Shown piece after piece: positions 1 through 30,549 of a stretch of DNA of 30,549 nt. This DNA comes from a virus, in the IMG/VR virus record IMGVR_UViG_3300042375_000103, positions 1 through 30,549 of that record; one strand, 5' to 3'. Both the position numbers and the translations under genes were made by a program. The notes under the pieces are model-generated. The model worked only from the letters and a program-made list of their open reading frames with translations, ran no database searches and had not been told where the DNA came from. How positions within the stretch are numbered: position 1 is the stretch's first letter; every line of letters begins with the position of its first letter.

Positions 1-127
1 AAACATTTTGCCCCCATTGGTTTGTTTCATCACTAATTGAAATTGTGCCGTTGTAGTATACTGCACCATCTTTACCAATTACAAATTTCTCTTTTGGTAG
101 TTTGTCTACCCTTAAACTAAAATTAAT
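1..127. repeat. Terminal direct repeat, left copy (circular overlap)
   Basis: These 127 bases recur exactly at 30423-30549. The SSB-like reading frame continues through the junction without interruption, so the repeat is the overlap of a circular assembly rather than two genomic copies. A length of 127 equals a common maximum assembler k-mer. Real packaging repeats of T7-like phages are usually longer. The unique genome is 30,422 bases. Confidence 0.93.
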
Positions 128-139
128 TAATGTACTCAT
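1..139 (-). CDS. SSB-like single-stranded DNA-binding protein, N-terminal part (gene spans the circular junction)
   Basis: The gene starts at the ATG at 139-137, runs to position 1 and continues from 30422 down to the stop at 30226. The complete product is 111 aa. This part encodes residues 1-46 (MSTLINFSLRVDKLPKEKF...), a beta-rich segment consistent with a small OB-fold. The start lies 2 bases after the stop of the ERF annealing gene, so the two are co-transcribed. An SSB beside a single-strand annealing protein is a common phage recombination pairing. The SSB call rests mainly on the C-terminal tail described in the other half. The OB fold itself is inferred, not shown by a motif. Confidence 0.8.
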   Translation of the reverse strand, partial: MSTLINFSLRVDKLPKEKFVIGKDGAVYYNGTISISDETNQWGQNV

Positions 140-141
140 AT

Positions 142-726
142 TTACTTGATTTTTAAAAGTTCGTCTTTAACTGTTTTTGCTAATTTATATTTATTTTCTA
201 TCGTTGCAATATTACCACCTTTTTTTAAATATTCAATGGCTTGATTAAATTCAGGTGTATTTTTGTTTAACCACTTTTCTTCTGTAGCAGTTGTAGCATT
301 TTTTGCACCAACTTCTTTACCGTGTGAATTAGTAGCATCAGCATCTTGTGTATCGTCAATTAGTAACAGGTTGCCTAATGCATACTTTTTACCATAACTT
401 GAAGCAGAACCAAACTGTTGTGGAACTTGCATACCTTTTTGTTGTAAATCTACACCCACAATTGCAGTAGCTTCTATTTCGTTAATTTCGTTGTTATCGT
501 GAATAGTAGCAGTAGAAATTAGTATTGGTGTAGTTTCAAATATTACACTTACTTCTTCACGAATCGTAAAGTAAACACCATACTTTTCGTTAAATGGTTT
601 TAATCCTTCTAATATATCTTCTGCTGAACGGAAGTTATATTTGCCAAATGAATTAAACCTACTTTTATTAGATTTGAATTCTACTTGAATTTTTGATAGC
701 TTTTCAGCCAAAGTTAATTTAGTCAT
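142..726 (-). CDS. erf: ERF-family single-strand annealing recombinase
   Basis: The 194 aa product matches the ERF superfamily of phage annealing proteins, which pair complementary single strands during recombination-dependent replication. Family-typical segments are YNFRSAEDILEGLKP near residues 30-45, a KGMQVPQQFGSASSYGKKYAL block near 97-117, and the acidic LLLIDDTQDADATN block directly after it. The N-terminal core forms the annealing ring; the tail beyond about residue 140 is Lys-rich and variable, as usual. It overlaps the preceding 62 aa gene by 8 bases and is followed 2 bases later by the SSB gene. The nuclease partner normally expected nearby lies instead at 25499-26269. Confidence 0.88.
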   Translation of the reverse strand: MTKLTLAEKLSKIQVEFKSNKSRFNSFGKYNFRSAEDILEGLKPFNEKYGVYFTIREEVSVIFETTPILISTATIHDNNEINEIEATAIVGVDLQQKGMQVPQQFGSASSYGKKYALGNLLLIDDTQDADATNSHGKEVGAKNATTATEEKWLNKNTPEFNQAIEYLKKGGNIATIENKYKLAKTVKDELLKIK

Positions 727-907
727 TTTGTTCTTGTTTTAAATTATAAATCTGTTGTTTAATTATTCTTTTGTAATCTGTAGGGCAATCATCTGCTGCT
801 AATTCAAAGCAGTAAGTTTCTAACTGTGATAGTAAACTATTCATTTTGCAAACATTTCTTTGTAATGCTTCAATTTGAAATCTTTGGTAATCTATTAAAT
901 CTTTCAT
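719..907 (-). CDS. Small conserved phage protein of unknown function
   Basis: This 62 aa protein is predicted to be helical (MKDLIDYQRFQIEALQRNV...). It has three Cys residues and an ELAADDCPTDYKRIIKQQI segment that I recognise from memory in other flavobacterial phages, but without a known function. It starts at the ATG on 907-905, which overlaps the stop of the preceding 34 aa gene (TAATG). It ends 8 bases inside the ERF gene, so translational coupling is likely. Its position in the P1 operon suggests early expression. Confidence 0.7.
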   Translation of the reverse strand: MKDLIDYQRFQIEALQRNVCKMNSLLSQLETYCFELAADDCPTDYKRIIKQQIYNLKQEQND

Positions 908-1011
908 TAGTATCTAAAAATTATTTGTAATAAAAAATACATTGCTGCTATAAAGCAAAATGTGTATTGGTACTCGGCCTTCTGAATAAAGTTTTTAAAA
1001 AATGTTTTCAT
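907..1011 (-). CDS. Small membrane protein, first gene of the P1 operon
   Basis: This 34 aa reading frame begins MKTFFKNFIQKAEYQYTF and ends in a hydrophobic stretch (CFIAAMYFLLQIIF, about residues 19-32) that looks like one membrane segment. The start lies about 23 bases downstream of the predicted P1 transcription start, and the stop overlaps the next start as TAATG. Spacing and coupling make it likely to be translated. Function is unknown; the position would suit an early host-takeover or superinfection peptide, which is inference only. Confidence 0.55.
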   Translation of the reverse strand: MKTFFKNFIQKAEYQYTFCFIAAMYFLLQIIFRY

Positions 1012-1040
1012 AATTTGTTATTTGTTATTGTTTGATGAAG

Positions 1041-1091
1041 CAAATGTATATTAAAAAAGTATATACAAATTTTAATTAACAAAACTTTAAC
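1041..1091 (-). promoter_or_regulatory. Promoter P1 with upstream TTAAC direct repeat
   Basis: On the minus strand the -7 box is TACATTTG (1048-1041), a full match to the Bacteroidota TANNTTTG consensus. A TTTG -33 box lies at 1069-1066 with a 17 base spacer. Upstream, plus-strand 1076-1091 reads TTAACAAAACTTTAAC, two TTAAC half sites 11 bases apart; the same 16 bases occur at P3. Transcription would start near 1034 and serve the small proteins, ERF and SSB. A terminator (1127-1101) insulates it from the NinG gene. Confidence 0.8.
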
Positions 1092-1100
1092 GTTTGAGTA

Positions 1101-1127
1101 AAAAAAAGGGTAGCCATTAAACTACCC
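1101..1127 (-). terminator. Rho-independent terminator after the NinG-like gene
   Basis: On the minus strand GGGTAG (1127-1122), an 8 base loop and CTACCC (1113-1108) form a hairpin that is followed by a run of T (A-run 1101-1107 on the plus strand). It lies 61 bases past the NinG stop and just upstream of promoter P1, closing the late transcription unit. It belongs to the family of near-identical hairpins found at five other places. Confidence 0.85.
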
Positions 1128-1188
1128 AATTTTCAAAGAAATAACAAAGAACAGACAAATTTAATTTAGTACTGCAAATACATAAATT

Positions 1189-1569
1189 TTATATTTTACT
1201 TTTATAGTATTCTATTTTTTCAAGCAAATCTACATCAGCAAATTTAACTGTTTTTTGTGATAGTGAATATAGTTCTTCAGGAAAGTTATCACCATATTTT
1301 GAACAAAGATATTTAGTATATAAATAAATTTCACCTGCACGAAATACATTACACCCTGAACATTGAACATTACAATTACGTTCATCCCAACGGGTGTTAT
1401 AATGCCTTCTACTTGCCCAATGCCCGTTTTGAAGTTTACTCCAATGGTCTTTTTTACCACAGGTTACACAAGTAGCTATATCATCTATAGCATCTTTTTT
1501 TCTAATATAAATACTAAAAACAGTATCTAACTTTTTAACTAACGAACTTCTACTTACTTTTTTAGCCAT
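1189..1569 (-). CDS. ninG: NinG/Rap-like recombination protein
   Basis: The 126 aa product resembles lambda NinG (Rap), a zinc-dependent endonuclease that acts on branched recombination intermediates. Diagnostic residues are C34-x2-C37, then LQNGHWASRRHYNTRWDE (residues 46-63, with H50), then QCSGCN (C70 and C73). Together these form a zinc-binding, HNH-like core. I chose the ATG at 1569 giving MAKKVSRSS; the longer frame to 1623 would add a hydrophobic, unrelated leader. A TATATTTG sequence at 1585-1578 would put a start site almost at the ATG, but it has no good -33 box. The gene sits between the lysis cassette and P1, apart from the other recombination genes. Confidence 0.85.
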   Translation of the reverse strand: MAKKVSRSSLVKKLDTVFSIYIRKKDAIDDIATCVTCGKKDHWSKLQNGHWASRRHYNTRWDERNCNVQCSGCNVFRAGEIYLYTKYLCSKYGDNFPEELYSLSQKTVKFADVDLLEKIEYYKSKI

Positions 1570-1787
1570 AACTTTTACAAATATAATCTTTAGAGTAATA
1601 ATGTAAAATACAATTATTAACAACGTAGTTAAAAACTAATTTTTAAATATTGCAATTTTGTAAAAAATAACCTCTAACTTTGCAAAGTACTTTTTTCAAA
1701 TATGTTTTAAAAAACAAAAAATTATATAAAAACAAAAAAGTTTAATATACTACAAAAAAACAAAATATTTTGCCAATAGCTATGCCT
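1570..1787. other. AT-rich intergenic region with possible promoters on both strands
   Basis: There is no credible gene in this stretch. On the plus strand TTTTG (1656-1660) and TAACTTTGCA (1675-1684) resemble a Bacteroidota promoter, though the spacer of 14 is short. A minus-strand TATATTTG (1585-1578) lies directly before the NinG start. TTAAC (1617-1621) and GTTAA (1628-1632) form an inverted repeat built from the half site that occurs as a direct repeat at P1-P3. A 12 base palindrome, CAAAATATTTTG, sits at 1761-1772. It is one of the longest non-coding stretches in the genome. Confidence 0.5.
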
Positions 1788-1922
1788 TTATCTACCTTGT
1801 CCTGAATATTGCTTTTTATAGTTCTTAGAAGTTTTTAGTTTAGAACTTTTAGATTTAGCGTGGATGTTTGGCCTGTTAATATCTTTTTCAATTTTTAAAG
1901 TAGTCGTAGTTTGTTTTGCCAT
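1788..1922 (-). CDS. Small basic protein, conserved-looking
   Basis: The 44 aa product is strongly basic (MAKQTTTTLKIEKDINRPNI...), with a Lys/Ser-rich middle (HAKSKSSKLKTSKNYKKQY) and a C-terminal SGQGR. I recognise similar short INRPG-HAK-type proteins from flavobacterial phages but know of no function; nucleic-acid binding is plausible from charge alone. It overlaps the spanin gene by 28 bases in a different frame and is the last gene of the lysis operon before the intergenic region. Confidence 0.65.
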   Translation of the reverse strand: MAKQTTTTLKIEKDINRPNIHAKSKSSKLKTSKNYKKQYSGQGR

Positions 1923-2377
1923 TTGTAAGCTAAATAAATTAAGATGATTATTAATAAAATCCACCAATAGTTTAAAATACTTTCTTTTCTGTCTATATTT
2001 TTAACTTTAGTGTTTTGTTTGGTAGAACTTTTAGCTTCAGTATGCTTTATAACGTGTTTTAAATCGATTTGAGCAACTTTATTAGTATTTTGATATGTAG
2101 TATTGTCTTTACGTTTTTTAATGCGTAATTTCACGTTAAAATAAGTTTTACCATTTACTTTAATTTCTTTGGTAGAATCTAACGGAATTATACAAATTTC
2201 AGTTTCTTCAGTATCAATATTAATATTAGTAGAATCATCTGTAGTTTTAATAGATTTACTACTATCAATTTGAGTTGTAATTACACTTGAATCTTTTTTA
2301 ATTTCTGTAGTGTTTATTTGTGCTTTTCTTGAACCACAAGAAACTAATAACAAACTAAAAATTATTAAATATTTCAT
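1895..2377 (-). CDS. Unimolecular spanin (u-spanin) candidate
   Basis: The 160 aa product starts with a lipoprotein signal peptide (MKYLIIFSLLLVSCGS, lipobox Cys at 14). A long polar, Ser/Thr/Lys-rich region follows (about 20-132), and one C-terminal membrane segment (LNYWWILLIIILIYLAYKW, about 135-153). A lipid anchor for the outer membrane plus a C-terminal inner-membrane helix in one chain is the architecture of u-spanins such as T1 gp11, which fuse the two membranes in the last step of lysis. It overlaps the lysin gene by 4 bases and lies next to the holin candidate. The call rests on topology and context; the sequence itself would not be recognised by similarity. Confidence 0.75.
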   Translation of the reverse strand: MKYLIIFSLLLVSCGSRKAQINTTEIKKDSSVITTQIDSSKSIKTTDDSTNINIDTEETEICIIPLDSTKEIKVNGKTYFNVKLRIKKRKDNTTYQNTNKVAQIDLKHVIKHTEAKSSTKQNTKVKNIDRKESILNYWWILLIIILIYLAYKWQNKLRLL

Positions 2378-2757
2378 ACTATTTCTATTGTAATTTCTTT
2401 AGCAGTTTCTAATTTTTTAAATAGTTTATCATAAGCCTTGCGTGATTGACCTATAAAATCTTTAGAACGTGTTTGACCTACTAAAATGCAACCTTCAGTA
2501 TCGTGATTTGTATTACCTGAGTGAATACGTACACCTTCAAAATTAGGCACGTTTAAAAGCAATGGCATATATTTTTTAAAACGATTTGAAAGCGTAATCA
2601 TAACTTTATATTTGCCTTTAGCAATAGCAGTTTCTGATTTTATTTTTACATCACGTTCAATATCTTCAAGTGTGTAACATTGAAAAATACCATCAATGTA
2701 TAATTCACCTATTGTTGAAACATCGGTTTTGTGGATTCTTTTAAGTAGTAGTTTCAT
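2374..2757 (-). CDS. DUF5675 protein, likely endolysin (L,D-peptidase/transpeptidase-like)
   Basis: The 127 aa product fits the DUF5675 family. Its signature is GVRIHSGNTNHDTEGCILVG (about 75-94), in which H79, the GN turn and C90 resemble the H...C active-site arrangement of YkuD-type L,D-transpeptidases. An N-terminal LLLKRIHKTDVSTIGELYIDG block is also typical. No muramidase, amidase or other peptidoglycan hydrolase is visible in the genome, and this gene sits between the holin-like genes and the spanin. It is therefore the best lysin candidate. The enzymatic role of the family is inferred, and no signal peptide is present, so export would depend on the holin. Confidence 0.75.
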   Translation of the reverse strand: MKLLLKRIHKTDVSTIGELYIDGIFQCYTLEDIERDVKIKSETAIAKGKYKVMITLSNRFKKYMPLLLNVPNFEGVRIHSGNTNHDTEGCILVGQTRSKDFIGQSRKAYDKLFKKLETAKEITIEIV

Positions 2758-3047
2758 TTAGAAAATGTTTTAAAAAGTAAAGTAACTAATGCAGCAGTAA
2801 AAGCAGCAACTACAAATTTAGCCTGACGAACATAAACTTTCATTTCGTTATCGTTATCTTCAAGTTCAGTTACTCTATTATCAATATCCGATATTTTCCA
2901 TACTAAACCTTTATAGTCGTTTAATGCAGAACCTATTAATGCTTGCTTAATTTCTTTTATATCAGAAGAACGAATTTCACTATCTTGTTTTAATAGTTTT
3001 AAGTGTTGTTCTATTCTGTCTAATCTTTCTGATTCTAAATTACTCAT
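2754..3047 (-). CDS. Membrane-anchored coiled-coil lysis-associated protein (XhlA-like topology)
   Basis: The 97 aa product starting at 3047 (MSNLESERLDRIEQHLKLL) has an N-terminal amphipathic, coiled-coil-like region up to about residue 70. A C-terminal membrane helix follows (FVVAAFTAALVTLLF, about 78-92) with a short basic tail. This is the layout of XhlA-type haemolysin/holin accessory proteins. The upstream in-frame start at 3092 would lie inside the holin gene and add an unrelated leader, so I rejected it. The gene overlaps the holin candidate by 8 bases and the lysin by 4, placing it firmly in the lysis cassette. Confidence 0.7.
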   Translation of the reverse strand: MSNLESERLDRIEQHLKLLKQDSEIRSSDIKEIKQALIGSALNDYKGLVWKISDIDNRVTELEDNDNEMKVYVRQAKFVVAAFTAALVTLLFKTFSK

Positions 3048-3240
3048 TTTTAAATTTATTCGGTTGCGACAAATATAGCTTTGCAGCACCAAGTGTTATT
3101 ACTAAAATCTTAAATATAGTTCCTACGTATTCAGGTAATCCTAACTGACTAATTAAATCAACAAGTAAGTCGGTCGTTTGGTCAAGTATACCCAAAACGA
3201 TTAAAATAATCGGCAGTAAATGCTCCTTAATTTGTTTCAT
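3040..3240 (-). CDS. Holin candidate
   Basis: The 66 aa protein has two hydrophobic segments, HLLPIILIVLGIL (about 7-19) and YVGTIFKILVITLGAAKLYL (about 38-57), joined by an acidic/polar stretch. It ends in a charged tail (NKFKNE). Size, two-helix topology and position at the head of the lysis cassette fit a small holin that permeabilises the inner membrane at a set time. The sequence is not diagnostic. The neighbouring 97 aa protein could be the holin instead, or both could act together. Confidence 0.6.
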   Translation of the reverse strand: MKQIKEHLLPIILIVLGILDQTTDLLVDLISQLGLPEYVGTIFKILVITLGAAKLYLSQPNKFKNE

Positions 3241-3334
3241 CTTCCTGCAATTTAGCCGCTAATTTGTCAAGTATTTGCACACATTGCTCAACCCACGTGT
3301 TAAGGAATAAATCTATTTTTTCTTTTCTACTCAT
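3227..3334 (-). CDS. Small protein between fibre module and lysis cassette
   Basis: This 35 aa frame (MSRKEKIDLFLNTWVEQCVQ...) is predicted to be mostly helical and amphipathic. Its start overlaps the stop of the 95 aa gene by one base (TAATG), and its end overlaps the holin start by 14 bases. This fills what would otherwise be a 93 base gap and fits the tight coupling of the region. No function is recognised. Confidence 0.55.
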   Translation of the reverse strand: MSRKEKIDLFLNTWVEQCVQILDKLAAKLQEDETN

Positions 3335-3621
3335 TACTCTATAATTTCAATTGGTCCATCAGCGTTTTGTGCATATCCTGCAAATGAATGCACACAATCA
3401 ATAGGAAAAACTTCGTTAGGTGTAAAATCAATTATATCGGTAGTCATTACATCATAAAATACACCATCGTAATATGTTTCATCAGCTTTTAAAATTTTAC
3501 CAATATAAACAACCGCTTGAGTTCCATTAGTATATTCTAACTCCTCATTGTAAACACCTTTAGCAATTAAATCAACTATTGCATTTTCTGTATCTAAATA
3601 ATTTAATTTGTATATGTTCAT
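3334..3621 (-). CDS. Hypothetical protein downstream of the tail fibre
   Basis: This acidic 95 aa protein begins MNIYKLNYLDTENAIVDLIA. It shows alternating strand-like segments (AVVYIGKI, YYDGVFYDVMTTDIIDF) and two aromatic-rich turns. It starts one base after the fibre gene stop, so it is co-translated with the fibre. Small proteins in this place can be fibre chaperones or tail accessory proteins, but nothing in the sequence settles that. Confidence 0.65.
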   Translation of the reverse strand: MNIYKLNYLDTENAIVDLIAKGVYNEELEYTNGTQAVVYIGKILKADETYYDGVFYDVMTTDIIDFTPNEVFPIDCVHSFAGYAQNADGPIEIIE

Positions 3622-3622
3622 T

Positions 3623-5392
3623 TTATAAAGTTGTTAGTTCTGCTAATTCATCATTAGTTAATCTTGTTTTCCAAATATTTGCATTATTTATACCATCATT
3701 AAATTGTGATGCACCGGCTTGATTGTGTCCTAAATCAACTTTGCTACACGTTGGAATAGTTGCACTTGTATCAGTTCCTATTTGAATACCATTTATATAA
3801 AATACAATATCATTATTTTTATATGCCATAGCTAATTTATAAGTTCCTGTACTTGTTAAAGCTGAACTATTTATACTACATTGTAAAGTACCACCACTAA
3901 ATATTCTTGCTCTTAATACATTTGAACTTGCACCTGAAAAAGCGATATAAATACGATTATTCGCAGTTCCATCTGACAAATGAAAAACGTATCTTGAAGC
4001 AGCGCCTAATAATTTAGTAACTTTAATTTCAGCGTAAATAGTTCCCTCTGTTTGACCAATTAAACTACTTATTCCTGTTTTAGAAATAACATCTGCGTTA
4101 CGTGTTACTGATGAAGCTACTGTTGGAATGTATGAAGTAGGATATGAGCCTAATTCTAATTGAGCACCCCAAATAAAAGCACCACTTGTTCCATTAGCAG
4201 TGTAACTTGGAGGAAGAAATGGATTTCCATCAACACTTGAAACGAATATAATAGCTCTTAATGAAAATAATAAATCACTTGTAAATGTAATATGCCATTT
4301 TACCCAGCCATCATTTGCATTTGTAATATTAGCGTTAATAAATGTAAAACCAACTCCTTCATTAGAAAACGCAGTTGATATTGTTCCTGTTGATATATTA
4401 AATGAGCCTTTTATTCCATTACCTGCCAGCGAATCAATCCTAAATAATAAAAAATCATATCCACTTGGTTTGGCATATCCACTTAAAGTGTACGTAATAT
4501 TAGAATTTGCTTTTACAAATGATTGACCTATAGCAAAAATTCCTGTTCCTGAGTTAGGAATAATTTTATCAGCATTAGAAACACCACTTGGAGAGGTAGT
4601 AGAATTTGCTGAAATTGTTAATGAACCAAATTTATTCCAAGTTGCATTGTCTAATTCCTCGCTTCTTAAAACTAAATTTGTTCTCTGTGGCTCAACTAAT
4701 ATATTCGGACAACTTCCGTTTGTATAATCTAATCTTGGAATGTCTAATCTTGTTGTTGTAGGAAAGTATTCTTTTGCTGAAGTGCTTTCTTCTAATTGAG
4801 CATTTTGAATTAATATATTACCCGTTATTGTTCTTGTATTGTCTCCATTTGCAGGATAAATTCTAACGTTTACACCCGCAATACTTGGTTTAATAGTACA
4901 TTTATACCAACCATTACCAACACTTTCAATAGTTGCGGTACAATTAGAAAGAGAACCTAAAACTCCATTGTTTAAATCAAAATTAGCAAAAGTCGTTCCC
5001 GAAGTTAAAAACATTGCCCAATCTAAATTACCTTTTTTTAAGTATACGCTAAACAAACTATTTACATTTACAGTAATACTTTGCGATAAATAAGCAGTTG
5101 GCGTTGTGGTTGAAGCTAAAAGCCAAGCATTTAAAGTCCCGTCATAACCCGATTGACCACTTGTAACATTAACAGAGGTTTTGCCCCAATTTCCATTACT
5201 AAAAGTATTGCTATAAGTCAATAGGTTATAAGGCACTACTTCAATCAATCCCGCATTATTTACCCTCGTTGCAGTTGTAGCACGAACTACATCCATATCT
5301 CCTAATGTAGTATTAGGAACTACTGAATAAAGTTTGCTTTCTTTATAAGCGTTTGGCGTTACTATTAACGATGCTTTATCTAATAAACTCAT
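3623..5392 (-). CDS. Receptor-binding tail fibre with carbohydrate-binding-like domains
   Basis: The 589 aa product, starting at MSLLDKASLIVTPNAYK, has a short virion-anchoring N-terminus. Two successive beta-rich modules of similar design follow: each opens with NLL/NLV...S-N-W and ends near QLE-x-S-x-YFPTT or QLELGSYPTSYIPT. A C-terminal LamG/concanavalin-like domain contains TEGTIYAEIKV, YKLAMAYKNNDIVFYINGIQIG and a final WKTRLTNDELAELTTL. Such domains bind surface glycans, so it is the likely host-range determinant. The start at 5392 overlaps the previous gene's stop (ATGA), which argues against the longer frame to 5428. It is rich in Ser, Thr and Asn, as in many fibres. Confidence 0.85.
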   Translation of the reverse strand: MSLLDKASLIVTPNAYKESKLYSVVPNTTLGDMDVVRATTATRVNNAGLIEVVPYNLLTYSNTFSNGNWGKTSVNVTSGQSGYDGTLNAWLLASTTTPTAYLSQSITVNVNSLFSVYLKKGNLDWAMFLTSGTTFANFDLNNGVLGSLSNCTATIESVGNGWYKCTIKPSIAGVNVRIYPANGDNTRTITGNILIQNAQLEESTSAKEYFPTTTRLDIPRLDYTNGSCPNILVEPQRTNLVLRSEELDNATWNKFGSLTISANSTTSPSGVSNADKIIPNSGTGIFAIGQSFVKANSNITYTLSGYAKPSGYDFLLFRIDSLAGNGIKGSFNISTGTISTAFSNEGVGFTFINANITNANDGWVKWHITFTSDLLFSLRAIIFVSSVDGNPFLPPSYTANGTSGAFIWGAQLELGSYPTSYIPTVASSVTRNADVISKTGISSLIGQTEGTIYAEIKVTKLLGAASRYVFHLSDGTANNRIYIAFSGASSNVLRARIFSGGTLQCSINSSALTSTGTYKLAMAYKNNDIVFYINGIQIGTDTSATIPTCSKVDLGHNQAGASQFNDGINNANIWKTRLTNDELAELTTL

Positions 5393-5634
5393 AATGTATC
5401 TAAATTTTCTAATGTAGTTAATAAGCAAGATTGTGCTTCAAATATTCCTGCATCTGCTATAACTCTTGTTCTAAAATTAGTTGTTATTACACTTTCATTT
5501 CCTACTATTTCAGTTTCACCTGAATAGCTTACATAATGAGAATAACCCCAACCAATAGAATTGTTTGCAGCACCTTGTCCCCATCCGATTGTGTTGTTAT
5601 TTGCACCTTGACCCCAACCTATATTATTTACCAT
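5389..5634 (-). CDS. Tail-associated protein with IGWGQGA repeats
   Basis: The 81 aa product carries three copies of a Gly/Trp/Asn repeat at its N-terminus: NNIGWGQGA, NNTIGWGQGA and NNSIGWGYS (about residues 3-33). A short beta-rich tail follows, GETEIVGNESVITTNFRTRVI. Gly-Trp repeats of this kind occur in phage adhesins and fibre-tip proteins. The overlap (ATGA) with the receptor-binding protein suggests it is a fibre connector or fibre-tip subunit. That role is inferred from position. Confidence 0.65.
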   Translation of the reverse strand: MVNNIGWGQGANNNTIGWGQGAANNSIGWGYSHYVSYSGETEIVGNESVITTNFRTRVIADAGIFEAQSCLLTTLENLDTL

Positions 5635-5700
5635 TTTCTATTTTAGTTAAAAATAATTGTAATTTTTGTACGTTCTTTTCTTTGGGTTTGTATGTTTTTT

Positions 5701-6201
5701 TTATAGTATCCATCCTGTAAAATTAGCGTCCCTATCAGGGAAAACATCAGCGTTTGAATTAGAAGTATATTCAGGAAAATCAACCTGATTGAAACACATA
5801 TAATCTATAAAACGATTTGTATAAGATTGTGCTACATCACGTTCTTTTTCTATCAAGAAATCTATTTCGTTTTTCTCTACATTTGAACTTGCTTCAGAAG
5901 AATGTTTGAAGATACCTTTATTAGCTATTGTATAAGCAGCGTAGGGCAAAAATTCTACCATTGACCAATGTATTACCATTGGTTTAATATAAGTCGTTAA
6001 AAGCGATGTATATGGTTCTGCCAACGTGCTTGAAACTATATCATCATTAATTTTATTAAATAATTGAGTACCAAGATAGTTTTGAATATGAATATCCTGA
6101 GCAATTTTAATATATTGAATAAATTTATCTGTATCGATGTTACCATTTAATGCAGTAAATTTTACAATATCATCACGAGTTATAAAGAGTGCCTGTGCCA
6201 T
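5701..6201 (-). CDS. Head-tail connector (DUF6712-like neck protein)
   Basis: The 166 aa, mainly helical protein begins MAQALFITRDDIVKFTALNG and has the form of head completion proteins that dock under the portal. It has an N-terminal DDI-x-KFT helix, a central YLGTQLFNKINDDI segment, a conserved-looking KPMVIHWSMVEFLPYAAYTIANKGI block (about 73-97) and a C-terminal aromatic tail. I match it to DUF6712 from memory. It lies 3 bases downstream of the portal gene, a typical place for a neck adaptor. The 66 bases between it and the next gene carry no promoter that I can see. Confidence 0.7.
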   Translation of the reverse strand: MAQALFITRDDIVKFTALNGNIDTDKFIQYIKIAQDIHIQNYLGTQLFNKINDDIVSSTLAEPYTSLLTTYIKPMVIHWSMVEFLPYAAYTIANKGIFKHSSEASSNVEKNEIDFLIEKERDVAQSYTNRFIDYMCFNQVDFPEYTSNSNADVFPDRDANFTGWIL

Positions 6202-6204
6202 TTG

Positions 6205-8001
6205 TTAGTTTTTAAATCCCATTTTATCCCAATATTCTTTTGTGTATCCTTTTCTTGGCATATCAGCAGGCTTCATAGATACTTCTTTTTCGTTTCTAAT
6301 TCTATACCCGTACTTTTCAGCTATTCTATTGCTTAATGGTTTAGCACTTGGATTTGTAGGGTCTACTTTTACACCTTCTAAATTAGCATAAGTTCTGCGC
6401 AGCCACCGATGTTCACATCTTGGCCCGCCTTTGTATAACCATATAGAATAATTAGCAGCACCACCCTTACCAAAACCTGCGTTTACTGCTTCACTTTCCA
6501 TAGCTATAATATCTTCTTTACGATATACTTTATCAGCGTTTAACATTTTATTGCAAAATTCTCTTTCACCTGTTAAATTACCGCTATAAACGTAACGTGT
6601 AATAAAGTTTACGCCATCAATTACTTTATCTTGCTCAGGGCTTTTAATGTTTGGCCTTGCAGTACCTGTACTAACAAATTTCCATACTTTAGATAGTAAT
6701 GATTTATCTTCTTTTTTATTTATAGATTCTAATTCAGTATCTAATTCATCTTCTAAATCGTAATCAACTTCTGTTTCATCAATCAATAACCATTCATCAC
6801 CTAATACTTCGCCTTTTTTTATTAATTCATCAGCTACTGATTCAGAACCTAAACAAGTGTGTGAACTTAAACCTGTTTCTTCAGCTACTTGTTCTTGTGT
6901 AGTAGTGTTTTCTAAATCAGTAAATTCTAATGGTTGAATAGTTCTAAAGTATAATTTTAAAGAAATACTGTTTACCGCTAAAATTGTATCTAATGCTGAA
7001 CAAATTTCTTCTTGGTATGGTTTAATTACAATGTTGTCAAACAATAAAGTAGCAGTTTTAATTTCATCTGCATTGTTTCCTAATCCACCATCACCTGTGC
7101 GTACTCCTAAAAGCATAGGTGAAGTTACACGGTGTCCTACAATTAGTTTTTCAAAACATTCTTTGCTTAAGTATTCGTAGTGTGCAGGTGCATCTGTTAA
7201 AGGTAAATCATCAACTGTAGTTTTAGATTCAGCATTAGCATTAAAAGCTATAATTACTTTTTCACCTTGTGCGCCTGTTACCTTAGAAAGAACATCACGT
7301 TTGATTCTATCACGCATTTCTTCAGAAGGAATACCATTGTTAAAATTGATAACTTTAGTTCCACTAAATCCGTTTGCAATATCGTTTATAAGGTAATCAC
7401 CTATTGATTCCTCTAAATAAGCATAAGGCAAAGCGCCTGAATAATCTATAGGTGTATAGTAGTGAAACCCTGAAACGTATGGTTTAATAATATAAATTTC
7501 TACTTCGTTTCCGTTACCAAAACCAAAAGCAGGAATCTTTTTAGGTTCTTCGCTTGGCTTCTTTTTTGTCCAATCAGGGAAGTAATACCAATTTTCTATT
7601 TCGCCTTTATCATTGCATTTTTCAGCACGTAAAGTATGCATAGGGAAGTGAGAAATAGATTTAACTAAATTCTTTTCCATTACAACCTGCATTGCAGCCA
7701 TTCCTAATAACTTGCGTTCTAACGCTACTTTCTTTAAACAGTCAGGTTTAATGATAGACATCATTTGTGCGTATTCATTAGGCTTTCTATTAGCATCTAA
7801 TGCACCTAATCCTTTACCGTATATCATATTAGTGATACCTGTAATAATAGCGCCATTTGAAGTACTATATAAGAATCTATCTATTAAGTACTGAAAGTAA
7901 TTGTTATCGTGTCCGTATTCGATGTAATTATTTCTTTTACTTTCTCGAATCTCAGGCGATGTATAAGCCGATAAATTAACAACTGAAATATTATTAGTCA
8001 T
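6205..8001 (-). CDS. Portal protein with C-terminal minor-head (MuF-like) extension
   Basis: The 598 aa product has a portal-like body. Features are an N-terminal NNYIEYGHDNNYFQYLIDRF segment, SNGAIITGITNMIYGKGL near 48-65, a central wing/stem region with PMLLGVRTGDGGLGNNADEIKTA near 295-317, and a long acidic helix near 410-430. After a Lys/Glu linker comes a separate domain (about 460-598) with ITRYVYSGNLTGEREFCNKM, KEDIIAM and YKGGPRCEHRWLRRTY. This resembles the C-terminal zinc-knuckle-like part of MuF minor head proteins. No separate MuF gene is seen, so the two functions may be joined. The protein forms the dodecameric DNA channel at the capsid vertex. Confidence 0.82.
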   Translation of the reverse strand: MTNNISVVNLSAYTSPEIRESKRNNYIEYGHDNNYFQYLIDRFLYSTSNGAIITGITNMIYGKGLGALDANRKPNEYAQMMSIIKPDCLKKVALERKLLGMAAMQVVMEKNLVKSISHFPMHTLRAEKCNDKGEIENWYYFPDWTKKKPSEEPKKIPAFGFGNGNEVEIYIIKPYVSGFHYYTPIDYSGALPYAYLEESIGDYLINDIANGFSGTKVINFNNGIPSEEMRDRIKRDVLSKVTGAQGEKVIIAFNANAESKTTVDDLPLTDAPAHYEYLSKECFEKLIVGHRVTSPMLLGVRTGDGGLGNNADEIKTATLLFDNIVIKPYQEEICSALDTILAVNSISLKLYFRTIQPLEFTDLENTTTQEQVAEETGLSSHTCLGSESVADELIKKGEVLGDEWLLIDETEVDYDLEDELDTELESINKKEDKSLLSKVWKFVSTGTARPNIKSPEQDKVIDGVNFITRYVYSGNLTGEREFCNKMLNADKVYRKEDIIAMESEAVNAGFGKGGAANYSIWLYKGGPRCEHRWLRRTYANLEGVKVDPTNPSAKPLSNRIAEKYGYRIRNEKEVSMKPADMPRKGYTKEYWDKMGFKN

Positions 8002-8335
8002 ATATTATAAATTCATTAGATGTAGCGTGTGCAACGTAAACACCCTGATTAATTGTGTATGTAGAAATAGATTGATTTGTACACATTATTTTATCTCTAT
8101 AAACGACGTTTGCGCCATCAAAACAAGTTAAGTTATATGTACGACCATCTATTAAGAATTCAAACGTTAAATCTTCTTGAAATTGCATCCAATACTTTTC
8201 TGTTACAAGTACAGGGTTTTCTATTTCGTGTTCTACATTCGCTAATTCATCTTTAAACACCATAGAAGTAATATTACAACTACGTGGCATAAACTTAAAA
8301 TTTTGTGAGTATGTAGAATCCTTTAAAACTATCAT
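7994..8335 (-). CDS. Hypothetical head/neck structural protein
   Basis: The 113 aa product starts MIVLKDSTYSQNFKFMPRSC and is beta-rich, with alternating aromatic and polar residues (MQFQEDLTFEFLIDGRTYNLTCFDG). I chose the ATG at 8335. The longer frame to 8404 would begin inside the terminator hairpin at 8406-8383 and adds a hydrophobic leader. It overlaps the portal start by 8 bases. Position between the major tail protein and portal suggests a virion component. Function is not recognised. Confidence 0.6.
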   Translation of the reverse strand: MIVLKDSTYSQNFKFMPRSCNITSMVFKDELANVEHEIENPVLVTEKYWMQFQEDLTFEFLIDGRTYNLTCFDGANVVYRDKIMCTNQSISTYTINQGVYVAHATSNEFIIYD

Positions 8336-8382
8336 TCTATTTTTTATTAAATAATAAATAAAAGTCAAAATTGTTTTAAAAT

Positions 8383-8406
8383 AAAAAAGGGTAGCTAATG
8401 CCACCC
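8383..8406 (-). terminator. Terminator/attenuator after the major tail protein gene
   Basis: On the minus strand GGGTGGC (8406-8400), a 4 base loop and GCTACCC (8395-8389) pair over seven positions, one a G-U, and are followed by TTTTTTAT. No TANNTTTG promoter follows before the next gene at 8335. Expression of the portal operon therefore needs read-through, so this probably acts as an attenuator. Confidence 0.78.
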
Positions 8407-8428
8407 TTAATTAAATTGTAAGAATAAA

Positions 8429-8956
8429 TTAGCTACCTAAAACGATAGTAAATCCTGCACCTGCTAAATCATCACCGATAAAATTAGCTGCTACACGTTC
8501 CATTCCTTTTAATTCTAATGTGTATCCTGATAAATCGCCCATTACAGTTCCTGAAACAATAGTTCCACCTGTAACTTCCATTCCGTGTTCTAAACCACAA
8601 TAGAATAAGTTTCCGTTGTTATCTTCTACAATCACTTGTGGACGTCCGTAAGCCAACAATTTGATTTGTTTATGTGTAACAATATCTAAACTTTTTAACT
8701 GAAGTTTTACACTTTGGTCAAAAAATGTAGTTCCGTTTTCACGTGAAGAAGTTATAGTTTGGTCAAAACTATTCGTTCCTTTTAATTCATATTTATATGC
8801 TGAAGGTGTACCTGTAACGGTATCGATTACATCTGTATTCGTTGCGTTATATGTATATCCTGTTGCATCACCCCAATTCACAAAATAAACGGCTTTTAAA
8901 CCGCCTACTGCTGATTTACAGGGTTCTAATCTTCCGAGAGTTATATCACAAGCCAT
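8429..8956 (-). CDS. Major tail (tube) protein, probable
   Basis: The 175 aa protein begins MACDITLGRLEPCKSAVGGL. Its central segments (SFDQTITSSRENGTTFFDQS, KLLAYGRPQVIVEDNNGNLF) and C-terminal DLSGYTLELKGME resemble siphovirus tube proteins of flavobacterial phages, as I recall them. It is beta-strand rich with a single-domain size, as expected for hexameric tube subunits. It lies directly downstream of the capsid gene and is bracketed by terminators on both sides, which would give a short abundant message. The tube assignment is moderate; a head decoration protein is the main alternative. Confidence 0.68.
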   Translation of the reverse strand: MACDITLGRLEPCKSAVGGLKAVYFVNWGDATGYTYNATNTDVIDTVTGTPSAYKYELKGTNSFDQTITSSRENGTTFFDQSVKLQLKSLDIVTHKQIKLLAYGRPQVIVEDNNGNLFYCGLEHGMEVTGGTIVSGTVMGDLSGYTLELKGMERVAANFIGDDLAGAGFTIVLGS

Positions 8957-8980
8957 TTTTTATATTTTTTTAAGATTAAT

Positions 8981-9010
8981 AAAAAAAAAGGTGATGTTTA
9001 TTGCACCACC
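8981..9010 (-). terminator. Terminator/attenuator after the major capsid gene
   Basis: On the minus strand GGTGGTG (9010-9004), a 7 base loop and CATCACC (8996-8990) form a seven-pair stem with one G-U, then nine T (A-run 8981-8989). It lies 22 bases past the capsid stop. The next gene starts at 8956 with no promoter between them, so read-through must supply it. The stem sequence differs slightly from the GGGTAGC family. Confidence 0.8.
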
Positions 9011-9032
9011 TTTTCTTGTTTATTTATTATGA

Positions 9033-9977
9033 TTATGCAGCAGGAGTGTACAATACAATTTCACTACCAATTCCGTATTGAACTACAGCAGTAAAACGCA
9101 TTACAACTCTTACGTTTTGTGAACCATCGATTGGCGACATATCAATTAATTGAACTTCGTTTTGGTCTGATAACAAACCTGTTCCGAAATATAAGTTTGA
9201 TTTTTGTGCAGCCATCATATAATCTGTAGCCATTCCTTCTGCTACGAATACTTTGATTCCGTCAAAAGAAAGTGAACCATTATTCCACCATTGTGTACCC
9301 ATTGCGTTAGTACCGTTAGCACCTAAGCCACTTGCACCAAAACCACCTAATGCACGTACATAATCACGAGCAACTGATTGTGAAACGTACAAGTACAAAT
9401 CTTCTTTTCCGTACAATGCAGCAGGAATTAAATCTACTAATTTACCCATTTCAGCAATTACGTTAGCAGCAGTAACACCACCTGAAGCAGGTGAAGCAAC
9501 ATCTAAAACTGTAGCATCAGCAGTAGCCAAAGTTACAAATCCATCAAATTCACCTGCAGTAGCAGTAGCACCTTTCCAAATGTTTTGTTCTGTTTTTTCA
9601 GCAACTTTAGCAGCTACGTGAGCAATTAAGAAATCAGCAAATGAAGGAGGCAAATTATCAAAGGCAGAATAACCCATTGTAATCGCTTCCCACGTGTTAT
9701 GGAAATCTTTTTTACACAATTGTAAATTTACTTGAAATTCTTCAGGTGTAATAATTCTTTCAGTTAGTGTAACTGTAGAAGTAGCATCAAAATCACAAGT
9801 AGCATTTTTTACAATACCATCTGTAGCAATTTTTTGAATTACTTGTTTGTATTTTACGTTAGGTAAAACTTCGATTCCACCATTTGCGATAGTAGAACCT
9901 GATAATAATGCAGCAGAAATGTATTTTCCTGCAAATTCTCCCGCATAGGTCGAAGTAATAGAAGTAGTAGTAGCCAT
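9033..9977 (-). CDS. Major capsid protein
   Basis: The 314 aa product is the best major capsid candidate. It has HK97-fold size, an Ala/Gly/Thr-rich N-terminal arm (MATTTSITSTYAGEFAGKYI), a strand-helix pattern with EEFQVNLQLCKKDFHNTWEA (about 79-98) and a spine-helix-like FADFLIAHVAAKVAEKTEQN segment. It ends in a strand-rich region, VRVVMRFTAVVQYGIGSEIVLY. It lies downstream of the protease and scaffold-like genes and is followed directly by a strong terminator, consistent with high expression. Its base composition is less AT-rich than the small early genes, as often seen for abundant virion proteins. Confidence 0.82.
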   Translation of the reverse strand: MATTTSITSTYAGEFAGKYISAALLSGSTIANGGIEVLPNVKYKQVIQKIATDGIVKNATCDFDATSTVTLTERIITPEEFQVNLQLCKKDFHNTWEAITMGYSAFDNLPPSFADFLIAHVAAKVAEKTEQNIWKGATATAGEFDGFVTLATADATVLDVASPASGGVTAANVIAEMGKLVDLIPAALYGKEDLYLYVSQSVARDYVRALGGFGASGLGANGTNAMGTQWWNNGSLSFDGIKVFVAEGMATDYMMAAQKSNLYFGTGLLSDQNEVQLIDMSPIDGSQNVRVVMRFTAVVQYGIGSEIVLYTPAA

Positions 9978-9986
9978 TTTTTATAT

Positions 9987-10523
9987 TTAGTTAAAAAGTT
10001 TAGACATTACAAGGTCTTGTGTAGACATTGTTCGATTAGATGAAATTTTATTTAATTTAACAGAAGATTTAACTTCCGGTGAGTGTGTTAAAGGTTGTAC
10101 ATCAACTTCAGCACTTAACTCTTGTTTTACTGATTTTAATTCAGCAATTTCAGCACGTAGTTTTTCAATTTCAGAAAAGAACATTTCTTTAGTGATTGAT
10201 TCAACTACACGTTTAGGAGCAGCAGCTTGCGCTTCAACTTCTACTTCAGCTTCAGGTGTAACTTCTTCTTCAGCAGGCGCAACTTCTTCAGGCATTTCAA
10301 TAGAAGCAATAACACCTTCTACTTCAACTTTCAAAATGTTTCCATCTTCAAGTTTGTATTCTCCAACAGGTAAAGCAATTCTATCTTCACCGTTTACAAT
10401 GAATACCGCTGCTTCTGCTTCAAAAACTTCTGCTTCGATAACAGTAACACCATCTTCAAGTTTCATTTGGGCAAGTTTTACCTCCATTCCCAAAAGCGTT
10501 TTAATTTCGTTAATTACATTCAT
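9987..10523 (-). CDS. Scaffold-like or capsid-assembly protein
   Basis: The 178 aa product has a compact beta-rich N-terminal part (about 12-78, with QMKLEDGVTVIEAEVFE and IALPVGEYKLEDG). A very acidic Ala/Glu/Pro stretch follows (about 80-103), then a coiled coil (FFSEIEKLRAEIAELKSVKQEL, about 115-136) and a basic, polar C-terminal tail ending SKLFN. Acid-rich plus coiled-coil architecture immediately upstream of the capsid gene (9 bases) is typical of scaffolding proteins that are displaced or cleaved during maturation. A decoration role for the N-terminal domain is also possible. Confidence 0.65.
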   Translation of the reverse strand: MNVINEIKTLLGMEVKLAQMKLEDGVTVIEAEVFEAEAAVFIVNGEDRIALPVGEYKLEDGNILKVEVEGVIASIEMPEEVAPAEEEVTPEAEVEVEAQAAAPKRVVESITKEMFFSEIEKLRAEIAELKSVKQELSAEVDVQPLTHSPEVKSSVKLNKISSNRTMSTQDLVMSKLFN

Positions 10524-10551
10524 ATTTACTTATTTAAATTTATTTTAAAAA

Positions 10552-10950
10552 CTATGCCATATATTTATTAGCACCATTAATAGCAGAATTTACTTTTAAA
10601 CCTTTATCTGCAAAATCATTCCAACCTTTAATATCAGCTCTTTGTAATCCTAAATCAGAAGCAGCTTTACCTGCTTTTTCCCAAATTTTATCTTCATTAG
10701 CTTGAAATTTTTCAGCTACAGAATATGCTTTTTTTACATTTGAAATAGCAGTTTGTAATTCTTTTTGAGCATCTAAAATAATTTTATTTATATTATCAGC
10801 TTTTGATACTGAACCTTCTAAATCTTTTGATACAGTTTCAGCATTATTGGCCGCAGTAGCAATATCTTCTACTAAACCTAATTCTACTTTCTGTGTAGCT
10901 AATTCTGTTTTTCCAAACAAAGCGTTGTTTACTAATTTTTCAGTTGTCAT
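10552..10950 (-). CDS. Helical structural-module protein of unknown function
   Basis: The 132 aa protein is almost entirely helical (TQKVELGLVEDIATAANNAE, KADNINKIILDAQKELQTAI) with heptad-like spacing of hydrophobics. It ends with a short Gly/Asn-rich SAINGANKYMA. It lies between the Cys-rich 50 aa gene and the scaffold-like gene, so it may be an internal head or assembly protein. I recognise similar proteins in flavobacterial phage head modules but know of no function. Confidence 0.6.
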   Translation of the reverse strand: MTTEKLVNNALFGKTELATQKVELGLVEDIATAANNAETVSKDLEGSVSKADNINKIILDAQKELQTAISNVKKAYSVAEKFQANEDKIWEKAGKAASDLGLQRADIKGWNDFADKGLKVNSAINGANKYMA

Positions 10951-10997
10951 AGTACATTTTTTATTTATTAATAATTGTTGTTTTAAATTGTTATAAA

Positions 10998-11150
10998 TTA
11001 CTGCGCAGGTTCGTTGCCTTGTCCTACTAAAGTACCTATACCTTGTTCACGTAACTTACCATTGCAGCATTTAGAGTTGTACGTATTATCTTTACACAAG
11101 CAACCACGTTTACCGCCTTTTGGTGAAGTTGTTTTTATTTCTTTACTCAT
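10998..11150 (-). CDS. Small Cys-rich protein in the head module
   Basis: The 50 aa product (MSKEIKTTSPKGGKRGCLCK...) contains a CLC and a later KCCN motif (RGCLCKDNTYNSKCCNGKL), suggesting metal binding or disulphide-type packing. A GIGTLVGQGNEPAQ tail follows. It overlaps the protease gene stop by 8 bases. I recall the CLCKDxTY-SKCC pattern from other Bacteroidota phage structural modules. It is a real gene by coupling and composition; its function is unknown. Confidence 0.65.
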   Translation of the reverse strand: MSKEIKTTSPKGGKRGCLCKDNTYNSKCCNGKLREQGIGTLVGQGNEPAQ

Positions 11151-11721
11151 CTTTTAGTAGTTGTTTAATTTTTTCAATTATTTCATCTTCTTTAGCTTTT
11201 TGAAAGTTCATTTCTACTTTGTCGCTGAAGTAGCCTTCTATTGAAAATCCTTTAACTTTTTTAGTTTTAACAAACTCCTGCCAAATATCTTCGTTATTTA
11301 CTTTCATAGAAACCATCCAAGTTCCAATAGGCATTTCTAAACCATAGTTACGTGATTTATCTACTTCACTTTCTACTATCCAAGATTCAACTACTGATAA
11401 ATCTTTTAGCTTTGTGCTATGTTCTAAAGTTGCGTTATTTTGAAACCCATTCATTAAGTATAACTCACTTGCTTTTTTAACTGTATCTTTTGAAAAGAAA
11501 ATATAGTATTCATCATCACCACTTCTTCTGTAAATGTTTTTATTAGGTATCAATGCAGCACCCATTAAAATTCTTTTATCAGAATCTACTTCAGCAAGTT
11601 TAATTTCTATTTCTTTATTTAGTGCTACAAAGTTTTCTTCTATTGCAGGATTTTCTACAATTGAAATTGCTTCTACACCTGTAGCTTTATCATCATCTAA
11701 TATTAATTCTACTATTCGCAT
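11143..11721 (-). CDS. Prohead maturation protease (XkdF-like, S78_2-type)
   Basis: The 192 aa product matches the XkdF-type putative head proteases. It has an N-terminal AISIVENPAIEENF segment (about 18-31) and ILMGAALIPNKNIYR (51-65). The TLEHS motif holds the candidate catalytic His (H101), followed by VVESWIVES (110-118). GTWMVSMKVN contains a candidate catalytic Ser (S138), and KGFSIEGYF follows at 157-165. Such enzymes cleave scaffold and capsid N-termini during head maturation. It lies upstream of the scaffold-like and capsid genes, but directly after the tape measure, which is an unusual neighbour. The exact catalytic residues are assigned by pattern only. Confidence 0.75.
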   Translation of the reverse strand: MRIVELILDDDKATGVEAISIVENPAIEENFVALNKEIEIKLAEVDSDKRILMGAALIPNKNIYRRSGDDEYYIFFSKDTVKKASELYLMNGFQNNATLEHSTKLKDLSVVESWIVESEVDKSRNYGLEMPIGTWMVSMKVNNEDIWQEFVKTKKVKGFSIEGYFSDKVEMNFQKAKEDEIIEKIKQLLKDE

Positions 11722-11764
11722 TTTGTTTTTATTTTAAAATTAATTTATACTGATTTTGTTTTAT

Positions 11765-13633
11765 TTATCCTAATGTAGCTGAACGTATTATGTTTCTATC
11801 TAAACCTTGCGCAGTGGTGACTGAGTTAGCCGTTACGTATGTCATAATTGGTTGTTGTTCTCTATTACTAATTGCACCTGCTAATTGATTAACACCTGTA
11901 GCACCTACTACGTTAAATTGTGGAGCAGAACCTGTTGGGCTTGGTGCAGTACTACCACCTGAAGCAGCAGCACCTCCGCCACCGCCACCTGATAATAATT
12001 GTTTTGCTCTTACAATATTAGAAGCTACAGATAAAGCAGTAGAAGTATAAGATAACACACGCGCAATAGTTCCAATTCCGGGAACTAATGGAAAAGCTAA
12101 TTGTGCAGCTACACCTTCAGCGTTTGCTAATGTAGAAGCCTTAGATAATGCTACTGCTGAATCAATACCAATTTGAGTTAATGCTAATGCTTTAGAAATA
12201 GCTTGACCTGCTTTTGTTCTACCTAAACCTGTAGTTTCTATTCCTTGAATTATATTTTCTAAATTTTGTTTAGAGTTTGCAATAGCATTGTTTCTATCTT
12301 CTTCTGCTTTTATTGCATCCGCTTTTATTTGTTCGTTTTTATCTTTTTCGTTTTGCTTGATTTCGTTTCCGATTTCTTGCATTCTTGTTTTAAGTTCTAT
12401 TTCAGCATCTACCCTTGCTTGTGTACCTTCATTAGCGTTTTTTATTTTTAATTCTAATCTTTCTTTTTCTGATTTTTGTTCGGCAAGTAATATTTCTTTT
12501 TCAACGCTTAATCTTTTTAAATTATCTTCTTCTAAAGAAGCGGCAAACTTTTCGTTTTCCAAAGCCAATAATGCAGTAGCATCAATTTCACTTTGTTTTA
12601 ATTCAGTTAGTTCTTTTGATAAAGCAACACGATTTGATTCTTGTTCACTTGTTAAACCTTCAACTTGATTTTTTACAGATAACACATTAGTTTCTGCTTG
12701 TGTTAAAGCTATTTTATTTGCAGTAGATTTGTTTAATTCATAAGTTGCCTGTGCTGCTTCAAGTTGTTTGTTAGCTAATTTAGTCATTGCCTCACCCTGC
12801 AAATCTAAAATGCCTTTTAACAAATCGTTAGCTTCAATTCTTTCTTTAATACTTAGTAAATCATTATCACGAATTTTCCTTTGTTTCTCGGCATCAATAC
12901 CATATTTTTCAACTAATTTAGCTTGGTCTGCTGCTGCTAATAATGCTGATTTTTGTAATTCATTATTTGCCTCTGCTGCATTCCACGTTTCTTTACCATA
13001 TTTACTAATAGCGTTGCCAATATCTTCAACTGCTTTTCCTGCTCTATCTACTGAATTGTTTACACCTGTAAAAATATCTACTGATTCTTTACCTGCCTTC
13101 TTAACTGATTCAACTGCCGCAGCAAATTTACCCTCAAATAAGTTACCTAATGCTTCGCCTAAATAACCTGCAGTTTTTAATAACGAATTAAAGCGTTCAA
13201 TTAAATTTTCTTGAATTAAAGTTCCTAATTTTTCAATGTGTTTTTGTGGATTCTCAAATATATCTTTAAAGAAATCAATTACATCAGGTATGTTTTTAAT
13301 TAAAAAGCTTACTAAGTCATTAAATACTTTTGATAAAGCACCTAAAGCAGTTGCAAATTTATCAGCTACTACTTGGTTTTGTGAAAACACATCTTTAAGT
13401 ATAGCAAACGCTTCAAGAAGCAAGCCTATACCCATTGCTTTTAATGATAAACCTACTGCTTTAAATCCTTCGCCAATAGATTTAACACCCTTTTCTGCGT
13501 TCTTTGCTGATTTGCCAATATCTTCAGTTTCCTTTTGAACATTTTGCATACCTTTTTTAAGGTCGTTTACATCTTTAACAACCTTATCAAAATTGCTTTT
13601 TAACTCTAAATCTATTTCGTACTTTTCAGCCAT
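11765..13633 (-). CDS. Tape measure protein
   Basis: The 622 aa product sets tail length and is ejected with DNA. It begins with a coiled-coil N-terminus (EIDLELKSNFDKVVKDVNDLKKGM) and a hydrophobic region with SLKAMGIGLLLEAFAILKD (about 63-81). Long Ala/Glu/Lys coiled coils span about 230-480. Hydrophobic helical segments follow near 490-545 (GIDSAVALSKASTLANAEGV, PLVPGIGTIARVLSYTSTAL). A Gly-rich linker and a Pro/Ser stretch precede the C-terminus. From the usual 1.5 Å per residue the tail would be roughly 90 nm. Several long plus-strand frames inside it are composition shadows. Confidence 0.9.
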   Translation of the reverse strand: MAEKYEIDLELKSNFDKVVKDVNDLKKGMQNVQKETEDIGKSAKNAEKGVKSIGEGFKAVGLSLKAMGIGLLLEAFAILKDVFSQNQVVADKFATALGALSKVFNDLVSFLIKNIPDVIDFFKDIFENPQKHIEKLGTLIQENLIERFNSLLKTAGYLGEALGNLFEGKFAAAVESVKKAGKESVDIFTGVNNSVDRAGKAVEDIGNAISKYGKETWNAAEANNELQKSALLAAADQAKLVEKYGIDAEKQRKIRDNDLLSIKERIEANDLLKGILDLQGEAMTKLANKQLEAAQATYELNKSTANKIALTQAETNVLSVKNQVEGLTSEQESNRVALSKELTELKQSEIDATALLALENEKFAASLEEDNLKRLSVEKEILLAEQKSEKERLELKIKNANEGTQARVDAEIELKTRMQEIGNEIKQNEKDKNEQIKADAIKAEEDRNNAIANSKQNLENIIQGIETTGLGRTKAGQAISKALALTQIGIDSAVALSKASTLANAEGVAAQLAFPLVPGIGTIARVLSYTSTALSVASNIVRAKQLLSGGGGGGAAASGGSTAPSPTGSAPQFNVVGATGVNQLAGAISNREQQPIMTYVTANSVTTAQGLDRNIIRSATLG

Positions 13634-13770
13634 TTCATTTCCCTTTTAATTTGTGTATATCCTTTTTTAAATGTTTTAGGTAGTTCGTATTTACCTTTAG
13701 CAATTTCTATTAATTCGCTTTGTCCGTAATGTTCTGTGCATTGCAGAAGTTCTAATATTTGTTTAAGCAT
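13612..13770 (-). CDS. Small protein between tail-tip gene and tape measure
   Basis: The 52 aa frame starts MLKQILELLQCTEHYGQSEL and ends with a basic segment. It overlaps the stop of the 794 aa tail gene by 8 bases and the tape measure start by 22 bases, so it fills the only gap in this stretch. Its single Cys and helical pattern give no hint of function. Its place directly upstream of the tape measure is where tail assembly chaperones often sit, but it does not resemble one. Confidence 0.6.
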   Translation of the reverse strand: MLKQILELLQCTEHYGQSELIEIAKGKYELPKTFKKGYTQIKREMKWLKSTK

Positions 13771-16147
13771 ATTGTAGTACAGGTATTTGTATTATAGTTC
13801 CAACTCCGTTTTCAAAGTATTCTAATATCACTATATCGTTTCTATCTGCTGCCGTAGCGTTAACAGGAATAGTTACTTCTAACAATATATCAGCATCGTT
13901 ATCAGTTGTTAATGGATAGCTTAAAAAGTCAGTAGATAGCTTTACATCAAATGTATCGTAGTTGTTTCTATAGATTATAAATTGAACTACCTGTGCAGTA
14001 TTATCTACTATTAAAAATGGTATGTTTGAATATCTTAAATAAGTTGTGTTTTGTGTTATATCCCTAAAATCGTTTAGTAGTTCTAATTCTACTTCACCGG
14101 TTGTTAAATCAGTTGTAAGTGTGTTTATAATATATCGTTTATTAGAAACTATTACCCTATCGTTTAAGTTAATTGAAGCTAATAAATAAGGATTAAAATT
14201 TCCTTTTGCTTTTATTACCCTTGTGCGTTGGTTGTATAAATTTAAAATGTACTGACTATAAAAACGCTGATATAATCCGTTAGGTGCAAATGTTAAATTC
14301 CATACTGAATTTTCTACACCCCAATTTAAAGTTTGTAAGTATGATAAATCAGAACCACCTAATTGTATTTCATTTGAAAATCTATTATAAAATGAACGTG
14401 TAATTGTGGTTAATCCATCGCTAAAAATTATATTGTCAGCATAAGGGCCTAATCCTTGCAGTCCATTGTAATACATTAAAACAGGCTTTGGTGTATATGG
14501 TTGCAAATCTTTATTCCACATAGTTGTGGTTAAAAAGTTTTCGCCTGTAGTACGTTCCCACATTACATCTTCAAATGGTGTTTTAACTTCGTAATTTTCT
14601 GTAAACGCTGAATTAGGATTTTCAAAAAACACATCGCCATATTCTTGGTTATTGTTTGCACTTCTATAAAAATTATTTAAAACATTTTCTGAAGTTTCGT
14701 GTTTAAAATCAATCCGTTTAAATAGTTTAGGTTTGCCTATTTCTAATTCATTTGCCTGAATAAATTTTGTAATATCTATTTCATCCCCATTTTGATACCA
14801 TAATTCAAGTGGTATAAAATCAAATGTATTTTCGGCAGTTGGCGCAATTACCATATTAAACATCTTAACTAATCCTGTTAAAAAATCAGTTACTTTTAAA
14901 TCGGGTATGTAATTTCTAATATTTATAAACCCTGTACTTGTTTGCCACGTTCCTATTGCGTCGTGCCTTGCGGAATAAATATCGCTTGCTGAACTCGGCC
15001 CTGTACTTACAAATTTAAAATAACTGCTTATGATTCTACTTTCAAATGTTACAGCAGCATCGTCTGAATTTACAAAAAATGTAAAATTATAAACATCAGT
15101 AAAAAACTCTCCTAAAGATAAAAATTGAAAAGTTGTATTTCCGCTTTGATTTAAGAAACTTGTAAAAGGAATACCGTTATTATAAACGTGAATATTATAA
15201 TTTGTTGATACTGTATTTATTTGAATAGAAAATCTACTTATATCAGGATAATCAGTAATGTAACTACTAAACCAATCCATATAGATTTGTCTACGTATAA
15301 CATTTAATGTGTTTGTAGTTAAATTATATTCTCCTGATGATGTAGTTGGATTACCTGTTAAGCTTGTAAAATTAACTTGTAATAGTTCAGTTCTAACCTG
15401 CATTTCTTCGGCATTTTTGCAGTATAAAAATAATTCAGTAAAAGTTTGACTATTTAAAAATTCACCTGAAAAAATAAGGCCATAAGCCGATTGAATATAT
15501 TGTAGTATTTTCGAAACTCGAATTGCAGGAAACAAAGTTCTATAATCTATTTGGCCTGAAACTGTGGTTATATCTTCTGCCGTTCCTGTCATAAACTCAA
15601 AACGTCTATCGCTACCAACTAATGGAAATTTTACGTTAGCATAAGAACCTGTAACTACGTTTGATTGATTGTATTCAAAATTTAATTCATCATAATAACT
15701 TACATCGTTAGCATCTCTTAAACTATTTAATTTGTCTTCTTTAAATTTGTCTTTTAATTGAACTAAGTTACCAACAAAATTAATCGTATAAGATTCTATA
15801 AAACCATTTTTCTTATTGGCTTTATCCATTGTAAATTTACCATCACGAAAAGGAATAGTATCTATTTCAATAAATCCGTAATACTTTATTCTATGGTCAA
15901 AAGCACCATTTACATCTTGTGGGTTTTCTAAGTTTGTTTCACCTACTGCTGATTCGTACCAATGGCGTAAAATAGCGTTGTTATGTTTGCTTGCAGGAAT
16001 TGTAAAGCTATTTGAATAATCCGTAAACAGTTTCCCTAAATCGCTAAAATTCTGTATGCTTGAAACAACCGAAATTTTTTCATCTCCAAACAATTCAATT
16101 CGATTTGCTACACCGTCTACGTAAATATAAATTTCTACACTTTGCAT
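13763..16147 (-). CDS. Large tail-tip/baseplate protein
   Basis: The 794 aa product is beta-rich throughout. It begins MQSVEIYIYVDGVANRIELF, followed by DLGKLFTDYSNSFTIPASKHN (about 37-57), a segment I recall from large tail proteins encoded near the tape measure in flavobacterial phages. The middle has repeated aromatic strand motifs and IRNYIPDLKVTDFLTGLVKMFN. The C-terminus carries strand-turn segments such as VILEYFENGVGTIIQIPVLQ. Its size and location suit a tail hub or baseplate component. It overlaps the 366 aa gene by a single base. The precise subunit identity is not fixed. Confidence 0.7.
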   Translation of the reverse strand: MQSVEIYIYVDGVANRIELFGDEKISVVSSIQNFSDLGKLFTDYSNSFTIPASKHNNAILRHWYESAVGETNLENPQDVNGAFDHRIKYYGFIEIDTIPFRDGKFTMDKANKKNGFIESYTINFVGNLVQLKDKFKEDKLNSLRDANDVSYYDELNFEYNQSNVVTGSYANVKFPLVGSDRRFEFMTGTAEDITTVSGQIDYRTLFPAIRVSKILQYIQSAYGLIFSGEFLNSQTFTELFLYCKNAEEMQVRTELLQVNFTSLTGNPTTSSGEYNLTTNTLNVIRRQIYMDWFSSYITDYPDISRFSIQINTVSTNYNIHVYNNGIPFTSFLNQSGNTTFQFLSLGEFFTDVYNFTFFVNSDDAAVTFESRIISSYFKFVSTGPSSASDIYSARHDAIGTWQTSTGFINIRNYIPDLKVTDFLTGLVKMFNMVIAPTAENTFDFIPLELWYQNGDEIDITKFIQANELEIGKPKLFKRIDFKHETSENVLNNFYRSANNNQEYGDVFFENPNSAFTENYEVKTPFEDVMWERTTGENFLTTTMWNKDLQPYTPKPVLMYYNGLQGLGPYADNIIFSDGLTTITRSFYNRFSNEIQLGGSDLSYLQTLNWGVENSVWNLTFAPNGLYQRFYSQYILNLYNQRTRVIKAKGNFNPYLLASINLNDRVIVSNKRYIINTLTTDLTTGEVELELLNDFRDITQNTTYLRYSNIPFLIVDNTAQVVQFIIYRNNYDTFDVKLSTDFLSYPLTTDNDADILLEVTIPVNATAADRNDIVILEYFENGVGTIIQIPVLQYA

Positions 16148-17247
16148 TATACTACATCGTTTATTAAATTGTAAGAATATGTAAACTCTACTTCGTAATT
16201 AATCATCTTATCCATTAAACTTGTTTTAATTGGCATTGATTTAGTTTTAATGTTAGCAGGTTTGTTATCTAACAAAATTGTTTCAGAAGCCATTAAATCA
16301 AACATTAAATCAGAATAGTTTTCATCTACCCAACCTGTGTTTAGTTTAACACTTTGCGTGCCATTAAAATTAAACTGCTGCGTTTGATTTCTTAGCGGGT
16401 TGTAATCCCAATTATCAGGTAGTAATCTAAATTCACTATTCTTAACTTCTACGTTATTTGTTTGTGCTTTAAAAAATGTAAGAAATTGCCATCCACCAAA
16501 TCTGTTTATAAATTCACAAATTACAGGAGTGTATTTAGATTCACACACAGGTAAAAAAGTAACTGTAGGTTGTAGTGTGCCTGTTAATTCTGATTCTATT
16601 ATTATATCATTTCCAAAATTATGGTTCGCTATTCCTGCATCTTTTGCGGGTATCATAAAAATATATGTATCAGCAGCAAACGAATCATCTAATAATACTT
16701 GTGTGCTTGATGTAGCGTATCTTCTATTTGTCCATTTAGCTTCAGTTAGTGATTCGCCATCGTGTTCAATTAATACGTTAAAGTATGGTAATTTATCCTG
16801 TGCTAAAGTTTCGTTATAATACTGTGTAATTGTAGGGTTAGTTAAATAAACTATAGGTGCAGTTGTATCTTGATTTGCACCACCTAAATAATTATTAAAC
16901 CCACTTACACCAATGAAATTGATTTCGCGCACAAGCACCCACGTTTTATCGTCTGCAACATTATAATACCATTCAGCACGCACATAAACCCACATATCAT
17001 TTTCATCTTCGTGAGCATAAGCCCTTGGGAACGCATCTATTGTTTCTATTTGTTCTGCTATGTAAGGTGCAATATTAAACACTATAGCAGTCTGTGTAGA
17101 AGAAGGTATTTTCTTTTCAATAGTATACGTAGCTTGTGCAGGTTCTGTTTCACCTTTATTCCAAATAAATAATCTTAATTGTGCTGCTACTTGGTCTACT
17201 TCTTCTACTTCTATAAAGTATGGTGAACGTGCATTTATTACTTTCAT
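16147..17247 (-). CDS. Tail structural protein, possible distal tail/baseplate component
   Basis: The 366 aa product opens with a strand-rich domain (MKVINARSPYFIEVEEVDQV and AQLRLFIWNKGETEPAQATY). It contains VWVYVRAEWYY-like aromatic strands near 106-118 and a C-terminal MKTSLMDKMINYEVEFTYSY-like segment. It is paired by one-base overlaps with the 194 aa gene before it and the 794 aa gene after it. The pattern suggests a baseplate or distal tail protein made stoichiometrically with its neighbours. No catalytic motif is visible. Confidence 0.62.
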   Translation of the reverse strand: MKVINARSPYFIEVEEVDQVAAQLRLFIWNKGETEPAQATYTIEKKIPSSTQTAIVFNIAPYIAEQIETIDAFPRAYAHEDENDMWVYVRAEWYYNVADDKTWVLVREINFIGVSGFNNYLGGANQDTTAPIVYLTNPTITQYYNETLAQDKLPYFNVLIEHDGESLTEAKWTNRRYATSSTQVLLDDSFAADTYIFMIPAKDAGIANHNFGNDIIIESELTGTLQPTVTFLPVCESKYTPVICEFINRFGGWQFLTFFKAQTNNVEVKNSEFRLLPDNWDYNPLRNQTQQFNFNGTQSVKLNTGWVDENYSDLMFDLMASETILLDNKPANIKTKSMPIKTSLMDKMINYEVEFTYSYNLINDVV

Positions 17248-17831
17248 TATTTTATGTCTTTTAAACTTGTTTTCATTAAATCTTCTACATCTAATGCGAA
17301 TCCTTTTATCAAATCTTCTGTTATGTATTTCTTATATCCTGCTTCAAATGGTTTTGTAAAAAATAAACTTGGTCTTATTCCTGTGTGCCATAATGATTTT
17401 GTAATTATTGCAGCAGTTGTTTTATAAGACATTAATTTACCGTTGTCTTTTTTATTCTTTTGATTCTTAGTTGTAAATTGGAATCTTCTTGCTTGAACCC
17501 ACTTTAAAATTGAAGCATACATTGAACCACCTTTTGATTTACCACTACCAAATTTAAAATCACTGTTACCGCCTCTTTGTTCGTATGCTTCACCATTCTT
17601 TTTTGTACCACCTACACCACGTACACCTTTGTCTTGAAACAAACCATAGTAAGGCATTTCAAAATATACACCAAGTGAATTAGGCATTGCTTTTACTTCA
17701 CCCTTTAATTGACTATATAAATTGCTTGTAACGTTCTTTCCACCTTTAGTTAAGTTAGTTCTACTTTGTTGTATTACATAATCTCTAAAGCGTTCTAATG
17801 TCTTTTGTGTATTTACTAAATTATATGCCAT
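17247..17831 (-). CDS. Tail completion/connector protein (HK97 gp10-like), probable
   Basis: The 194 aa basic protein has an N-terminal helix (NTQKTLERFRDYVIQQSRTNL) and SNLYSQLKGEVKAM. A conserved-looking strand-turn, VYFEMPYYGLFQDKGVRG (about 55-72), follows; YxxFQDKGVRG-like segments are typical of HK97 gp10-like proteins at the head-tail junction. A Gly/Lys-rich flexible part and a C-terminal GIRPSLFFTKPFEAGYKKYI complete it. It is coupled by one-base overlaps to both neighbours. Assignment is by short motif and context. Confidence 0.65.
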   Translation of the reverse strand: MAYNLVNTQKTLERFRDYVIQQSRTNLTKGGKNVTSNLYSQLKGEVKAMPNSLGVYFEMPYYGLFQDKGVRGVGGTKKNGEAYEQRGGNSDFKFGSGKSKGGSMYASILKWVQARRFQFTTKNQKNKKDNGKLMSYKTTAAIITKSLWHTGIRPSLFFTKPFEAGYKKYITEDLIKGFALDVEDLMKTSLKDIK

Positions 17832-18292
17832 TAACAGATAGTTGTATCGTTTGCTGCTTCTACATTAAATGTAATTGTCCAACCTACTAACTTGTTTTCG
17901 AATCTATCACTAAACGCTTCGTAATTTGCATTACCGTTTAACTGATAACCTAACGTGTATAAATCACCCCTACGCATTGATTCTACAAATCGTTTACCAA
18001 CTTCAAACTGCGTGTTAAATATGTCCTGCTCGTTATCGTTATCCAACCACAAATCAGTAGATTCATCAGGTGATATATCGCATACATCCATAAGCAATAC
18101 AGAAACATTAAATAGATTTGTATTACCTGTAGCTGATTCTGCTACACTATTTACAATAACGTGTGCTAAAGGGAATATAGTACGCTTGTTTAAATCTACG
18201 TTGAATATATCACCTGTAGAACAGTTGTTTACTATACCATCTTGTAGTAGTGAATCTCTTAGTGCTTCTGTAACTTTATAATATGTTTTCAT
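17831..18292 (-). CDS. Tail terminator/completion protein, probable
   Basis: The 153 aa product has a helical N-terminus (YYKVTEALRDSLLQD). A strand-rich core follows, with INSVTTGDIF-like NNCSTGDIFNVDLNKRTIFPLAHVIVN (about 22-48), NVSVLLMDVCDIS (about 62-74), and late strands near VGWTITFN. An alpha-beta chain of this size next to a gp10-like protein fits the pair that closes the tail tube at the head side. The start lies inside the frameshifted extension of the preceding chaperone gene, so their translation is linked. Moderate confidence. Confidence 0.58.
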   Translation of the reverse strand: MKTYYKVTEALRDSLLQDGIVNNCSTGDIFNVDLNKRTIFPLAHVIVNSVAESATGNTNLFNVSVLLMDVCDISPDESTDLWLDNDNEQDIFNTQFEVGKRFVESMRRGDLYTLGYQLNGNANYEAFSDRFENKLVGWTITFNVEAANDTTIC

Positions 18293-19027
18293 TTCTTCTT
18301 AGTTGTTGTGCTTCTAATTCGTTTTTTTCTTTTTCAAATGTTAAATAAGTTAAACAGGTTGTAAGCCGAAGTTTTGAAACTTCATCAAATCTTCTAACGT
18401 CTCCCTGAGCAAGACCATAGTAGGAACTATACCAACTCCATTTTCTGCCAAACTGTGCTTCTCGGCTAAATCCATCAGCGCTTTGTCCGTCTCCAAATAA
18501 TTCAGGGTAGACATCAACAATGCGTTGCCTAAATGATAAAAAAAAACCATTGCACCTAAAGCTACATCTAACGGCATTTGTAACATTGCTTCTGAATATT
18601 CTGCTGAACCTTTATATTCTTCTATTAGATATTTTTTGTTTAGCTTGTTTATTACAGGTCTGTATAAAACTGCCATTGCTTTGTGCATATTATCCCAATC
18701 AGAAATATATGTTTCTAAATCGGTATATTCTCCTAAACTTATTTCATCTAAATTAGGAATAAACCCAAACTCTAAACCCTTGTGTTTAAATGTTTGAATT
18801 AACTGATAGTTGTTATTAAACATTTCGCCTAACTTGTTTGTTATTGCGTTAATGTCTTTTAACTTCATTAGTGATATTTCCTTTAATGATACGTTGCAAA
18901 ATATCTCTATCATCTTGTGCTGCAAAAAATCACCTTCAGGATTTGATTTAGCTATACTTGTAAATCTTTGGTATTGTTCTAATGTTATTTCTTTTAAAGA
19001 TGTAGGTATAGAAATTTCTAACTTCAT
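18276..19027 (-). CDS. Tail assembly chaperone, -1 frameshift fusion (gpGT-like)
   Basis: Slippage by -1 on the nine-T run (G GTT TTT TTT TAT, 18547-18536) leads into a frame with no stop until 18276, giving about 250 aa (163 + 87). The extension includes QFGRKWSWYSSYYGLAQGDV and RFDEVSKLRLTTCLTYLTFE, ending in a charged helix, EKEKNELEAQQLRR. A W/Y-rich GLA-x-GD-[VI]-x-x-FDEV-[ST]-KL...CL-x-L-FEKEK pattern is what I know from T-domains of phage tail chaperones. The open overlap of about 190 bases and the protein-like sequence argue against chance. Transcriptional slippage on the T9 run could give the same product. Confidence 0.8.
18350..19027 (-). CDS. Tail assembly chaperone, unshifted product (gpG-like)
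   Basis: The 225 aa product from normal translation begins MKLEISIPTSLKEITLEQYQ and is mainly helical. It contains DLETYISDWDNMHKAMAVLYR (about 103-123) and MPLDVALGAMVFFYHLGNAL (about 151-170). The reading frame crosses a run of nine T (minus strand, 18546-18538) at codons 161-164. Slipping back one base there opens a second frame of 87 codons ending at 18276, described separately. Proteins made in this way hold the tape measure during tail assembly. It stands first in the structural block, far from the tape measure gene. Confidence 0.75.
   Translation of the reverse strand: MKLEISIPTSLKEITLEQYQRFTSIAKSNPEGDFLQHKMIEIFCNVSLKEISLMKLKDINAITNKLGEMFNNNYQLIQTFKHKGLEFGFIPNLDEISLGEYTDLETYISDWDNMHKAMAVLYRPVINKLNKKYLIEEYKGSAEYSEAMLQMPLDVALGAMVFFYHLGNALLMSTLNYLETDKALMDLAEKHSLAENGVGIVPTMVLLRETLEDLMKFQNFGLQPV
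18536..18547 (-). promoter_or_regulatory. Frameshift site in the tail chaperone gene
   Basis: On the minus strand nine consecutive T (18546-18538) follow two G, in frame as GTT TTT TTT TAT. The -1 frame downstream stays open for 87 codons. Long T-runs allow ribosomes, or RNA polymerase, to slip by one base. Confidence 0.75.
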
Positions 19028-19073
19028 AAAGTTTTTTATTTAATAATAACTTTTATGTGAAATTGTATTAAAC

Positions 19074-19100
19074 GAAAAAAGGGTAACATTTCTGCTACCC
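19074..19100 (-). terminator. Terminator/attenuator after the P2 small-gene operon
   Basis: On the minus strand GGGTAGC (19100-19094), a 6 base loop and GTTACCC (19087-19081) pair over seven positions with one G-U, then a T-run (19080-19074). It follows the 90 aa gene by 28 bases. The next gene, the tail chaperone, starts at 19027 with no recognisable promoter in between. Confidence 0.83.
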
Positions 19101-19127
19101 TAATTCCAACTATTTAACCAACTTTAA

Positions 19128-19400
19128 TTATGCTTTAAAATACTCAATCCAAAAATCCCGAAGTGATTGTGATATTTGTGCGTAAGGAATCCAAACATCG
19201 TTTCCTTCGTTTACCTTTAGTTCTATTCTGCGTTCTAATGTCATTCCAGGCAGTTCTTCTATCTTATGTATACGTTTGAATATATTGTTAGAGTGAAACG
19301 TAATAAGCGCATCGTAAATACCTGTAGCATCTATTGTGGTTTCTGAATCAAAACATTCATCTGTGTGTTCTGTGTAGTAACTTATTCTGTATGTTCTCAT
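19128..19400 (-). CDS. Hypothetical early-type protein
   Basis: The 90 aa product begins MRTYRISYYTEHTDECFDSE and has a central LPGMTLERRIELKVNEGND stretch and an amphipathic C-terminal helix (SLRDFWIEYFKA). An alternating strand/helix pattern suggests a small folded domain. It is the last gene before the 19100-19074 terminator and the third gene in the run from promoter P2. No family is recognised. Confidence 0.62.
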   Translation of the reverse strand: MRTYRISYYTEHTDECFDSETTIDATGIYDALITFHSNNIFKRIHKIEELPGMTLERRIELKVNEGNDVWIPYAQISQSLRDFWIEYFKA

Positions 19401-19411
19401 TTGTTCTTTGT

Positions 19412-19585
19412 TTATTTAGTTTCAATATAACATCTTGATACATTCCAATCACCTAACAACCATTTCATAGTTTTAGTTCCTTTAATAAAACTTTCTTTAA
19501 AAGCGGTTGCGTTTGTAGAATGTTGTTTATTAATTACTAATTCCCCAGTAAATTTGTTTTCTAATTCTATAATTAAAGTTTCCAT
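19412..19585 (-). CDS. Small hypothetical protein in the P2 operon
   Basis: The 57 aa frame starts METLIIELENKFTGELVINK and contains TKTMKWLLGDWNVSRCYIET near the end. It lies 3 bases after the 43 aa gene and 11 bases before the 90 aa gene on the same strand, and its composition is gene-like. Function is unknown. Confidence 0.58.
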   Translation of the reverse strand: METLIIELENKFTGELVINKQHSTNATAFKESFIKGTKTMKWLLGDWNVSRCYIETK

Positions 19586-19588
19586 TTG

Positions 19589-19720
19589 TTAATTAGTTTT
19601 TTTTATACGTTGTGATAATTGGTAGTAGTAAGAACAGTATTCATTTGTTGTCATTCCGCTTTTACCTGATTTAAAACTAACTTCTAAATCTTTTAATTCT
19701 TTTTCTAATTGTGATTTCAT
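19589..19720 (-). CDS. Small hypothetical protein, first gene after P2
   Basis: The 43 aa frame (MKSQLEKELKDLEVSFKSGK...) has a charged N-terminal helix and a Tyr-rich segment (EYCSYYYQLSQRIKK). Its start is about 22 bases after the transcription start implied by promoter P2, matching the spacing at P1 and P3. Function is unknown. Confidence 0.58.
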   Translation of the reverse strand: MKSQLEKELKDLEVSFKSGKSGMTTNEYCSYYYQLSQRIKKTN

Positions 19721-19748
19721 AGTGTTTGTTTTTGTTGTTATCCGAGTA

Positions 19749-19809
19749 CAAATCTAAACACATTTTTGGATTTATAAACACTCAATGTTAATTTTAACTT
19801 TTCTTTAAC
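19749..19809 (-). promoter_or_regulatory. Promoter P2 with upstream TTAAC direct repeat
   Basis: The minus-strand -7 box TAGATTTG lies at 19756-19749. A clear TTTG -33 box is missing; the nearest TTG is 26 bases upstream. On the plus strand 19794-19809 reads TTAACTTTTCTTTAAC, the same TTAAC-N6-TTAAC element found at P1 and P3. Here it is about ten bases, one helical turn, further from the -7 box. Transcription would begin near 19742 and serve the three small genes. Confidence 0.55.
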
Positions 19810-19954
19810 ATTTTAAGTATGCTGCTGCTATTTCATACATTTTCTTCATTAGCTTTATTTCACCAATGTTTCTTGGTAAAGCAATATCTACTTCTACGTT
19901 TTTAACGTGATGTATGTAGCACTGTATTGTAGCTATAAATTGTCCGTATGTCAT
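19805..19954 (-). CDS. Small hypothetical protein directly after the terminase
   Basis: The 49 aa frame (MTYGQFIATIQCYIHHVKNV...) starts at the base following the terminase stop (TAA then ATG). It has a helical C-terminus, KLMKKMYEIAAAYLK. Its 3' end overlaps the TTAAC element upstream of P2, so promoter and coding sequence share bases. Function is unknown. Confidence 0.55.
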   Translation of the reverse strand: MTYGQFIATIQCYIHHVKNVEVDIALPRNIGEIKLMKKMYEIAAAYLKC

Positions 19955-21163
19955 TTAATAAACAAAGTAATTACCTTTGTTTTTATTTTCTAATTGGTAG
20001 GTAACGCAGTATCGAAGTGGGTCTAATAAATGGTTGTGCGCATCTTGTGGAGTTTTAGATTTCTTTTCTAACCAACAGTAGTTATTTAGTTCCCTGATTA
20101 AATTAATAGATTCAGGTGAAACTATCAAATCGTAATCTTGTAAAATGCTAATGCCGTATGTTACTGAATCAGGTCCTTTAACTGCAGGTACAATATTCAA
20201 ACCTAATGTTTGTAGTTCACTAATCAATCTTGGTTCTGCTGAATCAGCAACTATTAAAGCATCGTTTGCGTGCTGCTTGTTTAAACTGTATATCTGAGAC
20301 GTTGTTAAACCTTTTAAGTAAAACCTTTCATTAATATAAATGCGTTTGTTAGACGTGTCTATATTGCATTCTAATAGTGTTGATTCATCTGCTGCAAATC
20401 CATAATCTTGACCAAAGATAGATTTACCTATTTGTTTGTATTCGCCTATTGTCCAATTAGTAAATATAACTCCTTCTGCTTTATCCATCCATCCACCTAA
20501 TATTTGGTGGTTATACTTTTCAGGTCTACGTTGTTTTATATTCTCTATCTGATTTATAAAAGATTCAGATAGGTTTTCTATATTATCTAAGTATGTAGTG
20601 TGTATGTAAGTAGTATCACCTTTTATTAAATTGCTTCCTGCTTGTACACCTTTATCTTCAAAAAACTTTTTATAAATGAAGTGTTCTTTTGTTGCAGGAT
20701 TTAACACTAATAAAACTCTATTGTGTATGCCTTTTGTTCTTATACTAAAATCAATCTTTTCAAATGTTTCTTCGTCTGTTAATTCTTCTGCTTCATCTAA
20801 TACCCAAGTAGTAACACCTGCTAAAGATTTAAGTGAAGCAGTTTGCGTTCCACTACTTGTTTTTATACCTTTAAATAGAATCTTAGAACCTGTTTTTAGA
20901 TTTATGATTTCATCCTTAGTTATATAAAAATCGCTGCTTAAATCAGCTCTTTCAATTTTATCTATAAATTCAGGTATAATAGAAACGTTTGCAGAAGTTA
21001 AAGTATAACGTGTGAATAATATAACGTGTCCTGATTCATAAGTAAGCAATAGTAAAAAGGAATTAAGAGAATATGATTTACCACTTCCCCTTCCGCCTGT
21101 TATTACAAAGTATCTACTATCTGAACCAAGTAAATTATACTTCTGATTTATTGCTATTCCCAA
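19955..21163 (-). CDS. terL: Terminase large subunit
   Basis: The 402 aa product is the DNA-packaging motor (PBSX/Terminase_3-like). The N-terminal ATPase has Walker A GGRGSGKS (23-30), Walker B TTWVLDEAEE (118-127, D123 and E124) and a coupling motif LLVLNPATKEHF (151-162). The C-terminal RNase H-like nuclease shows its acidic residues in FGQDYGFAADE (D253), LIVADSAEP (D307) and HNHLLDPLRY (D381). Length and motif spacing are normal, so the gene looks intact. It overlaps the small-subunit gene by 29 bases. ATP hydrolysis drives DNA into the prohead and the nuclease makes the packaging cut. Confidence 0.96.
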   Translation of the reverse strand: MGIAINQKYNLLGSDSRYFVITGGRGSGKSYSLNSFLLLLTYESGHVILFTRYTLTSANVSIIPEFIDKIERADLSSDFYITKDEIINLKTGSKILFKGIKTSSGTQTASLKSLAGVTTWVLDEAEELTDEETFEKIDFSIRTKGIHNRVLLVLNPATKEHFIYKKFFEDKGVQAGSNLIKGDTTYIHTTYLDNIENLSESFINQIENIKQRRPEKYNHQILGGWMDKAEGVIFTNWTIGEYKQIGKSIFGQDYGFAADESTLLECNIDTSNKRIYINERFYLKGLTTSQIYSLNKQHANDALIVADSAEPRLISELQTLGLNIVPAVKGPDSVTYGISILQDYDLIVSPESINLIRELNNYCWLEKKSKTPQDAHNHLLDPLRYCVTYQLENKNKGNYFVY

Positions 21164-21431
21164 CTTTGAAGATGTCTTTTATATTAAAATCATTTACGTT
21201 GTGTGTAGCTTCTATAATTTCTTTTGGTTTACCGAATATGTGTTCAGCTATAAACAACTGTCCACGCTGTGAATCCATTAAAGTAGTTTTAACAAATTCA
21301 ATCTTTGTTTCTTCTTCAGTTTCTTTGTTATAAAGTTGTCCTAATGCTTTTAAGAAGATATTGTTTACTTTTTCTTCTTCTGCTTTTTTAGGTCTACCCT
21401 TGCTTAGTTTATTTCCTTTTTCAAATGCCAT
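21135..21431 (-). CDS. terS: Terminase small subunit, probable
   Basis: The 98 aa protein begins MAFEKGNKLSKGRPKKAEEE; the N-terminal KGN-x-x-x-KGRPK pattern is common in small terminase subunits of Bacteroidota phages. The body is helical, with AEHIFGKPKEIIEATHN near 63-79. It directly precedes and overlaps the large subunit, the usual arrangement, and would bind the packaging site on phage DNA. At 98 aa it is shorter than many TerS proteins. Confidence 0.75.
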   Translation of the reverse strand: MAFEKGNKLSKGRPKKAEEEKVNNIFLKALGQLYNKETEEETKIEFVKTTLMDSQRGQLFIAEHIFGKPKEIIEATHNVNDFNIKDIFKVGNSNKSEV

Positions 21432-21471
21432 AGTTAAAAGTAATGTTTAAACATATTTCAATAAAAATAAT

Positions 21472-21651
21472 CTATTCTTCTTTTTGTTTATCAAGCCAAT
21501 AGTATTCGCATTCTTGTTCACCATTTTCATTTAGCTTTAATGGTGGTGTACTAAAATACGACTGCCTGTACTCACTTGCTTTAGATGTGTACCTGTAGCA
21601 CGTTTCTTTTATTTCACATTGCGTACCAATGCATTTAGTTATATCAGGCAT
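21472..21651 (-). CDS. Small Cys-rich phage protein
   Basis: The 59 aa product starts MPDITKCIGTQCEIKETCYR, with Cys at 7, 12 and 18, and a later ECEYYWLDKQ. The C-x4-C-x5-C...C spacing followed by Tyr/Trp suggests a compact metal-binding fold. I know similar MPDI-x-x-C...C-YR proteins from many phages, all without function. It lies 40 bases upstream of the small terminase gene, and its start is overlapped by the preceding 37 aa gene. Confidence 0.7.
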   Translation of the reverse strand: MPDITKCIGTQCEIKETCYRYTSKASEYRQSYFSTPPLKLNENGEQECEYYWLDKQKEE

Positions 21652-21752
21652 ATATACATTATTGTTAAAGTTAATAATAAACCTATGTAAACTTTTAAAG
21701 CAGTAGCTGCTAAAAATTTAATTTCTTTTTTGTCTTGTTTTGTTAGTTTCAT
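21639..21752 (-). CDS. Small single-pass membrane protein
   Basis: The 37 aa frame (MKLTKQDKKEIKFLAATALK...) has a basic N-terminus and a C-terminal hydrophobic segment (VYIGLLLTLTIMYICLI, about 21-37). It overlaps the following Cys-rich gene by 13 bases. The charge pattern suggests the N-terminus faces the cytoplasm. Function is unknown. Confidence 0.5.
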   Translation of the reverse strand: MKLTKQDKKEIKFLAATALKVYIGLLLTLTIMYICLI

Positions 21753-21831
21753 TTCTTGCTTATTAAATAATGAAATAACCAAATTAGTTTTGGTCTTATG
21801 AATTCGTACATCAGTAATATAAATAAGTATT

Positions 21832-21972
21832 TCATTTATAAAGTTGTTTTAGTTCTTTTCCTATTTCTATCCATTCAGGATAACCTTGTTTAATATATCC
21901 ACTTACTACAAATCTATTATATTCTTTAGTGTATTTCTTATGTAGTAGTTCTGCTCTTTCTTTATTTGTCAT
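21832..21972 (-). CDS. Small hypothetical protein
   Basis: The 46 aa frame begins MTNKERAELLHKKYTKEYNR and ends with EWIEIGKELKQLYK; it is Lys/Glu/Tyr-rich and helical. Its start overlaps the stop of the 70 aa gene as ATGA, which supports translation. The 79 bases after it contain no clear promoter. Function is unknown. Confidence 0.58.
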   Translation of the reverse strand: MTNKERAELLHKKYTKEYNRFVVSGYIKQGYPEWIEIGKELKQLYK

Positions 21973-22181
21973 AGCTTTTCTATTTCGTTTCTTACTTCTA
22001 ACCAATACGGATTATTTATAACTCGCATACCATCTCTTTCTTCTGTTTCAGATAATAGTTCTTCTACTGCAATTAATGCACATCGTTTGGCTCTATCTAA
22101 ACAATCCTCCTGACCTAATTTCCATTGAACATTTGGATAAAATTTATATACTAATTCTTTGGCTTTTTCTTGTGGTGTCAT
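21969..22181 (-). CDS. Conserved-looking phage protein (KAKELV-type)
   Basis: The 70 aa product (MTPQEKAKELVYKFYPNVQW...) contains RAKRCALIAVEELL and a C-terminal PYWLEVRNEIEKL. This KAKELV...CALIAVEE...YW-x-x-V pattern is one I have seen in many phage accessory regions, with no known function. It overlaps both neighbours by 4 bases (ATGA type). Confidence 0.68.
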   Translation of the reverse strand: MTPQEKAKELVYKFYPNVQWKLGQEDCLDRAKRCALIAVEELLSETEERDGMRVINNPYWLEVRNEIEKL

Positions 22182-22447
22182 TCTTTATCTTCATCTATTA
22201 GTTTAACTTCTATTTCTTTTATACAACTTTCACACATTATTTCATCTTGTAATCCTGTTGTTATTATTATGCTGCATTTATTACATAGTGTAGCACCTAA
22301 ACCATTATTGTATTTATGTATTGGTTTGTATCCTGCTTTTAGTCGCATTAATATCTGCGCTCTTTCTTTACATTCATCAATCATTTTTTTAATATCTTCT
22401 TTCTTTTCCTGATTAAAGATATCTTTTAATTCTATTTCTTGTTTCAT
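22178..22447 (-). CDS. Small zinc-ribbon-like protein
   Basis: The 89 aa product has a helical N-terminal half and a C-terminal pair of Cys motifs: LCNKC (about 54-58) and MCESC (about 71-75), separated by a strand-turn (SIIITTGLQDEI). Two CxxC pairs in this spacing should bind one zinc ion. Similar GATLC-x-x-C proteins are common in phage accessory modules; a role in nucleic-acid or protein binding is inferred. It starts MKQE, like the 93 aa gene nearby. Confidence 0.68.
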   Translation of the reverse strand: MKQEIELKDIFNQEKKEDIKKMIDECKERAQILMRLKAGYKPIHKYNNGLGATLCNKCSIIITTGLQDEIMCESCIKEIEVKLIDEDKE

Positions 22448-22448
22448 C

Positions 22449-22610
22449 TTATTTGTTTTTAAATGTTTTAATATTATAACATTTTTTACATTGAATTAAA
22501 CCTGCTTCTATAAAAAGTTCTGTAGCATATACCTTATCTTTTGTAAACCCACAAGTATCACAATAGTTATGTGTGAATAATTTTTTAAAGAAATTAAAAA
22601 TTTTTCTCAT
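22449..22610 (-). CDS. Very small zinc-ribbon protein
   Basis: The 53 aa product from the ATG at 22610 (MRKIFNFFKKLFTHNYCDTC...) has CDTCG and CKKCYN, two CxxC pairs around a strand-turn. I rejected the longer frame to 22655 because it starts inside the upstream paralogue gene. The last residues, FKNK, and the DNA around its stop match those of neighbouring genes, part of a repeated gene-junction sequence. Confidence 0.62.
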   Translation of the reverse strand: MRKIFNFFKKLFTHNYCDTCGFTKDKVYATELFIEAGLIQCKKCYNIKTFKNK

Positions 22611-22611
22611 T

Positions 22612-22806
22612 TTATTTGTTTTTAAATGTTTCGTTGTAGTATTGTTCTGTGTCATAATATTTCACATAAAAATCTGTTCTTTGTGCGTTATCACAAGCAT
22701 CAATAATCTGCTGCTTTTCTATTTCTTTTGCTTGTTCAAATAAATCAAAATATTCTTTAGATATTTTTTCGGGTAAATGAATCCAAAACCATTCTATTGC
22801 TGTCAT
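22612..22806 (-). CDS. Paralogous small phage protein A (QAKE-EKQQIIDA family)
   Basis: The 64 aa product from 22806 (MTAIEWFWIHLPEKI...) shares a core with the gene at 23352-23555: QAKE-[IM]-EKQQIIDA, then EQYYNETFKN at the end. The two genes also share a 32 base identical stretch covering their 3' ends (22618-22649 and 23367-23398). Members are common in Bacteroidota phages, often in tandem. Function is unknown. The longer frame to 22890 is rejected because it overlaps most of the upstream gene's end. Confidence 0.68.
   Translation of the reverse strand: MTAIEWFWIHLPEKISKEYFDLFEQAKEIEKQQIIDACDNAQRTDFYVKYYDTEQYYNETFKNK
22618..22649 (-). repeat. 32 base repeat, copy 1 (3' end of paralogue A)
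   Basis: An identical stretch of 32 bases is found at 23367-23398, covering the last codons of both paralogous genes. The adjoining ...AAACATTTAAAAACAAATAA-GATG type junction also recurs, with small changes, near 22446-22470, 22804-22828 and 23087-23112. Confidence 0.85.
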
Positions 22807-22807
22807 C

Positions 22808-23089
22808 TTATTTGTCTTTAAATATTTTAAACCATCTGTTAAAACATTCATCTTTATCATCAATTCCTTCAACATCGCTACCATACCCAAGAGTAAACCC
22901 TACTTTAAAAGCTTTTTCTAAATCTTCCTCACTATATTTATTCTTGTCTTGTTCTTGTTGCCATTGATGTGCAAATCCAATCATTAAATCTTGGATTTCC
23001 CATTCATAATGCTCTCTTGGAATATTTGACTCATCAATATTATCTTCATAATATCTTTTAACGACTTCTCTAATTGTTTCTTGTTTCAT
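22808..23089 (-). CDS. Small accessory protein with YSEEDLEKAF segment
   Basis: The 93 aa product starts MKQETIREVVKRYYEDNIDE and contains YSEEDLEKAFKVGFTLGYGS near 52-71 and FNRWFKIFKDK at the end. The YSEED-[LM]...GF-x-x-GY pattern followed by a Trp/Phe-rich end is shared with many phage proteins encoded beside the QAKE family; function is unknown. It overlaps the preceding gene by 4 bases. Confidence 0.65.
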   Translation of the reverse strand: MKQETIREVVKRYYEDNIDESNIPREHYEWEIQDLMIGFAHQWQQEQDKNKYSEEDLEKAFKVGFTLGYGSDVEGIDDKDECFNRWFKIFKDK

Positions 23090-23337
23090 CTTATTTGTGG
23101 TTTAAATTGTTCTACTTTTACCTTTTCTTTAGCTTCTACATAAAGATTTTCATCTACTTTTGTGTTACGAATCATTACATCTTCATTTGGTAAAGGATAT
23201 AAATCTATTTCTCTCATAAGCATTTCAATTACTCTTTCATTTGGTGTCTCCCATTTCCAATCTCCATAGAACATTACCTTAGCAAATATTTTTACGATTG
23301 TTTCTAATTTCTCTTCTCTTGTCATATTTTCACTCAT
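23086..23337 (-). CDS. Hypothetical accessory protein
   Basis: The 83 aa product begins MSENMTREEKLETIVKIFAK and has WETPNERVIEMLMREIDLYP in the middle and a Lys/Glu-rich C-terminus. It is mainly helical, with no visible metal site or membrane segment. It sits in the run of tightly packed small genes and overlaps the next gene by 4 bases. Confidence 0.62.
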   Translation of the reverse strand: MSENMTREEKLETIVKIFAKVMFYGDWKWETPNERVIEMLMREIDLYPLPNEDVMIRNTKVDENLYVEAKEKVKVEQFKPQIR

Positions 23338-23351
23338 AATATTTGTAGCAC

Positions 23352-23555
23352 TTAACCTTGCAATTGGTTTTTAAATGTTTCGTTGTAGTATTGTTCTGCT
23401 TCTTTTTCACTATCCCAATTAGAACCACCATCCCAATAAGCATCAATAATCTGCTGCTTTTCCATTTCTTTAGCTTGTTGAATTACTATTCGTTGTTCTT
23501 CAAAATTTGCTATAGTTAATTGTTTTAATAACCATTCTACTGCTGTTTGTTTCAT
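23352..23555 (-). CDS. Paralogous small phage protein B (QAKE-EKQQIIDA family)
   Basis: The 67 aa product (MKQTAVEWLLKQLTIANFEE...) is the second copy of the family at 22612-22806, sharing AVEW/AIEW, QAKEMEKQQIIDA and YYNETFKN. Divergence in the middle but identity in the 3' 32 bases suggests duplication followed by drift, or homogenisation of the ends by recombination. Function is unknown. Confidence 0.68.
   Translation of the reverse strand: MKQTAVEWLLKQLTIANFEEQRIVIQQAKEMEKQQIIDAYWDGGSNWDSEKEAEQYYNETFKNQLQG
23367..23398 (-). repeat. 32 base repeat, copy 2 (3' end of paralogue B)
   Basis: This is identical to 22618-22649. The two copies flank about 750 bases containing the genes at 22612-23337. 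Recombination between them would delete or duplicate that cassette. Confidence 0.85.
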
Positions 23556-24064
23556 ATCTTTCTTTTACTATTTATTTCTACTAATTGGTTTAATCTAAAC
23601 AAAAATAATTCGTGGTGTTCTGTGCCTTCAAATCTATGAAAAAGTAATTTAATATTTTGTATTGTTTCGTGTTCATCTCGTAGTAATTGTTTCTTTAGTT
23701 TTTCATTCTCTATTTGTAAATCTATTAATTCGCCCTGTAAGCGGTTAATTTGTTTGCGAAGTAAATCTATATCAGTTGAATCTATTTGTTTGTCAAACAT
23801 CTTTAAAATGCGTTCCTTGTACTTGTTTAGTGTTGGGTTATATCTTACTAACATATCCCATTGGTTTAATCCGTGTATAACTGTAGCGTGATTCTTATTT
23901 ACTGATTTACCTATTTGTTTTAAAGTTGTCTTAGGTGTTATTTCTTTTATCAGGGTATAATATAAACTACGTGCTTCTACCTGCTCACGTGTACGTGTAG
24001 TATCATCTACGTTTATGTTAGTTTGTTGTAATACTAATTCTTTTATTTTATCGTTTATTTCCAT
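23552..24064 (-). CDS. DnaA domain IV-like DNA-binding protein
   Basis: The 170 aa product carries a DnaA C-terminal (domain IV) signature. An N-terminal helix leads into ARSLYYTLIKEI (31-42), a helix-turn-helix around TLKQIGKSVNKNHATVIHGL (47-66), where NHATVIHG parallels the DHSTVIHA DnaA-box contact motif of bacterial DnaA. The second half is a coiled coil (RKQINRLQGELIDLQIENEK), which would support dimers. There is no AAA+ ATPase domain. It may bind DnaA boxes on host or phage DNA, directing or blocking initiation; that role is inferred. It overlaps the 67 aa gene by 4 bases. Confidence 0.8.
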   Translation of the reverse strand: MEINDKIKELVLQQTNINVDDTTRTREQVEARSLYYTLIKEITPKTTLKQIGKSVNKNHATVIHGLNQWDMLVRYNPTLNKYKERILKMFDKQIDSTDIDLLRKQINRLQGELIDLQIENEKLKKQLLRDEHETIQNIKLLFHRFEGTEHHELFLFRLNQLVEINSKRKI

Positions 24065-24276
24065 TTTAATTTCTTTGTTTTTATTTCTTGCTTTTTTGCT
24101 TCATCAAATAAGATGTGAAATCTAATTACTTCAACTGCTAAATGCACACCCTGACATACTTCAAATAGTTCTAAATCTTCGTAATGCTTTATAACTTCAC
24201 GTAGTTCTTCTAAACTCATTCCCTGTTCGTATTCGTATAAAGCAAGGTTATAATGTTCAGCAGTAATTTCTTTCAT
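24055..24276 (-). CDS. Hypothetical acidic helical protein
   Basis: The 73 aa product begins MKEITAEHYNLALYEYEQGM, continues with LEELREVIKHYEDLELFEVC and ends in a basic tail (KKQEIKTKKLKWK). It is helical with an acid-to-basic gradient. It starts 9 bases after the SpeD-like gene and overlaps the DnaA-like gene by 10 bases, so it is in the same operon. Function is unknown. Confidence 0.62.
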   Translation of the reverse strand: MKEITAEHYNLALYEYEQGMSLEELREVIKHYEDLELFEVCQGVHLAVEVIRFHILFDEAKKQEIKTKKLKWK

Positions 24277-24285
24277 TAATTCTTT

Positions 24286-24555
24286 TTAAATGTTATTAAT
24301 AAAGAAAATATGTTTTTCTTCATTACAACTGCTTAATTCAATATAAGTTTTATTTTCTTCAGGAAATGTATGTATGGCAAAATGGCTTTCACCTAATAAC
24401 CATAAACCAGTCCAACCTTGTGGCTCAAAAAAATGTTCTTGAAAATTTAATACTGTAAAATTACTTAAATAAAGTAAATCACTAAATTTTTCTTTTAATA
24501 AACTTGGCTCTATAATATTTACCCATTGACTATGCTTATAAATTTCTGCTTTCAT
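24286..24555 (-). CDS. Miniature S-adenosylmethionine decarboxylase-like protein (SpeD family)
   Basis: The 89 aa product resembles prokaryotic class 1B SAM decarboxylases, which self-cleave to form a pyruvoyl cofactor. It has HFFEPQGWTGLWLLGESHFA (41-60): GES holds the self-cleavage Glu56-Ser57 pair. IHTFPE follows with His62 (equivalent to T. maritima His68, from memory) and ELSSC with Cys77 (Cys83). The Ser-His spacing of 5 and Ser-Cys spacing of 20 match that enzyme. Aromatic F43 and F64 fall where the substrate is stacked. The protein stops 12 residues after the Cys, so the usual C-terminal helix and strand are missing. It may decarboxylate SAM or, as reported for phage SpeD relatives, an amino acid. 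It lies 10 bases after the DNA methyltransferase. Confidence 0.82.
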   Translation of the reverse strand: MKAEIYKHSQWVNIIEPSLLKEKFSDLLYLSNFTVLNFQEHFFEPQGWTGLWLLGESHFAIHTFPEENKTYIELSSCNEEKHIFFINNI

Positions 24556-24565
24556 AATATATTTT

Positions 24566-25489
24566 TTATTGTTCGTAATATTCGTTTTTAGGTATTAATT
24601 CTTTGAAGTTTTCTTTTATTTTTTTTGGGTCGCCTTTATAAAATACTAAAATATTTTGATGCCTTCTACCTACTTTTCTACCACTATTCATAAATTTTCC
24701 TGCACGAAGTGGTAAAGTTCCAACACTATTAACTAATATTAAATCATTATAAAATTTATAACCTGCTCTTTTCATTATTCCAATAGTATGTGGAACTAAT
24801 AAGATATATTCACCACTTTTTTTATCTCTTACCTCGCTTGTTACAATTACCGCAAATCTATTATCTTTTAATTTTTTAAATGTATTTGTTAAAATTTTAT
24901 TATACATTTTAAAAAAATCATCTTGGTTCATATTGCTTAAATCTTCCTTTAAATCACTATAAATTTCTAAATCAAAATATGGCGGGCAGCTAAAAATAAA
25001 ATCCATACTATTATCTTCAATGTATTTATCCATATTTTCAGAATTATCACAAATATATTTAGCATTTAAATTTTCTCTGTTACATTGAATTTGATTAAAT
25101 TTAGCTTGTTCAGGTCTTAACTCTATTCCTGTAAATGGTCTATTAAACCAAGAACTAACAAAACCAAAAACTGTATCTCCCGCAAATGGGTCAAATGTTT
25201 TAAAATTATCTTCTGTAAACCATTTTATTATTATTTCAGCTAAACAAGCATCTAATATAGATGTTCCATTCATATTATTCATTACATCTTTTTCATTATC
25301 AGAACCACCCAAAACATTTTTTCTTTCTTGTCCATAATCATTTATTAATATATTCCATCTTTTTTTCCTTCTTTGCCATTCTCCATCAACTGTGTTAATA
25401 ATTGAAAATGGTGCAACACCAAAATAATCGCTCATTGTTCTTTTTGAATCTAAAATTGGATTCCCAAATAAATCTAAATTTTCTTCCAT
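24566..25489 (-). CDS. SAM-dependent DNA methyltransferase (N4/N6 type)
   Basis: The 307 aa product belongs to a phage DNA methylase family. Its N-terminus has YFGVAPFSIINTVDGEWQRR (22-41) and GTSILDACLAEI. Motif I is FDPFAGDTVFG (99-109), binding SAM; GIELRPEQ (121-128) supplies the acidic residue for the ribose. Catalytic motif IV is SCPPYFDLEIYSD (167-179). With motif I before motif IV and a long C-terminal region after it, the order is gamma-like. NSGRKVGRRHQNILVFYKG lies near the C-terminus. It probably protects phage DNA from restriction or marks replication or packaging sites. The base composition looks more AT-rich than its neighbours, suggesting later gain. Confidence 0.88.
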   Translation of the reverse strand: MEENLDLFGNPILDSKRTMSDYFGVAPFSIINTVDGEWQRRKKRWNILINDYGQERKNVLGGSDNEKDVMNNMNGTSILDACLAEIIIKWFTEDNFKTFDPFAGDTVFGFVSSWFNRPFTGIELRPEQAKFNQIQCNRENLNAKYICDNSENMDKYIEDNSMDFIFSCPPYFDLEIYSDLKEDLSNMNQDDFFKMYNKILTNTFKKLKDNRFAVIVTSEVRDKKSGEYILLVPHTIGIMKRAGYKFYNDLILVNSVGTLPLRAGKFMNSGRKVGRRHQNILVFYKGDPKKIKENFKELIPKNEYYEQ

Positions 25490-25498
25490 TTTTTTTAT

Positions 25499-26269
25499 TT
25501 ATAAAATTCCACGTAATACATACTGATTCAAATCTACATCGCTATCTGACCCAAAAAAGTATTTATAGTTACTAATACCTTGTTCTAACTTTTCTTTTCC
25601 TCTTTGGTAAAATTCATCTGAACATTCAAAGATACCAATATCTAAACTACCTTTGTCAATACACACAAAAACAAATTCATCTACACCAAACATTTCACGG
25701 TATAAATAAGCCTGCAAATCGTAACTATATTTATCTGCTGAATAACGAAATTCATTTAGTCCTGTAGTAGTTTTTAAATCTACTATCATATTGTCTTTTA
25801 ATATATCTGCTTTTGCTCTAAATGGTAATCCATCTATCATTGCTATTTCAGGTACTTCAAATTCTGCTTTACTCATATAATGTACTGCTTCATCATTCTT
25901 TAAAATTGCATCAGCTAAACGTTCAGCATCTTTTATTTCTTTTGTGGTGTATACTTCTTTACCTTCTGCTTTTGCTTCTTTGTAAACTTTATTGGCTTTA
26001 GTAGCTACATCAACTATTACAAGTTCATCTATCTTGTGTGGTTCTAATATCAATGTGTGAAACAGTTTACCATCACGTAACGGCTGCGTTTCTGATTGGC
26101 CATACTTTGTAACGTACTTGTATGTTTTAGGCGATTTAAGCACCATTTTTAATGTAGATGATGATAATGCTTGTTTACCTAAATAACCGTAGTAAAACTC
26201 ATCATTGTACATATTATCTAAAATTTCTTTTTTATCCCAAATCTTGTTATCTAATGTTTTAATTTCCAT
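25499..26269 (-). CDS. RecE/Exo VIII-like PD-(D/E)XK exonuclease
   Basis: The 256 aa product matches the phage RecE-like nuclease group (DUF3799/PDDEXK type). ALSSSTLKMVLKSPKTYKY (34-52) and GKLFHTLILEP (67-77, H71) form the N-terminal part. KADIL (D155), VDLKTTTG (D164 and K166) and YDLQAYLYREM (Q186 and Y190) form the metal-binding and DNA-binding core. Such enzymes resect double-strand ends so that an annealing protein can load. The expected partner is the ERF protein at 142-726, which lies in a separate transcription unit. It is 10 bases upstream of the methyltransferase. Confidence 0.85.
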   Translation of the reverse strand: MEIKTLDNKIWDKKEILDNMYNDEFYYGYLGKQALSSSTLKMVLKSPKTYKYVTKYGQSETQPLRDGKLFHTLILEPHKIDELVIVDVATKANKVYKEAKAEGKEVYTTKEIKDAERLADAILKNDEAVHYMSKAEFEVPEIAMIDGLPFRAKADILKDNMIVDLKTTTGLNEFRYSADKYSYDLQAYLYREMFGVDEFVFVCIDKGSLDIGIFECSDEFYQRGKEKLEQGISNYKYFFGSDSDVDLNQYVLRGIL

Positions 26270-26270
26270 A

Positions 26271-26480
26271 TTATCTAATGTTTAATTGGTTTAAATTCTC
26301 CATTGTTTCATCGTAGTTCAACACCTGTTTAATTTCTTCAAAGTAAGCGTATTCTATTTGCCATAAAGATTCTAAAGAAGTTGTAATTTTAGTTAGCTTG
26401 TTATAACTCCACGTGTCATTTGTAGTACTTGCTAAATCAGTTAGCAATTGTAGTTCGTTTAAAATTTCTGTTTTTGTCAT
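26271..26480 (-). CDS. First gene of the P3 operon, hypothetical
   Basis: The 69 aa product from 26480 (MTKTEILNELQLLTDLASTT...) is helical, with a central YNKLTKITTSLESLWQIEY. The longer frame to 26516 would start upstream of, or at, the promoter and is rejected. The start lies about 17 bases after the transcription start implied by P3. It overlaps nothing and ends one base before the exonuclease gene. Function is unknown. Confidence 0.63.
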   Translation of the reverse strand: MTKTEILNELQLLTDLASTTNDTWSYNKLTKITTSLESLWQIEYAYFEEIKQVLNYDETMENLNQLNIR

Positions 26481-26503
26481 TGTTTTTGTTTTTAAATTAT
26501 AAG

Positions 26504-26553
26504 CAAATATAAACAAGTTATTAATACAAAATACATTTTAACAAAACTTTAAC
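26504..26553 (-). promoter_or_regulatory. Promoter P3 with upstream TTAAC direct repeat
   Basis: The minus-strand -7 box is TATATTTG (26511-26504), a full TANNTTTG match. A TTTG at 26530-26527 gives a 15 base spacer, slightly short. On the plus strand 26538-26553 is TTAACAAAACTTTAAC, identical to the element at P1 and almost the same distance from the -7 box (26 versus 27 bases). It lies just downstream of a terminator and serves the nuclease-methylase-SpeD operon. Confidence 0.78.
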
Positions 26554-26557
26554 ATAT

Positions 26558-26580
26558 AAAAAAGGTAGCTAATTGCTACC
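26558..26580 (-). terminator. Terminator overlapping the stop codon of the 53 aa gene
   Basis: On the minus strand GGTAGC (26580-26575), a 5 base loop and GCTACC (26569-26564) are followed by six T. The final codons of the preceding gene, ending at 26569, form the ascending arm and loop of the hairpin. It separates the replication operon from promoter P3. Confidence 0.85.
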
Positions 26581-26730
26581 CTTATCTCTTAATTCCTGTT
26601 GTACTGCTCTAATCTTATCATTTAGCTTTTCATCATTGCTACCTTTTAAATATAGTTGTTCTCGTTTCTTAAGTAGCTGAGTTAATCTAAATTCTAATTC
26701 TAATGTTTCTATTTGTTCAGTTCTATCCAT
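26569..26730 (-). CDS. Small helical protein ending inside a terminator
   Basis: The 53 aa product (MDRTEQIETLELEFRLTQLL...) is a charged helix that continues with KLNDKIRAVQQELRDKGSN. Its last three codons and its stop lie in the hairpin of the terminator at 26580-26558. It overlaps the DUF3310-like gene by 22 bases. It may be a small coiled-coil regulator; function is unknown. Confidence 0.6.
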   Translation of the reverse strand: MDRTEQIETLELEFRLTQLLKKREQLYLKGSNDEKLNDKIRAVQQELRDKGSN

Positions 26731-26930
26731 TTTGCTTGTTCTTTTCTTACGTGTGTTAATTCTCTTTCTAAATAATCTATTGCCTTTTCTAAATCTTTTA
26801 TTTGGTTATCTTTCTTTCTTGCACGTGCTACATATTTAATCACGTTACCTTCATTAAAATTCAAATCATAATCTTTTACAAAATCTATTACATCGTAGCT
26901 TTTGTTATTGTCGTAGTGGTTAGGTGTCAT
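26709..26930 (-). CDS. DUF3310-family protein
   Basis: The 73 aa product fits DUF3310, a small phage protein family often placed near nucleotide metabolism or replication genes. Key features are PNHYD at the N-terminus, LNFNEGNVIKYVARARKKDN (24-43) and the helix QIKDLEKAIDYLERELTHV. The family's biochemical role is unknown, although some members are fused to nucleotide-modifying domains. It overlaps the preceding gene by 4 bases. Confidence 0.8.
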   Translation of the reverse strand: MTPNHYDNNKSYDVIDFVKDYDLNFNEGNVIKYVARARKKDNQIKDLEKAIDYLERELTHVRKEQAKWIELNK

Positions 26931-27187
26931 TTTTTAAATCGTTTTGAGTGTTGTGTATAAAGTTCCATAATCTTTTTATCTGCTTCGTATTGGCTAAATT
27001 CTTTTCTTAGGTTATTTTCTTCTAAATAAATTACCCTGTGTAAATCGTTTAAACTGTACTTGCTAATCCAATACTTATTACCACCTGTAGGCACAATTAC
27101 ATAAGCTAAATTATTTTGGTGGCAAATGCGCATATCATTTAATTCTTGGTGTGCAGGGTAGTATTTAACTTCTTTTTTTTTAGCCAT
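26927..27187 (-). CDS. Hypothetical protein of the replication operon
   Basis: The 86 aa basic product begins MAKKKEVKYYPAHQELNDMR, contains VIVPTGGNKYWISKYSLNDL (31-50), and ends with EADKKIMELYTQHSKRFKK. The pattern of a strand pair followed by charged helices suggests a small folded domain. It overlaps the 119 aa gene by 8 bases and the DUF3310 gene by 4. Function is unknown. Confidence 0.62.
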   Translation of the reverse strand: MAKKKEVKYYPAHQELNDMRICHQNNLAYVIVPTGGNKYWISKYSLNDLHRVIYLEENNLRKEFSQYEADKKIMELYTQHSKRFKK

Positions 27188-27539
27188 CTATTCTTAAAAA
27201 TTCTGCTTGTGCATATTTAGCAAACCATTCTTTGTTTTCTTTGTATTTATCAATTACTGCATTTATCATTACAATTTCATCTATAGTGCAGGTTTGCAGT
27301 TTTGTAATTACATCATCTATTGCGTTTAAAATGTTTGTAGTCATTTCTGCATCAGTTTTGTAAATCGTTGCATACTCAGTACGTACTACTTCTTCTAAAT
27401 CTTTATTCAAAGAATTAATTTTGTGCTTTATTTGTTGCTTGTATTGCTTTGTAAAATACAAATTTTCGTTTGATTCAAGTAATAACTGCGATAGTAATAC
27501 TGATTTTAGGTATTCTAATTGTATTGGGTTTTCTTTCAT
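27180..27539 (-). CDS. Hypothetical helical protein of the replication operon
   Basis: The 119 aa product is helical (LKSVLLSQLLLESNENLYFT, KHKINSLNKDLEEVVRTEYA) with no Cys-based metal site beyond one Cys, and ends in AQAEFLRIDG. It overlaps the nuclease-like gene by 4 bases. It could be an accessory subunit of that nuclease, but this is guesswork from order alone. Confidence 0.6.
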   Translation of the reverse strand: MKENPIQLEYLKSVLLSQLLLESNENLYFTKQYKQQIKHKINSLNKDLEEVVRTEYATIYKTDAEMTTNILNAIDDVITKLQTCTIDEIVMINAVIDKYKENKEWFAKYAQAEFLRIDG

Positions 27540-27928
27540 AATTGTTCTGCTAATTTGATTTGTAAATATGTTACTTCTTTTGCTATTCTGTTTGTGTTTG
27601 TAAATTGTGTAGTTGCAGGATTCAGATAGTTAATTTCCCATATTGGGAATATTTTTAAAAGGTTAAAGGAAAATATACCTTGCGGTGTTGAATTAATATA
27701 CAAAGGAATATCTAAATGCTTTTCACATTCTTCTATCATTGCATCGTACTTTTTCTTTTCAAGTAGTAAAGTATCGTAATGTGCTTTTCTGCATTTTAGT
27801 TCTAATCTAAATTTAGTGTCAGGTGAGTAACAATCCCATCTTGACATTTGATTTTTAGATTTAACTAAATCAGGAAATTTATTTTCCTTTAACCAATTAA
27901 ATAAATCTTCTTCTTTCCAATTAAGCAT
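27536..27928 (-). CDS. PD-(D/E)XK-type nuclease, probable
   Basis: The 130 aa product shows a PD-(D/E)XK-like core: SRWDCYSPDTKFRLELKCRK (29-48), with D32 and the E43-L-K45 pair, preceded by a helix and followed by a long helix (YDTLLLEKKKYDAMIEECEK). This layout is found in small restriction-type and junction-resolving nucleases. It lies in the replication operon between the zinc-binding and helical proteins, so a role in resolving recombination intermediates or in degrading host DNA is plausible. The metal-binding residues fit, but the family call is not certain. Confidence 0.68.
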   Translation of the reverse strand: MLNWKEEDLFNWLKENKFPDLVKSKNQMSRWDCYSPDTKFRLELKCRKAHYDTLLLEKKKYDAMIEECEKHLDIPLYINSTPQGIFSFNLLKIFPIWEINYLNPATTQFTNTNRIAKEVTYLQIKLAEQL

Positions 27929-28301
27929 CTATTGTGTATTCGTTGTAAACTTTTCTAATTTCGTTTACTCTATCACGCCAACAAGAAGCACAGTTTGAAT
28001 TTTCTATTTTTTTATTAAAAATTCTATAATAAATATCGATTAATTTGTACTGCTGATTAACTGTTAATTGGTCTTTTAATACTGCAAATAAATCAGTCAA
28101 ATAATTATAATCTTCTTCTACCAAACAATTAGGTTTGTGATAAGAAAATAATTTGTTTAATACTTCTTTTCGTTTATCACACCCACAATCCACACCGGTT
28201 GCTTTGCTAAACTTTTCTACAACTGCTTTAATTCCTGTTGCTTCTGTGATTTGTTCTATGGTATCACCTAAACCTGCTGCTTTTTTTCTACCTCGTGCCA
28301 T
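27921..28301 (-). CDS. Zinc-binding-type phage protein (CGC...CASCW)
   Basis: The 126 aa product begins MARGRKKAAGLGDTIEQITE. It contains VDCGCDKRKEVLNKLFSYHK (about 38-57), KPNCLVEEDYNYLTDLF and a C-terminal SNCASCWRDRVNEIRKVYNE. Five Cys in three clusters (C-G-C, C, C-A-S-C) look like a zinc site. I recognise the GLGDT...CGC-[DE]-KRKE...CASCW pattern from flavobacterial phages, where it commonly follows the sigma factor gene. Function is unknown; DNA or polymerase binding would fit its position. Confidence 0.72.
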   Translation of the reverse strand: MARGRKKAAGLGDTIEQITEATGIKAVVEKFSKATGVDCGCDKRKEVLNKLFSYHKPNCLVEEDYNYLTDLFAVLKDQLTVNQQYKLIDIYYRIFNKKIENSNCASCWRDRVNEIRKVYNEYTIDA

Positions 28302-28312
28302 AATTTTTTGTT

Positions 28313-28852
28313 TTAGTAAATTCCGTTATAATCGTTATTAATGTAATCCTGATAATCTTTATTGAATTTTGTGTTTAAAATTTCTTTATAGTTTTTTATT
28401 GAATTAAAAATTGATATTAAACTTATGTTTGTTTCTTTTGCTATATCACGCATCGACATATCAGAATCCCTATAAAGTTTAAATAGCTTTTCATCGTACC
28501 AATGCCAATTTTTTATTTCTTCATCTATAAGTAAACAAATATCGTTATAAGCATTGTGTTCGTCTAAATTAGAATCATCAAATAAAGTAAACTGTTCATC
28601 TATAGAAACTTTATTTACTTTCATTTTCTTGTTATAGTACTGAAAGAATAAACTTTTTAAAGTAAAGAACACATAACCTTTCCTGACATTACCTGAAGCA
28701 TCTATAATCTTTGTAGCATCTGCATATTTGTACAAAGCAATGTACGTTTCCTGCACTATATCTTCTGCATAGTCATATTCACCAAACGAATTAATTATCT
28801 TAATCCATTCTTTGTGGTGCTGTGCTACTTGTTTAAGCCATTTGTTGTCCAT
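28313..28852 (-). CDS. Phage-encoded sigma-70 family (ECF-like) sigma factor
   Basis: The 179 aa product has the layout of small sigma factors: region 2 around YAEDIVQETYIALYKYAD (28-45) and FTLKSLFFQYYNKK (63-76), an acidic linker, and region 4 with DEKLFKLYRDSDMSMRDIAK (120-139) followed by ETNISLISIFNSIKNYKEIL. The region 4 HTH is intact. It would redirect host RNA polymerase to phage promoters, most likely late ones, since no standard promoter precedes the virion genes. It overlaps the upstream membrane gene by 28 bases. Confidence 0.82.
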   Translation of the reverse strand: MDNKWLKQVAQHHKEWIKIINSFGEYDYAEDIVQETYIALYKYADATKIIDASGNVRKGYVFFTLKSLFFQYYNKKMKVNKVSIDEQFTLFDDSNLDEHNAYNDICLLIDEEIKNWHWYDEKLFKLYRDSDMSMRDIAKETNISLISIFNSIKNYKEILNTKFNKDYQDYINNDYNGIY

Positions 28853-29037
28853 ACGAAAGAAAATGAAATTACAAATAAAAGCACTTGTATAGTATGTTCT
28901 ACTTCATCTTCAAAATCATCATCATTATATAATGCACCGAGCATTACACCTTTAATTGGAGTAATAAGTATTTCGCAGTCCACAAACTGAAATACTATTA
29001 AACAAATTAAGCAAAAGCAAACAAGAAATAAAATCAT
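28825..29037 (-). CDS. Two-segment small membrane protein
   Basis: The 70 aa product has a strongly hydrophobic N-terminus (MILFLVCFCLICLIVFQFV) and a second hydrophobic stretch near the end (IQVLLFVISFSFVW). Between them is an acidic segment (NDDDFEDEVEH). The pattern suggests two membrane passes. It overlaps the sigma factor start by 28 bases, so its expression may tune sigma synthesis. Function is unknown. Confidence 0.62.
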   Translation of the reverse strand: MILFLVCFCLICLIVFQFVDCEILITPIKGVMLGALYNDDDFEDEVEHTIQVLLFVISFSFVWTTNGLNK

Positions 29038-29039
29038 AT

Positions 29040-29330
29040 TTAAAACATTTTAGCGGTTATACGTGCTTCTTTTCGTTCACGTTGTATCGGTTTAATTTGA
29101 AAGTTAACAGTTATATCAGTTAGTGTTTCATCTTTATCTTGTAATCCGGTAATTACTTCTTCGAGCGCAATGTAATCAAATTTAGATTCTCTATTACACA
29201 ATCTTTCAATTAAATGTAAATCAGCCTGTAATGTTCTAAAGTAATGCAGCATTTCTCTATTATCACACCAATGTAATTCCATACGTGCTGCTTCTGTTTT
29301 TAGTTCCTGTATTTTGTTTTCTATTTGCAT
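29040..29330 (-). CDS. Hypothetical protein between ATPase and membrane gene
   Basis: The 96 aa product is helical with charged repeats: MQIENKIQELKTEAARMELH, then FRTLQADLHLIERLCNRESK, and a basic C-terminus (QRERKEARITAKMF). It starts one base after the ATPase stop and could be an accessory of that ATPase, such as a loader; this is inferred from adjacency. Two Cys residues are present but no metal motif. Confidence 0.6.
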   Translation of the reverse strand: MQIENKIQELKTEAARMELHWCDNREMLHYFRTLQADLHLIERLCNRESKFDYIALEEVITGLQDKDETLTDITVNFQIKPIQRERKEARITAKMF

Positions 29331-30179
29331 TTAAAATACTCCTTTTAATACATCGTATAAATTACCTTCAACTTGTGGTAAACCTGCTTTGTTTACTTTA
29401 AAACTAAAGTTTTCAAAACTTGTATTTCTACTTCTTTTACACGATACGGTTACTAATTCTTTGTTTACTGTGTTTAGTTCTAATTGAATCTGTGTTTCTG
29501 CCTTCTTTTCTAATGCTGAACCTAAATGCCCTGTTGGTTTATCAGTTCCAAAGTTTGAGTGAATAACAGTAACTATATGGCAATGCAGTTCCTTTGTCCA
29601 TTTCATTAGTTTCTGAACCACTAAATTAGATTCTTCAATATTGTTTACATCTGAACATAAATCTGCAATACCATCTATAATTACTAAACCTATTTCTTTA
29701 CCTTCTAACTTTTCATATAAGCAATATTCTATAAAATCAATTCTACATTTTGCGCTTAATTGCCTTAATGCGTAAGTGTGATAGTTTTCTATTTTATTAC
29801 CACTCATTTCCATTGGTCTTTTAAAAACTAAAGAAGCGTGAAAATTACCTTGTTCTGTGTCAAAATGTATTAAATGTTTACCTTTTCTATTGCCTTTTAA
29901 ATCGCCCGAAATTCCGTTTATTTCATCATTTAAATATACTGCTGATAATAAACTAATAAAAAATGTTTTCTTACTTTTAGGTGGTGCTTGTACAAAGCTA
30001 AAATTACCATAAGTTCCTACAGGAATAGGATATTCAATTACACCATCTTTTGTTTCAAATTGTTTAGTTCCAAATGAAATAGCAGGTAACGGATATTCTA
30101 TTTTTTCTAAAGGGTTTATGTAACATTCTTCTTCATACAATTGCATTATTAATCTGTGTGCGTCTTTGTCTATCGTCAT
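29331..30179 (-). CDS. RepA-like RecA-fold ATPase (AAA_25 type), probable replicative helicase
   Basis: The 282 aa product shows a RecA-type nucleotide-binding core: a degenerate Walker A, APPKSKKT (65-72), as in phage RepA-like helicases; HFDTEQGNF (105-113) with a candidate catalytic Glu110; Walker B IGLVIIDGIADL (163-174, D169); and HIVTVIHSNFGTDKPTGHLG (201-220) as a sensor segment. The size fits hexameric RepA-type helicases, which unwind forks in phages lacking a large helicase-primase. It is the first gene after the SSB terminator and seems to depend on read-through. Confidence 0.83.
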   Translation of the reverse strand: MTIDKDAHRLIMQLYEEECYINPLEKIEYPLPAISFGTKQFETKDGVIEYPIPVGTYGNFSFVQAPPKSKKTFFISLLSAVYLNDEINGISGDLKGNRKGKHLIHFDTEQGNFHASLVFKRPMEMSGNKIENYHTYALRQLSAKCRIDFIEYCLYEKLEGKEIGLVIIDGIADLCSDVNNIEESNLVVQKLMKWTKELHCHIVTVIHSNFGTDKPTGHLGSALEKKAETQIQLELNTVNKELVTVSCKRSRNTSFENFSFKVNKAGLPQVEGNLYDVLKGVF

Positions 30180-30189
30180 TTGTCTTTTG

Positions 30190-30219
30190 TAAAAAAAGGG
30201 TAGCTTTTACACTACCCTG
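30190..30219 (-). terminator. Terminator/attenuator after the SSB gene
   Basis: On the minus strand GGGTAG (30217-30212), an 8 base loop and CTACCC (30203-30198) are followed by seven T (A-run 30191-30197). It begins 9 bases after the SSB stop. The RepA-like ATPase begins at 30179 with no room for a promoter, so part of the transcripts must read through. Confidence 0.85.
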
Positions 30220-30225
30220 TTAAAT

Positions 30226-30549
30226 CTAAAATGGTAAATCATCATTACTTTGGCTTGCGTTAAATTGCTGTGCCATATCACCATTTAATTTACCTGTAGC
30301 TTTTACTTCTTGCTTTGTAGCAGTTGTTACTTTACCATCAGTCCATACTACTTTGCCGTTTCCAAGATAGTTTTTAGCTTTTTTAGCTTCACGTTCTTCT
30401 TGCGTTTGTGAATCAGTAATAGAAACATTTTGCCCCCATTGGTTTGTTTCATCACTAATTGAAATTGTGCCGTTGTAGTATACTGCACCATCTTTACCAA
30501 TTACAAATTTCTCTTTTGGTAGTTTGTCTACCCTTAAACTAAAATTAAT
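30226..30549 (-). CDS. SSB-like single-stranded DNA-binding protein, C-terminal part (gene spans the circular junction)
   Basis: This is the 3' part of the gene that begins at 139 in circular coordinates; 30423-30549 duplicates 1-127. The last residues read NASQSNDDLPF, an acidic, Phe-terminated tip like the C-terminal tail (consensus DDDIPF) with which bacterial SSBs recruit repair and replication partners. The rest is polar with several Lys residues and scattered aromatics (W42, W73), as in small phage SSBs of about 110 aa. A hairpin terminator at 30219-30190 follows the stop within 10 bases, and the RepA-like ATPase gene starts just beyond it. Coating of ssDNA during replication and annealing is the expected role. 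Confidence 0.82.
   Translation of the reverse strand: MNFSLRVDKLPKEKFVIGKDGAVYYNGTISISDETNQWGQNVSITDSQTQEEREAKKAKNYLGNGKVVWTDGKVTTATKQEVKATGKLNGDMAQQFNASQSNDDLPF
30423..30549. repeat. Terminal direct repeat, right copy (circular overlap)
   Basis: This is an exact copy of positions 1-127 and should be collapsed with it. It encodes part of the SSB-like protein, so annotating both ends independently would split one gene into two partial ones. Confidence 0.93.

Follow-up and report, generated by a model that had tools for sequence, protein, structure and literature searches.

Why should a phage place the gene for an S-adenosylmethionine (SAM) decarboxylase-like protein directly behind one for a DNA methylase-fold enzyme? 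The pair lies in a virus record of 30,549 bases from IMG/VR, which may be a fragment; the whole of it is called the window here (Table 1). Decarboxylated SAM (dcSAM) is the aminopropyl donor for polyamines, and an initial annotation of the locus had raised three possible roles for the SpeD-like protein: lowering SAM as T3 SAM lyase does, supplying a polyamine for packaging, or making dcSAM as a donor for the methylase-like enzyme. Its description of the genes was borne out. The SpeD-like gene does follow the methylase gene after exactly 10 bases, both on the minus strand; the Glu-Ser pair, His and Cys stand at family spacing, with E56-S57, H62 and C77 aligned to the SpeD of T. maritima; and a spermidine synthase gene is indeed absent, as PF01564 was not matched anywhere in the window record. 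The third role, offered as speculation at the time, is now the leading hypothesis. As for the neighborhood, a PDDEXK exonuclease VIII-like protein (25499-26269, phrog_412 E 1.2e-41) is encoded immediately upstream of the methylase, and a protein bearing the C-terminal DNA-binding domain of DnaA (23552-24064, PF08299 E 1.2e-11) lies two genes past SpeD.

Table 1. Features of the methylase-SpeD locus in the window.
Feature	Coordinates	Strand	Basis
Short SpeD-type AdoMet decarboxylase (phrog_27309 subfamily), 89 aa	24286..24555	-	Profile matches and AlphaFold model
Class I methyltransferase-fold enzyme, 307 aa, predicted DNA aminopropyltransferase (D-type clade)	24566..25489	-	PF01555, phrog_12517/498, model
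Intergenic gap between methylase and SpeD, exactly 10 bases	24556..24565		Sequence; relatives usually overlap (median 20 nt)
Glu56-Ser57, predicted self-cleavage site giving the pyruvoyl group	24385..24390	-	Sequence; conserved pattern
His62, predicted proenzyme-processing His	24370..24372	-	S-to-H spacing as in T. maritima SpeD
Cys77, predicted proton donor	24325..24327	-	H-to-C spacing as in T. maritima SpeD
Methylase motif I FAGDTVFG, residues 102-109, with Asp105 and Phe108	25163..25186	-	Alignment; SpeD-free relatives have FAGGSVRG
Methylase Leu79, N-terminal of motif I	25253..25255	-	Alignment; Phe in SpeD-free relatives
Methylase motif IV CPPY, residues 168-171, predicted target-base pocket	24977..24988	-	Invariant in alignment A6

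The first step is to establish what the small protein is, and its sequence and relatives indicate that it is probably a true AdoMet decarboxylase. Among Pfam families it matches AdoMet_dc only (E 4.9e-14, 53 bits against a gathering cut-off of 25); it also matches 1tlu, the Thermotoga AdoMetDC (E 1.7e-7), and PHROG 27309, annotated as 'S-adenosylmethionine decarboxylase' (E 7e-36). The spacing of its catalytic residues is identical to that of the T. maritima enzyme, and its AlphaFold model (pLDDT 95.4) matches PDB 1tlu with an E of 9.2e-7 and a TM of 0.70. The protein stops about 12 residues past the Cys, without the C-terminal third of classical SpeD, and at 44.9 bits it misses the NCBIfam equivalog cut-off of TIGR03330 (75.65 bits); it was assigned to the short phrog_27309 subfamily and not to that equivalog. 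This short form is a real, large subfamily found in phages and some cells. Among 173 SpeD relatives adjoining the methylase, the tail past the Cys has a median of 16 residues, and the pattern ESH-x3-H-x14-C is present in all but one of 175 SpeDs adjoining this methylase clade, the exception (L346) carrying an in-frame deletion of the active site. The closest cultured relative is gp67 of Croceibacter phage P2559S, 57% identical over 98% of the length. In complementation experiments, gp67 brought back spermidine in an E. coli speD deletion strain supplied with speE, on which grounds its authors termed it a bona fide AdoMet decarboxylase (PMC9992855).

A further arrangement was seen at three loci where a short SpeD occurs with no methylase. 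There, a second SpeD-like gene of 121 aa lies beside the short one (L009:1026-1391, L017:5284-5649 and L101:4449-4814) and carries FVDKNGDxYxDIFSCKPYDVE, a resemblance noted by eye; the two products could possibly form a two-subunit decarboxylase.

The larger protein is built on a methyltransferase plan. It matches the Pfam N6_N4_Mtase family PF01555 (E 2e-11, 44.7 bits against a gathering cut-off of 26.7) and PHROG 12517 (E 2.5e-77), as well as phrog_498, and it gave no match to PF01564 up to an E of 1. Its motif IV reads CPPY, invariant in the family alignment; the pattern for N6/N4 amino-methyltransferases is [DNS]PPY. Motif I reads FAGDTVFG, which departs from the canonical FxGxG, and its SpeD-free relatives have FAGGSVRG. 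As modelled, with a pLDDT of 87.6, the protein has a class I methyltransferase fold, and the best fold matches are Trm11, TrmN and Trm14, with Z of 19-21. These three enzymes act on the exocyclic N2 of guanine in tRNA; the top structural matches are thus tRNA m2G enzymes and not DNA N4/N6 methylases, which the ranking does not thereby exclude.

The pairing of the two genes is widely conserved. When loci were fetched by similarity to SpeD, the gene directly upstream was this methylase at 83 viral loci and at 10 cellular ones, most of the latter in prophages; it almost always occupied position -1 on the same strand. Of 114 distinct pairs, 88 lie within 30 nt of each other, with a median overlap of 20 nt. 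Absence of the pair from related phages had been named in advance as a result that would count against a link, and the opposite was found, with the pair present in more than 100 phage contigs. On the survey of loci, chance adjacency was rejected. The cassette also occurs in the cultured phages P2559S and Pseudomonas phage ZRG1; gp66 of P2559S, directly before gp67, shares 44% identity with the window methylase, and the paper describing gp67 makes no mention of methyltransferases (PMC9992855). No match to PF01564 was found in 28 phage records carrying the pair.

Conservation of the pair is accompanied by a change in the methylase itself. For this comparison, methylases were gathered by methylase similarity alone and counted as unique domains, and two kinds were distinguished by motif I: D-type, with FAGD[ST]VFG, and R-type, with FAGGSVRG. 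SpeD is the next gene downstream for 57 of 60 D-type domains and for none of 130 R-type domains. Three further scans yielded 61 previously unseen methylase domains, the motif I of four of which (L437, L551, L590 and L670) was assigned by eye, and here SpeD accompanied 33 of 35 D-type domains, 0 of 22 R-type domains, 0 of 3 with the form FAGG-[MVI]FG and the single domain of another form not at all. Samples of 400 genomes from each of two phyla held the methylase in 4 and 2 genomes, numbers too small for testing the rule.

Several alignment columns separate the SpeD-linked from the SpeD-free group. Column 105 is Asp in all 57 SpeD-linked sequences versus Gly in all 92 SpeD-free ones; column 108 is Phe in 54 of the 57 versus an invariant Arg; column 79 is Leu throughout the first group versus Phe throughout the second; and column 110 is aromatic in the one and aliphatic in the other. 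Among the columns that fully separate the two groups, the change in charge is confined to 105 and 108. A different association was noted among R-type methylases, where a PLP fold-type II enzyme (PF00291) adjoins or is fused to the methylase at 13 of 128 loci, and at no D-type locus. Cases are L188:1406-2275, L187:4756-5466 and L190:1973-4462, in Mycobacterium phage Vincenzo, Microcystis phage Mae-JY30 and Pseudanabaena phage Pam4. The PF00291 enzyme may act as a second partner that tailors a donor or a product.

How much weight such counts can bear depends on phylogeny. In a tree built without the motif columns, D-type methylases group as a single clade (SH-aLRT 99), so that the large D-type/SpeD counts reflect one origin and long retention; a Fisher p of 2e-45 was for that reason discarded as evidence of repeated events. 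Independent information on the link between SpeD and Asp105 comes instead from losses and swaps. On three separate occasions (L278; L464; and the group L320/L603/L609), SpeD and Asp105 were lost together, the Asp because the loop became one residue shorter; these enzymes have reverted to Phe79, as in the R-type; the L320 group is sister to the SpeD-bearing L275 with a support of 100. Three other SpeD losses kept Asp105, namely L285, L294/L301/L634, where the loss is very recent by branch length, and L513, which has Phe79. The converse state, SpeD without Asp105, occurs in none of 71 rows. Losses were scored on contigs that may be fragmentary, and in the cases read closely SpeD is found nowhere in the contig. 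A sign test on independent pairs gave 3-4 in the same direction and 0 opposite (p 0.125), with 0.05 unreachable for so few pairs.

Swaps of the partner point the same way. In ZRG1, L272 and L273, the methylase sits beside a classical full-length SpeD (129 aa in ZRG1) from a different deep branch of the family (split 99). Because this partner comes from so distant a branch, SpeD was exchanged here rather than dropped; and as the three methylases nest within the D-type clade, the activity was kept while the gene that provides it was swapped.

What might the loop switch mean? In spermidine synthases, the first Rossmann strand is followed by a glycine-rich loop, and an Asp of this loop binds the dcSAM amine, as seen for Asp131 of Arabidopsis SPDS1 (AtSPDS) and Asp98 of K. 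lactis SpdS (KlSpdS) (PMC6514230, PMC10146546). Asp105 stands in the same register as the Asp of the spermidine synthase motif GGGDG, where the strand is followed by four residues ending in Gly and then by Asp; the equivalence rests on this motif register, since the motifs of the methylase family and of the cellular spermidine-synthase-like family did not align meaningfully in a profile-profile comparison. One acid is already in place, as Asp100 of the window methylase is the kept counterpart of the motif I Asp that, at the strand end of the methylase CamA, binds the amine of SAM (PMC8187626). Arg108 of the R-type enzymes, in turn, may hold the carboxylate of SAM, and loss of this Arg together with gain of the further acid in D-type enzymes would fit a donor that has no carboxylate. 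Judged from these sequence comparisons, which support it well, use of dcSAM as the donor is held with good confidence.

Comparison or the work of others shows the pairing, the loop switch, its loss along with SpeD and, for a close relative, AdoMet decarboxylase activity; what we infer beyond them is the dcSAM donor, an aminopropyl rather than a methyl group, the base that is modified and the purpose this serves. In the proposed scheme, the two genes would constitute a DNA-modification cassette. SpeD would cleave itself at Glu56-Ser57, gain its pyruvoyl group and decarboxylate SAM to dcSAM, which the methylase-fold enzyme would bind in place of SAM, with Asp105 holding the amine and with the Arg that SAM-using relatives keep at 108 gone. 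A 3-aminopropyl group would then be moved to an exocyclic amine of a phage DNA base, where adenine N6 or cytosine N4 is the probable target, with release of methylthioadenosine, and the resulting positively charged base could hide the DNA from host nucleases or help in its packaging. The aminopropyl step, suggested by the use of dcSAM together with chemistry and analogy, is reasonably likely, and the whole cassette explanation, from SpeD-made dcSAM to aminopropylated phage DNA, is rated as rather likely too. Stated generally, that phages carry a methylase-fold DNA aminopropyltransferase that uses dcSAM from a co-encoded SpeD to place N-(3-aminopropyl) groups on bases is favored on balance. For the third role raised at the outset, the choice of donor is thus supported, given a pair present in so many phage contigs and a cofactor loop whose charge differs by SpeD status, while the aminopropyl transfer is a proposal. 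Points against this cassette are the single origin behind the large counts, the three SpeD losses that kept Asp105, and that the host could supply dcSAM or could spend it on spermidine.

The last point leads to the main rival, polyamine supply. Here, SpeD would only raise spermidine for packaging or translation through the host's spermidine synthase, while the methylase would be an ordinary one and the two genes would merely travel together in one clade. Phage SpeDs elsewhere have been taken as polyamine genes, and the P2559S enzyme sustains spermidine synthesis in E. coli that has speE (PMC9992855). The single clade of D-type methylases fits this account as well, as does a strong PF01564 match in three prophage hosts (G035, G040 and G042). 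Across the D-type prophage genomes, however, that profile is weak, partial or absent in the other five (G036-G039 and G041), and the carboxyspermidine enzyme nspC is found in 7 of 8. Nor does spermidine supply predict that SpeD should track the SAM loop of the methylase or that the two should have been lost together three times. Polyamine provision for packaging is a conceivable role, although it predicts nothing about the methylase, and the account as a whole is considered unlikely.

Cellular genomes offer another view of the partnership. There, the short SpeD commonly has as its neighbor a membrane protein that contains a spermidine-synthase domain (in L172, PF01564 E 3.1e-45), and the cluster of such neighbors comprises 57 loci, with GGGDG in 46 members. 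In cells, short SpeD thus adjoins the protein that is likely to consume its product; in phages the methylase takes that position. The cellular operons (L107-L181), found in Tenacibaculum, Aquimarina, Fulvivirga and Clostridia, encode the membrane spermidine-synthase-like protein and also DUF4178-, DUF350-, PspA-like and potassium-channel-like proteins, the latter four named by eye from sequence.

Another conceivable reading is that the methylase-fold enzyme binds dcSAM yet transfers its methyl group, so that the phage would own a private methyl donor. The loop switch and the pairing fit this equally well, and both the CPPY motif IV and the fold are methylase-like. It would bring no clear advantage, however; dcSAM serves in biology as an aminopropyl donor, and the aminopropyltransferases beside cellular short SpeDs also speak against it. 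This reading is regarded as quite improbable. Less probable still, and put low, is that SpeD lowers SAM, or that its product inhibits host methyltransferases, and so blunts restriction in the manner of T3 SAM lyase. Phage SAM-degrading enzymes do exist (eLife 2021, PMC7877911), but this first of the initially proposed roles lost ground because it would starve a SAM-family enzyme of the same operon and does not predict the linked change in the cofactor loop. Finally, decarboxylation of ornithine or arginine, a shift known in some other phage SpeD homologues (PMC9992855, PMC10407285) and mentioned in the initial annotation, found no support and was set aside as very improbable, since the close relative P2559S gp67, which restored spermidine in the E. 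coli speD mutant, has published AdoMet decarboxylase activity (PMC9992855).

If the cassette works as proposed, it would be the first use of decarboxylated SAM for modifying DNA, as far as the literature search shows; that search, with most subscription papers outside it, returned no report of an aminopropyl- or dcSAM-based phage DNA modification. Phage DNA chemistry would be extended by a donor and a modified base that are both new to it, a simple route to primary amines on DNA would become available for labelling, and part of the phage 'polyamine' SpeD genes would be re-explained as DNA-modification genes. As cultured phages, P2559S and ZRG1, carry the cassette, the idea is testable on virion DNA.

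Comparison with known systems helps to place the pair. Relative to class 1b SpeD (T. maritima 1tlu and P2559S gp67), the window protein has the same fold, Glu-Ser pair and His/Cys spacing, but it is only 89 aa long, without the C-terminal third, and its partner is a DNA-methylase-fold gene instead of a spermidine synthase. With spermidine synthase (PF01564), the window methylase has in common the class I fold, a SpeD partner and, in register only, an Asp right after motif I; it differs in giving no PF01564 match and in having a nucleic-acid-type CPPY. The phage ParB-N6/N4 methyltransferases, such as Listeria phage B054 gp77 and Enterococcus phage phiFL3A gp36 (phrog_498/12517), share its domain at 41-46% identity and its CPPY motif, but unlike it they have FAGGSVRG, no SpeD neighbor and a ParB-type N-terminal region. 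A 2025 survey of ParB folds mentions phage ParB-N6N4 methylase fusions, and its text does not mention a decarboxylase. Lastly, phages phiW-14 and M6 carry hypermodified DNA with alpha-putrescinylthymine and 5-NedU, respectively, on thymine C5, built from 5-hydroxymethyl-dU. In those phages, as in the present proposal, the DNA would carry an amine with a positive charge; unlike in the proposed cassette, their amine is not made by a SAM-family enzyme with dcSAM.
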